Shown here one piece after another: positions 1-64,000 of a DNA stretch of 64,000 bases (position 1 is the stretch's first letter; each line of letters starts with the position of its first letter). Source of the DNA: Celeribacter indicus. GTDB lineage: Bacteria; Pseudomonadota; Alphaproteobacteria; Rhodobacterales; Rhodobacteraceae. Both the position numbers and the translations under genes were made by a program. Location of the stretch: positions 406,001 through 470,000 of the forward strand of contig NZ_CP004393.1 in assembly GCF_000819565.1 (NCBI RefSeq), given 5' to 3'. The notes under the pieces were generated by a model. The model ran no database searches, had not been told where the DNA came from, and saw nothing but the letters and a program-made list of their open reading frames with translations.

Positions 1-362
1 TGGCGCGGCGCAAGCCGAAGGAGAGCACGAGCCGGTTTCTGTCCCGCGCCTTCCGCCTCCCGCCGGAAAAGCGCGCGTTGCTGATGGAATTCGCGGGGCC
101 GCAGCCGGAGGATCTTTCGCGGGCGCTGAAACGGCTCGAGATGACGGGCGCGGTGCCTCGCCCGATGGACGAGGCGATCTCGACGGCGGGAGGTGTGAGG
201 TTCGACAGTCTCACCGAAGATCTCGAGGCGAGGGCGAGGCCGGGATGGTTCTTTGCAGGCGAAATGCTCGACTGGGACGCGCCGACCGGCGGCTATCTCC
301 TGACCGCCTGTCTGGCCACGGGCCGCCATGCCGCGCTCGGGGCACTCAGAGCGATTTCATGA
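1..362 (+). CDS. NAD(P)/FAD-dependent oxidoreductase, HI0933/BaiN-like (C-terminal part)
   Basis: The reading frame enters from the left edge (codons from base 3) and stops at 360-362, so only about 119 C-terminal residues are present. The tail carries the motif region [12 protein letters not shown], then [11 protein letters not shown] and a [12 protein letters not shown] run. These are typical of the last FAD-contacting segment of HI0933-like flavoproteins (TIGR03862 type). The family is annotated as FAD-dependent oxidoreductases of mostly unknown substrate. The end overlaps the tail of the convergent luciferase-like gene by 17 bases. The family call is firm; the substrate cannot be inferred. 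Confidence 0.8.
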
Positions 363-1344
363 CCTCCGCGGCGATCTCGAAGGAGCGCAGCCGGGCCGCA
401 TGGTCATGGATATTGCCGGTGATGATGACCTCGTCGGGCTGATAGCGCCGGAGCAGGGCCTCCATCTGATCGCGCACCATGTCCGGAGTGCCGGTCGCGG
501 AGACGTCGAAGATCGCTTCGAGCGCGGGCAGGAACTGTTTCGGTATGACGCTGGCGACGTCCTTCACAGGGTGCGGCAGCTTGCCGGGCCGCCCCATGCG
601 CAGATTGGCGAAGGTCAGCATCATGGAGGAGCGCAGGAACAACGCCTCCTCCGCGGTTTCCGCAGCGAAGATGTTGGTCGCGAGCATGAAATAGGGCTTG
701 TCGAGAAGATCGGAGGGGCGAAACAGGTCGCGATAGATGCGCACCGCCTGGTCGAGTGCCGCGGGCGCGAAATGGGAGGCGAAGGCATAGGGCAGGCCGA
801 GGAGCGCCGCCAGTTCCGCGCCATAGGTGGAGGAGCCGAGCATCCACACCGGGACATGCGTGCCTTGTCCGGGAAAGGCATGCACGGGCGCATCATCGGG
901 CATGTCGCCGAGGTAGGCGATGAGTTCCTGCACATCCTGCGGGAAGCTTTCCGCATTCGCCTGACCGGGGAGGAGGTTGCGGCGCAGCGCACGCGCGGTC
1001 GGCATGTCCGTGCCCGGCGCGCGTCCGACGCCGAGGTCGATCCGGTCGCCATAGAGTTCGCGCAGGGTGCCGAAGGCCTCTGCCACCTGCAAGGGCGCAT
1101 GGTTCGGCAGCATGATGCCGCCCGCGCCCACCCGCATCGTCTGTGTGTGCTGCGCAATATGGGAGATCACCACGGCCGTGGCCGCGGAGGCGATGCCCGG
1201 CATGTTGTGGTGTTCCGCCAGCCAGTACCGGTTATAGCCCCAGTCCTCGGCGTGGCGCGCGAGATCCGCGCTGTTCCTCAGCGCTTGAGCAATGGTCGCG
1301 CCCTCGGGCACGGGAGCGAGGTCGAGCAGGGAATAGGGGATCAT
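346..1344 (-). CDS. LLM class flavin-dependent oxidoreductase (MsnO8-like)
   Basis: The 332-residue protein has the luciferase-like monooxygenase pattern: [11 protein letters not shown] near residue 45, [11 protein letters not shown], and a G(V)GRAPGTD segment around residue 115. Family members use reduced flavin to oxidise small organic substrates. MsnO8-type proteins are a subgroup with no fixed physiological substrate. The chosen ATG at 1344 has a GGAAAGGAG ribosome site just upstream. A longer in-frame start at 1392 lacks one and would add a non-conserved leader. The gene stands alone and converges with the flavoprotein at the left edge. Confidence 0.88.
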
Positions 1345-1416
1345 GGGCCTCTCCTTTCCGCCAGACATGGGTGCGCATTTCTGCGAGGTCAAATCCGCGG
1401 GCCTGTGGAATTCCGC

Positions 1417-2442
1417 TCAGCGCCGTTGCGCGAGCATCGCAAGCCGGATGAAGGCGCGCTCTATGACGGCGAAAGTGGGCGCTTTCGACGAGGAGCGCAG
1501 GGTGAGATCGGTCTCCGTGAGGATCCCGAGTGCCGTCTCGAGCTTGTGCATCCCCCAGGTCGAAGCCTGGCGCACCATGCGGTCGCGGCGCGGGCCGAAG
1601 ATCGGCGGACGCGCGCGCCCGATACCCGCAGCGGCGCCGCCGGGATCGGAGGCGGCGGCGTGGAGCGTGCGGAAATGGCGCATGGCGAAGATCGACAGCG
1701 TGACCGGATCGATGCCTTGTCCGTCGATCTTCACCATGAGCGGACCGAGTTCCGTGGCACGCCCCTCGGCCACGACATTCAGCACGTCGTCCACCTCCGC
1801 TTCGGACGTGGCCGGCGCGCAGGTCTGCACGTCTTCGCTCGTCACCGGATTCGTGTCGCCGAACTTGTAGAGCGCGAGCTTGTCGAGCGTCTGGCGGAAA
1901 TCGCGGGGATCAAGCGTGCGCGACAGGGCCTCGATATCCGTCATCGCCTCGCGGGAGATATTGGCTACGCCCGCCTTCTCGAGCGTCGCCTCGATTTCCG
2001 CGCGCGAGGGCGGATCGGCATAGATCGCGATGGCATAGGCGGAGGGATGGCCTTCGAAGAGCTTGCGCAGTTTGGAACTGGCCTTGAGCTGTCCGGCGGT
2101 GACGACGATCTGGGCATCGCCGGGGCGCCAGTCGAACAACGCCTCCTTGACCATGTCGGCGATCTGGTCCGTCGCCTCCTCGACGAAGGCGACGCGCGGT
2201 CCGGGAAAGAAGCCCACCGCCTTCATCGCGTCCATCAGCAGCGCCTTGTCCTTGCGAAGCTCTCCGCCGCCGATGCGGGTCAGGCGCATTTCCTCCTCGC
2301 CCTGCGGGCCGATGAGCGCGGCGATCACCTCCTGCCGGCGCAGTGCGATCCGCATCGTGTCGGGACCGTAGAGAAGCAGGCCCGCCTTGTTCGGATCGGG
2401 CTTTGCGAAATAGCCGATGGCATCGCGGGCAGAGAGTTTCAT
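1417..2442 (-). CDS. holA: DNA polymerase III subunit delta
   Basis: The 341-residue protein has the normal length and profile of HolA. It has an N-terminal AAA+-like fold with LLLYGPDTM near residue 23 but no true Walker A, and the family-typical KLRKLFEGHP and LDPRDFRQTLDKLALY segments. HolA is the clamp-loader subunit that opens the beta sliding clamp. The start codon overlaps the stop of lptE by four bases (ATGA), so the two are translationally coupled. The order leuS-lptE-holA on one strand is common in alphaproteobacteria. Confidence 0.95.
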   Translation of the reverse strand: MKLSARDAIGYFAKPDPNKAGLLLYGPDTMRIALRRQEVIAALIGPQGEEEMRLTRIGGGELRKDKALLMDAMKAVGFFPGPRVAFVEEATDQIADMVKEALFDWRPGDAQIVVTAGQLKASSKLRKLFEGHPSAYAIAIYADPPSRAEIEATLEKAGVANISREAMTDIEALSRTLDPRDFRQTLDKLALYKFGDTNPVTSEDVQTCAPATSEAEVDDVLNVVAEGRATELGPLMVKIDGQGIDPVTLSIFAMRHFRTLHAAASDPGGAAAGIGRARPPIFGPRRDRMVRQASTWGMHKLETALGILTETDLTLRSSSKAPTFAVIERAFIRLAMLAQRR

Positions 2443-2924
2443 GCCTCCGTCCCGGTCTGGACGAGGATCTGGCTTACGATCTGATCGGCGAGGATCACCA
2501 TCAGCCGGCTATAGGCGTCGCGCGGCGCCGTGACGGAGGCGACGGTGGAGCCCGTGGCGGAATAAGCGGTGAAGCTCTGCGCCTCGCCGCTCGCCACCGG
2601 CGTGCCCCCGGCGATTTCCGTCAGCGTATAGGCCACCCGTCCGGTGATGTGATAGCGGCTGATCTCCTGATCGCGGGTGATGCCCACGGAATTCCGTTCG
2701 GTCCGGATGCGATAGCTCAACCGGTAGGCGGGAGACGTCGGGGTGCCGAAGGACTTCGTGAGCTGTTCGACGAGCGCATAGCCTTCGCGGGTGTCGGGCG
2801 CGTCGATCGCGACCCGGCCTCTCAGCGCCCGTCCCGCGCCGCCCGGCGCATAGGCGGGGGTAAAGCCACAGCCCGTGAGGGCCATGGCCGAGAGCAGAAA
2901 GATGCGGCGATCAAATGACGACAT
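2439..2924 (-). CDS. lptE: LPS assembly lipoprotein LptE
   Basis: This 161-residue protein starts with a basic, hydrophobic signal ending in a lipobox-like LTGCGF, where Cys is the expected lipidation site. The mature part begins FTPAYAPGG, as in alphaproteobacterial LptE. LptE sits as a plug inside the LptD barrel in the outer membrane and helps insert lipopolysaccharide. The start chosen at 2924 lies 14 bases inside the end of leuS, and the 3' end overlaps holA by four bases. A longer frame exists upstream but runs antisense-free inside leuS and is not credible. Confidence 0.9.
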
Positions 2925-5460
2925 TGACGATGCGACCCGGCACGACGATGAGCTTTTTGGGCTGCCCGCCCTCGAGCGCCCTCTGCACAGCTTCGTTCGC
3001 CAGAACCAGCTTTTCAACCTCTTCCTTCGGCATGTCCTTCGGCACGGTGATCTCGTCGCGCCGCTTGCCGTTGATCTGGATCGGAAGCGTCACGCTGTCC
3101 TCCACGAGCATCGCCTCGTCGGGCACGGGCCAGGGCGCCTGCGCAACGAGCCCCTCGCTGCCGAGCATGGCCCACATCTCCTCCGCGAGATGCGGCGTCA
3201 TCGGCGACATGAGCTGTGCCATGGTCCTGAGCGCGAACCGTTTCGCCTCGCGCCCCGCCTTCGATTTCGACACGGCGTTGGTAAAGGCGTAGAGCTTCGC
3301 GATGGAGCTGTTGAAGCCGAAGCTCTCGATGCCCTGGGTCACCTCGAACATCGCCTTGTGCGTCGCGCGCAAGAGATCCTCGTCGCCTTCGCCTGTCTCC
3401 GGCATGCTCTCCAGCTCGGCGGCCAGCCGCCAGACGCGGGCGAGATGCCTGTTCGCGGCTTCGGCGCCCGCCGCGGTCCATTCCACATCGCGCTCGGGCG
3501 GGCTGTCGGACAGGACGAACCAGCGCGCGGTGTCCGCGCCGTATTGTTCGATGATCGCGACCGGATCGACGACGTTGTTCTTCGATTTCGACATCTTGGC
3601 CGAAGGCACGATCTCCACCTCTGCGCCGTCCTTGAGATAGCCCTTGCCGTCGCGCAGCTCGACCTCTTCGGGATAATGGTATTTCGGCCGCCCGTCTGCG
3701 CCGCGGGTCTGATAGATCGCGTGGGTCACCATGCCCTGCGTGAACAGCGCGTTGAACGGCTCGCGGGACTTGTCCGGCAGATGCCCGGTCTCGTTCATCG
3801 CGCGCGCGAAGAAGCGCGAATAGAGCAGGTGCAGGATCGCGTGCTCGATCCCGCCGATATACTGGTCGACGTTCATCCAGTATTCCGCGTCCTCCTTCAC
3901 CGTCGGCGTGTTCGCGTGTGGCGCGGTGAAGCGGGCGTAATACCACGAGCTGTCGACGAAGGTGTCCATCGTGTCCGTCTCGCGCAGCGCCGCGCCGCCG
4001 CATTGCGGGCAGGTCGTGTTGCGCCAGGTCGGGTGACGATCGAGCGGATTGCCGGGCACGTCGAACGTGACGTCCTCGGGAAGCCGGACGGGAAGGTTCT
4101 CCTTCTTCTCCGGGACGACGCCGCAGCTCTCGCAATGGACCACCGGGATCGGGCAGCCCCAGTAGCGTTGCCGCGACAGGCCCCAGTCGCGCAGGCGGAA
4201 TTTCGTCACGCCATGGCCGACGCCGTTTGCTTCGCAGAAATCGACCGCCGTCTCGACGCCCTCCTCGCCGGTCTGGATCTCGTCGCCGGCAAAGCCGCGG
4301 ATGTAGCGGACCTTCTCTGACTTGAGCGGGACGAAGGCTTCCTTCGTGTTCAGCTCGCCTTCGACGGGTTCGAAGACATAGGTGATCGGCAAGCCATATT
4401 TCGTTGCAAAATCGAAATCGCGCTGGTCGTGTGCCGGGCAGCCGAAGATCGCGCCGGTGCCGTAATCCATCAGGATGAAATTCGCGATATAGACCGGCAG
4501 CTTCCAGGACGTGTCGAACGGGTGGCGCACGGTCAGCCCGGTGTCCAGCCCCAGCTTCTCGGCCTTCTCGATGGCTTCCTCGGTGGTGCCGCCCTTGCGG
4601 CATTCCTCGCAGAAGGCGGCAATCTCGGGATCGTCTGCGGCGAGTTTCCTTGCCAGCGGATGATCGGAGGAAATGCCGACGAAGGAGGCGCCCATGAGCG
4701 TGTCCGGGCGGGTGGTGTAGACCTCCACCCGGTCCGCGCCCTCCGGCCGGTCGATCAGGGAGAAGGCGAATTGCAGGCCGCGCGATTTCCCGATCCAGTT
4801 GCGCTGCATCGTCTTGACCTTTTCGGGCCAGTTGTCGAGCCCGTCGATCGCGTCGAGCAGATCCTCGGAATAGTCCGAGATCTTGAAGAACCACTGCACC
4901 AGTTCGCGCCGTTCCACCGGTGCGCCGGACCGCCAGCCGCAGCCGTCGATCACCTGCTCGTTGGCGAGCACGGTCATGTCCACCGGATCCCAGTTCACGG
5001 TGGCGTTTTTGCGATAGACCAGCCCCTTGTGCAGCATGTCGATGAACATCGCCTGTTGCTGGCCATAATATTCGGGATCGCAGGTTGCGAATTCGCGCGT
5101 CCAGTCGATCGAGAGGCCAAGCGGCTTCATCTGTTCGCGCATCGTGTCGATGTTCTGGTAGGTCCAGGTGCCGGGATGCCCGCCGGAGGCCATCGCCGCG
5201 TTTTCCGCCGGCATGCCGAAGGCGTCCCAACCCATCGGGTGCAGCACGTTATGACCGGTGGAGGATTTGAACCGGGCCACCACGTCGCCCATCGTGTAGT
5301 TGCGCACATGGCCGATATGGATGCGACCCGAAGGATAGGGAAACATCTCGAGCACGTAGTATTTCGGCTTCGTCTCGTCGCGTTTCGCGAGGAAGACCTC
5401 CGCCTCGGTCCAGGCGGTCTGCCATTTCGGTTCGATCTCACTCGGCGCGTAGCGGCTCAT
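2911..5460 (-). CDS. leuS: Leucyl-tRNA synthetase
   Basis: The 849-residue class I synthetase charges tRNA-Leu in the cytoplasm. The HIGH signature is HIGH at residues 48-51 and the KMSKS loop is intact at 622-626. The editing (CP1) domain lies between them, and the zinc-type insertion shows CESCG and CPQCG pairs. Length is normal for bacterial LeuRS. The start at 5460 is preceded by AAGGA. The gene heads the leuS-lptE-holA run and follows a terminator-like hairpin of the upstream DUF3576 gene, which suggests its own promoter between 5461 and 5480 or read-through. Confidence 0.97.
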
Positions 5461-5480
5461 GGGAAGTCCTTCGGGAGTGT

Positions 5481-5510
5481 CAGTAAAAACGCCGGGCGTC
5501 CGGCCCGGCG
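5481..5510 (-). terminator. Rho-independent terminator after the DUF3576 gene
   Basis: Perfect 8-bp arms CGCCGGGC (5490-5497) and GCCCGGCG (5503-5510) enclose a 5-base loop. On the minus strand the stem is followed by GTTTTTACTG. It sits between the DUF3576 gene and leuS, both minus, so it would end the DUF3576 transcript. Confidence 0.75.
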
Positions 5511-5555
5511 TTGTCTTAAAACGTGGAGCGTCCGCGGTCCAGTCGGAACGCGTGC

Positions 5556-6110
5556 TTACTGGCCTGTGCGGAGCTGCCGTGCGCGGGTCAGGATCGCGTC
5601 CTCGACGGCGTGGACGGTTTCCGCGCTCACCGCGCCGGAGCGGGTGTAAAGCGACAGGTTCAGCGTGCGCGCGTCGAGCGCCGGATCGGTGACATGGACC
5701 ACCGCGCGATAGGCCGTGCCGCCGCCCGGCGGCGTGCCGTAGCCGGTGATGATGACGCCGGTGAAGGGATCGGCCTCCTGCACGGGCAGGAAGGAAAGCA
5801 CGTCGAGCGCGGCGTTCCAGATATACTTGTTCACCTGCACGCGATCCTCGATCGAGCCGCGCCCGCCGCCGAAGAGGATGCGGCGCCTCGGCTGTTCGAC
5901 GATGACGGTTTCGCCCGGCGGGGTCTCGACCACCTGCGCGGTGCTGCGCGTGTCCACGACCTCCTCTTCGCCTGTGGCGGTGGTGACGGTCCGTCCGCCG
6001 GAGAAGGGGCCGGAGCCGATGCTGTCGCCGAGCGAGCCGAAACTGCCACAGCCCGCGAGTGTCAGCGTTGCGGCGAGGCCGGCGGCCAGGACGTGAATAC
6101 GGCGAAACAT
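5556..6110 (-). CDS. DUF3576 domain lipoprotein
   Basis: This 184-residue exported protein begins with an N-terminal signal and a lipobox LTLAGCGSF, so it is probably a lipoprotein. After a flexible Gly/Thr-rich linker comes the DUF3576 core with [17 protein letters not shown] and [12 protein letters not shown], a conserved alphaproteobacterial family of unknown function. The start at 6110 has AGAGGGGAG upstream; a longer in-frame ATG at 6185 lacks a ribosome site and would hide the signal peptide. Its own terminator lies at 5481-5510. No function can be assigned beyond envelope location. Confidence 0.85.
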
Positions 6111-6192
6111 GCAGGGGCTCCCCTCTTTCCAGATCGCGGCAACCGTATAACCGGTTGGACGCGGGAACAAGTGTCCAGATTGCAAAAGAAAA

Positions 6193-6214
6193 GGGCCGCC
6201 CCGAAGGGCGGCCC
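6193..6214 (-). terminator. Terminator of the porin gene
   Basis: Perfect 8-bp arms GGGCCGCC (6193-6200) and GGCGGCCC (6207-6214) with a 6-base loop. Read on the minus strand the stem is followed by TTTTCTTTT. It lies 25 bases after the porin stop codon. Confidence 0.85.
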
Positions 6215-6238
6215 CCGTAAATCCGGATCCGGAAGGGA

Positions 6239-7420
6239 TCAGAATTCGAAGGTCAGAGCCAGCGTGCCGCCGGAATACAGCTCGTAGCCGCCGACGCCGG
6301 TGTCGATGTCGTCGGTGGACTCGGCCGCGTCGGAGTTCGCATCGGCATAGGAGGCGAGGAAGGACGCACCGCCGCCGAGGTCGTATTCGGCCACGACGTA
6401 GGTCGCGAAGTCGTCATCGCCTTCGTCGTCACCGTCGATGTAACCGGCAGTCACAACCAGGCCGTAGCCGAAGTCATAGGCGCCTTCGAGGTTGTATTCT
6501 TCTTCGCCGCCGTAGGATTCGTAGTGGGCGAGAACGGTGACCGGGCCGTCGGCGTAGAGGGCGGTCAGGCCATAGGTGTAGTCGTCACCCCAGGAGCGAT
6601 CCTGGTCTTCCGACACGTAATAGCCGGTGAGGGTGACCGGGCCGATCGGGTAGGAGACCTGGACACCCACGGATTCCGTGTCGTCGGTATCGTTGGAGGC
6701 GTAGGCGAGACGGACATCGGCGCCAGCGAACACGGTGCCCACGGAGAGGCCCCAGATGCCGTCGCCGTTCAGGTCGCCGCCGTTTTGGGCGAGGTTGTCA
6801 AGGATATCATCATCCTGGATGGTATCCGGGTCACAGCCAGCCGGGAGCCCGTCGGCGTCACAAGCATCCAGGAGATCCTCGTCTTCTTCCTGATAGATAC
6901 CGGAGACGTAGAAGGTGTCGAAGTCAGCCTGGAAGCCGACGCCCACGCTGTAGAGATCGCCCGTATCATTGTCGACGGTGGCGGAGATGCCGCCCTTGAT
7001 GGTGCCGAAGTCAGCGTCGAAACGGACCACGGATTCGTCGTCGTATTCGTTGACACCGTCAGCGACCATGTCCGACACGCCTCTCCAGTAGGAAATCGGC
7101 GCGTATTCGGTATCACCATAGGTGAAGTTGTAGATGTCGTTGTAGATGCTGAGGGTCAGATCGTTGTCGTCGGCGTTGAAGCCGTCTTCTTCGTCATCGT
7201 CGTTGTTGGTGTCGTTCAGCTCGATGCCGAAGGTCAGTTCCGCGGTCCAGCCGTTGTTCAGCTCTTGCGACGCGGTGATGTAGATGTCGGAATCGATGTA
7301 GAAGCCGTCTTCGTAATCGTCGTTGTAGCCGATCTCGGCCTTGCCGGACCAGGACACTTCAGCGGCCGCGGCGCCGGCGAAGGCGACGATGGCGGCGGAA
7401 GAAAGAAGGATCTTTTTCAT
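6239..7420 (-). CDS. Outer-membrane porin, strongly acidic
   Basis: The 393-residue protein has a classic signal peptide ([20 protein letters not shown]) and ends in Phe (LALTFEF), the C-terminal signature for outer-membrane insertion. Alternating beta-strand patterns such as [11 protein letters not shown] and [11 protein letters not shown] match the Rhodobacter-type general porin family. The putative loops are extremely rich in Asp, Glu and Asn, for example [12 protein letters not shown], and mature lysines are very rare. That fits a marine organism. GAGGG precedes the ATG and a strong terminator follows, so it is a single-gene unit. Codon use looks highly regular, as expected for an abundant protein. 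Confidence 0.93.
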
Positions 7421-7635
7421 TTTTTCCCTCGTGGATTTTGAATATCAGGCATGCCGGCTTACCCGACACATGGCCAGAGGAATGCGCCCAGATGACTTTT
7501 CGGTCAAGCAAACGCGAGGTCGCGTGACAAGCTCCCGCCAAAATGATGCAACTTGGTCACACACCTGTTGCGCCTTGGTGCGAAGGGAGCATAGAACTCC
7601 ACGGAGTGTGGATTATCGAGGATTTGGAGGCAGAT

Positions 7636-8289
7636 ATGGGGCTTCAGGAGATCAGGGCGCGGGTGGCGGCGGAGGCGGAGCGTGTCGGCCGCGCGCCGGA
7701 GAGCGTGACGCTGATCGCGGTGTCCAAGGTCCAGCCGGACGCGCGCGTCCTCGAGGTTCTGGAGCAGGGGCATCGTGTCTTCGGCGAGAACCGGGTGCAG
7801 GAGGCGGCGGGGAAATGGCCGGCTTTCAGGGCGCGGTTCCAGGGGGTCGAGCTGCATCTCATCGGCCCGTTGCAGACCAACAAGGTGCGTCAGGCGATGG
7901 AGCTGTTCGACGCGATTCACACGCTCGACCGGCCGCGGCTCGCGCGGAGCATCGCGCGGATCGCGGAGGAGTTGGGACGTTGTCCTAAGCTCTTTATCCA
8001 GGTCAACACCGGGGAGGAGCCGCAGAAGGCCGGGGTGCGGCCGGGGGAGGCGGATGGCTTCATCGCGGAGTGCCGGGATCTGGGGCTCCCGATCGAGGGG
8101 CTGATGTGTATTCCGCCCGTCGATGAGGAGCCGTCTTTGCATTTTGCACTGCTGGCGAAGATCGCGAAACGCAACGGGATTGCGGGGTTGTCGATGGGCA
8201 TGTCCGACGATTTCGAGAGTGCGATCGCGCAGGGAGCGACCCATGTGCGGGTCGGTTCCGCGATCTTCGGAGCGCGGGATTATGCCTGA
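7636..8289 (+). CDS. yggS: YggS family pyridoxal-phosphate homeostasis protein
   Basis: The 217-residue single-domain PLP protein matches YggS/PROSC. VTLIAVSK places the PLP lysine at residue 31, followed by FGENRVQEAAGKW, HLIGPLQTNK, FIQVNTGEEPQKAG and SMGMSDDFESAI. The family binds and buffers pyridoxal phosphate and influences amino-acid pools; no enzymatic reaction is known. The ATG at 7636 has GGAGG seven bases upstream; an in-frame start at 7543 would add a non-homologous leader. It is divergent from the porin gene. Confidence 0.93.
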   Translation: MGLQEIRARVAAEAERVGRAPESVTLIAVSKVQPDARVLEVLEQGHRVFGENRVQEAAGKWPAFRARFQGVELHLIGPLQTNKVRQAMELFDAIHTLDRPRLARSIARIAEELGRCPKLFIQVNTGEEPQKAGVRPGEADGFIAECRDLGLPIEGLMCIPPVDEEPSLHFALLAKIAKRNGIAGLSMGMSDDFESAIAQGATHVRVGSAIFGARDYA

Positions 8290-8343
8290 AACCGGCTGTC
8301 GGATTTGCGTCGGCCTGGCGTCGGGCTTGCGTCGGGCACCGGA

Positions 8344-8838
8344 TCACCGGATGACCAGCCGCGTCTCCGGCGTGATCCGCTCTGCGATCCAGCGCAGGTG
8401 ATCGGCCCGGAAGGCGACACAGCCCTCGGTCGGGTGCCGCGGCTTGCGCCAGCGGTGCACGAAGATGGCAGAGCCCTTTCCGGGCGTCGCCTCAGGCCAG
8501 TTCCAGTCGGTGAGGATGACGAGGTCATAGAGGCGGTCGGCGCGGCGCATGCGCTCGTGGCTTGCCGCGAAGGGCGCGCGGACGAGGTGGTTGTAGGCCG
8601 GATGATCGCCCGCGTCGCACCACAGGTCGCGCGGGCCGATCTGCCGTCCCGGCAGGGCGGGAACGCGGTCCGGGCGGTAGAGCAGGGCGGGCAGGCGATG
8701 GATGCCCGCCGGCGTGCCGCCGTCGCCCTCGCGCTTGTCGGCGACGATCCCGCCCTTGCCGATGGCGCAGGGAAAGCGGCGCCCCATGAAGCGGGCGCCC
8801 CAGCGGGTGACGACGATGTCGCGCGGGGAGAAGGTCAC
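8344..8838 (-). CDS. L,D-transpeptidase (YkuD) family protein
   Basis: The 164-residue protein carries the YkuD catalytic pattern, His in FVHRW (residue 128) and the nucleophile cysteine in HPTEGC (residues 135-140). L,D-transpeptidases cross-link peptidoglycan stem peptides or attach lipoproteins to them. No clear signal peptide is visible; this is common in this short subfamily and leaves the location uncertain. The GTG start at 8836-8838 overlaps the ribA stop codon (GTGA), so translation is coupled to ribA. The same order is seen in other Rhodobacteraceae as far as I recall. Confidence 0.88.
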   Translation of the reverse strand: MTFSPRDIVVTRWGARFMGRRFPCAIGKGGIVADKREGDGGTPAGIHRLPALLYRPDRVPALPGRQIGPRDLWCDAGDHPAYNHLVRAPFAASHERMRRADRLYDLVILTDWNWPEATPGKGSAIFVHRWRKPRHPTEGCVAFRADHLRWIAERITPETRLVIR

Positions 8839-9923
8839 AGCAGGTGTCCCGACTTGCGCACCTTGGTCGCGAGATAGGCGGCGTTGTAGCGGTTTTCCCC
8901 CACCCTGAGCGGCACGCGTTCGGTGACGGTGACGCCCTGATCCGTCATCCGCGCGATCTTGTTGGGGTTGTTGGTCAGCAGCCGGACGGAGGAAAATCCC
9001 ATTTCCTTGAGAATCGCCGCGCCGATGCGGAAATCGCGCTCGTCGTCCTCGAAGCCGAGCCGGTGGTTGGCCTCGACCGTGTCGAAGCCCTGATCCTGAA
9101 GCGAATAGGCGCGCATCTTGTTGGCGTGGCCGATGCCGCGGCCTTCCTGGTTGAGATAGAGAAGCACGCCTTCGCCCGCTTCGCCCATCTGGGACAGCGC
9201 CGCGTTGAGCTGCGGTCCGCAGTCGCATTTGAGGGAGCCGAGTATATCGCCGGTGAAACAGGCCGAATGCAGCCGCGCGAGGACAGGCTTCGCGCGGTCG
9301 GGCCGGCCGATCTCCACGGCGAAATGTTCCTCGCCGCCATCGTCGGGGCGGAAGACGTGAACGCGGGAATTCTCCGCGGCGAGCAGGGGGACGCGGGCAT
9401 GGATGACATCGGCGAGCGGGGCCAGATCGGCCATGAGCGGCATGGCGCGGTCCACCGGAAGGATCGTCAGCCCGTTGGCGAAGGCGAGCGCGGGGGCGTC
9501 GGGGACATCGACCATGAGCGCGGCCGGGAGGAGCCGCGCGGTCTTGGCCAGCGCGATGGCGGCCCGCGCGCAGGCGGCGTCGCCCCCGCGGGCGGAGCGG
9601 AATGGTCCCTTCATCGGGTGGGTGAGGTCGTCCGCCGGGTCCGCGACGGCCTCGATCCAGGTCACGTCGGCGTCCTGCGGCACGACGAGCCGGGCGAGAT
9701 CGCCGTCATAGGGCCGCGCCGCAAGTGTTTCCGCCCGCCGGGTGGTGATGGCGAGATAGGGCGCGCCGAGCGCGCGCAGGTCGGCAAGACGGCTGTCGGA
9801 CACGCCTTCGGCCGCCACGGCGATTGCGGCGCCGGTTCCGGTCTCGAGCACGACGGGCACGCCCATCCTGAGGTCGGCACGGGCGCGGGCGAGGGTTTCG
9901 GGCAGGCTCAGAGCGAGGCTCAT
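8835..9923 (-). CDS. ribA: GTP cyclohydrolase II with degenerate DHBP-synthase-like N-terminus
   Basis: The C-terminal half (about residues 175-362) is a complete GTP cyclohydrolase II, the first step of riboflavin synthesis. The zinc ligands are in CFTGDILGSLKCDCG, the NQEGRGIG loop is present and the tail is normal. The N-terminal half aligns by eye with DHBP synthase (RibB), as in LRMGVPVVLETG and AIAVAAEGVSD. The acidic catalytic stretch of RibB is missing, so this is probably a monofunctional enzyme with a relic domain. The start at 9923 begins the MSLALSLPETLA leader; an earlier ATG at 10091 overlaps the divergent regulator and is unlikely. Confidence 0.93.
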   Translation of the reverse strand: MSLALSLPETLARARADLRMGVPVVLETGTGAAIAVAAEGVSDSRLADLRALGAPYLAITTRRAETLAARPYDGDLARLVVPQDADVTWIEAVADPADDLTHPMKGPFRSARGGDAACARAAIALAKTARLLPAALMVDVPDAPALAFANGLTILPVDRAMPLMADLAPLADVIHARVPLLAAENSRVHVFRPDDGGEEHFAVEIGRPDRAKPVLARLHSACFTGDILGSLKCDCGPQLNAALSQMGEAGEGVLLYLNQEGRGIGHANKMRAYSLQDQGFDTVEANHRLGFEDDERDFRIGAAILKEMGFSSVRLLTNNPNKIARMTDQGVTVTERVPLRVGENRYNAAYLATKVRKSGHLL

Positions 9924-10090
9924 GGGATTTCCGTCCGGTGTGAAGGTTCCTTCATCTAGCGAGTCCTGACACAAAGTGAAACATGGCGCACGATCTTCAC
10001 ACGCTTGCGTGATCCGGATGTTGCAAATCTTGCCGCGGACCCCCGAGGGACGCACATCACGGGCAAGACACGGAAAAAGGAGGCCCATCA

Positions 10091-10777
10091 ATGGCCACTC
10101 TGAAAAAGATTCTTCTCGTCGACGACGACGACGACTTGCGCGACGCGCTGAGCGAGCAGCTCGTGATGACCGAGGATTTCGACGTGTTCGAAGCCGACAG
10201 CGGTGCGGCGGCGATGGAGAAATCGAAGGACGGGCATTACGACCTGATCATTCTCGACGTCGGACTGCCCGATACCGATGGCCGCGAGCTGTGCAAGCGG
10301 TTGCGCAAGTCGGGGGTCAAGTCGCCGATCCTCATGCTCACCGGCCACGATACTGATGCGGATACGATCCTCGGCCTCGATGCGGGGGCGAACGACTATG
10401 TGACGAAGCCGTTCAAGTTCCCGGTCCTGCTCGCCCGGATCCGCGCGCAGCTGCGCACGCATGAACAATCCGAGGCGGCCGTCTTCCAGCTCGGGCCCTA
10501 TACGTTCAAGCCGGCGCAGAAGATGCTCGTCACCGCGGATGACAAGAAGATCCGCCTGACGGAGAAGGAGACGAACATCCTGAAGTTCCTCTACCGCTCG
10601 ACCGAGGGGGTCGTGCCGCGGGACGTGCTGTTGCACGAGGTCTGGGGGTACAACGCGGGGGTGACCACGCACACGCTCGAAACCCATATCTACCGCCTGC
10701 GCCAGAAGATCGAGCCCGATCCCTCTAACGCGCGGCTCCTGGTGACGGAATCGGGCGGCTACCGGCTCGCCTCGTGA
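10091..10777 (+). CDS. cenR: OmpR-family response regulator, CenR-like
   Basis: The 228-residue regulator has a receiver domain (residues 5-120) with an acidic pocket at DDDDD (11-15), phosphoacceptor D56, Thr in LMLTG and Lys in VTKPFK. It is followed by a winged-helix DNA-binding domain ending HTLETHIYRLRQKIE. Sequence and length match CenR, an essential alphaproteobacterial regulator of envelope processes. No sensor kinase lies nearby, as is usual for cenR. AAGGAGG precedes the ATG. The 3' end runs directly into the first of two tandem candidate small-RNA units. The CenR call is by family resemblance only. Confidence 0.88.
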   Translation: MATLKKILLVDDDDDLRDALSEQLVMTEDFDVFEADSGAAAMEKSKDGHYDLIILDVGLPDTDGRELCKRLRKSGVKSPILMLTGHDTDADTILGLDAGANDYVTKPFKFPVLLARIRAQLRTHEQSEAAVFQLGPYTFKPAQKMLVTADDKKIRLTEKETNILKFLYRSTEGVVPRDVLLHEVWGYNAGVTTHTLETHIYRLRQKIEPDPSNARLLVTESGGYRLAS

Positions 10778-10908
10778 GATTTTTCCGACCTGCGGGAACC
10801 TGTCCGGCGCCCGCGGGTTGAGACGACAGAAGCCCTCGCGCATCGGGGTAGGATGCGCATGTCCCTCGTTCCCGACTTTGCCCGGCTCCCAGGAGCCGGG
10901 CTTTTTTT
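10774..10908 (+). ncRNA. Candidate small RNA, tandem unit 1
   Basis: This intergenic unit lies just after the cenR stop. It has a 7-bp hairpin GCGCATC (10838-10844) / GATGCGC (10852-10858) with loop GGGGTAG, an unpaired linker containing TCCCTCGTTCC, and a strong terminator hairpin with 10-bp arms at 10880-10901 followed by seven T. A second diverged copy follows at once. The retained pairing and linker in both copies argue for an RNA rather than a protein. It may be cut from the cenR 3' UTR or have its own promoter. I do not recognise it as a named family. Confidence 0.6.
10880..10908 (+). terminator. Terminator of unit 1 (and of cenR)
   Basis: Arms GCCCGGCTCC (10880-10889) and GGAGCCGGGC (10892-10901) are perfectly complementary and separated by CA, followed by TTTTTTT. 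It would terminate plus-strand transcripts from cenR and/or the small RNA. Confidence 0.85.
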
Positions 10909-10947
10909 CGCGCTTTTCCGCGCGCGGGCCCTGCCGTCGTGGCGGGA

Positions 10948-11076
10948 GTGAGATTCGGCGGAACCTTCCGGCCGCTCGCGGGTTGGAATGTCGAAGCCCC
11001 GGCGCATCGGGGGACGGATGCGCATTCCCTCGTTCCGATACTCACTTTGCCCGGCTCCCAGGAGCCGGGCATTTTT
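10948..11076 (+). ncRNA. Candidate small RNA, tandem unit 2
   Basis: This is the second copy of the unit. Matching blocks are GTGAGATT, GGAACCT, TCCGGC, CGCGGGTTG, AAGCCC, the hairpin GCGCATC (11002-11008) / GATGCGC (11017-11023), the linker TCCCTCGTTCC, ACTTTGCCC and an identical terminator hairpin (11049-11070) with five T. The 5' part and the loops have drifted while stems and linker are kept. It ends about 105 bases before the exonuclease III gene. Together with unit 1 it fills the only gene-free stretch over 300 bases that lacks a known RNA gene. Confidence 0.6.
11049..11076 (+). terminator. Terminator of unit 2
   Basis: The same 10-bp GCCCGGCTCC/GGAGCCGGGC stem as in unit 1, followed by A and five T (11072-11076). 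It isolates the xth gene from upstream transcription. Confidence 0.82.
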
Positions 11077-11183
11077 CTTGGAGATTCCATCGGCATTCTT
11101 CGCGGGGGAGCTTTGCCGGATTCCGGGTGGCATCGCGGCGCAAGGCCGATTAGGCTCTGCGCGCCACGAACCGAGGAGCCCAC

Positions 11184-11972
11184 ATGCCGTTCACTCTCGC
11201 CACCTGGAACATCAATTCCGTGCGTCTGCGCGAACCGATCGTGTGCAGGCTTCTCGAAGAGGAGGGGCCCGACATCCTGTGCCTCCAGGAATGCAAGTCG
11301 CCGGTGGAGAAGATCCCGGTGGAGCGTTTCCGGGCCCTGGGCTACACCCAGATGGTCGCGCGCGGGCAGAAGGGGTACAACGGCGTGGCGATCCTGTCGA
11401 AACTGCCGCTCAGGGAGGTGGGCGCCTATGACTATGCCGCGCTGGGCCATGCGCGGCATATCGCGGCCGAGCTCGAGAACGGGGTGGTGATCCACAATTT
11501 CTACGTGCCCGCAGGCGGCGACGTGCCGGATCGCGAGGTGAACGAGAAGTTCGGGCAGAAGCTCGACTACCTTACGGAGATGCGCGATGCCTTCCACGCG
11601 GTCGCGCCGGAGAGGTCGATCCTTGTCGGAGACCTGAACATCGCGCCGCGCGAGGACGACGTGTGGAACCACAAGCAGCTTCTGAAGATCGTGTCGCATA
11701 CGCCGGTCGAGGTCGAGCATCTGGGCGCGGCGCAGGACGCGGGCCGGTGGGTGGACATCACGCGGCAGGACATTCCCGAAGGGCAGCTCTATTCCTGGTG
11801 GTCCTATCGGGCGAAGGACTGGGACGCGGCCGACAAGGGCCGGCGGCTCGATCATGTCTGGGCGACGCCCGACATCTCGAACGCGGGGCACGGCTCGCGC
11901 ATCCTGCGGACCGCGCGCGGATGGGAGCAGCCGTCGGACCACGCCCCGGTCTTTGCGAGCTTCGATCTTTAA
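11184..11972 (+). CDS. xth: Exodeoxyribonuclease III
   Basis: The 262-residue enzyme belongs to the ExoIII/APE1 endonuclease-exonuclease-phosphatase fold. Visible motifs are TWNINSVRLR at the start, LCLQECK (metal-binding Glu), GYNGVAILSK, LVGDLNIAP and a C-terminal SDHAPVFASF with the catalytic His. It cleaves DNA at abasic sites and trims 3' ends in base-excision repair. GAGGAG precedes the ATG by a normal distance. It is transcribed alone or with the thioredoxin-TPR gene downstream, 76 bases away. Confidence 0.95.
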   Translation: MPFTLATWNINSVRLREPIVCRLLEEEGPDILCLQECKSPVEKIPVERFRALGYTQMVARGQKGYNGVAILSKLPLREVGAYDYAALGHARHIAAELENGVVIHNFYVPAGGDVPDREVNEKFGQKLDYLTEMRDAFHAVAPERSILVGDLNIAPREDDVWNHKQLLKIVSHTPVEVEHLGAAQDAGRWVDITRQDIPEGQLYSWWSYRAKDWDAADKGRRLDHVWATPDISNAGHGSRILRTARGWEQPSDHAPVFASFDL

Positions 11973-12048
11973 ATTCCGGCAGGGCGGGCGCATATATCGC
12001 GCAGGAACAGCTCTGGCAGCTACACAGTCAAACGGGGAGATCTGCGAG

Positions 12049-12954
12049 ATGGAACTCGGTCAACCGAACGGCGCTGCGGCGCATGGCGCTTATGTCAAGG
12101 ACGTGACGGAAGCCACTTTCATGGCGGATGTGATCGACGCCTCGCAGGAGGTTCCGGTCATCGTCGATTTCTGGGCACCCTGGTGCGGCCCCTGCCGCCA
12201 GCTCGGGCCCGCGCTCGAGGCCGAGGTCGAGGCGGCGGGTGGCAAGGTTCTGATGGCGAAGGTCAACGTGGACGAGAACCAGATGATCGCGGGCCAGATG
12301 CGGGTGCAGTCGATCCCGACCGTCTATGCCTTTTACAAGGGGCAGCCGGTGGACGGGTTCCAGGGCGCCCTGCCGCCCTCGCAGATCAAGGATTTCGTGA
12401 AGAAGCTCGTGGACCTCACGGGGGACGGCGGGCTTGCCGAGGCGGTGGCTGCGGCAGAGGAGATGCTCGAGGCCGGTGCCGTGGATGACGCGATGCAGAC
12501 CTTCGCCGCCATTCTCGAGGAGGATCCCGACCTTGCCGCGGCCTTCGCCGGGCTTGCGCGCGGCTATCTCGCGAAGGGGGAGATCGAGCAGGCGGAGGCG
12601 GTGCTGAACGGTGTTCCGGCGGCAGCCGCGACCGATGCGGCGATCGAGGGCGTGCGCGCACAGATCGCGCTGGCGCGGGAGGCGGAGAATGCCGGCCCGG
12701 TCGCGGAACTGATGGCGAAGGTGGAGGCCAATCCGGCCGACATGCAGGCACGTTTCGACCTTGCCGTGGCGCTCCATGCCAGCGGTCAGGTCCAGGAGGC
12801 GGTCGATGTCCTTCTCGCGGCGTTCCGGCAGGATCGCGACTGGAACGGCGGGGCGGTGAAGGAGCAGCTTTTCAAGATCTTCGACAGCCTCAAGCCGAAC
12901 GATCCGATCGTGCTGAACGGGCGGCGCAAATTGTCCTCCATGATATTTGCCTGA
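12049..12954 (+). CDS. Thioredoxin-TPR co-chaperone (YbbN/CnoX-like)
   Basis: The 301-residue protein has a thioredoxin fold with the active site WCGPC (C46, C49), SIPTVYAF and the cis-Pro in place. A C-terminal half of TPR-like helices follows (AIEGVRAQIALAREA, ARFDLAVALHASGQ). This is the architecture of YbbN/CnoX, which protects proteins from oxidative aggregation. Unlike E. coli CnoX, which has SXXC, this protein keeps both redox cysteines. GGGGAG at 12034-12039 supports the ATG at 12049 over a longer frame that overlaps xth. A TATATC -10-like box lies upstream at about 11992. Confidence 0.9.
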   Translation: MELGQPNGAAAHGAYVKDVTEATFMADVIDASQEVPVIVDFWAPWCGPCRQLGPALEAEVEAAGGKVLMAKVNVDENQMIAGQMRVQSIPTVYAFYKGQPVDGFQGALPPSQIKDFVKKLVDLTGDGGLAEAVAAAEEMLEAGAVDDAMQTFAAILEEDPDLAAAFAGLARGYLAKGEIEQAEAVLNGVPAAAATDAAIEGVRAQIALAREAENAGPVAELMAKVEANPADMQARFDLAVALHASGQVQEAVDVLLAAFRQDRDWNGGAVKEQLFKIFDSLKPNDPIVLNGRRKLSSMIFA

Positions 12955-12974
12955 CAGGGTCGGCGTTCTATCCT
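12947..12974 (+). promoter_or_regulatory. Putative promoter of the LON-domain gene
   Basis: TTGCCT (12947-12952), a 16-base spacer and TATCCT (12969-12974) resemble a housekeeping promoter. The expected start site falls at or next to the ATG at 12982, so the transcript may be leaderless. No ribosome-binding site is visible. Confidence 0.4.
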
Positions 12975-12981
12975 TAGGCCC

Positions 12982-13617
12982 ATGCTGAACGCGGCCGACC
13001 TTCCCGAGACGATTCCCGTCTTTCCGCTCCCCGGAGCGCTTCTGCTGCCCCGGTCGCGGCTTCCGCTGCACATCTTCGAGCCGCGGTATCTCCAGATGAT
13101 CGAGGACTGCCTGAAGAGCTCAACGCGTCTGATCGGTATGATCCAGCCGCGTGGCGGGGTCGCGGAGGGCAAGCTCAACGCGATCGGCTGCGCCGGGCGG
13201 CTGACGGGGTTTTCGGAGACCGAGGACGGGCGTTACATGATCACGCTCACCGGCATTTCCCGCTTCCGCACGCTGCGGGAGGCGACGGGATTCCTGCCCT
13301 ATCGCCGGTTCATCGTCGACTGGTCGGATTTCCGCGCGGATCTCGGCGCGAGCGAACACGATCCCGCGCTCGATCGGGAGGCGTTCATGGACCTGCTCAA
13401 ACGCTATTTCCGGCAGGAGGACCTGCGCACCGACTGGGACAACCTCGGACAGGCGGAGGACGAGCTGCTGATCAATTCGCTCTCCATGCTCTGCCCGTTC
13501 GAGCCGGAGGACAAACAGGCGCTCCTGGAGGCGCCGACCCTTTCCACGAGGCGCGAAACTCTGGTAACGCTGATGGAGTTCGCCCTGAGGGGCGGGTCCA
13601 GCGAGGAGATGATGTGA
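12982..13617 (+). CDS. LON peptidase substrate-binding domain protein
   Basis: The 211-residue protein matches the stand-alone Lon N-terminal (LON/PUA-like) domain: [32 protein letters not shown] and a helical C-terminus with [22 protein letters not shown]. Neither the ATPase nor the protease domain of Lon is present. The role is unknown; a substrate-recognition or adaptor function is usually supposed. Its stop codon overlaps the Trm112 start (TGATG), giving coupled translation. It is a steady neighbour of Trm112 and the UbiH-type gene in Rhodobacteraceae. Confidence 0.88.
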
Positions 13618-13802
13618 TGGACACGCAGCCGCAATTCGACCGTCGCATGCTTGAGGCACTGGTCTGTCCGCAGACCCATGCCGTCCTTGTCTACGACGCG
13701 GAGGCACAGGAACTGATCTCGAAGACGGCCGGTCTCGCCTATCCGATCCGCAACGGCATTCCGATCATGCTGGTGAGCGAGGCGCGCACGCTCGAGGACT
13801 GA
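13617..13802 (+). CDS. Trm112 family protein
   Basis: This 61-residue protein has the Trm112/YcaR pattern: [34 protein letters not shown]. In eukaryotes and archaea Trm112 activates methyltransferases that act on tRNA, rRNA and release factors; bacterial members are thought to do similar jobs. Only one cysteine of the usual zinc pair is left (Cys in VCPQ), typical of bacterial members. The ATG at 13617 overlaps the upstream stop codon. It converges on the UbiH-type gene. Confidence 0.88.
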
Positions 13803-13850
13803 TCCCGCGGAACGCAGACGTGCTGTGCCCCGCGGCGGGGAGGGTGCGGT

Positions 13851-15086
13851 TCAGAGCGGTATCCCGCGCAGGAGTTTCGGCAAGTCGCCGCTGACCCCCG
13901 CAGCTTCCCGGATCGCCGCGCGGCGCAGGCCGGCCACGGAATTCACGACACCCATGCCGATGTCGCGCGCGACACGCAGGAGCGGATTGTCGTTCGAGAA
14001 CAGTCTGTTGAAGCCATCGGTCATCAGCGCCATCGTCGAGATGTCGAAGCGACGCCACTGTTGGTAACGCGCCAGAACTTCCTCACGGCCGATGTCCTCG
14101 CCCCGCCGGCGTGCATCGACCAGCACCTCGGCGAGGGCGGCCACATCCTTCAGCCCGGCGTTCAGGCCCTGGCCTGCGATCGGGTGCATCCCGTGCGCCG
14201 CGTCGCCCACCAGTGCCACGCGCGGGGCGATGAAGGCATTGGCGAGCGTGATGTTGAGCGGATAGCTGAACCGTTGCCCGGCCAGGGAGATCTCGCCCAG
14301 GAAATCGCCGAAGCGCGGGCGCAGGACGGCGAGATAGTCTTCCTCGGACAGCGCCTCGATATCCGCTGCGAGTTTGTCCTTCTCCGTCCAGACGATCGAG
14401 CTCCGGTTGCCGGGAAGGGGCAGGATCGCGAGCGGGCCGGAGGGGAGGAAGAACTGGTGCGCACAGCCGTGATGCGGCTTTTCATGGGAAATCGCGCAGA
14501 CCAGGGCAGTCTGGCCGTAGCCCCAGCCGGTGCGCCCGATCCCGGCGCGCCGGGCGGTGCCGGAGGTGCGGCCGTCGCAGCCGGCAATCAGCCGCCCGCG
14601 CAGGGTCCGCCCGTCCGACAGCGTCAGCTCCGCGCCGCCCTCATCGACGGTCTGGCCGGCCACATAGCCCTCGACCTGGGTGATCTTCGGGTGGGCGTCG
14701 AGCGCGGCGAGGCAGGCCTGCCGCAGATAGCGGTCCTCGACCATGTAGCCCATGGGGCTCTCGTCGATTTCGCCGTCGCGGAATTCCAGGAGGAAGGGCG
14801 CGGGGCCCTCGTCCGGTCTGCCGTCCGTCACCTTCACGTCGAGGATCGGCTGGGCGTTCTGCGCGACGCCGTCCCAGATGCCGACCGCTTTCAGCAGGCG
14901 CTGCGACGACAGGGCGAGCGCATAGCCGCGCCCGTCGAACGTGTCGCTGGTGCGCGCGGCCTTCGGCAGGGTGTCCACGATGGTCACCGTCACACCCGCA
15001 TTGGCGCAGGCGAGGGCGAGGGCGGGGCCGTTGAGCCCGCCGCCGACGATCAGGATATCGCTTTCAGGGATTGCGTCTGTGGTCAT
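13851..15086 (-). CDS. UbiH/UbiF/COQ6 family FAD-dependent hydroxylase
   Basis: The 411-residue flavoprotein has the three class A monooxygenase fingerprints: ILIVGGGLNGPALA (FAD ADP-binding), the DG motif at AGCDGRTSGTARRAG, and ALVGDAAHGMHPIAGQGLN. It would hydroxylate the ring of a ubiquinone precursor at the inner membrane. Which ring carbon it modifies cannot be told from sequence, so no symbol is given. It is divergent from the amidase gene and convergent with Trm112. Confidence 0.9.
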   Translation of the reverse strand: MTTDAIPESDILIVGGGLNGPALALACANAGVTVTIVDTLPKAARTSDTFDGRGYALALSSQRLLKAVGIWDGVAQNAQPILDVKVTDGRPDEGPAPFLLEFRDGEIDESPMGYMVEDRYLRQACLAALDAHPKITQVEGYVAGQTVDEGGAELTLSDGRTLRGRLIAGCDGRTSGTARRAGIGRTGWGYGQTALVCAISHEKPHHGCAHQFFLPSGPLAILPLPGNRSSIVWTEKDKLAADIEALSEEDYLAVLRPRFGDFLGEISLAGQRFSYPLNITLANAFIAPRVALVGDAAHGMHPIAGQGLNAGLKDVAALAEVLVDARRRGEDIGREEVLARYQQWRRFDISTMALMTDGFNRLFSNDNPLLRVARDIGMGVVNSVAGLRRAAIREAAGVSGDLPKLLRGIPL

Positions 15087-15184
15087 GGCGGCCTCCTTCG
15101 GGGGGCAATATGACGTGCGGCGCGGGATTGTCCATGCGCCGCTGCGCCGCTAGCTTGGCCGCGAAGCACGAGAAAGGGCACACG

Positions 15185-16513
15185 ATGGGCGATTTCGAGA
15201 ACATGAGCATGTGCGAGCTCGGCCGGGCCATCGGTCGCGAGGAGATCGACCCGCGCGAGCTTGCCGCCGATTGCCTCGACCGCACGCGGGCGCATCCGCT
15301 GGCGGATCGCATCTACGCGCGTCTCATGGAGGACCGTGCCATGGCGGAGGCGGAGGCCGCCTTCGCGCGGCAGAGGGCCGGGATGCGGCGCGGGCTTCTC
15401 GACGGGGTGCCGGTGTCGTGGAAGGATCTCTTCGACACCGCGGGGGTGGCGACCGAGGCCGGCACGGCGCTTTTGAAAGATCGGGTGCCGGAGCGGGATT
15501 GCGAGGTGCTGCGGCGGGCTTCGTCGGCGGGTCTCGTGGCGCTCGGCAAGACCCATATGTCGGAACTGGCGTTCTCCGGTCTCGGCCTCAACCCCGTCAC
15601 CGCCACGCCGCCCTGCGTGAACGATGCCGAGGCGGTGTCGGGCGGCTCGTCCTCCGGCGCGGCGGCCTCCGTCGCCTTCGGGCTGGCGCCGGGCGCGATC
15701 GGGACGGATACCGGCGGCTCGGTCCGCATTCCGGCGGCGTGGAACGATCTCGTGGGGCTGAAGACGACCTCCGGCCGGCTGTCGCTCGAGGGCGTGGTGC
15801 CGCTCGCTGCCGCCTTCGACACGGTGGGTCCCATCGTGAAGACGGTGGAGGATGCCGCCGAGACGCTCGCCGTGCTCGACGGTTCGGCGGCGCCGGACCT
15901 GCGCGGCGCGACGCTCGAGGGCAGGCGGTTTCTGGTGCTCGAGAACGTGGTCTTCGACGACATCCGGGATGCGCCGCGGGATGCGTTCGACCATGCGGCG
16001 GAACGGTTCGAGGCGGCGGGGGCGGAGATCGTGCGGGCGGAGATCGGCGCGTTGACGGAGGCGATGGGCCTGTCCGGCATCCTTTTCACCGCAGAGGCCT
16101 ATGCAGAATGGCGCGACCTGATCGAAAGCCGTCCGGAGATGATGTATCCGCGCATCCTCGACCGGTTCCGGGCGGGCGGGGTCTTTGGCGGGGCCGATGT
16201 TCTCGCCGGGTGGAAGCTGCTCGAGCATCTGCGCGCGCGCTATCTCGAGGCGACGGCGGGCTATGACGCGGTGATCCTGCCGACCGCGCCGATCCTGCCG
16301 CCGCATGCGGAGCGGCTGTTGCAGGACGCCGACTATTACGTGACGGAGAACCTGCTCGCGCTGCGCAATACCCGTGTCGCGAACCTGATGGGGCTTCCGG
16401 CGCTGACCCTGCCGACGGGCGTGCCGTCCTGCGGCGTCCTGTTGCAGACGCCGCCGATGACCGAGGCGCGGCTCCTGCGGCTTGGTGCGGCGGCAGAGGC
16501 GGCGCTGGCCTAA
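15185..16513 (+). CDS. Amidase (amidase-signature family)
   Basis: The 442-residue protein shows the full amidase-signature triad: Lys80 in VSWKD, the cis-Ser in VSGGSSSGAA (residues 151-160) and the nucleophile Ser179 in GTDTGGSVRIPAA. Such enzymes hydrolyse amide bonds, and the group includes GatA, indole-acetamide hydrolases and allophanate hydrolase-like enzymes. It is not GatA: no gatB/gatC neighbours and the C-terminus differs. The ATG at 15185 follows GAAAGGG; an upstream in-frame start at 15071 overlaps the divergent gene. The substrate is unknown. Confidence 0.9.
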   Translation: MGDFENMSMCELGRAIGREEIDPRELAADCLDRTRAHPLADRIYARLMEDRAMAEAEAAFARQRAGMRRGLLDGVPVSWKDLFDTAGVATEAGTALLKDRVPERDCEVLRRASSAGLVALGKTHMSELAFSGLGLNPVTATPPCVNDAEAVSGGSSSGAAASVAFGLAPGAIGTDTGGSVRIPAAWNDLVGLKTTSGRLSLEGVVPLAAAFDTVGPIVKTVEDAAETLAVLDGSAAPDLRGATLEGRRFLVLENVVFDDIRDAPRDAFDHAAERFEAAGAEIVRAEIGALTEAMGLSGILFTAEAYAEWRDLIESRPEMMYPRILDRFRAGGVFGGADVLAGWKLLEHLRARYLEATAGYDAVILPTAPILPPHAERLLQDADYYVTENLLALRNTRVANLMGLPALTLPTGVPSCGVLLQTPPMTEARLLRLGAAAEAALA

Positions 16514-16559
16514 AAGCCACAGCCGGCGATTCGCCCCGCTGTCCACCCCTCTCTTTTGC

Positions 16560-16588
16560 TGGACCAGGCGGGAGCGGCCCGCTATCCT
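16560..16588 (+). promoter_or_regulatory. Putative promoter of the aminotransferase gene
   Basis: TGGACC (16560-16565), exactly 17 bases, then TATCCT (16583-16588). It lies about 60 bases before the start codon and 47 bases after the amidase stop codon. Confidence 0.4.
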
Positions 16589-16647
16589 GAGCGCAAACAC
16601 GCGGGCAAAAAGAAAAGATCCGTCAAACCGAGGCAGTAGCAGTATCC

Positions 16648-17835
16648 ATGACGTTCCCTGAGCGGTTTTCCAACCTGCCGGAATATGCGTTTCCGCGCTT
16701 GCGGAGCCTTCTCGACGCGCATGCGCCGGGGGGCGAGGTGGTGCACATGACCATCGGGGAACCGCGCCATGCGATGCCGGATTTCGTCGGAGAGGTGCTG
16801 GCGGAGAATATCGGGGGGTTCGGCAAGTATCCCAACAACTACGGCAGCGATGCGTTGCTCTCCTCGATTTCCGGCTGGCTGTCGCGCCGTTTCGGCATCG
16901 CGGTCGATCCGGAGACGGAGATCATGGCGGTGAACGGGACGCGCGAGGGGCTGATGAACGCCTGCCTCGCGCTGTGTCCCGAGACAAAGAACGGCCGCCA
17001 GCCGGTCGTGCTGACCCCGAACCCGTTCTACCAGGTCTATGCCGTGGCCGCCGTGACCGTGGGGGCGGAGCCCGTCTTCGTGCCGGCGACGCGGGAGACG
17101 GGCTTCCTGCCCGATTACGCGGGGCTCCCGGCTGAGATCCTCGACCGTGCGGCCATTGCCTATGTCTGTAGCCCGTCCAACCCGCAGGGGGCGGTGGCTT
17201 CGCGGGACTATCTGCGCGGGCTGATCGCGCTCGCCGAAAAGCACGACTTCAAGATCTTCGCGGATGAGTGCTATTCCGAGATCTATCGCGGTGAAAAACC
17301 CGCGGGGGCGCTCGAAGTGGCGCGGGAGATGGGGGCGGATCCGGAGCGGGTGGCGATCTTCCATTCGCTGTCGAAACGCTCCAACCTTCCGGGGCTGCGT
17401 TCCGGGTTCGTCGCGGCCGGGCCGGAGAACATGCTGCGCATCCGGCGGCTGCGCGCCTATGCGGGGGCGCCGCTGCCCGACCCGATCCAGGCGGTCTCCG
17501 CCCGTGTCTGGGCGGATGAGGCGCATGTCGAGGCGTCGCGGGCGCTCTATGTCGAGAAATTCGACCTCGCCGACGAGATCTTTGCCGGCATCGAGGGCGC
17601 CGGGGCGCCGGATGCGGGCTTCTTCCTGTGGCTGCCGGTCGGCGATGGCGAGCAGACCGCCCTGAAGCTCTGGACGGAGACGGGTGTCCGGGTGCTTCCG
17701 GGGGCCTATCTGTCGCGGGAGGTGAACGGGGAGAACCCCGGCAAGGACTATATCCGGGTCGCGCTGGTGGCCCCAAGAGAAGAGACACGGCGCGGGCTCG
17801 TCACGCTTCGCGACTGTTTGTACGGGAAAGGTTAA
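16648..17835 (+). CDS. Class I/II aminotransferase, DapC-like
   Basis: The 395-residue PLP enzyme has the fold-type I signatures: NGTREGLMNA, CSPSNPQG (Asn-Pro), FADECYSEIY (Asp contacting the PLP ring nitrogen), and the PLP lysine in SLSKRSNLPGLRSGF. The SLSKRSNLPG variant is typical of alphaproteobacterial succinyl-diaminopimelate aminotransferases in lysine and peptidoglycan precursor synthesis. dapB is in this window but 21 kb away, so context does not prove the role. The gene ends nine bases before ftsK and probably shares its transcript. Confidence 0.85.
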   Translation: MTFPERFSNLPEYAFPRLRSLLDAHAPGGEVVHMTIGEPRHAMPDFVGEVLAENIGGFGKYPNNYGSDALLSSISGWLSRRFGIAVDPETEIMAVNGTREGLMNACLALCPETKNGRQPVVLTPNPFYQVYAVAAVTVGAEPVFVPATRETGFLPDYAGLPAEILDRAAIAYVCSPSNPQGAVASRDYLRGLIALAEKHDFKIFADECYSEIYRGEKPAGALEVAREMGADPERVAIFHSLSKRSNLPGLRSGFVAAGPENMLRIRRLRAYAGAPLPDPIQAVSARVWADEAHVEASRALYVEKFDLADEIFAGIEGAGAPDAGFFLWLPVGDGEQTALKLWTETGVRVLPGAYLSREVNGENPGKDYIRVALVAPREETRRGLVTLRDCLYGKG

Positions 17836-17844
17836 GAGGCAGGT

Positions 17845-20800
17845 ATGGCATCCTATCAGGCACGTGGCCGCGATCCGCTTTTCGACAGAAACACCCAGGC
17901 CGCGCTCGAGCGGCGCAGCAAGGAACTGATCGGCATCGGCCTGATCGGTGTGGGCGTGCTGTTCGCGCTGATGCTCGGTTCCTACGTGCCCGAGGACCCG
18001 AGCTGGCTGGCGGCGACGGACGCGCCGGTGCGCAACATCCTCGGCCGGTTCGGCGCCTCCGTCGCCTCGCCGCTCATGATCATCGTCGGCGTCGCCTCCT
18101 GGGGCTTCGCGCTCGTCTTCCTCGCCTGGGGGCTGCGCTTCGTGCTGCATCGCGGATCGGACCGGGCGCTGTCACGTGCCGTCTTCGCGCCGATCGCCAT
18201 TGCCGTCGCCGCCGTCTATGCCTCGACCCATGCCTCCTCGGCGCCGCAATCCTTCGGCGGGCTCTTTGGCGATACGGTGCTGGCCGCGCTGATCCAGATC
18301 GTGCCGCTCGGCGCCGGCCTGAGCCTCAAGGTGCTGTCCTTCGGCGCCTTCTTCGCGGCGCTAGGCCTGTCGCTCTTCGCCTTCGGCTTCACCCGTGCGG
18401 AACTCGTGTCGGGGCTTCGCTTCCTGCTGATCGGCATCGTGTCGCTCTATGCGCTCGTGCTGCACCTTCTCGGGCGCTCCGCACGCGGTTCCGTCGCGGT
18501 CAGCCAGCGCCTTGCCGCCACGGCGGCGGAACGGCGCGACGCGCGACGTCAGGCCGCGGCGGAGCTTGCCGAACTCGAGGCGCTTCAGGTCGCGCAGGCC
18601 GCGCCGCAGCCGGCGCGGGTGCTGCGGGCGCAGCGCGAGGACGCGTTCGATGTGGTGGAGCGTGAGGAGGCGCCCGAACTGCCCCTGCCGGAGACGAAAC
18701 CGTCGCTTTTCGCCAAAGTGCCGAACCTGCTCAGGCGCGCGCCGGCCGAGGAGCCGGAACTCGTGGAGCGTGGCTATGCGCCCGATGTGGAGATCGCACC
18801 GGGTCAGGAAGACCGGATCAGCTCCAAGATCGCGAATGTCATCAACGCGCGCGCCCGCGCCGGATCGCGGGCGATCACGCCGGGCATGGAACGGGTCGAG
18901 CCGCCTCTGACCGCCGCGCAAAAGGCTGTCGCGAGGTACAAGAAGGGGCCGAAGCCGATGATCTTCACCCCGCCGCCCGCGCCGCAGCCGGTCGCGGCGC
19001 CGTCCGTGGTGCAGGCGCCAGCCGGGGCAGAGGCGGTCGGCCATGGCGGGGCGGCTTACGGGGCCGGTCATGATGTCGACTATGCCGAGTATGCAGGGCA
19101 ATTGAGCGGCATGGACGATCCTGCGGAGGGCGGCTATGTGCGCGAGGATTATTCCCACGCGGAGTGGGATGCGGACAACTGGGAGGGCATGGAGACCGCA
19201 GAGGCCGGTTGGGACGAGCCCGACGACCTCGAGACGCCGGACTATGTCGCGGCGCAGGCGCTTCGCTACGAACCCGCCGCCCCGCTTCCGGAGGCGAAAA
19301 AGGTCGTGCAGCACCCGGTGCGCAAGCCTGTCCAGCCCTCGAGGCAGGCCCAGGCCGAGGCGCAGCCGGTTCTGAAATTCGACCCGAAGGAGGCCGAATA
19401 CGAGGTTCCACCGCTGTCGCTTCTGGAAAATCCGGTCAATATCGTGCGCCATTCGCTTTCCGACGAGGCGCTCGAGGAAAACGCGCGGATGCTGGAGAAC
19501 GTGCTCGACGATTACGGCGTGAAGGGGGAGATCGTGTCGGTCCGGCCCGGCCCCGTGGTGACGATGTACGAGCTCGAGCCCGCGCCGGGTCTGAAGGCGA
19601 GCCGGGTGATCGGGCTGGCCGACGATATCGCGCGGTCGATGTCGGCCCTGTCGGCGCGGGTTTCCACCGTACCGGGGCGGTCGGTGATCGGGATCGAGCT
19701 TCCGAACGAGAACCGCGAAATGGTGTCCTTCCGCGAGATCCTGTCGGGCCGCGATTTCGGCGATGGCAAGCATGCCCTGCCGCTCGCGCTCGGCAAGGAC
19801 ATCGGCGGCGATCCGGTCGTCACGAACCTCGCCAAGATGCCGCACCTGCTGATCGCGGGGACAACCGGGTCGGGGAAATCCGTGGCGATCAACACGATGA
19901 TCCTGTCGCTGCTCTATCGGCTGACGCCGGAGGATTGCCGGCTGATCATGATCGACCCGAAGATGCTCGAACTTTCGGTCTATGACGGCATTCCGCACCT
20001 GCTGAGCCCGGTGGTGACTGATCCGAAGAAGGCGGTCGTGGCGCTCAAATGGGTCGTGGCGGAGATGGAAGACCGCTACCGCAAGATGTCGAAGATGGGT
20101 GTGCGCAACATCGACGGCTACAACGGCCGGGTGAAGGAGGCGTTGTCGCGGGGCGAGATGTTCTCCCGTACGGTGCAGACGGGATTCGACGACGAAACCG
20201 GCGACCCGATTTTCGAGACGGAGGAATTCCAGCCCGAGAAACTGCCTTATATCGTGGTCATCGTCGATGAGATGGCGGACCTGATGATGGTGGCGGGCAA
20301 GGAGATCGAGGCCTGTATCCAGCGGCTTGCGCAGATGGCGCGGGCCTCCGGCATCCATCTGATCATGGCGACGCAGCGCCCGTCCGTGGACGTTATCACC
20401 GGCACGATCAAGGCGAACTTCCCCACGCGGATCTCCTTCCAGGTGACGTCGAAGATCGATTCGCGCACCATTCTGGGCGAGCAGGGGGCCGAGCAGCTTC
20501 TGGGCATGGGCGACATGCTCTACATGGCCGGGGGTGGGCGCATCCAGCGATGCCACGCGCCTTTCGTCTCCGACGAGGAGGTGGAAAAGGTCGTGTCCTA
20601 CCTCAAGTCCTACGGGCCGCCCGACTATGTCGGCGGTGTGGTCGAGGGGCCGGACAGCGAGAAGGAGGCCGATATCGACGCCGTTCTTGGCCTCGGCAGC
20701 ACCGGCGGCAACACGAGCGGCGAAGATGCGCTCTACGATCAGGCAGTCGCGATCGTCATCAAGGACCGCAAATGTTCGACCTCCTACATCCAGCGCAAGC

Positions 20801-20913
20801 TCGCGATCGGCTACAACAAGGCGGCGCGGCTGGTGGAGCAGATGGAGGAGGAGGGCGTGGTCTCCCCCGCGAACCATGTCGGCAAGCGCGAGATCCTTGT
20901 GCCCGAACAGTGA
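17845..20913 (+). CDS. ftsK: DNA translocase FtsK
   Basis: The 1022-residue protein has about four N-terminal membrane segments (residues 30-210) that anchor it at the septum. A low-complexity linker of roughly 300 residues, rich in Pro, Glu and Ala, follows, then the RecA-like motor with Walker A GTTGSGKS (672-679) and Walker [11 protein letters not shown] (D808). The C-terminal gamma winged helix ([20 protein letters not shown]) reads KOPS sites. FtsK pumps chromosome ends through the division septum and activates XerCD. Start at 17845 has GAGGCAGGT upstream. No truncation is seen. Confidence 0.96.
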
Positions 20914-20981
20914 CTTGCGCGCTCTCGGCGGTCTCGCGCGCTCGTGAGGCAAAGAGATGTGGCGGTGCGCGAAAACGGGCA

Positions 20982-20987
20982 TATATT
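20982..20987 (+). promoter_or_regulatory. Putative -10 box directly before lolA
   Basis: TATATT at 20982-20987 ends six bases before the ATG at 20994, so the expected transcription start is the start codon itself. No good -35 box and no ribosome site are visible. This suggests a leaderless mRNA. Confidence 0.35.
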
Positions 20988-20993
20988 CCGGTC

Positions 20994-21608
20994 ATGAAAA
21001 GATTTCTGACCGCTCTCGCGCCCGCCGTCCTGTTCGCCCTCTCGACCGTCGCTCCGGCGGTGGCGGAGAAATTGCCGCTGTCCACCCTCTCGGCCTATCT
21101 CAACGGTCTGTCGACGGTTCAGGCGGAGTTCGTCCAGACCAATGACGACGGATCGCGTTCGAACGGAACGGTGACGATCAAGCGGCCGGGGCGCATCCGC
21201 CTGGAATACGGCGGACCGGGGGATCCGCTGGTGCTGGGCATGGGCGGGCAGGTCGCGGTGTTCGATCCCGGCTCGAACGAGCCGCCGCAGCGCTTTCCGA
21301 TGTCGCAGACGCCGCTCAACGTCATCCTCGCCCGCAACATCGACCTGACGCGTGCGAAGATGGTCGTGTCCCATACGGAGCGCAATGGCGATACGATCGT
21401 GCGCGCGCAGGATCCCGACCATCCGGAATACGGATATATCGACCTCATCTTCAGCAACACGCCGGTGCTCAAGGCCTGGATCGTGCATGACGAGAGCGGC
21501 GCGACGACGGAGGTGCAGCTTCAGCGGATGTCCCTTGGCGGGTCAGTGTCCGACGGTGTCTTCAACATCCGCTCGGAGGCGCGCCGGCGCGGCACGCCGC
21601 TCGACTGA
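20994..21608 (+). CDS. lolA: Outer-membrane lipoprotein carrier LolA family
   Basis: The 204-residue protein has a signal peptide (basic KR, hydrophobic core, cleavage near VAEK) and a LolA-type beta fold: LSTVQAEFVQTN, TVTIKRPGRIRLEYGG, DPLVLGMGGQVAVFD, then FNIRSEARRR. LolA ferries lipoproteins across the periplasm from LolCDE to the outer membrane. Alphaproteobacteria usually have this FtsK-LolA gene order, which supports the call. It is convergent with the lytic transglycosylase gene. Confidence 0.85.
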   Translation: MKRFLTALAPAVLFALSTVAPAVAEKLPLSTLSAYLNGLSTVQAEFVQTNDDGSRSNGTVTIKRPGRIRLEYGGPGDPLVLGMGGQVAVFDPGSNEPPQRFPMSQTPLNVILARNIDLTRAKMVVSHTERNGDTIVRAQDPDHPEYGYIDLIFSNTPVLKAWIVHDESGATTEVQLQRMSLGGSVSDGVFNIRSEARRRGTPLD

Positions 21609-21610
21609 TC

Positions 21611-22195
21611 TCAGAGCTTGCGGCAGGCGATGAGCTGTTCGCGGTAGACGGCCGAACGTTTTGCGACATCGGCCGAGACGCGCAGGAGCCAGGCCTTCGA
21701 GTTGTGGCTGCCGCGGGCATAGCCGTTGCGGCCCTCGTGATAGGCGAGATACTGGCTGCGGGCGTCGTTCTTCGGGATGCCGAGCGTTTCGTAGCTCTTG
21801 TTCATGTACCATCCCATGAAATCGGTCGCGTCCCGGATCCGGTCGCGTTTTGCACCGCGGCGGTTCTGTTCCTTGCGATATTCCTCCCAGGTGGCGTCGA
21901 GCGCCTGGGCATAGCCGAAGGCGGAACTCTGGCGGCCCATCGGGATCACCCCCAGCACGAAACGGTAGGGGGTGCGGGCGTCTCCGATGAATTTGCTTTC
22001 TTGATAGAACGTCGCCATTTGCACGTTTACCGGGATGCCCCATTTGCGCTGGGTGTTCTGCATCGCGCGCAGATAGGCCGGACGTTCCGCCACGATGGAA
22101 CAGGCGTTGTCGAGATCGCGCGGCGCGGAAAAATTGCCGCTGCCGCAGGCCGACACCAGTAGAAGAAGGGCCACGGCGCGAAGACGTCTGCTCAT
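21611..22195 (-). CDS. Lytic transglycosylase-like lipoprotein (SLT domain)
   Basis: The 194-residue exported protein has a lipobox LLLVSACGSG, so it is likely anchored in a membrane. The catalytic Glu of a transglycosylase SLT fold is seen in MATFYQESKF, followed by SSAFGYAQALDATWEEY and YLAYHEGRNGYARG, which match the G-Y-x-Q and AYHxG family motifs. Such enzymes cut the glycan strands of peptidoglycan. It is short for an SLT enzyme but complete. It ends two bases from the lolA stop on the opposite strand. Confidence 0.87.
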   Translation of the reverse strand: MSRRLRAVALLLLVSACGSGNFSAPRDLDNACSIVAERPAYLRAMQNTQRKWGIPVNVQMATFYQESKFIGDARTPYRFVLGVIPMGRQSSAFGYAQALDATWEEYRKEQNRRGAKRDRIRDATDFMGWYMNKSYETLGIPKNDARSQYLAYHEGRNGYARGSHNSKAWLLRVSADVAKRSAVYREQLIACRKL

Positions 22196-22300
22196 CTCTG
22201 CCTCTCGCTTTCTTGGTTTTGCGGCAGAATAGCGAATTCATGCGCCGTGTGAAATGTCTTTCCTGTGAGGGTGTATGTGCTGTTTGGCGCTCCGGCGGGC

Positions 22301-23182
22301 TCAGATCAGCAGGGCGAGGAGTACGGGCAGGACCACGATCGACAGCAGGGTGGAGGCGACGACGAGGGCCGCGACCGTGTCGGAATCGGCGCCGTATTTC
22401 TCGGCCAGCATGTAGGAGGTGACGGCGATCGGCGTGGCGAGCTGCACCACGAGCACGGCGAAGGGCACGGCCTCGAGCCCGAAGGCGAGACCGGCGAGCG
22501 CGGCGATGCCTGCGCAGAGCACCGCCTTGCCGAGTGCGATCAGCGCGGCGCGGCTCAGCCCCTTCGGATGCAGCCGTGCGACTGCGACGCCGAGGGTGAT
22601 GAGCATGAGCGGGATCGCCACCTGGCCGAGAAGCGAGAGTGTGTTCATCGCGAAGCGGGGAAGGGTCCAGCCCTGCCACAGGAAGATCGCGCCGAGGGCG
22701 GTTGCCCAGACGAGCGGTTCGCGGAACGCCTTGCCGATCGAGCCGCCGCCGGCGGTGACATAGACACCGAAGGTAAAGGACCACAGTGCCATGACGGCGA
22801 AGACCACGACGGCATAGCTCAGCCCCGTTTCGCCGAAGGCGAAGAGGGCGAGCGGCAGGCCGAGATTGCCGGTGTTGCCGAAGATCAGCGGCGCGAGGAA
22901 GGTCCGCATGTCGAGGCGCATCACACGGATGAAGAGCCAGGCGGCGACGGTGACGCCGCCGTAGGCCACCGCCGCGGCGAGGGACAGGGCGGTGAGAGCC
23001 GCGGGGTCGATATCGGCCGTCACAAGCGAGGTGAAGATCAGCGCGGGCACGGAAAGGGTCATCGTGAGCTTGGTCACGAACTCGAGGCGGTATTCATGGC
23101 CCGAGCGGACCCATACGAAGCCGATCAGCGCCAGCAGGAAGACCGGCGAGACGATTTCGAGCACTGTCAGGACGAGGTTCAC
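22301..23182 (-). CDS. AEC family transporter (auxin efflux carrier-type)
   Basis: The 293-residue protein has about ten hydrophobic segments with the AEC hallmark of two five-helix repeats. Conserved features are FGNTGNLGLPLALFAFGE in the first half and LVVQLATPIAVTSYMLAEKYG in the second. Known members export auxin-like or carboxylate compounds; the substrate here cannot be told. The start is GTG at 23180-23182 with AGGG upstream. It is divergent from hspQ across an 85-base gap. Confidence 0.9.
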   Translation of the reverse strand: MNLVLTVLEIVSPVFLLALIGFVWVRSGHEYRLEFVTKLTMTLSVPALIFTSLVTADIDPAALTALSLAAAVAYGGVTVAAWLFIRVMRLDMRTFLAPLIFGNTGNLGLPLALFAFGETGLSYAVVVFAVMALWSFTFGVYVTAGGGSIGKAFREPLVWATALGAIFLWQGWTLPRFAMNTLSLLGQVAIPLMLITLGVAVARLHPKGLSRAALIALGKAVLCAGIAALAGLAFGLEAVPFAVLVVQLATPIAVTSYMLAEKYGADSDTVAALVVASTLLSIVVLPVLLALLI

Positions 23183-23214
23183 AGTCTGTTTCCCTATTTA
23201 GGGCCCGTCCCTTG

Positions 23215-23249
23215 TGGACAGGTGAGGTTCCAACGGTCTACTAACCGTT
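23215..23249 (+). promoter_or_regulatory. Putative hspQ promoter with overlapping palindrome
   Basis: TGGACA (23215-23220), 16 bases, TCTACT (23237-23242) resembles a sigma-70 promoter, about 20 bases before hspQ. A perfect dyad AACGGT-N6-ACCGTT (23232-23249) covers the -10 box and could bind a repressor. A CTTG at 23211 is present but the matching sigma-32 -10 is not. Confidence 0.35.
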
Positions 23250-23267
23250 CATGGGGGTTGCAACGCC

Positions 23268-23594
23268 ATGATGTCGACACGTGCCAAGTATCATCTCGGA
23301 CAGGTGGTGTGCCACCGGCGGCACCGTTTCCGCGGTGTCGTCTTTGATGTCGACGCGAAATTCTCCAACACGCAGGAATGGTACGAGGCGATTCCCGAGG
23401 ACCAGCGCCCGCGCAAGGACCAGCCCTTCTATCACCTGCTCGCGGAGAACGAGCAGAGCTTCTATGTGGCCTATGTGTCGGAGCAGAACCTGATGGCGGA
23501 TTATTCGGGGGAGCCGGTGGACCATCCCGACCTGCCCGAACTTTTCGGCCCGTTCGAGGACGGGGCCTATCCGCTCGATTTTCAGTTGAACTGA
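23268..23594 (+). CDS. hspQ: Heat shock protein HspQ
   Basis: The 108-residue protein is a normal-length HspQ: KYHLGQVVCHRRHRFRGVVFDVD, EWYEAIPEDQRP, QPFYHLLAENEQ and YVSEQNL. HspQ is a small hemimethylated-DNA-binding-type protein that in enterics acts as a specificity factor for Lon protease. Two ATG codons lie in tandem (23268 and 23271) and either could start. It converges with the RsbW-like gene. Confidence 0.93.
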   Translation: MMSTRAKYHLGQVVCHRRHRFRGVVFDVDAKFSNTQEWYEAIPEDQRPRKDQPFYHLLAENEQSFYVAYVSEQNLMADYSGEPVDHPDLPELFGPFEDGAYPLDFQLN

Positions 23595-23611
23595 CCTGCG
23601 CCGGACCCGGA

Positions 23612-24076
23612 TCAGGGGCGGGGCGAGACGGGCATGCGGAAGCTCGTGCGGTTGCAGTGGCCGTGCCGGACGTATTCGAGATCGCAGGTCAGCGCGCGGA
23701 TGAGAAACCAGCCGAAGCCGCCTTCGGCGAGATCCGGGGTCGCGCACCCCGGCTCGGCCTGACGACCCGGCGGCGGCTCGTCCCCCGGCATGCTCCTGCC
23801 CGTGTCGAGGATCGTGCAGCAGAGGCCATCGGCGTTCCGTAACAGGCGGAGGTCGATCATGCCGCCTGCGATTCCGGCGTAGGCATGTTCGACGATATTG
23901 TTGAGCAGTTCGGCCAGAACGATCTCGACGCTCGCGATTTCGTCGCGGGCGATGCCGAGCGGTTCCAGTCCGGCACGGATGCTGCGAAGCGTGCGGCGCA
24001 CGGTGAGGGTGTTGGCGGGAAGAATGATCCTTACCCTGGTGTCGGGGGACGTCTCCGCTGTGCCCTCAGCACGCAT
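23612..24076 (-). CDS. RsbW-like ATP-binding anti-sigma/serine kinase
   Basis: The 154-residue HATPase_c protein has an N box ELLNNIVEHAY, a G1 box LDTGRSM and a G2-like GGFGWFLI. It matches the RsbW/SpoIIAB family, kinases that phosphorylate STAS proteins and hold sigma factors or other partners. The start at 24076 (overlapping the STAS stop by 11 bases, GGAG upstream) is preferred over 24103. The upstream STAS gene is its natural partner; neither a sigma factor nor a PP2C phosphatase lies in the window. Confidence 0.85.
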   Translation of the reverse strand: MRAEGTAETSPDTRVRIILPANTLTVRRTLRSIRAGLEPLGIARDEIASVEIVLAELLNNIVEHAYAGIAGGMIDLRLLRNADGLCCTILDTGRSMPGDEPPPGRQAEPGCATPDLAEGGFGWFLIRALTCDLEYVRHGHCNRTSFRMPVSPRP

Positions 24077-24410
24077 CTCTGCCACGCTCCAGCGCGTCGG
24101 CAACCGAGTCGTGGATCGTGAACACGCTGTCCATGCGCGTCAGGTGAAAGACGCGCTGAACCGTCGGATGAAGGTCGGCGAGCTCGAGGCGCTGGCCCTG
24201 GCGCACGGCCTTCAGCGCGGCGACGACCGCGCCGAGGCCGGAGCTGTCGAGGAATTCGACCTGCCCGAGGTCGAGGACGATCCGCGCGGGTCCGTCCTCG
24301 CTCAGCGCGCGCATCTCGTCCTTGAACCGGATCGCACAGGCCGCGTCGATCCGGCTTTCGTCGACGCGCACGACGCGCACATTCACAAGATCCCGGTGGT
24401 TGAGTTTCAT
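24066..24410 (-). CDS. STAS domain protein (anti-sigma factor antagonist)
   Basis: The 114-residue protein is a single STAS domain with VLDLGQVEFLDSSGLGA; Ser56 or Ser57 in DSSG is the predicted phosphorylation site used by RsbW-type kinases. It overlaps the downstream RsbW-like gene, so the two form a partner-switch pair. AAAGGGG supports the ATG at 24410 over a weaker start at 24455. It is divergent from the msrC gene. Confidence 0.88.
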   Translation of the reverse strand: MKLNHRDLVNVRVVRVDESRIDAACAIRFKDEMRALSEDGPARIVLDLGQVEFLDSSGLGAVVAALKAVRQGQRLELADLHPTVQRVFHLTRMDSVFTIHDSVADALERGRDAC

Positions 24411-24502
24411 CGGTGGCCCCTTTGTTCCCTGCATGGGCTGGACTCTAGCCAGCATTTCTTACCAATGGGTTTGCACATCCCGGAAAAACGAAGGAGGAGT
24501 GG

Positions 24503-24982
24503 ATGGATTACAGTGCCCTGTCGGCCCGGATCGGGAGCCTCTGTGCCGGAGAGGAGGACACGGTCGCGCTGATGGCGACGCTCGTCTGCGAGGTCCACCA
24601 CAGCGACGATCGGTTCGACTGGACCGGCTTCTACCGTGTCGTCTCCGAGGGCGTCCTCAAGATCGGGCCCTATCAGGGCGGTCACGGATGCCTCGTCATC
24701 CCCTTCGACAGGGGCGTCTGCGGTGCCTGCGCGCGGAGTGGCGAGGCACAGATCGTCGAAGATGTGGAGCGTTTCGCGGGGCATATCGCCTGTTCCTCCT
24801 CGACCCGGTCGGAGCTGGTGCTTCCGGTGCGCAATGCGCAGGGCGATCTGATCGGCGTCTTCGATATCGACAGCGACCGGGCCGCGGCCTTCACCGCGGA
24901 GGATGCGACCGCGTTGCAGGACATTCTCGACCGGGTCTTTGCCAGCACCGCCGCGCCATGCTATCCGCGCGGGCATGAGTGA
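24503..24982 (+). CDS. msrC: Free methionine-(R)-sulfoxide reductase (GAF domain)
   Basis: The 159-residue GAF protein matches fRMsr. The motifs are FDWTGFY, GPYQGGHGC, RGVCGAC and HIACSS.TRSELVLPV, and the three reactive cysteines are at the expected places (GC, GVCG, HIAC). The enzyme reduces free methionine-(R)-sulfoxide. The usual HIACDAAS is altered to HIACSSST, with Cys retained. A strong AAGGAGGAGTGG precedes the ATG, and its last eight bases overlap the pseudouridine synthase start. Confidence 0.88.
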   Translation: MDYSALSARIGSLCAGEEDTVALMATLVCEVHHSDDRFDWTGFYRVVSEGVLKIGPYQGGHGCLVIPFDRGVCGACARSGEAQIVEDVERFAGHIACSSSTRSELVLPVRNAQGDLIGVFDIDSDRAAAFTAEDATALQDILDRVFASTAAPCYPRGHE

Positions 24983-25622
24983 CGATTACGCCCCGCCGCA
25001 GGAGCCCCTGAGCATCCTCCATGCCGATCACGAGATCCTCGTGGTCGACAAGCCCTCTGGCCTTCTGTCCGTGCCGGGCAAGGGAGAGCATCTGTCCGAC
25101 TGCCTCATGTCGCGCATCCGGGCGGTGTTTCCGGAAGCGCTGCTCGTCCACCGGCTCGACCGCGACACCTCGGGGGTGATGGTCTTTGCGCTGACGCCGC
25201 ATGCGCAGCGCCATCTGGGGCTCCAGTTCGAGAAGCGCCAGACGAAGAAGACCTATGTCGCCTGGCTCCACGGCGAACTCGCGCCGAAGACGGGGACCGT
25301 CGATCTCCCGCTCATCGTCGACTGGCCGAACCGGCCGAAACAGAAGGTGGATCACGAGAACGGCCGGCCCGCGGTGACGGAGTGGCGGGTGGTGCGGCAT
25401 GCGGAGGGGCAGACGCGGGTGCGGCTGATGCCGAAGACGGGCCGGTCGCATCAGCTGCGCGTGCACATGCTCGCGCTCGGCCATCCGATCATGGGCGATC
25501 CGTTCTATGCCGAGGGTCCCGCGCGGGAGGCGCCGCGGCTGATGCTGCATGCGGAGCAACTGCGGTTCCGCCATCCCGACGGTGGTGCGGGCCTCTCCTT
25601 CACCGCGCCCTGTCCGTTCTGA
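24975..25622 (+). CDS. RluA-family pseudouridine synthase
   Basis: The 215-residue protein has the RluA-type catalytic motif HRLDRDTSGVMVFAL with Asp62, preceded by ILVVDKPSGL and followed by MPKTGRSHQLRVHM. It isomerises uridine to pseudouridine in rRNA or tRNA. It has no S4 domain and is close in size to RluA itself, so 23S rRNA U746/tRNA U32 is the likely but unproven target. The ATG at 24975 overlaps the msrC stop region, so the two are translated together. Confidence 0.9.
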   Translation: MSDDYAPPQEPLSILHADHEILVVDKPSGLLSVPGKGEHLSDCLMSRIRAVFPEALLVHRLDRDTSGVMVFALTPHAQRHLGLQFEKRQTKKTYVAWLHGELAPKTGTVDLPLIVDWPNRPKQKVDHENGRPAVTEWRVVRHAEGQTRVRLMPKTGRSHQLRVHMLALGHPIMGDPFYAEGPAREAPRLMLHAEQLRFRHPDGGAGLSFTAPCPF

Positions 25623-25709
25623 GCACCCTCTCCCGGCGTCCGGAGGCGAAGATCGCCCTGTTCGCGCCCGCCGCTTTTGCCTAGGCTGCCCTGCGAAAAG
25701 GAGATTTCC

Positions 25710-26603
25710 ATGCTGTCGTTCCTGCGCCGCACCAGATCCATTTCCCGTATCGCCCTCGATCCGCCCCGGCCGTTCGTGGGTCGGGAGGGGCTGGCGCTCG
25801 TTGTCATCCTGCGCAACGAGGAGCGCCATATCGGCGAATGGGCCCGCTTCCACCTCGCGGCGGGGGTGCGGCATTTCCACGTCTACGACAACGGCTCGAC
25901 CGACGGCACGCTGGTGCAGCTCGTCGCCGCCGTGGGCGTGCAGAACGTCACGGTAATGCCCTGGGACCAGAAGCTGCGCGACGGCATCACCGGGGCGGAG
26001 ATCCACAATCAGGTGCTGGCCTATGCCCATGCCGTGCGCAATTTCGGCAGCGGGTTTCGATGGATGTCCTTCATTGACGTTGACGAATTCCTCGTCCCGA
26101 AATCCCATGACGATTTGATCTCCTGCCTTGCGCATCTCGAAGGGGAGGCGAATGTATCGCTGCCCTGGCACATGTTCGGGCGCAACGGGTTCGAAACCCC
26201 GCCGGAAGGCGGGGTCGTGCCGAACTACACCCGCCGCCATCCGGACCCGATGAGCCCGCTGAAAGGCATGTGCAATTTCAAGATGATCGTGGACCCCAGC
26301 CGGGTCACCGCGCTCAGGGTGCATTCGATCGAGACGGAGGGATCGACGGACAGCGTCAACGACAGGGGCGAGCGCGCTTCCGCCTCCGGACGGAAGGCGC
26401 CGGGCTTCTACTCCGCCGACCATATCCAGCTCAACCACTATTACACCCGCTCGAATGCCGAGCTTCAGGAGAAGATCGCGCGGGGCTCCAACATGACCCA
26501 GAACGAGGCCGACCACATGCGCCGTGTGATGCGCAAGGTCGATCAGATCGAGGCGGAGAGCATCGAGGATCTGGCGGCGAAACGGTGGTTCGCGGCGCGC
26601 TGA
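25710..26603 (+). CDS. Glycosyltransferase family 92-like protein
   Basis: The 297-residue protein shows the GT92/DUF23 pattern: ILRNEERHIGEWARFHLAAG, FHVYDNGSTDGT, a DxD metal site in FIDVDEFL and late HYYTRS. Such enzymes add galactose or related sugars to glycans; in Rhodobacteraceae they are common near exopolysaccharide loci, but none is here. No membrane anchor is seen. AAAAGGAG precedes the ATG at 25710; a start 33 bases earlier is possible but weaker. A bidirectional terminator follows. Confidence 0.85.
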   Translation: MLSFLRRTRSISRIALDPPRPFVGREGLALVVILRNEERHIGEWARFHLAAGVRHFHVYDNGSTDGTLVQLVAAVGVQNVTVMPWDQKLRDGITGAEIHNQVLAYAHAVRNFGSGFRWMSFIDVDEFLVPKSHDDLISCLAHLEGEANVSLPWHMFGRNGFETPPEGGVVPNYTRRHPDPMSPLKGMCNFKMIVDPSRVTALRVHSIETEGSTDSVNDRGERASASGRKAPGFYSADHIQLNHYYTRSNAELQEKIARGSNMTQNEADHMRRVMRKVDQIEAESIEDLAAKRWFAAR

Positions 26604-26633
26604 TCCCTCCTTTGTGCTTCAAATACTCAAACA

Positions 26634-26660
26634 AAAAGCCCCGCCGGAGGCGGGGCTTTT
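26634..26660. terminator. Bidirectional terminator between GT92 gene and pnp
   Basis: Perfect 12-bp arms AAAAGCCCCGCC (26634-26645) and GGCGGGGCTTTT (26649-26660) with loop GGA. A/T tracts on both sides let it work on both strands, ending the glycosyltransferase (+) and pnp (-). Confidence 0.88.
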
Positions 26661-26681
26661 CCTTTCCGGGAGGGACGCCGG

Positions 26682-28814
26682 TTACTCGGCCTCTTCCTCT
26701 TTCCTGACTTCTTCGCCGGTGGTCTGATCGACCATCTTCATGCCGAGGCGCACCTTGCCACGGTCGTCGAAGCCGAGGAGCTTCACGAAGACTTCCTGAC
26801 CTTCCTTCAGAACATCCGACGGGTGGTTCAGGCGGCGGTTCTCGATCTGGCTGACGTGCACGAGGCCGTCCCGCTTGCCGAAGAAGTTCACGAAGGCACC
26901 GAAATCGACGAGCTTCACGACCTTGCCCTTGTAGACCTTGCCCTCTTCCGGCTCCGCGACGATCGAATAGATCATGTCGTAGGCCTTCTGGATGGCGTCG
27001 CCGTTCGGGGAGGCGATCTTGATCACGCCGTCGTCGTTGATGTCGACCTTGGCGCCGGAGGTTTCCACGATCTCGCGGATGACCTTGCCGCCCGAGCCGA
27101 TCACTTCGCGGATCTTGTCGGTGGGGATGGTCATCGTCTCGATACGCGGTGCGTGGACGGAGAATTCGCCCGCGCCCGACAGCGCCTTGTTCATCTCGCC
27201 GAGGATGTGCATGCGGCCTGCCTTCGCCTGGGCGAGGGCCTGCTTCATGATCTCGGGCGTGATGCCTTGCACCTTGATGTCCATCTGGAGCGAGGTGATG
27301 CCATTCTCGGTGCCAGCGACCTTGAAGTCCATATCGCCGAGGTGATCCTCGTCGCCGAGAATGTCGGTGAGGATCGCGAAGGAGCCGTCATCCTCGAGCA
27401 CGAGGCCCATGGCGACGCCCGCGACGGCGGCCTTGAGCGGCACGCCCGCGTCCATCATCGACAGCGAACCGCCGCAGACGGAGGCCATCGAGGAGGAGCC
27501 GTTCGATTCGGTGATCTCGGAGACTACCCGGATCGTGTAGGGGAAGTCGGTGGCGGCGGGCAGGACGGCCTGAAGCGCGCGCCATGCCAGTTTGCCGTGA
27601 CCGATTTCACGACGGCCCGGAGAGCCGACGCGGCCCACTTCGCCGACGGAATACGGCGGGAAGTTGTAGTGCAGCAGGAAGTTCGAGCGGAAGTTGCCGT
27701 GCAGCGCGTCGATGATCTGCTCGTCGTCGCCGGTGCCGAGCGTCGTCACCACGAGGCCCTGGGTCTCGCCGCGGGTGAACAGGGCAGAGCCGTGGGTGCG
27801 CGGCAGGATGCCGGTTTCGCAGACGATCGGGCGGACCTGATCGAGGGCGCGGCCGTCGATGCGCTTGCCGTCCTTCACGACGGAGGAGCGCAGAACGGTC
27901 GATTCGAGCTTCTTGAACGCGGAGCCGAGATTCGTGTTCTCGAGCTGGTCCTCGGTGAGGCCGGCCTTGATCTCTTCCTTCACATTGGCGACGGCGGCCA
28001 CGCGCTCCTGCTTGTCGAGGATCGCGTAGGCGGCCTTCATCTTCTCCTCGCCGGCCTTCCGCACCGTCTCGTAGAGGTCGGAGTAATCCGGCGGGGTGAA
28101 GTCGAAGGGTTCCTTCGCGGCCTCTTCGGCGAGGTCGATGATGCAGTCGATGACCGGCTGGATCTGTTCATGCGCGAAGGTGACGGCGCCGAGCATCTCG
28201 TCCTCGGTCAGCTCGTAGGCTTCCGATTCCACCATCATCACCGCGTCCTTGGTGCCCGCGACGACAAGGTCGAGGCGCTGGTCGGGGTTGTTGCGCAGAT
28301 CCTGCATGTCGTCGACGGTCGGGTTCAGGATGTATTCGCCATCCTCGAAGCCGACGCGGCAGCCGGCGATCGGACCCATGAAGGGCGCGCCGGAGAGGGT
28401 CAGGGCCGCGGAGGCGGCGATCATCGCGACGACGTCGGGATCGTTGACGAGGTCATGGGAGAGAACCGTGCACATCACGAGCACTTCGTTCTTGAATCCC
28501 GGCGCGAAGAGCGGGCGGATCGGACGGTCGATCAGGCGCGCGGTGAGCGTCTCCTTTTCCGTCGGACGGGCCTCGCGCTTGAAGAAGCCGCCAGGGATCT
28601 TGCCGGCGGCGTAGTATTTTTCCTGGTAATGCACAGTGAGGGGGAAGAAGTCCTGGCCCTCTTTCTGTTGCTTGGCGAAGGTGACGTTGGCCATCACCGA
28701 GGTTTCCCCGAGGGTCGCGACGACGGTGCCGTCGGCCTGGCGGGCAATCTTGCCGGTTTCCAGCGTGAGCGTTTCCTCGCCCCACTGGATAGATTTTTTC
28801 ACTTCGTTGAACAT
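26682..28814 (-). CDS. pnp: Polynucleotide phosphorylase
   Basis: The 710-residue protein has two RNase PH domains, a KH domain ([20 protein letters not shown]) and a C-terminal S1 domain ([19 protein letters not shown]). It degrades RNA 3' to 5' with phosphate as part of the degradosome. Length and domain order are normal. The ATG at 28814 ([12 protein letters not shown]) is chosen over a longer frame because homology begins there. pnp normally follows rpsO directly, but here rpsO is 4 kb away. A strong stem-loop sits in the leader. Confidence 0.96.
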
Positions 28815-28830
28815 CAAGTGTATCCTGTTT

Positions 28831-28861
28831 GGGAGCACTCGCGGGCCCTCCCGCGTCTCCC
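28831..28861 (-). promoter_or_regulatory. Stem-loop in the pnp 5' leader
   Basis: Read on the minus strand, outer arms GGGAG/CTCCC and inner arms CGCGGG/CCCGCG with tetraloop AGGG form a hairpin ending 16 bases before the pnp start codon. No T-run follows, so it is not a terminator. A leader hairpin cut by RNase III is the known basis of pnp autocontrol in enterics; the same role here is inferred. Confidence 0.5.
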
Positions 28862-29031
28862 GTTTTGCGTGGCGGCCCCATTGCCGCCGACCCCATATCC
28901 TATTTCACAACGCCGGGGTCTTCTGCGTTACGTCTCAGATGCGCAGGGCCATACAGGAAAATGGCTGTTTTGCAAAGCCATCATTGGGCCGCGCATGGTG
29001 TCGAGGTGGCGATCCGCCGGGCAAAGGAAAA

Positions 29032-29053
29032 GGGCGGACCCGGAGGCCCGCCC
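29032..29053 (-). terminator. Terminator of putP
   Basis: On the minus strand GGGCGGGCC pairs with GGTCCGCCC (one G-U), loop of four, followed by TTTTCCTTTG. It lies 28 bases after the putP stop codon. Confidence 0.65.
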
Positions 29054-29080
29054 GCACATTGCGTCACCTGATCGTGAGGA

Positions 29081-30541
29081 TCACTCCGCAGACGTCTCGA
29101 GCGCGCGGAATTCGCCGCGGTCCTTCGTCAGCAGGCTGACGATCACGATGGCGGCGGCGGAGGCGAGGAAACCCGGAATGATCTCGTAGAGCACCCCGGA
29201 GAGGCCGGCGGCGATCCAGATCCCCACCGTACCCGCGCCGACGACGAGGCCTGCGACGGCGCCCGCGCCGGTCATGCGTTTCCACGTCAGCGACAGGATG
29301 ATGAGCGGCCCGAAGGCCGCGCCGAACCCGGCCCAGGCGTTGGAGACGAGGTCGAGCACGCTCGAGTCCTGGTTGGAGGCGATGAGGATCGCCACGACGC
29401 CGACGAGGGCCACGGAGATGCGCCCCACGGTCACCAGTTCGTGCTCGGTCGCGTTCCGGTTCAGGAACACCTTGTAGAAATCTTCGGTGAGCGACGAGGA
29501 GGAGACGAGGAGTTGCGAGGAGACCGTGGACATGATGGCGGCCAGAAGCGCGGCGAAGAGGAAGCCGGTCACGAGCGGGTGGAACAGCAGTTCGGAGAGC
29601 ACGATGAAGATGGTTTCGGGATCTTCGAGCATGAGCCCATTGCGCTCCATGTAGGTGCGGCCGAAGATGCCGACGCCGACCGCGCCCGCGAGGGAAATCG
29701 CCATCCAGAGCATCGCGATGTTGCGCGCCACCGGTACGTCCTTCAGCGAGCGCACGGCCATGAAGCGCACGATGATATGCGGCTGGCCGAAATAGCCCAG
29801 ACCCCATGCGAATGTCGAGAGGAAGCCCAGCAGCGTCAGCCCGTGGGTCATCGACAGGAAGTTCGGGTCGACCTCCGTCGCGAGGCGTTCGGCCGCCGCG
29901 TCCACGCCGGCGCCCTGGCCGGTGGTGAGGATGACGATGGGCATGATGATGAGGGCGAGCATCATGATGCAGCCCTGCACGAAGTCGGTGAGCGACACCG
30001 CGAGGAAGCCGCCGAAGACGGTGTAGACGAGGACGACGCCGAGGGTGAGCAGCACGCCGGTCATGTAGCCGCCGTCGAAGGCCGAGGCAAAGAGCTTGCC
30101 GCCGCCGACGAGGCCCGAGGCGGTATAAACCGCAAAGAAGACGACGATGATCACCGCGGAGACGACGCGCAGCGTAAGCGCGGCGGAGGGAAAGCGGTTC
30201 GCGAGAAATTCCGGGATCGTCAGGCTGTTGTCGTAGCGCTTGGTCTGTTCGCGCAGGCGCGGCGCCACGACGATCCAGTTGATGAAGGCGCCGACAAACA
30301 GGCCGATGCCGATCCAGGCCTCGATCAGCCCGGAAGCGTAGAGCGCGCCGGGCAGGCCCAGGAGCAGCCAGCCGCTCATGTCGGAGGCCCCGGCCGAAAG
30401 GGCCGCGACAGCGGGATGCAGATTGCGCCCGCCGAGCACGTAGCCCTCGGCGGTGTCCGTGGACTTGCGCCAGGCGTAAAAGCCGATGCCGAGCATCAGC
30501 GCGAAATAGAGGATCAGGCTGATCCAGACTCCGGTTTCCAT
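29081..30541 (-). CDS. putP: Sodium/proline symporter
   Basis: The 486-residue solute:sodium symporter has about 13 hydrophobic segments. PutP features are GGRNLHPAVAALSAGASDMSGW, GLPGALYASGL, RYDNSLTIPEFL, FGGFLAVSLTDFVQG and LAWGLGYFGQPHI-like FAWGLGYFGQPHI. It would import proline with sodium in the inner membrane, for osmoprotection or nutrition. The ATG at 30541 has AAGGGGAG upstream. putA is not in the window. It sits between rpsO and pnp, splitting the usual pair. Confidence 0.95.
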   Translation of the reverse strand: METGVWISLILYFALMLGIGFYAWRKSTDTAEGYVLGGRNLHPAVAALSAGASDMSGWLLLGLPGALYASGLIEAWIGIGLFVGAFINWIVVAPRLREQTKRYDNSLTIPEFLANRFPSAALTLRVVSAVIIVVFFAVYTASGLVGGGKLFASAFDGGYMTGVLLTLGVVLVYTVFGGFLAVSLTDFVQGCIMMLALIIMPIVILTTGQGAGVDAAAERLATEVDPNFLSMTHGLTLLGFLSTFAWGLGYFGQPHIIVRFMAVRSLKDVPVARNIAMLWMAISLAGAVGVGIFGRTYMERNGLMLEDPETIFIVLSELLFHPLVTGFLFAALLAAIMSTVSSQLLVSSSSLTEDFYKVFLNRNATEHELVTVGRISVALVGVVAILIASNQDSSVLDLVSNAWAGFGAAFGPLIILSLTWKRMTGAGAVAGLVVGAGTVGIWIAAGLSGVLYEIIPGFLASAAAIVIVSLLTKDRGEFRALETSAE

Positions 30542-30651
30542 GACATGTCTCCCCTTGTTGGTTTGGGCGGGGACCATGCAGAAGACGGCTTGCAAGGCAA
30601 GAAAAAGACGGTCCCCTGCGCAAAATAATGTGTCGCGGTCCAGATTCGGGA

Positions 30652-30671
30652 CGCCAAACAGGATTTTGGCG
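30652..30671. promoter_or_regulatory. Palindrome upstream of putP (possible operator)
   Basis: A perfect dyad CGCCAAA-N6-TTTGGCG lies 110 bases upstream of the putP start. It is followed by two GGAATTCC palindromes at 30692-30699 and 30710-30717. Such spacing fits a protein-binding site; the protein is unknown. Confidence 0.4.
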
Positions 30672-30826
30672 AGAACGAACCGGGAATATTGGGAATTCCA
30701 GCTACTCGCGGAATTCCGCGCATTTAGACGTTTTCAACCAACTGTGCGGTATGCGAAGACTTGGATATCGGCAGGGGTGGGCCACCGAATCCCGTTCTGG
30801 ACGACACAAAAGAGAGGCTATGGCCC

Positions 30827-31552
30827 ATGCTGCGCACCCGCTTTCTGTCCCTTCTCCTGGCGCTTGGCGTCGGCATCTTCGCGGCAGGTTTCGCCGCACT
30901 GGCCGAGGAGGGCGACCCCGCCCGGCCTGCCGGCGCGCCGCGGATCCTGGCGATCGGGGACTCGATGATGGCCTGGCATCTCGTCAGCCGGAATTCCATC
31001 GCGGATGTCGTTGCGCGGCGGCTCGGGGAGCCCGTTGTCAACCGGGCCGTGGGCGGTGCACGCATCCTCTACGGTCTGCCGATTTCCGGCGCGATGGGGC
31101 TGAAGATCGCCCGGCAGTTCAAGGCGGGGGCCTGGGACTGGGTGATCGTCAACGGCGGCGGCAACGACCTCTGGCTGGGCTGCGGCTGCAAGGCCTGCGA
31201 TCGCCGGATGGCGCGGATGATCGGGGCGGAAGGGCGGCAGGGCGCTATCCCCGATCTCGTCGCGGCGATCCGCCGGACCGGGGCGCGGGTGATCTATCTC
31301 GGTTACCTGCGCAGTCCGGGTGTGCCCTCGGTCATCGACGGCTGCCGGGAGATCGGGGACAGGTTCGAGGCGCGGATCGCGCGGTTGGCGTCGCAGGATC
31401 CCGGCGTGTATTTCCTGTCGCTCGCCGGTCTCGTGCCGGACGGGGACCGCTCCTATCACGGCATCGACATGATCCACCCGTCGAAGAAGGGATCCGATGT
31501 GATCGGCCGGAAGGTGTCGGAGATCATCCTTCAGGTCGAACGGGGCCGCTGA
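30827..31552 (+). CDS. SGNH/GDSL hydrolase, exported
   Basis: The 241-residue protein has an N-terminal signal peptide or anchor (residues 3-24), the GDS motif (Ser46), NGGGNDLW (block III) and DMIHPS with Asp214 and His217. That completes the SGNH catalytic triad. These are esterases or acetylhydrolases acting on lipids, sugars or polysaccharide acetyl groups. A cysteine cluster CGCKAC directly follows the GGGND block. The ATG at 30827 has GAGAGG upstream. The substrate is unknown. Confidence 0.87.
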   Translation: MLRTRFLSLLLALGVGIFAAGFAALAEEGDPARPAGAPRILAIGDSMMAWHLVSRNSIADVVARRLGEPVVNRAVGGARILYGLPISGAMGLKIARQFKAGAWDWVIVNGGGNDLWLGCGCKACDRRMARMIGAEGRQGAIPDLVAAIRRTGARVIYLGYLRSPGVPSVIDGCREIGDRFEARIARLASQDPGVYFLSLAGLVPDGDRSYHGIDMIHPSKKGSDVIGRKVSEIILQVERGR

Positions 31553-31908
31553 GGCGCGCGCAGGGTTTCGATCTGTTCGGGATCGAGCGGCCACCGGAGT
31601 GTTTCGGACACCCCGCTTTCTCCCGGCGTGTTGCCATCGGAGATGAAGATCGTGCGGATGCCACGCTGCGTCAGCCGCCGGCCGAGGGATCCGAGCGAAA
31701 TTTCGTCCTGGCGCATGGCGAGAAAGACCGCGGTGATGCGGTCGTTGGCGCCGAGCAGGACGATCGCGTCTCCCGGCGAGCGGGCGATAAGAAGTTCCGC
31801 CCCCGGCAGGGCCTGCGCGAGCGCGTCCCGGAGCTGTTCTGCAAAATCCCTGTTGAGCGCGAGGATCACGAAGACCGGATCGGCAGGGCGAGGCGGCGGG
31901 CGGCGCAT
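31531..31908 (-). CDS. Hypothetical protein, degenerate receiver-like domain
   Basis: I do not recognise this 125-residue protein. The core PVFVILALNRDFAEQL... and AVFLAMRQDEISLGSLGRRL, followed by IRTIFISDG, look like the beta1, beta3 and beta4 region of a response-regulator receiver, but the phosphoacceptor Asp position holds Ala (FLAM). The start at 31908 (AGGA upstream) leaves a 91-base divergent gap to the Crp/Fnr gene; a start at 31983 is possible. Its tail overlaps the SGNH gene by 22 bases. It may work with the Crp/Fnr regulator; that is inference from position only. Confidence 0.6.
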   Translation of the reverse strand: MRRPPPRPADPVFVILALNRDFAEQLRDALAQALPGAELLIARSPGDAIVLLGANDRITAVFLAMRQDEISLGSLGRRLTQRGIRTIFISDGNTPGESGVSETLRWPLDPEQIETLRAPQRPRST

Positions 31909-31999
31909 GGCGGGCGAATCCTGTTCGAAAAAAGCTGCCGCAAGCTGAACCAAACGCACCCTCTGCGCATTAAACTGTGACATAGACGGAGAAAGAAAC

Positions 32000-32731
32000 G
32001 TGATCGTCGACAGGTGCGAAAACTGTCCGCTGAAGAGCAAGAACGCCTTCGTTCCCCTGACCGGAACGGAAGTGGATTTCATGAATGGATTCAAGAAGGG
32101 AGAACTGGCGGTCGAGGCGGGTACGACGCTCGTGACCGAAGGATCGGACGCGCCGCATCTCTATACCGTCCTGAGCGGCATGGGCATGAGGTACAAGACG
32201 CTGGAGGACGGGCGGCGGCAGGTGATCGGTTTCATCCTGCCAGGAGATTTCATCGGGTTGCAGGCGAGCGTGATGGGGGAGGCGCAGAACTCCGTGGACG
32301 CGAAGACGGACATGCGCCTCTGCGCCTTCCAGCGCCGTGACCTGTGGACGCTGTTCGAGCGGCACCCGGACCGCGCCTATGATCTCGTCTGGATGTCGGC
32401 GGTGGAGGAGAGCTTTCTCGGAGAGGCCCTGACCACGCTGGGACAGCGGTCTGGTCGGGAGCGGGTCGCCTGGGCGCTGGTGAAGCTGTTCGAACGTCTC
32501 TCGGCGCTCGGCCTCGATGACGGCGAGCGCGTGCCCCTTCCGTTCCGGCAGCAGGATCTCGCGGATTCGCTCGGCCTGTCGCTCGTGCACACGAACAAGA
32601 CGCTGCGCGCCCTGCATGGCGAGGGGCTGGCGACCTGGGTGGACGGGGAACTGGAGATCGGGGATCTCGATGCGCTCAGGGACATCGCGCTTCTGGCCGA
32701 GGAGGGATTTCAGCCGCGGCCGCTGATCTGA
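32000..32731 (+). CDS. Crp/Fnr family transcription regulator
   Basis: The 243-residue protein has a cyclic-nucleotide-binding-type N-domain (GSDAPHLYTVLSGMGMRYKTLEDGRRQVIGFILPGDFIG region) and a helix-turn-helix near residues 190-215 (QQDLADSLGLSLVHTNKTL). The N-terminus has CENC, like FNR, but no full four-cysteine cluster set, and the recognition helix lacks the E--SR residues of FNR. So it is probably not an FNR-box binder. The start is GTG at 32000 with GGAG upstream. A strong bidirectional terminator follows. Confidence 0.87.
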   Translation: MIVDRCENCPLKSKNAFVPLTGTEVDFMNGFKKGELAVEAGTTLVTEGSDAPHLYTVLSGMGMRYKTLEDGRRQVIGFILPGDFIGLQASVMGEAQNSVDAKTDMRLCAFQRRDLWTLFERHPDRAYDLVWMSAVEESFLGEALTTLGQRSGRERVAWALVKLFERLSALGLDDGERVPLPFRQQDLADSLGLSLVHTNKTLRALHGEGLATWVDGELEIGDLDALRDIALLAEEGFQPRPLI

Positions 32732-32752
32732 CCGTCAGAGGGGCCTGAACGC

Positions 32753-32784
32753 AAAAAAACCCTCCGGCAGGCCGGAGGGTTTTT
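32753..32784. terminator. Bidirectional terminator between Crp/Fnr gene and rpsO
   Basis: Arms CCCTCCGGC (32760-32768) and GCCGGAGGG (32771-32779) are flanked by seven A and five T. The convergent crp/fnr (+) and rpsO (-) genes share it. Confidence 0.9.
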
Positions 32785-32809
32785 GGAATCTTTTCGGTAT
32801 CCGGCCGGC

Positions 32810-33079
32810 TCAGCGGCGCAGGCCGAGACGCTCGATCAGGGACTGGTAGCGCGCTTCGTCGCGGGCCTTGACGTAGTCGAGAAGCTTGCGGCGCTGGGCG
32901 ACGAGCTTCAGAAGACCGCGGCGACCGTGGTTGTCCTTCTTGTGCGTCTTGAAGTGCTCGGTGAGCGTGGCGATGCGCGAGGACAGGATCGCGACCTGGA
33001 CTTCGGGGGAACCGGTGTCACCGTCCTTGGCGCCGTATTCCTTGATCAGGCGGGTCTTTTCTTCAGGCGTGATCGACAT
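32810..33079 (-). CDS. rpsO: 30S ribosomal protein S15
   Basis: The 89-residue protein is a textbook S15: [46 protein letters not shown]-type [28 protein letters not shown]. It binds 16S rRNA helix 22 early in 30S assembly. GAAAGGAG precedes the ATG. It is normally followed by pnp; here about 4 kb of unrelated genes intervene. Confidence 0.97.
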
Positions 33080-33219
33080 CGGGGTCTCCTTTCGAAAACA
33101 GGGTTATGGCGCAAGCCGGGATGTCGTCCAGCAGGGCCCTTGGAGAAATCTCTTCGGCAGCTCGACCGAAGATGCGCGCATATAGGCGGATTCTTCAGGA
33201 AAGGAAAGGAATTTCTCCC

Positions 33220-33516
33220 TCACTCGCCGGTTTCGACCCGTGTGGTGTTCGATAGGATTTCCGCGGCGATCTGTTTCGCCCAGTCGCCGACGATGGGGAC
33301 GAAGTCGATCTGGTTGAGAATGAAGGCCACGATGGAGACCACGATCGAGGCCCCCACGACCGACCCGAAGCCGAAGGCGAGGCCGCGGAGGAACTGGAAC
33401 CACACGAGCCGGAGGGTCGAATTGTGGATTCGGATGAAGCGATGGTTGTTAAGCCGCGCGATCTCGTCGCGCAGGTCCTTGATATTGCTTTTCAAATCAT
33501 CGCCGTCTTCGGACAT
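33220..33516 (-). CDS. DUF5665 domain protein
   Basis: The 98-residue protein has an N-terminal charged helix (DLKSNIKDLRDEIARLNNH, coiled-coil-like) and one strong membrane segment (about residues 50-72, FGFGSVVGASIVVSIVAFIL). This is the pattern of the DUF5665 family, of unknown function. AGGAGG at the right distance supports the ATG at 33516 over a start at 33561. It lies 140 bases upstream of rpsO on the same strand. Confidence 0.8.
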   Translation of the reverse strand: MSEDGDDLKSNIKDLRDEIARLNNHRFIRIHNSTLRLVWFQFLRGLAFGFGSVVGASIVVSIVAFILNQIDFVPIVGDWAKQIAAEILSNTTRVETGE

Positions 33517-33687
33517 CGCCGGGATTCCTCCTGCTCCTGTGATCCCTTCTCTGTAGCGCATTGCGGACGACGAGGGAAATTAACCTTTTCAAACAGGGAT
33601 TTAGATTGAGTTTTCGGGATTATTTCCTTTGAGATCAGGCCGGATCGCGTATTTTTCAGGAGGAGTGTGGATCTGTGAGGTGTCGCG

Positions 33688-35109
33688 ATGCTTTGGGCAT
33701 TGGCGTTGATAGGACTGTTCCCTGCGGCGATGGCCGTGAGCGATCTGACAGTCTCCGAAGAGACGGAGTCCGATGCGGAACCCGGCGCGGAGGAGGCCGG
33801 AGCGGAAGAGACGGGCGCGGAGGGTTCGGTGACGATCGACCTGCTCGCCCCGACGGGCGATCTTTCCGCGGAGGACGATGCCGTCGATGTCGAGGCGATG
33901 GACAGTGCGGCGGTGCCGGAGGTGGAAAGCGACGGGATCGCGGAAGAGGTCGAGCACGAGGTGGCGGAGGGCTCCGGCGAAACCGTGCTTCATGATTTCC
34001 GGCCGGGCGAGGATCATGTGACCCTGCGGATCGGTGACGGCGGCGAGGGGGAATTCATCGTCGAGGCTGCCCATGACGCCGACGGAGCGGAGATCGGGGT
34101 GAGCCTGTCCTACGCGACCGAGGAGGACGAGACGACGGTGACCTTTATCGGCATGTCCGACCTGCCCTTCGGCGACATCTCCGTCGAGATCACGGATCCG
34201 GAGACCGGGGAGCTGCGTCTTTACAGCCTTGCGGAACTCGGGGATTTCGGCGCCCTCGCGCCGAACGATCCCGACCTGCCGGATCTGCCCGGCCCGGCAG
34301 GCAGCGACGGCGAGGAGGTGTTGCAGGTCAACGATCCAGATGTGCCGGACGATCCCGTTCCGGGCGGAGAGGAGGATATCGTCCTGCCCCCGCAGACGGA
34401 TATGGATATGTCTCTGCGCGCGGCGACGGGAGAAGCGCGGCTCTTCGAACTGGGCGACGGAGGGGAAACGCTGATCCTGCCCGATGATCCGATGGAGGGC
34501 GGGCTCGATGCCACGCTGACGGGGGATGAGAGCGGCGCGCCGGCGATCCGGACGGAGGGCACGCTCAACATCGTCATCGGGGGTGCCGGTGACGATACGA
34601 TCGTCACGGGTGACGCGGCGGCGATCGTCGAGGGGGGAGATGGCAATGACATGATCCGTGGCGGTGACGGCACGGCGATCCTGTCGGGTGGTGCGGGCGA
34701 CGACGTCATCCATGCGGGCGACGATACGGGATCGCACTATATCCTTTCCGGCGGCGGAGGCGCGGATGCGCTCCATGGCGGTGCGGCGGCGGACACGATC
34801 CTGATGGACATTTCGGACACGGCATCCGGCGGCGCGGGGGCGGACCTGTTCAGGCTGGGCCTCGAGCCGGGGAACGCGGCGGGGCATGCGGAGATCACGG
34901 ATTTCACCCGTGGAGAAGACCTCCTGCGGATCACTTTGGCGCCGGAAGAGGAAGGCCAGCCCGCGCCGACGGTCGAGGTCGTGCAGAGCGAGGATGGCAC
35001 GGCGAGCGGGGTTGTCGTGAACGGGCAACTCGTCGCGGTGCTGCGGGGCGCACCGAACGTCACCGCCGACGATATCGTGGTAGAGGTGGGGCCGGTCCCG
35101 CTCGGCTGA
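33688..35109 (+). CDS. RTX-type calcium-binding repeat protein, lysine-free
   Basis: The 473-residue protein opens with a short hydrophobic stretch (MLWALALIGLFPAAMA), then a long acidic region. About six GGxGxD-type nonapeptides follow at residues 290-390 (GGAGDDTIV, GGDGNDMIR, GGAGDDVIH, GGGGADALH, GGAGADLFR). The C-terminal ITDFTRGEDLLRI segment is typical of RTX proteins exported by type I systems. It contains no lysine and no cysteine and only about eleven arginines. No type I exporter lies nearby. It converges with the DUF1643 gene with a two-base gap. Function unknown; calcium-dependent folding outside the cell is expected. Confidence 0.8.
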   Translation: MLWALALIGLFPAAMAVSDLTVSEETESDAEPGAEEAGAEETGAEGSVTIDLLAPTGDLSAEDDAVDVEAMDSAAVPEVESDGIAEEVEHEVAEGSGETVLHDFRPGEDHVTLRIGDGGEGEFIVEAAHDADGAEIGVSLSYATEEDETTVTFIGMSDLPFGDISVEITDPETGELRLYSLAELGDFGALAPNDPDLPDLPGPAGSDGEEVLQVNDPDVPDDPVPGGEEDIVLPPQTDMDMSLRAATGEARLFELGDGGETLILPDDPMEGGLDATLTGDESGAPAIRTEGTLNIVIGGAGDDTIVTGDAAAIVEGGDGNDMIRGGDGTAILSGGAGDDVIHAGDDTGSHYILSGGGGADALHGGAAADTILMDISDTASGGAGADLFRLGLEPGNAAGHAEITDFTRGEDLLRITLAPEEEGQPAPTVEVVQSEDGTASGVVVNGQLVAVLRGAPNVTADDIVVEVGPVPLG

Positions 35110-35111
35110 AC

Positions 35112-35618
35112 TCAGAGCCAGAGCTCTGGCTGCTGGGTGTAGGCGATGTAGAGCGGATGTTTCGGATGTCCGCCTTTCGAGAGGCCGAGGTGATAGAGCT
35201 TCCGCCCCGTCCGGCGCAGCAGATCCTCCACCGCCTTGCCGCGTGCGAGATGGGCGCCATGCGTTCCCCAGGCGCAGATCACCTGATCGGCCCAATGCGC
35301 GTATTCCGCGATGGCGGCGTCGTTTTCCGGTCCGACGGGATCCGCGGCCGCGCGCATCTTCTTCGGATCGGTGTCGCGCCAGGCGAAGATATTCGTGACG
35401 CAGAAGGCCCCGAACCCCAGCGCCCGCGCCCGCCGTTCGCAGCGTTCGACGGTGGGATCGTTCTGGATTTCGGTCGCGGTTGAGGGGTTCAGCATGACGA
35501 AGAGCGCCTTCCGGCCCTCCGGGTCCCATGTCCGCAAAAGGGAATAGCGGTAGCGTTCGCAATCGGAATAGACGGCGGTGGAAGGGGCATCGCCCTTGGT
35601 ATGGGTGCGCGTGATCAT
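35112..35618 (-). CDS. DUF1643 domain protein
   Basis: The 168-residue protein matches DUF1643: LFVMLNPSTATEIQNDPTVERCERRA, FGAFCVTNIFAWRDTDP, VICAWGTHGAH and HLGLSKGGHPKHPLY. The family is widespread, often in accessory regions, and has no established function. The ATG at 35618 follows GAGAGG; a longer TTG start at 35654 is weaker. It lies 39 bases after the C26 peptidase gene on the same strand, so it is probably the last gene of the rbfA-truB-amidoligase unit. Confidence 0.85.
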   Translation of the reverse strand: MITRTHTKGDAPSTAVYSDCERYRYSLLRTWDPEGRKALFVMLNPSTATEIQNDPTVERCERRARALGFGAFCVTNIFAWRDTDPKKMRAAADPVGPENDAAIAEYAHWADQVICAWGTHGAHLARGKAVEDLLRRTGRKLYHLGLSKGGHPKHPLYIAYTQQPELWL

Positions 35619-35657
35619 GGCCCTCTCAATGGCCTGCCGGTCCGGGTTTGACAAGTC

Positions 35658-36383
35658 TCAGGCAGAATGTTCCGCATCCACCGCGGCGATCTGCGCGCGG
35701 CGGCTGCGATAGGCGCGGGCCGCGGTGACGATGGCGCGGAACAGCGCCCGCTGGCGGTGGGCATAGAACAGGTGCTCCGGATGCCACTGGACGCCGAGGG
35801 CGAAGGGATCGCGGGTCCGCTCGATGGCCTGGATCATGCCGCCCGGATCACGGGCGCAGACGCGCAGGTCGGCGGCGAGCCGTGCGACCGCCTGGGAATG
35901 GAGTGCGTTGACCACCATCTCGCCCGCTCCGGCGATCTCCTCGAGCCGGCTGCCCGCCACCGGGCAGACCGCCTTCCTTGGCAGGATGGTGCGGACATGT
36001 TGCGACGTGGCGTAGGTGCCATAGGCATCCTGATCTAGGGTGCCGCCCAAGGCGACGTTGATCATCTGGGACCCGCGACAGACACCGAGGACGGGCATCT
36101 CGCGGTCGAGTGCCTCCAGCACGAGTCCCTTCTCCAGTGCATCGCGGTTGGGATCAAGGCGGGCGGAGGCGATGATCTCCCCCGCGTAGAGATCCGGCGA
36201 GATGTCGTCGCCGCCGCCGATGACGATGCCGTCCACCTCGCTGACCGGATTGCCGTAACCCGTGCCGAAGCGGATCGCCTTTCCCCCGGCAAGCCAGATG
36301 TTGAACGCCATGAGGGGAAAGATGCGCCAGCCGGAGCGGCGGGAAGTGGTGACGCCGATGAGCGGTCTGCGATGGCTAGACAC
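35658..36383 (-). CDS. Gamma-glutamyl-gamma-aminobutyrate hydrolase family (peptidase C26)
   Basis: The 241-residue class I glutamine-amidotransferase-like hydrolase has the nucleophile elbow LGVCRGSQ (Cys102) and the His-Glu pair in GVQWHPEH. DGIVIGGGDDISP and MVNALHSQAV-type VVNALHSQA are also family-typical (PuuD, GATase class). It would cleave gamma-glutamyl amides. The start is GTG at 36381-36383, overlapping the amidoligase stop by eight bases. The pairing with an amidoligase suggests making and breaking of the same amide bond. Confidence 0.88.
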   Translation of the reverse strand: MSSHRRPLIGVTTSRRSGWRIFPLMAFNIWLAGGKAIRFGTGYGNPVSEVDGIVIGGGDDISPDLYAGEIIASARLDPNRDALEKGLVLEALDREMPVLGVCRGSQMINVALGGTLDQDAYGTYATSQHVRTILPRKAVCPVAGSRLEEIAGAGEMVVNALHSQAVARLAADLRVCARDPGGMIQAIERTRDPFALGVQWHPEHLFYAHRQRALFRAIVTAARAYRSRRAQIAAVDAEHSA

Positions 36384-37350
36384 GGCCCAGGACCTCCTGC
36401 GCGAGATCGGCGACATGGGCGCGGGAGCGGTCGATCCAGTCGCTGCGCGTGGCGAAGAGCGTCCGGCTGTAGTCGCACCAGTCCGCTTCGAGCGCGGCAA
36501 GGCGCGCGGGATCCGCGGCGACACGCTCGACGAAGATCCAGCGCCGCCATTCCTGGGCGAGACTCCAGCCAGGTTCGTCGATGCGGCAGTCGGGCAGGCG
36601 GAAGTGGAAGGCCGGCCGCGCGGAGACCGAACGCATGCCGGGGGCGAGCCGGGTGAAGGCGGCCTCGTCATGGGCGCGCAGAAGCGGCAGCAGATCGAGT
36701 CCGCGATTGCGGCTCGGCGTCGTGTCGAGATAGGTCCGCATGAAATCGCCGAGCGTGGGGAAGGCGCGCCCGGCGATGGCGTCGAGATAGGCTTTTGGAT
36801 AGTCGTCGGTGAAGGGCAGCAGATTCCGTGCCGCGTCGATCGGCCAGACCGCACGCAGGAAATTCTCGGTCAGCGCATAGGCCTTCGCGATCGGGACGAC
36901 ATGTTCCGCGTCGAGCGCGACGACCTCGGGATTGAAATGCACGCCGAAGCCGTAGAAGACGCCGTCGCCGCTGCCTTCCGCGCCGGCCTCGCGCAGCGCC
37001 TGGATGACACGGGTCAGCGGGGACAGATCATCGAGCGGCGCAGTCACGACCTCCACCGGAACGACGGCGCGGCTCAGGTCGAGGCCGAGCTCGCTGATCC
37101 GGCTGTCGGATTTCTTGCGCAGTGCGGTGTCGAGGTAGACCTCGACCTTCCCGATCTCGCCGCCTTCGACCACGAAACCGTGGGAGCCCTTCGCGGCGAT
37201 CTTTCCGCCGAACAGGTCGCGGACGATCCGTGCGGCGGCACTCTCGGGCAGCCCGCCGAATTCGATCTCCACCCCGGTGCGGCGCGGTGTGCCCGCGACG
37301 GTGAGGAGGGTGGGAAGAGGGAGGAAGCTGTCGGTGCGCGCGAACGTCAT
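36376..37350 (-). CDS. Amidoligase family protein (Amidoligase_2 type)
   Basis: The 324-residue protein has the hallmark GVEIEFGG near residue 26, VEVVTAPL, FGVHFNPEV and a W-rich C-terminal part with FHFRLPDCR. These match the COOH-NH2 ligase superfamily related to glutamine synthetase and gamma-glutamylcysteine ligase. Such enzymes form amide bonds using ATP on small molecules or peptides. The ATG lies 35 bases after the truB stop on the same strand, and the gene overlaps the C26 peptidase gene. Substrate unknown. Confidence 0.85.
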   Translation of the reverse strand: MTFARTDSFLPLPTLLTVAGTPRRTGVEIEFGGLPESAAARIVRDLFGGKIAAKGSHGFVVEGGEIGKVEVYLDTALRKKSDSRISELGLDLSRAVVPVEVVTAPLDDLSPLTRVIQALREAGAEGSGDGVFYGFGVHFNPEVVALDAEHVVPIAKAYALTENFLRAVWPIDAARNLLPFTDDYPKAYLDAIAGRAFPTLGDFMRTYLDTTPSRNRGLDLLPLLRAHDEAAFTRLAPGMRSVSARPAFHFRLPDCRIDEPGWSLAQEWRRWIFVERVAADPARLAALEADWCDYSRTLFATRSDWIDRSRAHVADLAQEVLGRV

Positions 37351-37385
37351 ATCCGCAGAACGCGGCCGGCGCAGGGGGAGTTCCG

Positions 37386-38294
37386 TCAGAGGTTGAAGAC
37401 ACGGCTCGGGTGCAGTTCGCCGCCCCTGTAGATGCCGACCGCCACGGGGCGTCCCTCGAACGAGGCCCAGACCTCGTCGCCGTATTCGATGCCTTCGGCG
37501 GGATAGACCATGCCGGGATTGCCGTTCCTGAGCCGTGTTGCACTCTCAGGGGTGCACAGAACTTCGTCGAGATCGGCAAGCCCCTCTTCGACCGGGCGCA
37601 GGAAAGCGTCGAGCGCTTCGGTGCGGGCCATCTCGTCCACCTCCGCGATGGAAATGCCCTCTCCGGCCTCCCACGGCCCCGACCATTCGCGGCGCAGCCA
37701 TTCCACATGGGCGTGGCACCCGAGTGTCTCGCCAAGGTCACGGGCCACGGCGCGGACATATCCGCCCTTGCCACAGGTCATTTCCAGGATCGCGTGATCG
37801 GGATCCGGCCGTTCGAGGAATGTCAATGCCTCGACATAGAGCGGACGGGCGGCGATCTCGAACTCCTCCTCTTCGCGTGCGCGCTTGTAGGCGCGTTCGC
37901 CGTCGATCTTCACGGCGGAGAATTTCGGCGGCACCTGGAGGATGTCACCCTCGAAACGCGGCAGCGCGTCGGAGATCTCCTCGTCGCTGGGGCGCGCATC
38001 GCTCTCCGCGATCACCTCGCCCTCGGCATCGTCGGTGTTCGTCGCCTGTCCGAAACGGACCGAGAAACGGTAGCATTTGAGTGCTTCGGTGATGAAAGGC
38101 ACGGTCTTCGTCGCCTCGCCCAGCGCCACGGCCAGGACGCCGGTCGCATCGGGATCGAGCGTGCCGGCATGACCGGCCTTTTGCGCATCGAGCGCCCAGC
38201 GCACCTTGTTGACGACGGCGGTGGAGGTCATGCCGGCGGGCTTGTCCACGATCAGCCAACCGTGAACTGCGCGGCCTTTCTTGCGGCGGGCCAT
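37386..38294 (-). CDS. truB: tRNA pseudouridine(55) synthase
   Basis: The 302-residue enzyme has the TruB motifs [26 protein letters not shown] (catalytic Asp47) and the [15 protein letters not shown] segment. It makes the T-loop pseudouridine at position 55 of tRNA. The start shares one base with the rbfA stop (TAATG). rpsO, its usual downstream neighbour, is separated by the amidoligase block. Confidence 0.96.
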
Positions 38295-38707
38295 TATTCT
38301 TCCTCGTCGTCGCTCTTGTGAATATCCCGCTGCACGCGTTCATCCGAGAACATCCGCCGCGTCGCATCCATCCGATCGAAGGTATCGTCGAATTCGAAGC
38401 GCAACTCGGGCGTGTGCTTGATCCCGAGCGCCTTGCCGATCTGGTGGCGGATCTCGCCCCTGTTGCGGCGCAGCGCCTCGAGCGCGGTGCCTGCCGCCTG
38501 TCCGCCGAGCGGCAGGATATAGGCCGTCGCGGTCCGCAGGTCCGGCGAGACGCGCACCTCGCCCACCGTGATCGACATCGCGGTGAGGTCGGGATCGTGG
38601 ATTTCGCCACGTGTCAGCATTTCCGACAGGCGGCGGCGGATCGCCTCGCCGATGCGGAGGGTGCGGTGCGAACCCGAGGGGCCGCCGGAATGAGATCTCT
38701 TTGCCAT
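38294..38707 (-). CDS. rbfA: Ribosome-binding factor A
   Basis: The 137-residue KH-type protein shows RbfA features: [41 protein letters not shown] and RIxFE-type [12 protein letters not shown]. It matures the 16S 5' end in cold adaptation and 30S assembly. An acidic C-terminal tail (KSDDEEE) is common in alphaproteobacteria. It heads the minus-strand unit rbfA-truB-amidoligase-C26-DUF1643 and is divergent from dapB. Confidence 0.94.
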
Positions 38708-38805
38708 GCGGGCGAGATAGTGCCGAACCGCGCCTCATGCAAGCTGGCTTTGCCAAAGCGCACGCACCGCGCTAAACCACGCCGGAGCTTTGAAGGAGTT
38801 GAGAC

Positions 38806-39615
38806 ATGAGCGAGCTTCCCGGCATTGTCGTCACCGGCGCCTCCGGTCGCATGGGCCAGATGCTGATCAGGACCGTCGCGGCGTCCGAGGCGTGCCGGCT
38901 GGTGGGCGCGACCGTGCGGGAGGGGCATGACTGGATCGGCCGAGACGTGGGCGAGGCGATGGGCGGTGCGGCACTCGGCGTCACCGTGACCGACGATGCG
39001 CTCGAGGCGTTCAGCCATGCGCAGGCGGTCATTGACTTCACGTCCCCCGCCGCGACCGTCGAATTCGCGGGGCTCGCGGCGCAGGCGCGTTGCGTGCATG
39101 TGATCGGGACGACGGGGATGGGCGAGGACGATCTGGCGCGGATCGCCGCCGCCGCACGTCACGCGACGATCATCCGGGCGGGCAACATGTCGCTCGGCGT
39201 CAACCTTCTGATGAAGCTGACCAGGATGGTCGCGAGCGCGCTCGACGCGGATTACGACATCGAGATCGTGGAAGCGCATCACAACCGCAAGGTGGACGCG
39301 CCCTCGGGCACCGCATTGATGCTGGGAGAGGCCGCGGCAGACGGGCGGGGGATGAGGCTCGCGGATGTGCGCGACGCCGCGCGTGACGGGATCACCGGCG
39401 CCCGCAAGCGTGGCGATATCGGATTCAGCGCCATCCGCGGCGGCGATATCATCGGTGAACATGACGTGATCTTCGCGGGCGAGGGCGAGCGTCTTGTGCT
39501 GCGCCATGTCGCCTCCGACCGGTCGCTGTTCGCGAAAGGCGCGGTGAAGGCGGCGCTCTGGGGGCAGGGGAAGAAGCCCGGCGAATACGACATGCTCGAC
39601 GTGCTCGGGCTCTGA
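38806..39615 (+). CDS. dapB: 4-hydroxy-tetrahydrodipicolinate reductase
   Basis: The 269-residue enzyme has an N-terminal Rossmann motif [11 protein letters not shown] and the DapB signature [16 protein letters not shown] containing the catalytic His-His. The C-terminal half has [15 protein letters not shown]. It reduces hydroxytetrahydrodipicolinate in the lysine and meso-diaminopimelate pathway in the cytoplasm. AAGGAG precedes the ATG. It converges with the SdhAF4 gene. Confidence 0.96.
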
Positions 39616-39640
39616 GGCGGAACTGGACCCGCGGGGCGTC

Positions 39641-39838
39641 TCAGAAGTCGATGGCGAGGCCCTTTTTCTCCCAGTCGCCATAGCGCACCGGTTCGGGTCC
39701 GTCGCGCCCGCCAAGCTCGGTCGGCATCTTCGCGATCTCGGCCTCGCGTGCCTTGCGCCGCTCGTCGGCTTCGGCCAGCGCGCGTTGCGCGGCGGGCGGA
39801 ATCTCGCGCTGCTGCGGGGCTCGGGTGTCGTCGCTCAT
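39641..39838 (-). CDS. Succinate dehydrogenase assembly factor 4 (DUF1674)
   Basis: The 65-residue protein ends GGRDGPEPVRYGDWEKKGLAIDF, the conserved C-terminus of DUF1674/SDHAF4. In mitochondria SDHAF4 binds the flavoprotein SdhA and helps assembly of complex II; bacterial homologues are presumed to do the same. No sdh genes are in the window. AAGGAG precedes the ATG at 39838. The gene lies inside a longer antisense-like frame and is divergent from rsmB. Confidence 0.88.
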   Translation of the reverse strand: MSDDTRAPQQREIPPAAQRALAEADERRKAREAEIAKMPTELGGRDGPEPVRYGDWEKKGLAIDF

Positions 39839-39885
39839 CGGGAACTCCTTGTCGCTCCTTTGCAACTGATATACGGGCCAGAGCC

Positions 39886-41178
39886 ATGAAGACAAGATCC
39901 TCCGCCCCCAGACCGCCCGTTGCGGGACTTGACGCACGCCGCGCCGCGCTTGCGCTGCTCGATGCGGTGACGGTCGAGAAACGGCTCCTGTCCGAGGTGC
40001 TCCTGCCGCGGACAAGGGATCTTTCGCCTGAGGACCGTGCGCGGGCACAGCGGCTTGTGACCGACTGCCTGCGCGTGATCGACCGCTGTGACCGGATGCT
40101 GGGCCCGCATCTCGCGAAACGCCCGGCGCCGCATGTGATGAATGCGCTGCGGCTCGGCGTTTGCGAGATCTGCGCGGAAGGCGAGGCGGCGCATGGTGTG
40201 GTGAATGCCTATGTAGCGCTGATGCAGGAGCGTCCGAAATCAAGTCATTTCAAGGGGCTGGTGAATGCCGTGCTGCGCCGGATCGACGGCGAGCGAGCGA
40301 AATGGGAGACGCTGCCGGCGCCGATGCTGCCGAAATGGCTGCGCAAGCCGCTGATCGCGGACTTCGGAAAGGCGACCGTCGCGGCGATGGAGGCGGCGCA
40401 GGCGCGCGGTGCGCCGCTCGATCTGACGGTGAAGGGCGATGCGGCGGGCTGGGCCGAACGGTTCGGCGGCGTGGTTCTGCCGACGGGGTCGGTGCGGCTC
40501 GAGGGTCAGGTGCAGGTGACGCGGCTCGAGGGATTCGAGGCCGGGGACTGGTGGGTGCAGGACGCAGCCGCCGCACTGCCCGCGCGCATTCTCGCGCCTG
40601 AGCCGGGCATGCGTGTGCTCGACATGTGCGCCGCACCGGGCGGGAAGACGATGCAGCTTGCGGCGATGGGCGCGGAGGTGACGGCGCTCGACATTTCCGA
40701 AAGTCGCATGGCGCGGGTGCGCGAAAATCTCACGCGCTGCGGGTTGGCGGCGGAGACGGTTGTCGCGGATGCGCTCGATTACGTGGGCGGGCCGTTCGAC
40801 GCGATTCTCCTCGATGCGCCCTGCACCGCGACCGGGACGATCCGGCGCCATCCCGACCTGCCGCAGGTCAAGGACGGGACGGAATTTCCGGGGCTGTTCG
40901 AATTGCAGGAACATCTGATCGACCGCGCGCTCGGGATGCTCAGGCCGGGCGGGCGACTCGTCTATTGTACCTGTAGCCTGCTGATCGACGAGGGCGAGGA
41001 GCAGGTGCGCGACGCGCTGGCGCGGCATCCGGGCCTGACCCTGGATCTAGACCGATTGCGGATCGACGGAGTCGAGCCTGACTGGATCGGGCCGGAAGGG
41101 CTGCGGACGCGGCCGGATTTCTGGCCCGAACTGGGCGGAATGGACGGATTCTTCATCACGGGTTTCCGGCGCGGCTGA
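39886..41178 (+). CDS. rsmB: RsmB/NOP family 16S rRNA (cytosine-5) methyltransferase
   Basis: The 430-residue protein joins an N-terminal NusB-like helical domain to a Rossmann methyltransferase. The SAM site is LDMCAAPGGKT, followed by DAPCTATG and the two catalytic-site cysteines in VYCTCSLL. It methylates C967-type cytosine in 16S rRNA. A -10-like TATAC lies 14 bases before the ATG and no ribosome site is clear. It is followed by a heparinase-like gene and purH, as in many Rhodobacteraceae. Confidence 0.92.
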   Translation: MKTRSSAPRPPVAGLDARRAALALLDAVTVEKRLLSEVLLPRTRDLSPEDRARAQRLVTDCLRVIDRCDRMLGPHLAKRPAPHVMNALRLGVCEICAEGEAAHGVVNAYVALMQERPKSSHFKGLVNAVLRRIDGERAKWETLPAPMLPKWLRKPLIADFGKATVAAMEAAQARGAPLDLTVKGDAAGWAERFGGVVLPTGSVRLEGQVQVTRLEGFEAGDWWVQDAAAALPARILAPEPGMRVLDMCAAPGGKTMQLAAMGAEVTALDISESRMARVRENLTRCGLAAETVVADALDYVGGPFDAILLDAPCTATGTIRRHPDLPQVKDGTEFPGLFELQEHLIDRALGMLRPGGRLVYCTCSLLIDEGEEQVRDALARHPGLTLDLDRLRIDGVEPDWIGPEGLRTRPDFWPELGGMDGFFITGFRRG

Positions 41179-41273
41179 ACGGGCGGGCATTTCCCGATGA
41201 CAGGGACGGGTGTGCCGGTTATCTTCCGGGGCAAACGAGAATGACCCGGTCAACAGGGTGAGGCAGGCCCGAG

Positions 41274-43013
41274 ATGTCGCAACGCGAGGATTGGCGCGCA
41301 AAACATGTTCGCCGGATGAACCGGTATCATGCCTGGCGCGCCGCCCGTGCGAAGCCCGCGACGGGATTCGTGTCGCAGCCCGAACCGAAATCCATTGGCT
41401 CCTTTGCGCGTGGCCGACAGCTCATCGCGGGGAATTTCCTGTTCGCGGGGTATCTCGTGGAGGCGCCGGCGGCCGCGATCTGGGATCTTTCGGCCCCTGC
41501 GCCGGGTTTTGTCGAGGAGATCCACGGATTCGCATGGCTCGACGACCTCGCGGCGGTGGGCGATGTGAATGCGCGCAAGCGGGCACAGGCCTGGATCGCG
41601 GCTTGGATCGACCGCTACAGCGGGGGCAAGGGGCCCGGCTGGACGCCCGATCTCACCGGGCGGCGACTCATCCGCTGGATCAATCACGCGCTGATGTTCC
41701 TCAACGGTCAGGATGCGGCGATGTGCGCCGCCTTCTACAAGACGCTCGCGCAACAGACGATCTTTCTCTCGCGTCGCTGGGAGACGGCAAGTCCGGGCCT
41801 GCCGCGGTTCGAGGCGCTGACGGGGCTCATCTACGCCGGGCTGTCGCTTGTCGGGATGGAGGACCGGGTCGATCCCGCGGTGAGGGCGCTGTCGCGGGAA
41901 TGCGAGAGCCATGTGGATGCGGAAGGCGGGATCGCGACGCGCAATCCAGAGGAGCTTCTCGAGGTGTTCACGCTCCTTACATGGGCGGCAGGTGCGCTGT
42001 CGGAGGCGGGGCGCGTGGGCGACGAGGTCATTCTGGCGGCGATCGACCGGATCGCGCCGACGCTGCGCGCGCTGCGGCATTCCGACGGCGGGCTGGCGCG
42101 GTTTCACGGCGGCGGGCGCGGCGTCGAGGGGCGGCTCGACCTGGCGCTCGCGGCCTCGGGCAACAAGGTGCCGCCGGGGCAGGAACTCCATATGGGATTT
42201 CTGCGGCTGTCGGCGGGGCGTACCTCGGTCATCGTGGATGCCGCGCCGCCGCCGCGGCTCGAGTCGTCCTACAACGCCCATGCCTCCACGCTTGCGTTCG
42301 AGGTGACCTCGGGGCGTCGGCCGCTTGTGGTGAATTGCGGCGCAGGAGGCAGTTTCGGGCCCGAATGGCGGCGCGCCGGGCGTGCAACGCCGTCGCATTC
42401 CACGCTCGGGATCGAGGGCTACTCCTCCTCGCGGCTCGGATCGAAAAGGGTCGTTGGCGGGCATCTGCGGGAGCTTCTGGTCGATGTGCCGACGGAGGTG
42501 CGTCTCGAACTCCGGCGGTCCGAGGATGGCGGCGGTTTCGTCGCCGGGCATGACGGTTACGTCCCGACCCACGGCCTGACGCATATTCGCCAGATCGAGC
42601 TGTCGCGCGACGGGCGGGGGATCGCCGGCGAGGACACGCTCGCCACGATCACCGCCGAAAACGAGGCGCAGTTCGACCGGATGATGGACCGGCGCAGGCT
42701 CATGGGGATCCCGTTCCAGGTCCGTTTCCATCTGCATCCCGACGTGGATGCGGAACTCGACATGGGCGGGGCGGCGGTATCCATGGCGCTCAAGTCCGGC
42801 GAAATCTGGGTGTTCCGCCACGACGGCATCGCGAGTCTGAGCCTTGAGCGGTCGGTTTATCTCGAAAAAGGGCGCCTGAAGCCGCGCGGCAGCAAACAAG
42901 TGGTTCTCTCGGCGGCGGCAATGGATTATGCGACCCGTGTCCGTTGGACTCTCGCCAAGGCGCAGGAGACGCCCACGACGCTCCGCGACCTCGAGATGGA
43001 CGACGAGACTTAG
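41274..43013 (+). CDS. Heparinase II/III family protein
   Basis: The 579-residue protein has an all-helical N-terminal half (AC lyase-like; GRRLIRWINHALM, MEDRVDPAVRALSRE) and a beta-sandwich C-terminal half (GFLRLSAGRTSVIVDAAPPP, SYNAHASTLAFEVTSG, THGLTHIRQIELS). It matches the heparinase II/III-like family of polysaccharide lyases. It has no signal peptide, so a role in intracellular or cytoplasmic glycan turnover is possible but unproven. The gene is a fixed neighbour of rsmB and purH. Start has AGGGTGAGG nearby. Confidence 0.82.
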   Translation: MSQREDWRAKHVRRMNRYHAWRAARAKPATGFVSQPEPKSIGSFARGRQLIAGNFLFAGYLVEAPAAAIWDLSAPAPGFVEEIHGFAWLDDLAAVGDVNARKRAQAWIAAWIDRYSGGKGPGWTPDLTGRRLIRWINHALMFLNGQDAAMCAAFYKTLAQQTIFLSRRWETASPGLPRFEALTGLIYAGLSLVGMEDRVDPAVRALSRECESHVDAEGGIATRNPEELLEVFTLLTWAAGALSEAGRVGDEVILAAIDRIAPTLRALRHSDGGLARFHGGGRGVEGRLDLALAASGNKVPPGQELHMGFLRLSAGRTSVIVDAAPPPRLESSYNAHASTLAFEVTSGRRPLVVNCGAGGSFGPEWRRAGRATPSHSTLGIEGYSSSRLGSKRVVGGHLRELLVDVPTEVRLELRRSEDGGGFVAGHDGYVPTHGLTHIRQIELSRDGRGIAGEDTLATITAENEAQFDRMMDRRRLMGIPFQVRFHLHPDVDAELDMGGAAVSMALKSGEIWVFRHDGIASLSLERSVYLEKGRLKPRGSKQVVLSAAAMDYATRVRWTLAKAQETPTTLRDLEMDDET

Positions 43014-43040
43014 AGATATCTGACCTCTGGGGACTGCCAT

Positions 43041-44630
43041 ATGACCGATCTTTATCCCGTGAAGCGCGCGCTTCTTTCCGTTTCCGACAAAACCGGCCTC
43101 GTCGAACTGGGCAAGGCGCTGTCCGAGAAGGGGGTCGAACTTCTGTCTACCGGCGGGTCGGCGGGGACGTTGCGCGACGCGGGGCTCCAGGTGAAGGATG
43201 TCTCCGAGGTCACGGGCTTTCCCGAGATGATGGACGGGCGGGTGAAGACGCTGCACCCGCGCGTGCATGGCGGGCTTCTCGCGTTGCGCGACAACGCGGA
43301 GCATGTGGCGGCGATGGAGGAGCACGGGATCGGCGGGATCGACCTGCTCGTGGTCAATCTCTACCCGTTCGAGGCAGCCCTTGCGCGCGGAGCGGGCTAC
43401 GAGGAGATGATCGAGAATATCGACATCGGCGGCCCGGCGATGATCCGCGCGGCGGCGAAGAACCACGGTTTCGTGACGACCGTCGTCGATGTCGAGGATT
43501 ACGACGCGCTGATTGCCGAACTCGAGGCCCATGGCGGCCAGACCACCTATGCCTTCCGGCAGAAGATGGCGCAGATCGCCTATGCCCGCACCGGCGCCTA
43601 TGACGCCGCGGTGAGCACGTGGATGGCGAATGCGATCGGGGAAGCCACCCCGCGCCGCCGCGTCGTCGCCGGAACGGTGAAGCAAACGCTGCGCTACGGG
43701 GAGAATCCGCACCAGTCGGCGGCCTTCTATGTGGATGGCTCGAATCGTCCGGGTGTGGCGACCGCGGTCCAGCATCAGGGCAAGGAACTGTCCTACAACA
43801 ACATCAACGACACCGATGCGGCCTTCGAACTCGTCGCGGAATTCGACCCGGCGGAGACGCCTGCGGTGGCGATCATCAAGCATGCCAATCCCTGCGGCGT
43901 GGCGAAGGGCGCAACGCTTCTCGAGGCGTACAGGAAAGCCTTCGACTGCGACCGCACCTCGGCCTTCGGCGGAATCGTGGCGTTGAACACGGCGCTCGAT
44001 GCTGAGACGGCGAAGGCGATTACCGAGATTTTTACAGAGGTCGTCATCGCGCCCGGCGCGTCGGAGGCGGCGAAGGAGGTCTTCGCCGCGAAAAAGAACC
44101 TGCGCCTCCTGACGACCGAGGGCCTGCCGAACGTGCTCGAGAAGCCCTCGACCATCCGTCAGGTCGCGGGGGGATATCTGTTTCAGGACAAGGACGCAGG
44201 TTTCGTCGGTCTGGGCGATCTGAAGGTCGTGACGGAGAAGGCGCCGAGCGAGGCGCAGATGCAGGATCTTCTGTTCGCCTGGAAGGTTGCGAAACACGTC
44301 AAGTCGAACGCCATCGTCTATGTCAAGGATCAGGCGACCGTGGGCGTCGGCGCGGGGCAGATGAGCCGCGTGGATTCGGCGCTGATCGCCGCGAAGAAGG
44401 CCGAGCGCATGGCCGAGGCCCTGGGGCTTTCGGAGCCGCTGACCAAGGGATCCGCCGTCGCCTCCGACGCCTTCTTTCCCTTCCCGGACGGGCTCCTCGA
44501 AGCGGCCGCCGCGGGCGCGAGCTGCGTCATCCAGCCGGGTGGCTCGATGCGAGACCAGGACGTGATCGACGCGGCCAACGAGGCGGGACTCGCCATGGTC
44601 TTCACCGGCATGCGCCATTTCCGGCACTGA
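43041..44630 (+). CDS. purH: Bifunctional AICAR formyltransferase / IMP cyclohydrolase
   Basis: The 529-residue protein carries the MGS-like IMP cyclohydrolase domain first ([37 protein letters not shown]) and the AICAR transformylase domain second ([46 protein letters not shown]). It performs the last two steps of purine synthesis. Normal length, no odd features. It is followed nine bases later by lspA. Confidence 0.97.
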
Positions 44631-44639
44631 GGCGGGACG

Positions 44640-45113
44640 ATGCGCGCCACGATCTCGACCGCCCTCGTCACCTTCGTGCTCGATCAGCTGTCGAAACTGG
44701 TCGTGGTGCACCTGCTGAACCTGAAATCCGTGGGGGTGGTGGAGATCCTGCCACCCTTTCTGGTGTTCCGCATGGCCTGGAACCGCGGAGCGAATTTCGG
44801 TCTTCTCTCCGGACATGGCGATCTGTTGCGCTGGGGCTGGGTGGTGCTCGCGGTCGCGATCTCGGCCTGGGTGCTGACCTGGGTGAAGCGGGAACATTTC
44901 TCCCGCGCGGGCATGATCAGCGCCGGGCTTCTGGTCGGGGGGGCGCTCGGCAACGCGCTGGACCGGATCGTTTATGGCGCGGTGGCGGATTTTCTCAACA
45001 TGTCCTGCTGCGGAATCGCGAATCCCTATTCCTTCAATGTCGCCGACATTGCGATCTTCGGCGGGGCCTTCGGGCTTATCCTTTTCACCGGGGACAGGAA
45101 AAACCGGGCGTGA
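44640..45113 (+). CDS. lspA: Lipoprotein signal peptidase
   Basis: The 157-residue membrane aspartic peptidase has four hydrophobic segments and the LspA catalytic motifs: ALGNALDRI and FNVADIAIF each provide one catalytic aspartate; NRGANFGLL is the conserved first box. It cleaves signal peptides from prolipoproteins after lipidation. It is co-transcribed with purH and is followed by a lipoprotein gene (DUF3035). Confidence 0.95.
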
Positions 45114-45170
45114 CCTCGCGCCGTGCTTCGTCTAAACATGGCCTGACGCGATTTGCGGAGGAAAGACGTG

Positions 45171-45665
45171 ATGGTTTCTGGAACGGTACGGGCGGGAGTG
45201 TGTCTTCTGGCTTTCGCGGCGCTTGTGGCCTGCTCGAAGGGGGGTGATCCGCTGCCGAATGCCGTGGTCGCCGGTCCCGACGAATTCCGCGTCGTGCCGG
45301 TGAAGCCGTTGCAGCAGCCCGCTACCTTCTCCAGCCTTCCGGCGCCGACGCCGGGAGGGACGAACCTGACAGATCCCTCGCCGAAGGCCGATGCGATCAT
45401 TGCGCTCGGCGGCCGCCCCTCGCAGGCCGGTGGTGCAGATGGCGGCATCGTGAACTATGCTTCGCGCTACGGTGTCGATCCGGCGATCCGGGCCGGGCTT
45501 GCGCAGGAGGACGAACGCCGGGCGGGGGGACGGCGCGGCTGGCTTGGCCTCGGCGCGAAGAAATACGAACGCGCCTACAGGGGCCATGCGCTCGAGCCCT
45601 ACGAGGAATTGCTGCGCCTGCGGGACCTCGGTGTCGACGTGCCATCGGCGCCGCCGCGCGACTGA
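45171..45665 (+). CDS. DUF3035 lipoprotein
   Basis: The 164-residue protein has a signal ending in a lipobox LVACSKGG, with Cys as acceptor, and the DUF3035 core PNAVVAGPDEFRVVPVKPLQ and ADAIIALGGRPSQAGG. DUF3035 is an uncharacterised alphaproteobacterial family. GGAGG (45157-45161) supports the ATG at 45171. Position right after lspA is a stable pattern in Rhodobacteraceae. Function unknown. Confidence 0.85.
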   Translation: MVSGTVRAGVCLLAFAALVACSKGGDPLPNAVVAGPDEFRVVPVKPLQQPATFSSLPAPTPGGTNLTDPSPKADAIIALGGRPSQAGGADGGIVNYASRYGVDPAIRAGLAQEDERRAGGRRGWLGLGAKKYERAYRGHALEPYEELLRLRDLGVDVPSAPPRD

Positions 45666-45764
45666 GCGTCGCGCGCCCATCACTTCCCCGTCACCGCGGC
45701 TTGTTCTTCCGGCGCTTTGCGCGCAATCTTCGCGCTGAAATCCGAAGAGAAAAGGTGACAAAGG

Positions 45765-47102
45765 ATGAAATACGGCCTCACCGCCGCCCTGATCGCCCTC
45801 GCGCCGCCGGCCGCCATCGCCGCCGATGTGTCGCATTTCACACTCGACAATGGCATGGAGGTGGTTGTCCTCGAGGATCATCGCGCCCCCGTCGTTGCCC
45901 ATACGGTCTGGTACAAGGTCGGTGCGGCGGACGAGCCGCTGGGCAAGAGCGGGATCGCGCATTTCCTCGAGCACCTGATGTTCAAGGGAACCGACGATCT
46001 CACCGCCGGACAACTGTCCCGCACGGTGACGCGCAACGGCGGCTCCGACAATGCCTTCACCTCCTGGGACTATACCGCCTATTACCAGCGCATCGCCGCG
46101 GACCGGCTTGGCCTGATGATGGAGATGGAAGCCGACCGGATGCGCGATCTCCAGATGACGGAAGAGGATGTCGCCACCGAGCGCAACGTGGTGCTCGAGG
46201 AGCGCAACCAGCGCACGGACAACGATCCCGGTGCGCTTTTCACCGAACAGCGCCGCGCGGCGCAATATCTCAACCATCCCTACGGCATTCCGATCATCGG
46301 ATGGCGGCGGGAGATGGAGCAACTGAACCGCGACGACGCCTTCGCCTTTTATCACAGGTATTACGCCCCGAATAACGCGATCCTCGTGGTCGCCGGGGAT
46401 GTCGATCCGGAGGAGGTTCACGCCCTGGCGCAGACCTACTACGGGCCGGTGGAGCCGACGCCCGGCCTCGGCGAACGGCTGCGGCCGCAGGAGCCGCCGC
46501 AGCTTGCCGAACGGCGGCTCGAGATGACGGATCCGCGGGTTGCGCAGCCGCGTCTGGCGCGTAGCTACCTCGTGCCCGAACGCGATCCCGGCGACCAGCG
46601 CAAGGCCGCCGCGTTCGAGATCCTTGCGCAGCTTCTGGGCGGGAATTCGACCACCTCCTACCTCGCGCGCACTCTCGCCTTTGCCGATCCGAAGGCGATC
46701 TATGTCGGTGTCTATTACAACGGGACGTCGATCGACGACGGCACGTTCGAACTCGTGATGGTGCCGACGCCGGACACTTCGCCGGAGGAGGCGGAGGCGG
46801 CGCTTGATGCGGCGCTCGCGCAATTCATGGAGGAGGGGCCCGATCTCGAGGAATTCGAGCGGATCAAGACGCAGATCCGCGCGGGCCGGATCTATGCCGA
46901 AGACAATATCGAGAGGCTCGCGCGCCAATACGGGGCCGAGCTTGCGGTCGGGCTGTCGCTCGAGGATATCGAGGCCTGGCCCGATATTCTCCAGGCTGTG
47001 ACGCCGGAGGAGGTGATCGCCGCCGCCGAGGAGGTTTTTAACCGCCGCCATTCGGTGACCGGATGGCTCATGCCCGAAGCAGAGGAGGGAGCCGAAGGAT
47101 GA
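45765..47102 (+). CDS. M16 family zinc metallopeptidase, catalytic type
   Basis: The 445-residue exported protein has a signal peptide (cleavage near AIAAD) and the inverted zinc motif HFLEH (His66, Glu69, His70), with a downstream Glu in ATERNVVLEERNQR completing the M16 site. Family members degrade peptides in the periplasm, often as pairs. The stop codon overlaps the start of the second M16 gene (ATGA), so the two subunits are translated together. Confidence 0.93.
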   Translation: MKYGLTAALIALAPPAAIAADVSHFTLDNGMEVVVLEDHRAPVVAHTVWYKVGAADEPLGKSGIAHFLEHLMFKGTDDLTAGQLSRTVTRNGGSDNAFTSWDYTAYYQRIAADRLGLMMEMEADRMRDLQMTEEDVATERNVVLEERNQRTDNDPGALFTEQRRAAQYLNHPYGIPIIGWRREMEQLNRDDAFAFYHRYYAPNNAILVVAGDVDPEEVHALAQTYYGPVEPTPGLGERLRPQEPPQLAERRLEMTDPRVAQPRLARSYLVPERDPGDQRKAAAFEILAQLLGGNSTTSYLARTLAFADPKAIYVGVYYNGTSIDDGTFELVMVPTPDTSPEEAEAALDAALAQFMEEGPDLEEFERIKTQIRAGRIYAEDNIERLARQYGAELAVGLSLEDIEAWPDILQAVTPEEVIAAAEEVFNRRHSVTGWLMPEAEEGAEG

Positions 47103-48406
47103 AACGTTTCGCAATCGCCCTGATCGCCTATGTCGCCTTTCTCCTGCCGGCTTTCGCCGCCGTCGAGGTGCAGGAGGTCGAGACGCCCGGCGGGATCAAG
47201 GCCTGGCTTGTCGAGGAACATTCCATCCCCTTCACTGCGCTCGAGATCCGCTTTCGCGGCGGCACCTCGCTCGACCGCGAGGGCAAGCGCGGGGAGATCA
47301 CCCTGATGATGGCGACGCTCGAGGAGGGGGCGGGGGACATGGATGCGCAGGACTTTGCCGCCGCCCGTGACGCCCTTGCCGCGAGCTTCGATTTCGACGC
47401 GCGGATGGACAGCGTGTCGATCTCCGCGCGCTTCCTGTCGGAAAACCGCGACGAGGCGCTCGCCCTTCTGCGGAAGGCGATCATGGAGCCGCGGTTCGAC
47501 CAGACGGCGGTGGATCGGGTGCGCGGGCAGGTGCAGTCGATCCTGCGGTCCCAGGCGAACGATCCGCAGGACATCGCCTCGACCAGCTTCTATTCTGCGG
47601 TTTTTCCCGGTCATCCCTATGGTACGAACGATACCGGCACGCCGGAGAGCGTTGCCGGGCTCACACGCGAGGACATGATCGAGGCGAAGGCGCGCGCGAT
47701 GGTGCGCGACCGCGCCTATGTCGGTGCGGTGGGGGATATCACGGCCGAGGAATTGTCGAGCCTGCTCGACGACCTTCTGGGCGGACTGCCGGAGACCGGA
47801 CCGGATCTGCCGGAGCGGGTCGAGCCGGAGCTTTCGGGTGAGGTGACGGTCGTGCCCTTCGCCACGCCGCAATCGGTCGTGCTGTTCGGCCAGAAGGGGC
47901 TGACCCGCGACCATCCCGATTTCATCCCGGCCTATATCGCCAATGAGATCCTCGGTGGCGGGCCGGACAGCCGGCTCATGAGCGAGGTGCGCGAGAAGCG
48001 GGGGCTGACCTACGGGATCGGCTCCTACCTCGTGCCCTTCGACCATTCGGAGCTCCTGCTGGGCCAGTTCTCCTCGGGCAATGCCTCGGTGGCGCAGGCG
48101 ATCGAGGTGGTGAAGGCGGAATGGCGCAAGATCGTCGAGGAGGGGATTTCCGAAGAGGAACTTGCCGACGCGAAGACCTATCTCACCGGTGCCTATCCGC
48201 TGCGCTTCGACGGGAACGGTCCGATCGCGAGCATTCTCGTCGACATGCAGATGGACGGGTTGTCGCGTGATTATATCGCCGAGCGCAACGACATGGTGAA
48301 TGCGGTGACGCTCGAGGAGATCAACCGCGTGGCGCGCGAACTCTACGATCCCGACCGCCTGAGCTTTGTCGTCGTGGGTCAGCCCGAGGGGCTCGGCACC
48401 AACTGA
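47099..48406 (+). CDS. M16 family peptidase-like protein, non-catalytic type
   Basis: The 435-residue exported protein shares the M16 fold: [40 protein letters not shown] and [21 protein letters not shown]. The HxxEH zinc motif is absent ([13 protein letters not shown] occupies the place). It therefore should be the structural partner of the catalytic M16 subunit encoded just upstream. The R-Y pair that positions substrate in the partner subunit (R in EKRGLTYG) is kept. mutL follows after 67 bases. Confidence 0.92.
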
Positions 48407-48473
48407 GCGGCGGTCCCCGCAAGGGCGAATTCCCCGTGGTCGAATCGGGAGAGGACATGCTACCTCTAGTGGC

Positions 48474-50354
48474 ATGAACTCTCCCGGCCGCAATATAAGC
48501 CAAGATGCTCCCCGACCCGTCATCCGTCAGCTCGACGAGGGCGCGATCAACCGCATCGCCGCGGGGGAGGTGGTCGAACGTCCTGCCTCCGCGGTGAAGG
48601 AACTCGTGGAAAACGCTATCGACGCGGGCGCGCGGCGGATCGGGATCGACGTCGCAGACGGGGGCAAGACGCTCATCCGGGTAAGCGACGACGGCTGCGG
48701 GATGACGGGCGACGACCTGCCGCTCGCGCTGGCGCGGCACGCCACGTCGAAGATCGACGGATCGGATCTGCTCGACATCCATACCTTCGGCTTTCGCGGG
48801 GAGGCCCTGCCCTCGCTCGGTGCGGTCGGGCGGCTGAGGATCACCTCCCGCGTGGCAGGAGGAGAGGGCGTCACCATGTCCGTCTCCGGTGGGCAACCCG
48901 GCCCGGTGAAGCCCGCCGCGCTTTCCGGCGGTACGGTGGTCGAGTTGCGCGACCTGTTCTATGCGACGCCCGCGCGGCTGAAGTTCATGCGCACGGACCG
49001 CGCCGAGGCGCAGGCGATTTCCGATGTCGTGAAACGCCTCGCGATGGCGGAACCCTATATCGGCTTCACCCTGCGCGACGTCTCGGGGGGCGGCGAGGGG
49101 CGCGTGACCTTCCGCGCCGATCCCGAGAATGGCGATATGTTCGATGCGCTGCACGGGCGGCTCGCCACGGTGCTCGGCCGGGACTTCGCGGAAAACGCGC
49201 TGGCCATCGACACGGAACGCGAGGGGCTGACGCTGACGGGCTATGCCGCGCTTCCGACCTATTCGCGCGGCTCCGCAGTGGCGCAGTTCCTCTTCGTCAA
49301 CGGGCGGCCCGTGCGCGACAAGCTTCTGGTCGGGGCGCTCAGGGCGGCCTATTTCGACTTTCTCTCGCGCGATCGCCATCCGGCCGCCTGCCTGTTTCTC
49401 GAATGCGATCCGCATCTCGTGGACGTCAACGTGCATCCGGCGAAATCGGAGGTGCGGTTCCGAGAGCCCGGTATCGCGCGGGGGCTCATCGTGTCGGGCC
49501 TGCGTCATGCGCTTGCGGGCGCGGGGCACCGGGCCTCCACGACGGTCGCGACGGCGACTCTCGGCGCGATGCGTCCTGAGCCCGCCGAGCCACGCGTATA
49601 TCAGATGGACCGGACCGGGGGCAGCCATGTAGCGCCCCACCGTCCCGCGCCCGAGATCATGCGGCAAAGCTACGACTGGCAGGCGCCGGAGCGATCCGAG
49701 CCGCAGGGATTTGCCGAGATGTCCGCGCCCTCGGCGCGGATGGAACCGGTCGGGGCGCAGCCGGAGACGGAGGCGCTGCCGCTCGGTGCGGCGCGGGCGC
49801 AGGTGCATGAGAATTACATCATCGCCCAGACGGACCGCGGCATCGTCATCGTAGATCAGCATGCGGCGCATGAGCGCCTCGTCTATGAAAAGCTGAAACG
49901 CCAGATGGCCGAACACGGGGTCACCTCGCAGGCGCTCCTCATTCCCGAGGTGGTGGAGCTTTCGGCGGGGGACGCGCAGATGCTGCTCGACCTGGCGGAG
50001 GATCTCGCGCGGCTCGGGCTCGTGATCGAACCTTTCGGCGGCGGCGCGGTGGCCGTGCGGGAGACGCCGGCAATCCTGGGCCGTGTCGATGCCAGGGCGA
50101 TGATCTCCGACATTCTCGACGAGCTTGCGGATCTGGGTGACAGCCACACGGTTCAGGCGCGGATCGAGGCGGTGCTGTCCTGCGTCGCCTGCCATGGCTC
50201 GATCCGGTCGGGTCGGCGGATGCAGGCGGAGGAGATGAACGCGCTGCTGCGCGAGATGGAAGCGACTCCCCATTCCGGCCAGTGCAACCACGGTCGCCCC
50301 ACCTATGTCGAGCTCAGGCTTTCCGACATCGAACGCCTTTTCGGACGCACATGA
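48474..50354 (+). CDS. mutL: DNA mismatch repair protein MutL
   Basis: The 626-residue protein has the GHL ATPase motifs NAIDAG, DDGCGM and GFRGEAL in the N-terminal half, a linker rich in Pro and Ala, and a C-terminal endonuclease domain with [12 protein letters not shown]. The last motif marks a nicking MutL, as expected in species lacking MutH. The ATG at 48474 has no strong ribosome site. The stop overlaps the rmuC start (ATGA). Confidence 0.95.
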
Positions 50355-51502
50355 CGATTGATCTCAACGACCCTCTCACGCTTGCGGCTCTGGCTGTGGG
50401 TGTCCTGCTCCTCCTCTTTCTGGGGCTGCTCGTTGCCGTGCTCAAACGCTCGGGCGAGGTGTCGCGCATGGTGTTGCCGATCGCGCAGCAGATGAACCAG
50501 CTCGGTCAGCGGGTGCAGATGCTCTCGGACGGGCAGCAGCAGCTTGCGGGCGGGCTCACCCATGTCTCCGAGGCGCAGGTGGCCTCGCAGTCGAAGATGC
50601 TCGAACTGATGGAAAAGCGGCTGTCAATGGTGACGGAGGCGATGAACGTCAACCTCCATGGATCGGCGCAGCGCACGGCGAAATCGCTGGGCGAGTTGCA
50701 GCAGCGGCTCGAGACCATCGACAAGGCGCAGGCCAATATCGAGAAGTTGTCGGGCAATGTGCTGTCGCTTCAGGATATCCTGTCGAACAAGCAGACCCGC
50801 GGCGCCTTCGGGGAGATCCAGCTCAACGATATCGTCGGCAAGGCGCTGCCGCGGGACAGCTACACGCTTCAGGCGACGCTTTCGACCGGGCGGCGGGCGG
50901 ATTGCCTCATCCATCTGCCGAACCCGCCGGGACCGATCGCGATCGACAGCAAATTCCCGCTTGAGGCTTACGAGGCGCTTCGGCGCGCCGACACGCAATG
51001 GGAATTGAACGAGGCGGCGAAGCTGATGCGGCAGGCGGTGAAAAGGCACATCGCCGATATTTCCGATCGCTATATCATCGAAGGCGAGACAGCGGACGGG
51101 GCGCTGATGTTCCTGCCCTCCGAAGCGGTCTATGCGGAGCTGCACGCGAATTTCCCCGAACTCGTGCGCGAGGGATTCGAGAAGCGCGTCTGGATCGTCT
51201 CGCCGACGACCTGCATGGCGACGCTGAACACGATGCGCGCGATTCTGAAGGATGCGCGGATGCGCGAACAGGCGGGGGCGATCCGAAAGGAGCTGTCCCT
51301 GCTCCATGCGGACGTTGAGCGGCTTTCGGCCCGTGTCGGCAATCTCGACCGGCATTTCGGGCAGGCGGCGAAAGATCTCGAGGATATCAAGATCTCGGCG
51401 GAGAAAGCCGGAAAGCGCGCGCACCGTCTCGACAATTTCGATTTCGAGGAGCTTGCGCCGGAAACTGCCTCTCCGGTGGCCGCTCTCGCAGAGAAGGATT
51501 GA
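50351..51502 (+). CDS. rmuC: DNA recombination protein RmuC
   Basis: The 383-residue protein has one N-terminal membrane segment (about residues 10-28), a coiled-coil region, and the RmuC nuclease-like core: [57 protein letters not shown]. RmuC limits inversions at short repeats. It is translated with mutL by a four-base overlap, which links it to DNA repair. Confidence 0.93.
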
Positions 51503-51529
51503 TCGACGGGTGCGCCGGGCGCTAGGCTT
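51499..51529 (+). promoter_or_regulatory. Putative promoter of the DUF3775 gene
   Basis: TTGATC (51499-51504), an 18-base spacer and TAGGCT (51523-51528) form a promoter-like pair at the end of rmuC. It would start a leader that contains the hairpin at 51540-51568. Confidence 0.35.
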
Positions 51530-51539
51530 GACCCAGGTC

Positions 51540-51568
51540 ATGTGACGCCGGACGGACCCGCGTCACAT
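51540..51568 (+). promoter_or_regulatory. Leader hairpin / palindrome before the DUF3775 gene
   Basis: Perfect 9-bp arms ATGTGACGC (51540-51548) and GCGTCACAT (51560-51568) with an 11-base GC-rich loop. It ends 34 bases before the ATG. No T-run follows. It may be an RNA stem or a protein-binding site. Confidence 0.5.
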
Positions 51569-51602
51569 TCGATCAGCCCAACACAAGCCGGAGGATCCGC
51601 GC

Positions 51603-51995
51603 ATGGACATCAGCCCGAACAAAGTCGCATTCGTGATCGTGCGCGCCCGAGAGCTCGGCGCGAAAGTCGGGCGGTGGGATACGCCCTCGGACGATGCCGA
51701 TGCGGACACGATCCTCGAATCGCGTCCCTCGGACGAGACGGGCCGCGAGCTTCAGAGCTTCATTCGCGGTCTCAACGAGGACGAGCAGGCCGCGCTGGTC
51801 GCGATCATGTGGATCGGGCGGGAGACCTTCGACGATTATGACGAGGCCTTCCAGACCGCCAAGGAAGAGGCGATCGGCCCGACGGACGCCTATCTGCTCG
51901 GCAATCCGCTGCTGGCGGATTATCTCGAGGACGGGCTCGAGACGCTCGGCATCGACACATCGGAACTCGAGGACGAGATCTACCGGAAGGCGTGA
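51603..51995 (+). CDS. DUF3775 domain protein
   Basis: The 130-residue acidic protein matches DUF3775: ISPNKVAFVIVRARELGAKV, RELQSFIRGLNEDEQAALVAIMWIGR and DAYLLGNPLLADYLEDGLE. The family is alphaproteobacterial and uncharacterised. GGAGGATC lies just before the ATG. A conserved-looking hairpin sits in the leader. It is independent of rmuC by a 100-base gap and followed by an MFS transporter gene. Confidence 0.85.
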   Translation: MDISPNKVAFVIVRARELGAKVGRWDTPSDDADADTILESRPSDETGRELQSFIRGLNEDEQAALVAIMWIGRETFDDYDEAFQTAKEEAIGPTDAYLLGNPLLADYLEDGLETLGIDTSELEDEIYRKA

Positions 51996-52055
51996 GGAGC
52001 CTCTTGTGCGCCTTTGCGCCTTGTCGCGGGAAAGCCCCGCGCCCATTCTGCGCGG

Positions 52056-53234
52056 ATGACCGAGCATAGCGCCCGCATTCGCCTCACCATATTTCTTGTC
52101 TGGCTGACCGGCATTCTGGCGGCGGGCCAGTTCGCCAAGGTCGCGGTGTCCTTTCCTCTGTTCCGCGAGATCTATCCCGGCCATGGCGCGGCGCTGGGCT
52201 TTCTGGTGTCCGCGCTGAGCCTGATGGGTGTCCTCTTCGGTCTTCTGGCGGGCATGCTCCTGTCTCGGCTCGGGTTTCGCAAGCTCCTGTCCGGTGCACT
52301 TGTCCTCGCCGGGTGCTTATCGCTGTTCCAGGCGCTTCTGCCGCCATTCTGGGCCATGATCGCGAGTCGCGCGCTCGAAGGGGCCACGCATCTCGTGATC
52401 GTGGTCGCTGCGCCGACCCTGCTGGGACAGATCGCGCCGCCGGAGATCCGGAATACCGCGATGACGCTCTGGAGCACGGTCTTCGCCGTGGCCTTCGCGC
52501 TGTTCTCCTGGGTCGGTCTGCCGTTCGTCGCCCGCGCGGGGCTTCCCGCGCTGCTCGTCCTGCATGGCGTATCGTGCCTGCTCATGGCCGTGGCGTTCCG
52601 GCGCATCCTGCCGCGGATGCCGCGGCGCGAGCTTCCGCCGCTGCGGTTCGCGGAGATCGTCACGAGCCATGTCACCGCCTATCGCTCGCCCTGGATCGCG
52701 GCGCCTGCGGCGGGGTGGCTGTTCTATGCGATGTCCTTCGTCGCGCTGGTGACGGTGCTCCCGGACTATTTCCCGCCGGAGAGCCGGGCCTTCCTCTCGG
52801 GCGTGATGCCGGTCTCGGCGCTTCTTGTCTCCATGACGCTGGGCATCGCACTCCTGCGCGTCCTTCCCGCCATCACCGTCGTCATCATCGGATTTTCGGC
52901 GGCGGCCTGTTTCGCGCTGTCGCTGGCGATCTTCGGACCGCAGCCCGCCCTCGCGGTGGCGCTGATCGCGGCGTCCGGGCTGGTTCAGGCGGGGAGTTTT
53001 TCCTCCATCCCGGCGCTGAACCACGCGCCTCGCACGCAGGCGCTGTCCAACGGGGCGGTGGCGCAAACCGGCAATATCGGCAACATGGTCGGCACACCGC
53101 TTCTTCTGCTGCTCGTCGCGCAATGGGGCTTTCACGGGCTCGTGGGCTTCGCCTTTCTTGCTTATCTTAGCGGTGCGCTCGTGCATCTCTGGCTCGCCGC
53201 GCTGCGTCGGAGCGCGGCGGTGGTGCAGGAGTGA
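52056..53234 (+). CDS. MFS transporter
   Basis: The 392-residue membrane protein has about 12 hydrophobic segments. The first cytoplasmic loop has the MFS pattern GMLLSRLGFRKLL, and motifs such as RALEGATHLVIVVAAPTLLGQ and SNGAVAQTGNIGNMVGTPLLLLLV follow. It probably exports or imports a small molecule; the substrate is not predictable. The ATG at 52056 follows the DUF3775 gene by 60 bases. It ends before a bidirectional terminator shared with rpmJ. Confidence 0.88.
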   Translation: MTEHSARIRLTIFLVWLTGILAAGQFAKVAVSFPLFREIYPGHGAALGFLVSALSLMGVLFGLLAGMLLSRLGFRKLLSGALVLAGCLSLFQALLPPFWAMIASRALEGATHLVIVVAAPTLLGQIAPPEIRNTAMTLWSTVFAVAFALFSWVGLPFVARAGLPALLVLHGVSCLLMAVAFRRILPRMPRRELPPLRFAEIVTSHVTAYRSPWIAAPAAGWLFYAMSFVALVTVLPDYFPPESRAFLSGVMPVSALLVSMTLGIALLRVLPAITVVIIGFSAAACFALSLAIFGPQPALAVALIAASGLVQAGSFSSIPALNHAPRTQALSNGAVAQTGNIGNMVGTPLLLLLVAQWGFHGLVGFAFLAYLSGALVHLWLAALRRSAAVVQE

Positions 53235-53252
53235 GCGCAGACTGCGCAAAGA

Positions 53253-53282
53253 AAAGCCGCCCGAATTTCTCCGGGCGGCTTT
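53253..53282. terminator. Bidirectional terminator between MFS gene and rpmJ
   Basis: Arms AAAGCCGCCCG (53253-53263) and CGGGCGGCTTT (53272-53282) with an 8-base loop. It would end both the MFS gene (+) and rpmJ (-). Confidence 0.85.
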
Positions 53283-53306
53283 CATTCAGTGAAGTGCTGC
53301 TGAAAC

Positions 53307-53432
53307 TCAGCCCTGGCGGGCCTTGTAGCGGCGCTGCGTCTTGTTGATCACGTACACGCGGCCTTTGCGGCGCACGACGCGGCAGTCGCGGTGCCGGTTC
53401 TTCAGCGAGCGGAGCGAGTTACGAACTTTCAT
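53307..53432 (-). CDS. rpmJ: 50S ribosomal protein L36 (zinc-free form)
   Basis: The 41-residue protein begins [20 protein letters not shown] and ends KARQG. It has one cysteine instead of the four zinc ligands of the C+ form, so it is the zinc-independent type usual in alphaproteobacteria. AAGGAG lies seven bases before the ATG. It is separated from tRNA-Val by 62 bases and has a shared terminator. Confidence 0.94.
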
Positions 53433-53494
53433 GTTCTTTCTCCTTGTCGCGGCGCCTGCGTGCGCCAGTTGAAACCAGTCGACGATAGGAAGAA

Positions 53495-53569
53495 TGGTGG
53501 GCGTAACAAGGTTCGAACTTGTGACCCCTTCGATGTCAACGAAGTGCTCTACCACTGAGCTATACGCCC
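53495..53569 (-). tRNA. tRNA-Val (anticodon GAC)
   Basis: The minus strand folds as a complete cloverleaf. Acceptor GGGCGTA/TACGCCC, D stem GCTC/GAGC, anticodon stem CTTCG/CGAAG with loop TTGACAT (anticodon GAC, reading GTC and GTT), T stem ACAAG/CTTGT with TTCGAAC. The discriminator is A and the CCA end is encoded (53495-53497). It is 75 bases long. It sits between rpmJ and the N-formylglutamate amidohydrolase gene. Confidence 0.97.
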
Positions 53570-53741
53570 ATTCTTCCTTGGGAAAGCTGCGCCTTGTTCC
53601 CAGGTGCCTTGCGGCGGAAAGAACAAGACGCGGGGCATTTCCCGCGTCAGTCTGCGAGCGTATAAAAGGAGTCGAATGATTGATCAAGGGCTTTTGGGCA
53701 AGAATTTCGGTGGCTATAGTTTCCCGCGAGAGGACCGCACG

Positions 53742-54602
53742 ATGACCCAACAGCCCTTCGTCCTGCATCGACCCAAGGAAAGAACGTCCTGTGTGGTGTT
53801 TTCCTCCCCGCACAGTGGTTGCCGCTATCCGCCGGACATGATGCAGCGTTCCGTTCTCGACCCGCTGGTGCTGCGTTCGTCGGAGGATGCGCATGTCGAC
53901 AAGCTCTATGGAGAGGTGCCGCGATTCGGGGCGGTGCTCCTGTCCGCAGTCTATCCGCGGGCCTATGTCGATCTCAACCGCCGTGCCGATGAGCTCGATC
54001 CCGCGCTGATCGAGGGGGCGCCGCGGGCGGGGCTCAATCCGCGCGTTGCCTCGGGGCTCGGCGTGATCCCGCGAGTGGTCTCCGGCGGGCGCAACATCTA
54101 TCGCGGAAAGATGTCGCGGGCGGAGGCGCAGGGGCGGATAGATGCGGTCTGGCATCCTTACCACCGCCTGCTTCAGGCGCTGATCGAGGAAGCACGCGGC
54201 CTTTTCGGGCAGGCGGTGCTGATCGACTGCCATTCGATGCCGCGCGAGGCGGTTCTCGCCGTGCGGGGCGGAAAGGGACGCCGGCCGGATGTGGTGATCG
54301 GGGATCGCTATGGCGCCTCCGCCGCGCCGGGAATCGTCTCGGAGGTCGAGGCGGCGTTCCGGGCACAGGGCTTTGACGTGGCGCGCAACGTGCCCTTTGC
54401 CGGCGCCTTCGTCACCCAGAATTACGGCCGCCCCTCGCGCCGGAGCCATGCAATCCAGGTGGAGATCGACCGGTCCCTCTACATGGACGAGCGCACACTG
54501 ACGCCGCATTCCGATTTCGACGCGGTGCGCGCGCGGATCACCGCCGCCGCGGAAGCTATCGCGGGAATTGGCGGGAAGGCGCTTCCGCTTGCCGCCGAAT
54601 GA
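53742..54602 (+). CDS. N-formylglutamate amidohydrolase family protein
   Basis: The 286-residue protein has the family motifs [13 protein letters not shown] (zinc His), [20 protein letters not shown] and [14 protein letters not shown]. HutG-type members hydrolyse N-formylglutamate in histidine degradation, but no hut genes are near, so the exact substrate is open. GAGAGG supports the ATG at 53742. An alternative in-frame ATG at 53676 has AAAGGAG upstream and would add 22 residues. It converges with dinB. Confidence 0.87.
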
Positions 54603-54614
54603 CCGGGGCGGCGC

Positions 54615-55868
54615 TCACCTGAGCGCACGGCCCTTGATGATCGCATCCTTGCCGAAGCGCTTGCGGATTTCGTCGCTCGCCTGTTCCGCACGCGCCCGCC
54701 GGATCGCGCCGGGATCCAGGAGATCGGGCGAAAGGTCGGCCTGATCGGCCGGAACGAGGTCGGAGATGCCGACGCCGATAAGCCGGAACGGGCCTTCCTC
54801 CACCGCATGATCGAGCAGCCCGCGTGCGGTACGATAGATCCGGTCGGCGGTATTGGTCGGCTCGGGCAGGGTCAGGCGACGGGTGAGCGTGGCATGGCTG
54901 GCACGTTTGAGCTTCAGCGTGACGACGCGTCCCGCCGTGTCCTTCGCCTTCGCGCGGTCGGACACCTGGATGGCGAGGCGCCAGAGATGGCCGTCGAGCA
55001 GGTCGAGCGCCGCGGTGTCCTCGAAAAAGGTCGTTTCCTTGGAGATCGACTTCACCGGTCTGTGGGCGGAAATCCGGCGCTGGTCCTGGCCGCGCGCGAG
55101 GTGCCAGAGACGATCACCCATCGCGCCGAAGCGCTGGTGCAGATCGTCCTTCTCCCAGCGCCGCAGATCCGTGAAGCTGCGGATCCCGGCCTTCTCGAGC
55201 GAGACCTGCATTGCGCGTCCCACGCCCCAGATGAGGCTCACGGGCCGGTCGGCGAGAAACTGCATCGTCTCCGCCACGCCGATCACCGAGAACCCGCGCG
55301 GCTTGTCGAGATCGGAGGCGATCTTGGCGAGAAACTTGTTGTGGCTGAGTCCGATGGAGCCCGAGAGATGCAATTCGTCGCGCATGCGTTTCACGAGCCG
55401 GGCGAGCATTACCGCGGGCGGGTAGCCGTGAAGCCGTGCGGTGCCGGTGAGGTCCAGAAAGGCCTCGTCGAGCGAGAGCGGTTCGACCGTCGGCGTCAAC
55501 TCGTCCATCATGTCGCGGATCTCGCGGGAGGCGGCGACATAGGCGTCGAAACGCGGCTTTACGATCACCGCTTCGGGACAGAGCTGCAACGCCTTGAACA
55601 TCGGCATGGCGGAGTGCACGCCCTTGATGCGCGCGATGTAGCAGGCGGTGGTGACCACGCCGCGCTTGCCGCCGCCCACGATCACCGGCTTGTCGCGCAG
55701 ATCCGGGTGGTCGCGTTTCTCGACAGAGGCATAGAAGGCATCGCAATCCATATGCGCGATGGAGAGGTCGAACAGCTCCGGATGACTCAGCACGCGCGGC
55801 CGCCCGCAGGCGGGGCAGCGCCGGCCGGTGTCGAAGGTGGCGAGGCAGTCGCGGCAGAGGCTCGGCAT
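54615..55868 (-). CDS. dinB: DNA polymerase IV with N-terminal zinc-ribbon-like segment
   Basis: The 417-residue Y-family polymerase has the palm motifs IAHMDCDAFYASVEKRD and LSLDEAFLDLTG, a little-finger domain and helix-hairpin-helix. It bypasses lesions on DNA. It starts with a short segment holding four cysteines as CxxC and CPACG (C5, C8, C18, C21), like a small zinc ribbon, before the usual start of DinB. No beta-clamp motif is obvious at the C-terminus. It is divergent from the SPFH gene. Confidence 0.93.
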   Translation of the reverse strand: MPSLCRDCLATFDTGRRCPACGRPRVLSHPELFDLSIAHMDCDAFYASVEKRDHPDLRDKPVIVGGGKRGVVTTACYIARIKGVHSAMPMFKALQLCPEAVIVKPRFDAYVAASREIRDMMDELTPTVEPLSLDEAFLDLTGTARLHGYPPAVMLARLVKRMRDELHLSGSIGLSHNKFLAKIASDLDKPRGFSVIGVAETMQFLADRPVSLIWGVGRAMQVSLEKAGIRSFTDLRRWEKDDLHQRFGAMGDRLWHLARGQDQRRISAHRPVKSISKETTFFEDTAALDLLDGHLWRLAIQVSDRAKAKDTAGRVVTLKLKRASHATLTRRLTLPEPTNTADRIYRTARGLLDHAVEEGPFRLIGVGISDLVPADQADLSPDLLDPGAIRRARAEQASDEIRKRFGKDAIIKGRALR

Positions 55869-55957
55869 CGTGCAAATCCTTGATCCCCGGCCAGTCTATA
55901 CCCGCACGCTCCGCTCCGCTATCCTGCGCGCAATCACAAATGCCACAGGCTTCATAC

Positions 55958-56851
55958 ATGACAGAATTCGATCCTCTTTCCTTCCTCACAGGCGGCAACC
56001 TCGTCACGCTGGCGCTCGCGCTGCTCGTCATTCTTCTCGTGTTCAAGGGCGTGCGCATCGTGCCGCAGTCCGAAAAATACGTGGTCGAACGCTTCGGGCG
56101 GCTGCGCACGGTGCTCGGGCCGGGGATCAACCTCATCGTGCCGCTGATCGACGTCGTGGCGCACAAGATCTCGATCCTCGAGCGTCAGCTTCCGAACGCG
56201 ATGCAGGATGCGATCACCTCCGACAACGTGCTGGTGAAGGTGGAGACTTCGGTCTTCTACCGCATCATCGAGCCGGAGAAGACGGTCTACCGGATCCGTG
56301 ACGTGGACGCCGCCATCGCCACCACGGTCGCGGGGATCGTGCGTGCGGAGATCGGCAAGATGGAGCTCGATCAGGTGCAGTCGAACCGCTCCGACCTGAT
56401 CGCGACGGTGAAGGCCTCGGTCGAGGATGCAGTCGACAACTGGGGGATCGAGGTGACGCGGGCCGAGGTGCTCGACGTCAATCTCGACGAGGCGACGCGG
56501 GCGGCCATGCTGCAACAACTCAACGCCGAACGTGCGCGCCGTGCCGCCGTGACGGAGGCCGAGGGCGAAAAGCGCTCTGTCGAGCTGGCCGCCGATGCGG
56601 AACTCTACGCCGCCGAACAGAAGGCGAAGGCGCGGCGCATCCAGGCCGATGCGGAGGCCTACGCGACCGAGGTCGTGGCGATGGCCATCGCCAAGCACGG
56701 TATCGAGGCGGCACAATACCAGGTGGCGCTCAAGCAGGTGGAGGCACTCACGGCGCTCGGCGAAGGGGAGGGCAAACAGACCGTGGTCGTGCCCGCCTCC
56801 GCGCTCGAAGCGTTCGGGGACGCCTTCCGCATGCTGAAGGGGCGCGGCTGA
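55958..56851 (+). CDS. SPFH/Band 7 protein, QmcA-like
   Basis: The 297-residue protein has one N-terminal membrane segment (about residues 14-30), an SPFH domain (VPQSEKYVVERFGRL, GINLIVPLIDVV, NVLVKVETSVFYRI) and a coiled-coil tail. It belongs to the stomatin-like QmcA group, membrane scaffolds that work with the NfeD-type gene downstream. The start at 55958 is best by homology. It overlaps the NfeD gene by one base (TGATG). Confidence 0.9.
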   Translation: MTEFDPLSFLTGGNLVTLALALLVILLVFKGVRIVPQSEKYVVERFGRLRTVLGPGINLIVPLIDVVAHKISILERQLPNAMQDAITSDNVLVKVETSVFYRIIEPEKTVYRIRDVDAAIATTVAGIVRAEIGKMELDQVQSNRSDLIATVKASVEDAVDNWGIEVTRAEVLDVNLDEATRAAMLQQLNAERARRAAVTEAEGEKRSVELAADAELYAAEQKAKARRIQADAEAYATEVVAMAIAKHGIEAAQYQVALKQVEALTALGEGEGKQTVVVPASALEAFGDAFRMLKGRG

Positions 56852-57138
56852 TGGATCAGGTCGCGCTGTTTCTCGAATGGTGGATCTGGGGCCTTCTGGC
56901 GATCCTGCTTTTCGTGGTCGAGGTGATGGTCACGGGCTTTGTCTTCCTCGGGTTCGGGATCGGGGCAGCCATCGTGGCGCTTCTGTTGTTCCTTGGCTGG
57001 CTCGGCACGAATCTCGCCATTCTGGTGCTGATCTTCGCCGTGATCTCGCTGATCGCCTGGTTTGCGATGCGGCGCGTGTTCGGCCTGCGCAGGGGGCAGG
57101 TGAAGGTCTGGGAGAAGGATATCAACGACGATGTCTGA
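56851..57138 (+). CDS. NfeD family protein, short form
   Basis: The 95-residue protein has two to three membrane segments (residues 10-75) and a short basic tail but lacks the protease domain of long NfeD. Short NfeD proteins carry the OB-fold or only the membrane part and pair with SPFH proteins. It is directly linked to the QmcA-like gene by a one-base overlap. Function: partner of the stomatin-like scaffold; detail unknown. Confidence 0.87.
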   Translation: MDQVALFLEWWIWGLLAILLFVVEVMVTGFVFLGFGIGAAIVALLLFLGWLGTNLAILVLIFAVISLIAWFAMRRVFGLRRGQVKVWEKDINDDV

Positions 57139-57586
57139 GCCGCATCCGCCGTTCGACGGGGCGAAGATCGCGATCCTGCGCGGGGAGGAGGTGCTGGTGC
57201 TGCTGCGCGACGACCGGCCGGACATCCCCTATCCCAACCATTGGGATCTTCCGGGCGGCGGGCGTGAGGGGCTGGAGACCCCGTTCCAGACGGCGGCGCG
57301 CGAACTCGGGGAGGAACTGTCGCTCGCGATCTCGCCGGAGCGGGTGATTTATCACAGGGAGGAGGCGGGTCATTCGGACCCGCGGTTGCGCGTGCATTTC
57401 TTCGTCGCGCGCTGGGACGAATTGCGCGACGAGATGATTGCGCTGGGCGACGAGGGCCAGTGCTGGTCCTGGATGAAGGTGCGCGATTTCGTGACGCGTC
57501 GGGATGCGGTGATCTCGCTGCGCCGCCGGCTCGGCGGCTATCTCGCCACGCGTGATGGTATTCCGGACTGCGGAACCCTTTGGTGA
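57131..57586 (+). CDS. Nudix hydrolase
   Basis: The 151-residue protein carries a complete Nudix box (GGGREGLETPFQTAARELGEEL, given here in pieces: GGGREGLETP, REL, GEEL), which binds magnesium for pyrophosphohydrolysis. It cleaves nucleoside diphosphates linked to another group; the substrate is unknown. It overlaps the NfeD gene by eight bases and so is translated with the SPFH/NfeD unit. Confidence 0.9.
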   Translation: MSEPHPPFDGAKIAILRGEEVLVLLRDDRPDIPYPNHWDLPGGGREGLETPFQTAARELGEELSLAISPERVIYHREEAGHSDPRLRVHFFVARWDELRDEMIALGDEGQCWSWMKVRDFVTRRDAVISLRRRLGGYLATRDGIPDCGTLW

Positions 57587-57631
57587 ATGCCGGCGTTGAT
57601 CCGGCAAGACGCAGACGCGAAAGGATTAAAC

Positions 57632-57946
57632 ATGGCTCGGAATGACAGCTATTCGAACACGCCCCGGTCGTCCTCCGGCAATGGCGGGATCTATTTCGTC
57701 CTTGGCGCCATCGTGGTGGCGATCGGGGTCATCATCTATCTCGTCGCTGGGGGCGATGCGGATCTGACGAGCGGCACGGAAGCGCCCTCGTCGGTGAACA
57801 TCACCAATGAAGCGCCCGATGGGGCGGATGCGGGTCTCACGATCGACACCGACGACGGAGCCGCGGTCACGACGGATGAAGAAGGCACCGTCGCACCCGA
57901 ACCGGCGCCGGAACCGGCTCCTGCACCTGTCCCGCCCGCAGAATAA
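57632..57946 (+). CDS. Small membrane-anchored protein with acidic/Pro-rich tail
   Basis: I do not recognise this 104-residue protein. It has a basic, Ser/Asn-rich N-terminus, one membrane segment (about residues 20-40, IYFVLGAIVVAIGVIIYLV) and a long outer tail rich in Asp, Thr, Glu and Pro-Ala repeats (PEPAPEPAPAPVPPAE). The layout suggests a single-pass membrane protein. AAGGA lies before the ATG at 57632. It is 45 bases behind the Nudix gene. Confidence 0.75.
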   Translation: MARNDSYSNTPRSSSGNGGIYFVLGAIVVAIGVIIYLVAGGDADLTSGTEAPSSVNITNEAPDGADAGLTIDTDDGAAVTTDEEGTVAPEPAPEPAPAPVPPAE

Positions 57947-57964
57947 CGCATAGTGCTTTCAAAG

Positions 57965-57990
57965 GAACGGCGCTCCGGAAGGGGCGCCGT
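57965..57990. terminator. Terminator-like hairpin between the small membrane protein gene and pyrF
   Basis: Arms AACGGCGC (57965-57972) and GCGCCGTT (57983-57990) with a 10-base loop and short T or A tracts on both sides. It lies between convergent genes. The tracts are weak, so confidence is moderate. Confidence 0.55.
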
Positions 57991-58005
57991 TTCCACATGC
58001 GGGGA

Positions 58006-58734
58006 TCAGGTGTGCACGCGGGTGATCTCGTCGCGGATCTGTAATGCGGCGGCGCGGGGGTTCTCGTGCTGCCAGACCGGGCGGCCGACGACGATGTGAT
58101 CGACTCCATCCCGAATCGCCTGGGTCGGAGTGGCCACACGTTTCTGGTCCCCCAGCGCGGCGCCGGCGGGCCGCACGCCGGGCGTTACGATGAGCCGACC
58201 CTGCGCTTCCGGCAGGGCGCGGATCATGGCCGCTTCCTGCGGCGAGGCGATGACACCATCCGCCCCCGCCTCGAAGGCCCTGGCGGCGCGCTCCTGGACG
58301 AGATCGCGGATGTCGCCGGGCTTGATGAGCGCGCTGTCGAGATCGCCGCGGTCCAGCGAGGTCAGGATCGTCACCGCAAGGATCTTCATTTCCGAGCCGG
58401 AGGCGCCTTCCTTCGCGGCCTTCACCACATAGGGATCGCCATGGACGGTGAGAAAGTCCATCTCGTATTGCGCCACCCCGCGCACGGCATTCTCCACCGT
58501 CGCTCCGATGTCGAAGAACTTCATGTCGAGGAAGATGCGCTTTCCCTGTTCCTGCTTGAGCGCGTTGGCAAGTGCGAGCCCACCGCCAGTCAGCATCCCC
58601 AGACCGATCTTATAGAAGGAGACCGCGTCCCCGATGCGCGACACGAGGTCGAGCCCCGCCACCACGTTCGGAACATCAAGGGCGACGATCAGGCGGTCAT
58701 CGGCAGGTGTGACGGCGCGCTCGGTGACGGACAT
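58006..58734 (-). CDS. pyrF: Orotidine 5'-phosphate decarboxylase
   Basis: The 242-residue enzyme has the conserved active-site run LDMKFFDIG (Asp-x-Lys-x-x-Asp), VALDVPN and TPGVRPAG at the phosphate-binding end. It makes UMP in the last step of pyrimidine synthesis. The ATG at 58734 has AAAGGAG upstream; a TTG start two codons earlier is less likely. It follows the small conserved gene by 72 bases on the same strand. Confidence 0.95.
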   Translation of the reverse strand: MSVTERAVTPADDRLIVALDVPNVVAGLDLVSRIGDAVSFYKIGLGMLTGGGLALANALKQEQGKRIFLDMKFFDIGATVENAVRGVAQYEMDFLTVHGDPYVVKAAKEGASGSEMKILAVTILTSLDRGDLDSALIKPGDIRDLVQERAARAFEAGADGVIASPQEAAMIRALPEAQGRLIVTPGVRPAGAALGDQKRVATPTQAIRDGVDHIVVGRPVWQHENPRAAALQIRDEITRVHT

Positions 58735-58806
58735 GGGCAAACTCCTTTGAAGCCTGCCCCTCCATGGGCGCTGGATGCGGTGCGGTCAAGAGGCCGGGTC
58801 GCCCGT

Positions 58807-59073
58807 TCAGGCGCTCAGCCGCCCGCTTTGGCCCGCGATTTCCGCCACAAGCTTCAGATGCGCGATATTGTCCCCGCGGTTGCGTGCCCGCATCGCGCGG
58901 GCCCGCAGGACGAGGCCACGGGCAAGGGTTTCGAAATCCGAGTTGATAGGAGCCGCGAGGTCGACCGGATAAGTGATCCGTTCGCCGGCCTCGTGGAAAA
59001 TCACGCGGGCTTCGAACGCTTGGCGCGCCGGGTTGTAGGTCATGCCCTGAACTTCTGCTCCGTAGGTGTGCAT
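58807..59073 (-). CDS. Conserved hypothetical protein
   Basis: The 88-residue soluble protein is not recognised by domain. It has AEVQGMTYNPARQAFEARVIFH and VDLAAPINSDFETLARGLVLRARAMRAR, alternating strand and helix. AGGAGG supports the ATG at 59073 over one 36 bases upstream. The order hypothetical-pyrF beside clpB suggests a conserved Rhodobacteraceae gene. No function is assigned. Confidence 0.75.
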   Translation of the reverse strand: MHTYGAEVQGMTYNPARQAFEARVIFHEAGERITYPVDLAAPINSDFETLARGLVLRARAMRARNRGDNIAHLKLVAEIAGQSGRLSA

Positions 59074-59144
59074 GGCTGCCTCCTGAGGCTGTTTCGCTGT
59101 CAACGCCACGCCGCGGAAATCGTTCCATTTTGGTCACACCGCCT

Positions 59145-59173
59145 CTTGCAGAGGAGGAGGGCGGCACCCATCT
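59145..59173 (+). promoter_or_regulatory. Sigma-32 (RpoH)-type promoter of clpB
   Basis: CTTGCAG (59145-59151), 14 bases, ACCCATCT (59166-59173) matches the heat-shock promoter pattern CTTGAAA-N13/14-CCCCATNT closely. The expected start is near 59180, giving a leader of about 73 bases before clpB. Confidence 0.72.
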
Positions 59174-59252
59174 CGAAGTCAAGGTTCCGGACATGGAAGT
59201 GCCGCCTGGCGGGCTTCGCAAGACGCGGAACGCTTTGTAGAGGAGAGACGGT

Positions 59253-61880
59253 ATGAACATGGAGAAGTTCACCGAACGCGCGCGCGGTTTCATCCAGGCG
59301 GCGCAGACCATCGCCATGCGCGAAAACCATCAGCGGCTGGTCCCCGAACATCTTCTGAAGGCCCTCATGGATGACGAGGAGGGCTTTGCCTCCAATCTCA
59401 TCAGTCGCGCTGGCGGCGATCCGCGCCTTGTGCGCGCCTCCGTCGATGCAACCATCGGCAAGCTGCCGAAGGTGTCGGGCGATGCCGGCCAGACCTATCT
59501 CGACCGCTCGGTCGCCGAACTGCTCGACGAGGCGGAGAAGATCGCGAAGAAGGCGGGCGACAGTTTCGTTCCGGTGGAGCGGCTCCTGACCGCGCTGGCA
59601 ATCGTGAAGTCGAAGGCCAGGGAAGCTCTGGAAGCGGGGGGCGTGGATGCGAAGAAGCTCAACGCCGCGATCAACGAGATCCGAAAAGGCCGCACGGCCG
59701 ACAGCGCATCGGCCGAAGAGGGCTACGAGGCGCTCAAGAAATATGCGCGTGACCTGACGGAGGCCGCGGAAGAGGGCAAGATCGACCCGATCATCGGACG
59801 CGACGAGGAAATCCGCCGCTCCATGCAGGTGCTTTCGCGCCGGACGAAGAACAACCCGATCCTGATCGGTGAGCCGGGCGTCGGCAAGACCGCGATTGCC
59901 GAGGGGCTTGCCCTGCGGATCGTCAATGGCGACGTGCCGGAGTCCTTGCGCAACAAGAAACTCCTGGCGCTCGATATGGGCGCGCTCATTGCCGGTGCGA
60001 AATATCGCGGGGAATTCGAGGAACGGCTGAAATCCATCCTCAAGGAGATCGAGGCCGCCGCGGGTGAGATCATTCTCTTCATCGACGAGATCCACACCCT
60101 CGTGGGCGCGGGCAAGACCGATGGCGCGATGGACGCGGCCAACCTCATCAAGCCGGCGCTCGCGCGCGGGGAATTGCACTGTGTCGGTGCGACCACGCTC
60201 GACGAATACCGCAAGTATGTCGAGAAGGACGCGGCTCTCGCCCGCCGGTTCCAGCCGGTGATGGTGACCGAGCCGACGGTGGAGGACACGATCTCGATCC
60301 TGCGCGGGATCAAGGAGAAATACGAGCTTCACCACGGGGTGCGCATCTCCGACTCCGCGCTTGTGGCCGCCGCGACGCTCAGCCATCGCTACATCACCGA
60401 CCGGTTCCTGCCGGACAAGGCGATCGACCTCGTGGACGAGGCGGCGTCGCGTCTGCGCATGGAGGTGGACAGCAAGCCCGAGGAACTTGACGCGCTCGAC
60501 CGTCAGATCCTCCAGCTTCAGATCGAGGCGGAGGCCCTGAAGAAAGAGGATGACGAGGCGTCCAAGCACCGGCTCGAGAAGCTCGAGCAGGAGCTCGCGG
60601 ACCTTCAGGACCGCTCGAACGCCATGACGGCGAAATGGGAGGCCGAACGCCAGAAACTCGAAGGCGCACGAGATCTCAAGGAGAAACTCGACCGGGCGCG
60701 GGCCGATCTGGAGATCGCGAAGCGCGAGGGCAATCTGGCGAAGGCCGGAGAACTCAGCTACGGCGTGATCCCGCAGCTCGAGCGCCAGTTGTCGGAGGCG
60801 GAAGCCGCCGAGGCCGAGGGCGACGGAGACCTCATGGTCGAGGAAGCGGTGCGTCCCGAGCAGATCGCGGAAGTCGTGGAGCGCTGGACCGGTATTCCGA
60901 CCTCGAAGATGCTCGAGGGCGAGCGGGAGAAACTCCTGCGGATGGAAGACGGCTTGCATAAGCGGGTGATCGGCCAGGACGCGGCGGTACGCGCCGTGGC
61001 GAATGCCGTGCGGCGTGCGCGGGCGGGGCTCAACGATGAGAACCGGCCTCTGGGCTCGTTCCTCTTCCTCGGGCCGACCGGCGTCGGCAAGACCGAGCTG
61101 ACGAAGGCCGTGGCCGAGTTCCTCTTTGACGACGACAACGCGATGGTGCGCATCGACATGTCCGAGTTCATGGAGAAACACAGCGTGGCCCGCCTGATCG
61201 GTGCGCCTCCGGGCTACGTCGGTTATGACGAAGGCGGTGTTCTGACCGAAGCCGTGCGGCGTCGGCCCTATCAGGTCGTGCTGTTCGACGAGGTAGAAAA
61301 AGCGCACCCGGATGTGTTCAACGTGCTGTTGCAGGTGCTCGATGACGGTGTGCTGACCGACGGACAGGGCCGCACCGTGGACTTCAAACAGACGCTGATC
61401 ATCCTGACGTCGAACCTCGGATCTCAGGCGCTGAGCCAGTTGCCGGAAGGGGCTGACAGTTCCGTGGCCAAACGCGACGTGATGGACGCGGTGCGGGCGC
61501 ATTTCCGCCCCGAATTCCTCAACCGCCTGGATGAGACGATCATCTTCGACCGTCTGGGCCGGAAGGACATGGGCGGGATCGTCGAAATCCAGCTCTCTCG
61601 TCTCGAGAAACGACTGGCGAAACGCAACATCTCGCTGGCCATCGACCAGGGGGCAAAGGAATGGCTCGCCAACGAAGGATACGATCCGGTCTTCGGCGCG
61701 CGACCGCTGAAACGGGTGATCCAGCGCACGTTGCAGGATCCGCTCGCGGAGCTTCTGCTCGCCGGAGACGTGAAGGACGGGGAGACGATCCCGGTGAGCG
61801 CCGGTGCCGACGGGCTGATCATCGGGGACCGCAAGGGCGCGTCGAACCGGCCGAAACCGGACGATGCGGTGGTGCACTGA
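59253..61880 (+). CDS. clpB: ATP-dependent chaperone ClpB
   Basis: The 875-residue disaggregase has an N-domain, two AAA+ modules with Walker A GEPGVGKT (206-213) and GPTGVGKT (607-614), and a coiled-coil M-domain (about 410-530) between them. It rescues protein aggregates with DnaK. Length and motif spacing equal E. coli ClpB. GAGGAGAG lies before the ATG. A heat-shock promoter is at 59145-59173 and a strong terminator follows, so it is a single-gene unit. Confidence 0.97.
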
Positions 61881-61899
61881 GCGAACAAACGAAAAAGGG

Positions 61900-61924
61900 G
61901 GCGGCCTTCCGGGGCCGCCTTTTT
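61900..61924 (+). terminator. Terminator of clpB
   Basis: Arms GGCGGCC (61900-61906) and GGCCGCC (61913-61919) with a 6-base loop, followed by TTTTT. It lies 20 bases after the clpB stop codon. Confidence 0.82.
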
Positions 61925-62105
61925 CCTGCCCTGTGGCAAGAGAGGGGCGTCTTTCAGCTTCGGCCCCACATGCCGAGATGGTGAAGAGACCGTATGCCGT
62001 TGAATGCAATGGATTTCGCCTCGCACCCGCGCGGATTCGGGTTGTCTTCTGCGGGAACTCTGTCAGGGTTGGAATGGATCTTCATGCAATCCGGCGAGGT
62101 TTTCG

Positions 62106-63638
62106 ATGGCATTCTGGCACTGGGCGATGATGGCGCTTCAGGTTCTGGCGCTTGCGTTCGTGATGGTGATCGGGGTGGTGGCGCTCGTGGCCGTGGCGCT
62201 GTTCGTGCTCGACAAGAGGCAGACGAAGGACGCGATTCTGCGCAACTACCCGGTGATCGGCCATTTCCGGCACTGGTTCTCCACCCTGGGCGAGTTCTTT
62301 CGCCAGTATTTCTTTGCGATGGACCGGGAGGAGATGCCCTTCAACCGCGCCCAGCGGGACTGGATCTATCGCGCGGCGGATGGAAAGGGGAACACCGTTG
62401 CCTTCGGCTCGACACGCTCGCTGACCATTCCGGGGACGCCGATCTTCATGAACGCGCCCTTTCCGCCACTCGACGACCAGTTCGCGGCCTCCGAACCGAT
62501 GGTGATCGGTCCGCATTGCCGCGTCCCCTACACGGCCACCTCGGTCTTCAACATTTCCGGCATGTCCTATGGCGCGATTTCCAAACCCGCGGTCCTGGCG
62601 CTGTCGAAGGGTGCGAAGGAGGCCGGGATCTGGCTCAACACCGGGGAAGGGGGGCTGTCGCCCTTCCACCTCGAGGGCGGGGCGGATCTTGTTTACCAGA
62701 TCGGTACGGCGAAATACGGCATTCGCGACGAGAACGGCAATCTCGACGACAACAAGCTGCGCGCGATTGCGGCCAATGACCAGGTGAAGATGTTCGAGAT
62801 CAAGCTGTCTCAGGGCGCGAAACCCGGCAAGGGGGGTATCCTTCCCGCCGCCAAGATCACGCCCGAGATTGCGCAGATCCGCGGTCTCCGTCCCGGCGAG
62901 GACGGAATTTCGCCCAACCGCCACCGCGAAGTGGACGATTTCGGCGACCTGCTCGATTTCGTCAACCACATCCGCGATGTGACGGGCAAGCCCACCGGCT
63001 TCAAGTTCGTCGTCGGCTCCTCGCGGCCCTGGGCGAAGTTCTTTGAGCTCATCAAGGAACGCGGCGACGAATATGCGCCCGACTTCATCACCATCGATGG
63101 TGGCGAGGGCGGCACGGGCGCTGCGCCGATGCCGCTGATCGACCTCGTGGGCATGCCGATCAAGGAGGCCCTGATCCGCATCGTCGACCTGCGCGACAAA
63201 TATGGATTGCACGAGCGCATCCGCATCGTCGCCGCCGGCAAGCTCGTGAACCCTGCGGATGTCGCCTGGGCGATCTGTGCGGGGGCGGATTTTGTGACGT
63301 CCGCGCGTGGCTTCATGTTCTCGCTGGGCTGCATTCAGGCCCTGAAATGCAACCGCAACACCTGTCCGACGGGGATCACCACCCATGACCCGCATCTCCA
63401 GAGGGGACTCGTGGTCGAGGACAAATACAAGAAGGTGGCGGCCTATGCGCGTGCCACGATCAGCGAGCTCGAGACCATCGCCCATTCGGTCGGCGTGCTC
63501 GAGCCGCGGCAGATGCGGCGACGGCATGTGCGGATCGTCCAGGCCGACGGAACCTCCATCCCGCTCGACCGGATCGTGCCGAGCTATCACAGCGACGCGC
63601 AGAGCGTGGAAAGTTACAAGGTTCCAACGCACATGTGA
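62106..63638 (+). CDS. FMN-binding glutamate synthase family protein
   Basis: The 510-residue protein has two N-terminal membrane segments (residues 5-35) and a glutamate-synthase central FMN domain: GMSYGAISKPAVLALSKGAKEAG, NTGEGGLSP, GEGGTGAAPMPLI and the [3Fe-4S] cysteines in GCIQALKCNRNTCPTG. It lacks the glutaminase domain, so it is a GltS-like oxidoreductase of unknown substrate, often membrane linked. The ATG at 62106 has GCGAGG upstream; an earlier frame from 62004 is not supported by homology. Confidence 0.88.
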   Translation: MAFWHWAMMALQVLALAFVMVIGVVALVAVALFVLDKRQTKDAILRNYPVIGHFRHWFSTLGEFFRQYFFAMDREEMPFNRAQRDWIYRAADGKGNTVAFGSTRSLTIPGTPIFMNAPFPPLDDQFAASEPMVIGPHCRVPYTATSVFNISGMSYGAISKPAVLALSKGAKEAGIWLNTGEGGLSPFHLEGGADLVYQIGTAKYGIRDENGNLDDNKLRAIAANDQVKMFEIKLSQGAKPGKGGILPAAKITPEIAQIRGLRPGEDGISPNRHREVDDFGDLLDFVNHIRDVTGKPTGFKFVVGSSRPWAKFFELIKERGDEYAPDFITIDGGEGGTGAAPMPLIDLVGMPIKEALIRIVDLRDKYGLHERIRIVAAGKLVNPADVAWAICAGADFVTSARGFMFSLGCIQALKCNRNTCPTGITTHDPHLQRGLVVEDKYKKVAAYARATISELETIAHSVGVLEPRQMRRRHVRIVQADGTSIPLDRIVPSYHSDAQSVESYKVPTHM

Positions 63639-63707
63639 GATGAGTTGGGTTTGAGCGCGCGGCGAAGCGGGGTAGCCTTTCCGCGGGCAGTCAGAGGGGA
63701 GGGCCGG

Positions 63708-64000
63708 ATGGCCGGGCGTATCAACAGACCGTATTCCGAGGTGACGCCGGAGCGCGTCTATCTCAACCGGCGCGCGGTGATCGGCGGGCTCGCGGGCGCC
63801 GGGCTTCTGGCCGGTACGGGCGCGCGGGCGCAGGAGATGCCGCAATTCTCCATCGAAGGGTTCGACACGACGGAGGCGCCGAACAGCTTCGAGGAGATCA
63901 CCAACTACAACAATTTCTACGAGTTCGGCACCGGGAAGGAAGATCCCGCCCGCTATGCCGGCGCGCTCACCACCGATCCCTGGTCGGTGGAGATCGACGG
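63708..64000 (+). CDS. msrP: Protein-methionine-sulfoxide reductase catalytic subunit MsrP (5' part)
   Basis: The frame starts at 63708 with GAGGGGAGGG upstream and runs off the right edge, so only the first 97 residues are seen. A twin-arginine signal (NRRAVIGGLAGAG) and the conserved ITNYNNFYEFGTGKEDPA block match MsrP/YedY, a periplasmic molybdenum enzyme that repairs oxidised methionines in proteins. The partner MsrQ (a heme membrane subunit) would be expected downstream, outside the window. Confidence 0.9.
   Translation, partial: MAGRINRPYSEVTPERVYLNRRAVIGGLAGAGLLAGTGARAQEMPQFSIEGFDTTEAPNSFEEITNYNNFYEFGTGKEDPARYAGALTTDPWSVEID

Follow-up and report, generated by a model that had tools for sequence, protein, structure and literature searches.

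What kind of RNA occupies the space between cenR and xth of Celeribacter indicus, and what switches it on, was the question raised by the 64,000-nucleotide stretch of DNA analysed here (the window). A reading made earlier from the letters alone (hereafter the sequence-only reading) had described a tandem pair of units sharing a stem, a linker and a terminator with a T-run, and had suggested that they may be a new pair of small RNAs, of a kind it did not recognise. Two paralogous tandem units do lie in this gap (10795-10908 and 10960-11076), with a mean column identity of 79% in their alignment. The features of the locus are as follows, in window coordinates.

10091..10777, plus strand: gene of a cenR-type response regulator of the OmpR family (ORF of 228 aa with Response_reg and Trans_reg_C domains), the host gene of SorX in relatives
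10795..10819, plus strand: putative EcfG-type promoter of unit 1 (match to the motif GGAAC-N16-GGTT), 17 nt past the cenR stop codon
10827..10908, plus strand: unit 1 RNA, with a predicted 5' end about 7 nt past the -10 element; Rfam SorX match at 10831-10908, match to covariance model R1 at 10813-10909 (58.6 bits)
10833..10848, plus strand: second helix S1 of unit 1, CCCU (10833-10836) with GGGG (10845-10848), interleaved with S2 as a predicted pseudoknot
10838-10844/10852-10858, plus strand: stem S2 of unit 1, 7 bp, GCGCATC/GATGCGC
10862..10872, plus strand: C-rich linker core of unit 1, TCCCTCGTTCC, the predicted pairing region, with the same letters in unit 2
10880..10908, plus strand: intrinsic terminator of unit 1 (stem 10880-10901, then a T-run), the first strong terminator past cenR
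10960..10984, plus strand: putative EcfG-type promoter of unit 2 (match to GGAAC-N16-GGTT), 3' of terminator 1
10992..11076, plus strand: unit 2 RNA, 5' end predicted; match to model R1 at 10979-11078 (61.5 bits), no Rfam SorX match reported
10997..11012, plus strand: second helix S1 of unit 2, CCCC (10997-11000) with GGGG (11009-11012), interleaved with S2
11002-11008/11017-11023, plus strand: stem S2 of unit 2
11026..11036, plus strand: C-rich linker core of unit 2, TCCCTCGTTCC
11048..11076, plus strand: intrinsic terminator of unit 2 (stem 11048-11071, then a T-run)
11184..11972, plus strand: xth-type exonuclease III gene (ORF with an Exo_endo_phos domain), a neighbour outside the RNA locus

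The name cenR for the first gene is presumed from the earlier reading and from knowledge of the family. The parts of the unit layout described before are all present, although the EcfG-type promoter motif and the interleaved second helix had been overlooked. The 22-nt terminator hairpin is indeed identical in both units, whereas the terminator stem, previously given as an identical 10 bp, has that length only in unit 2, unit 1 having 9 pairs. The predicted RNAs folded better than dinucleotide shuffles, with z scores of -2.11 (unit 1, 7 of 200 shuffles as good) and -3.35 (unit 2, 1 of 200), and longer stretches of the two units -2.84 and -1.75, respectively. A promoter scan revealed no sigma-70-like promoter in the cenR-xth gap, and unit 2, lying behind the terminator of unit 1, should need a start of its own. 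A weak terminator-like hairpin of 5 pairs at 10766-10778 overlaps the cenR stop codon, 5' of promoter 1.

Conservation was followed in the genus with covariance model R1, built from 12 relatives with the window sequences excluded. The model found both units (58.6 and 61.5 bits), with the next best place in the window at 14.3 bits, and at E 0.001 it matched nowhere else in the 4.97-Mb genome. In a genus set of 20 genomes including that of the window, searched with CenR and judged by a linker motif within 420 nt, a SorX-like RNA stands behind cenR in 13, each with the linker core TCCCTCGT or TCCCTCTC; tandem copies were seen in the window's genome only. Over the 14 units aligned within the genus, pairing of the 7-bp stem reaches 99%, with one compensatory pair (A-U in 8 and G-C in 6 sequences). 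The cells with two-sided changes outnumbered those in all 500 shuffles, whereas the number of pairs concerned (2) was no more than in the shuffles (mean 1.7). In taking the units for a tandem pair of conserved small RNAs, each ending in a terminator, the sequence-only reading was right. Beyond the genus, 80 named loci of CenR homologues were compared (81-95% identity; the closest is Celeribacter persicus, 95% over CenR), and 66 of them hold a SorX-type linker within 420 nt past the cenR stop codon.

These loci also bear on the reading that the units are a mere double terminator of cenR or a leader of xth, without any trans-acting RNA. The strong terminator at the end of each unit and the position of both 5' of xth would agree with it. 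However, the stems, the linker and the promoter are all kept, and among 97 linker-bearing loci behind cenR (repeat genomes counted) an xth motif was present within 1.2 kb in 49 and absent in 48, the RNA staying with cenR. An xth leader was rejected on this ground, and we find the reading as a whole scarcely credible.

At least three other genera of the sample also have tandem SorX pairs behind cenR; three such pairs (L121, L122 and L123, in genomes G148, G182 and G022 of three other genera) have canonical linkers. Duplication of SorX has probably happened more than once. At three further loci a second element follows SorX behind cenR (L052:3944-4003, L054:3846-3905 and L075:3926-3985), with the same linker and a T-run and without the SorX hairpin.

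SorX of Rhodobacter sphaeroides is reported to originate from the 3' end of RSP_0847, a cenR-type gene; RNase E processes it from the mRNA, it depends on Hfq, and it targets potA. It also serves as an example of a 3'-UTR-derived sRNA in a review (PMC9438474). Like SorX, the units sit directly behind a cenR/ompR-1-type gene and consist of a 5' hairpin, a single-stranded C-rich linker and a strong terminator. Unit 1 matches the Rfam SorX model RF02784 at E 6.5e-8 with 38.7 bits, below the gathering score of 46.6, and no match of unit 2 was reported by this model. Within the genus, 10 of the 13 RNA-bearing loci (the window and 9 of 12 relatives) score 33.8-44.9 bits, so that even the best relative stays under the gathering score; the remaining three, all from genomes without NepR (see below), gave no SorX match at E 0.5. 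Across the family, SorX matches were found in 188 of 198 genomes and exceeded the cut-off in 156, most of them holding more than one match, so that some lie outside the cenR locus.

The units also differ from SorX. The linker of the units reads UCCCUCGUUCC and that of SorX ACCUCCCUGUUGGAC; the 13 RNA-bearing genus loci have UCCCUCGU or UCCCUCUC, not the canonical form. Besides standing in two copies here and below the RF02784 gathering score, the units have EcfG-type promoter motifs of their own, instead of or besides release from an mRNA, and a second helix that is absent from the Rfam structure line. Because the units stay under the gathering score and lack the canonical linker, they are called SorX-type and not SorX members. 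Judged from position and layout, they are positional counterparts of SorX, duplicated and diverged, and not a new family; the idea of an unrecognised pair gives way to the SorX match of unit 1 and the shared place behind cenR. It is very improbable that an unrelated sRNA family came to look like SorX by convergence. The diverged linker, the scores below the Rfam cut-off and the three NepR-negative relatives without a SorX match at E 0.5 would favour such an origin, while the same place behind cenR, the same layout, the same interleaved helix and the gradation of SorX scores among relatives, which reaches 44.9 bits, argue against it.

Other sRNA families were compared as well. CcsR1-4 and suhB are alphaproteobacterial sRNAs with C-rich stretches, in CcsR also tandem; the units differ in lacking the CCUCCUCCC loop and in their host gene. 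The sequence-only reading had held that the units are not CcsR, which we take to belong to the RF00519 (suhB) group, and it was right: their RF00519 scores are 26.1 and 19.5 bits, with a gathering score of 41. The suhB, betaproteobacterial and Burkholderia sRNA families gave sub-threshold scores only and were rejected, the scores being attributed to shared terminator and C-rich letters. GsrN of Caulobacter (PMC5869019) is an sRNA with an exposed stretch rich in C and a promoter of the EcfG(SigT) type, to which the C-rich linker and the putative promoters of the units correspond. According to the same article, GsrN typically adjoins the sigT/ecfG-phyR locus, with C. crescentus itself as the exception, whereas the units (C1:416.8-417.1 kb) lie about 1.08 Mb from the general stress response locus (nepR at C1:1501 kb). 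Section 14 of that article lists EcfG-driven sRNAs for Caulobacteraceae and Rhizobiales, and its main text contains no word beginning with Rhodobacter.

A third SorX-like match of the genome lies elsewhere (L127; G000:C1:1574415-1574473, minus strand; 40.3 bits). Its linker is canonical (ACCTCCCTGTTGGACTTGG), its 5' hairpin differs, and it stands, by eye, 5' of a purL-like gene; this match may hold the old SorX pairing role.

The second half of the question concerns the start of transcription. GGAAC-N16-GGTT precedes each unit. Measured against the Caulobacter SigT consensus given in PMC5869019 (GGAAC and CGTT, spacing 15-17), the -35 element and the spacing fit, and the -10 element GGTT differs from CGTT by one base. 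The motif by itself is not uncommon (6 matches in the window, 3.1 expected); the evidence lies in its place. Of the 13 genus loci that bear the RNA, 10 have the motif 5' of the linker (shuffle mean 0.09, maximum 2), and it stands at the place of unit 1's promoter in 10 of the 20 genus genomes, that of the window included. In the family it precedes the linker in 9 of 66 loci (shuffle mean 0.36, maximum 4).

The window's genome encodes phyR, nepR, an ECF-type sigma gene beside nepR and a HWE/HisKA_2 kinase in one cluster, and GGAAC-N17-CGTT is present on both strands of the phyR-nepR gap. Near this cluster, an EcfG-type motif at L126:3960 (minus strand) overlaps the start of a DUF883_C-domain protein, and another at L126:3997 (plus strand) lies 5' of a 57-aa membrane protein at 4074-4247, which resembles DUF1328.

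NepR was used as the marker of the stress system, the sigma gene itself being read in the window's genome only. Among the RNA-bearing genus loci, the motif was found in 10 of 10 with NepR and in 0 of 3 without (Fisher p 0.0035); four further genus genomes have NepR and lack the RNA. Among 49 named loci, drawn from the 80 and chosen to include every promoter-bearing locus, NepR accompanied 10 of 10 with the motif and 23 of 39 without (p 0.02). This count does not treat as promoters a motif inside the gene that lies downstream in L026 or the second motif of L031, and it includes L051, which has a degenerate linker and is not one of the 9 of 66. A pattern of the promoter plus the canonical SorX linker, blind to the diverged linker of the window's genus, matched in 13 of 394 family genomes (reversed control, 1). 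Twelve of the matches lie directly behind the end of cenR, and all 12 genomes have NepR, against 188 of 394 overall (p 1.2e-4); the thirteenth lies elsewhere, in a genome without NepR, and looks like chance.

The named-locus, genus and family samples overlap. When they were combined into 82 rows (after four rows were taken out because identical letters or contig places marked them as repeat genomes), NepR was present in 29 of 29 with the motif and in 29 of 53 without. The 29 NepR-positive rows without the motif imply that control by EcfG is not general. Controlled by the tree, the association comes down to 2-3 independent pairs on supported branches with p of 0.5-1, which is too weak; the CenR tree itself is poorly resolved, with 5 of 76 inner branches well supported, and demands at least 19 changes of promoter state. 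R. sphaeroides, where SorX is made by processing, is itself reported to have a PhyR-EcfG locus with a weak NepR of 25% identity. Overall, the motif and its link with NepR suggest that EcfG may transcribe the units.

A different origin of the RNAs was considered, namely that both units are only fragments of the cenR mRNA 3' UTR cut by RNase E, with the GGAAC motif unused. This is how SorX arises in R. sphaeroides, according to the published account, and three NepR-negative genus genomes carry the RNA without the motif and with little space past the stop codon. We consider it unlikely, as the strong terminator of unit 1 separates unit 2 from cenR and the motif is kept in 10 of 10 NepR-positive genus loci with the RNA. 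The three NepR-negative genus members (L096, L097 and L100, in genomes G199, G198 and G200) lack the promoter stretch and keep the RNA close to the cenR stop; two of them have the extended linker core TCCCTCTCCCTCGT.

Alternatively, the promoters might be served by an ECF sigma factor other than EcfG. GGAAC-like -35 elements are common to several ECF groups, and the -10 element reads GGTT rather than CGTT. We regard such a factor as quite unlikely, since the motif-bearing cenR loci were NepR-positive throughout the three overlapping samples (10, 10 and 12) and the same motif recurs in the phyR-nepR gap of the window's genome. Transcription by EcfG itself is the start proposed for both units.

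The start signal is not the same throughout the family. Of the 66 family loci, 18 have a TTGA-N6-TCAA box, presumably of the FNR type, 5' of SorX (mean of 0.10 and maximum of 2 in shuffles); one of the 18, L031, has both this box and the EcfG-type motif. The box spans many genera and is strongly kept in the gap behind cenR in L008, L011, L014, L018, L021, L026 and others. A pattern of box plus linker matched in 51 of 394 genomes (reversed control, 0), counted by the pattern and not by position relative to cenR, at least two of them (G046 and G378) looking like chance. None of the 51 is among the 12 genomes with the EcfG-type pattern, and NepR was present in 19 of the 51 vs. 12 of the 12 (p 5e-5).

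The second helix concerns the form in which the linker may be offered. Pairing between the bases that immediately precede the hairpin stem (CCCC, CCCG and others) and the first bases of the loop (GGGG, CGGG and others) is possible in most sequences of the family; in unit 1 this gives three G-C pairs and a G-U. From 101 extracted 5' elements, the fragments or false seeds L027_1, L077_1 and L063_2 were left out, and 9 of the remaining 98 have no S2. Pairing was scored per sequence instead of in fixed columns, the 5' strand being out of register in the family alignment. At least three G-C pairs' worth was reached by 86.5% of the 89 sequences, by 10% of shuffles and by 84.5% of flank swaps; being equalled by the swaps, this level is explained by the kept C and G tracts. 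At least four pairs' worth was reached by 56% of the 89; 1000 flank swaps, which leave the relatedness of the sequences in place, averaged 33% and did not exceed 46%. The mean S1 score, 10.4, does not leave the range of the swaps (mean 9.9, maximum 10.8).

In 88 sequences the inner S1 pair is C-G in 37, G-C in 30, U-G in 3 and U-A in 1, with 17 non-standard under a fixed reading; the outer position next to CCC/GGG forms a standard pair in 24 and is unpaired in 64. Variants seen by eye include UCCC/GGGA (L094, L095, L128), UCCG/CGGA (L129) and ACCG/CGGU (G141). In the genus set of 14, the outer pair is C-G in 5, G-U in 2, U-A in 2 and unpaired in 5, and where it is unpaired the C tract can pair one place lower. 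The changes on both sides of S1 among the family sequences predict an H-type pseudoknot; a pair of alternating hairpins would account for them as well. The searchable literature, outside of which most subscription papers lie, offered no description of a SorX pseudoknot, of SorX in the general stress response or of an EcfG-driven sRNA in Rhodobacteraceae.

As to targets, the sequence-only reading suggested that they may be partly redundant. The 11-nt linker core common to both units makes an overlap plausible. The complement of this core occurs at five sites in the genome, two of which are the units themselves, and the other three are not at clear gene starts; the L144 site is followed after 23 nt by an ATG, which falls within a longer and questionable open frame. 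The best potA-like gene (L132:1376-1402) has GAACGAGG at its ribosome-binding site, with 8 nt of complementarity to both linkers. A pairing at least as good was seen for 11% of 47 background starts with unit 1 and for 30% with unit 2. The neighbours of L132 make orthology to PotABCD doubtful and its pairing is not exceptional; it stays a weak lead. Neither the genome-wide search for complements nor the search for potA-like genes established a target. The duplication may increase the dose, or the targets may be divided between the copies.

Taken together, we think it probable that the units are duplicated and diverged counterparts of SorX, each started by EcfG, in which a pseudoknot presents the C-rich linker to targets. 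Under stress, PhyR would take NepR off the sigma factor EcfG, which would start each RNA from its own GGAAC-N16-GGTT promoter. Each transcript would measure about 80-85 nt and end at its own terminator, and unit 1, like SorX in R. sphaeroides, might also be released from the 3' end of the cenR mRNA. The H-type pseudoknot would form in the 5' part and present UCCCUCGUUCC, and this linker, probably together with Hfq, would pair with its target mRNAs at G-rich ribosome-binding regions.

In a wider sense, SorX-type RNAs may form a pseudoknotted sRNA module in the Rhodobacteraceae that has repeatedly switched its start signal between cutting from the cenR mRNA, EcfG and an FNR-type activator, the EcfG form having been duplicated here and changed in its pairing region to become an sRNA arm of the general stress response; this proposal could as readily hold as fail. 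If relatives use their own stress promoters, the same RNA has moved between being a by-product of an mRNA and being an independent gene. If this is true, the origin of sRNA genes from 3' UTRs would be directly testable within one family, even within one genus.
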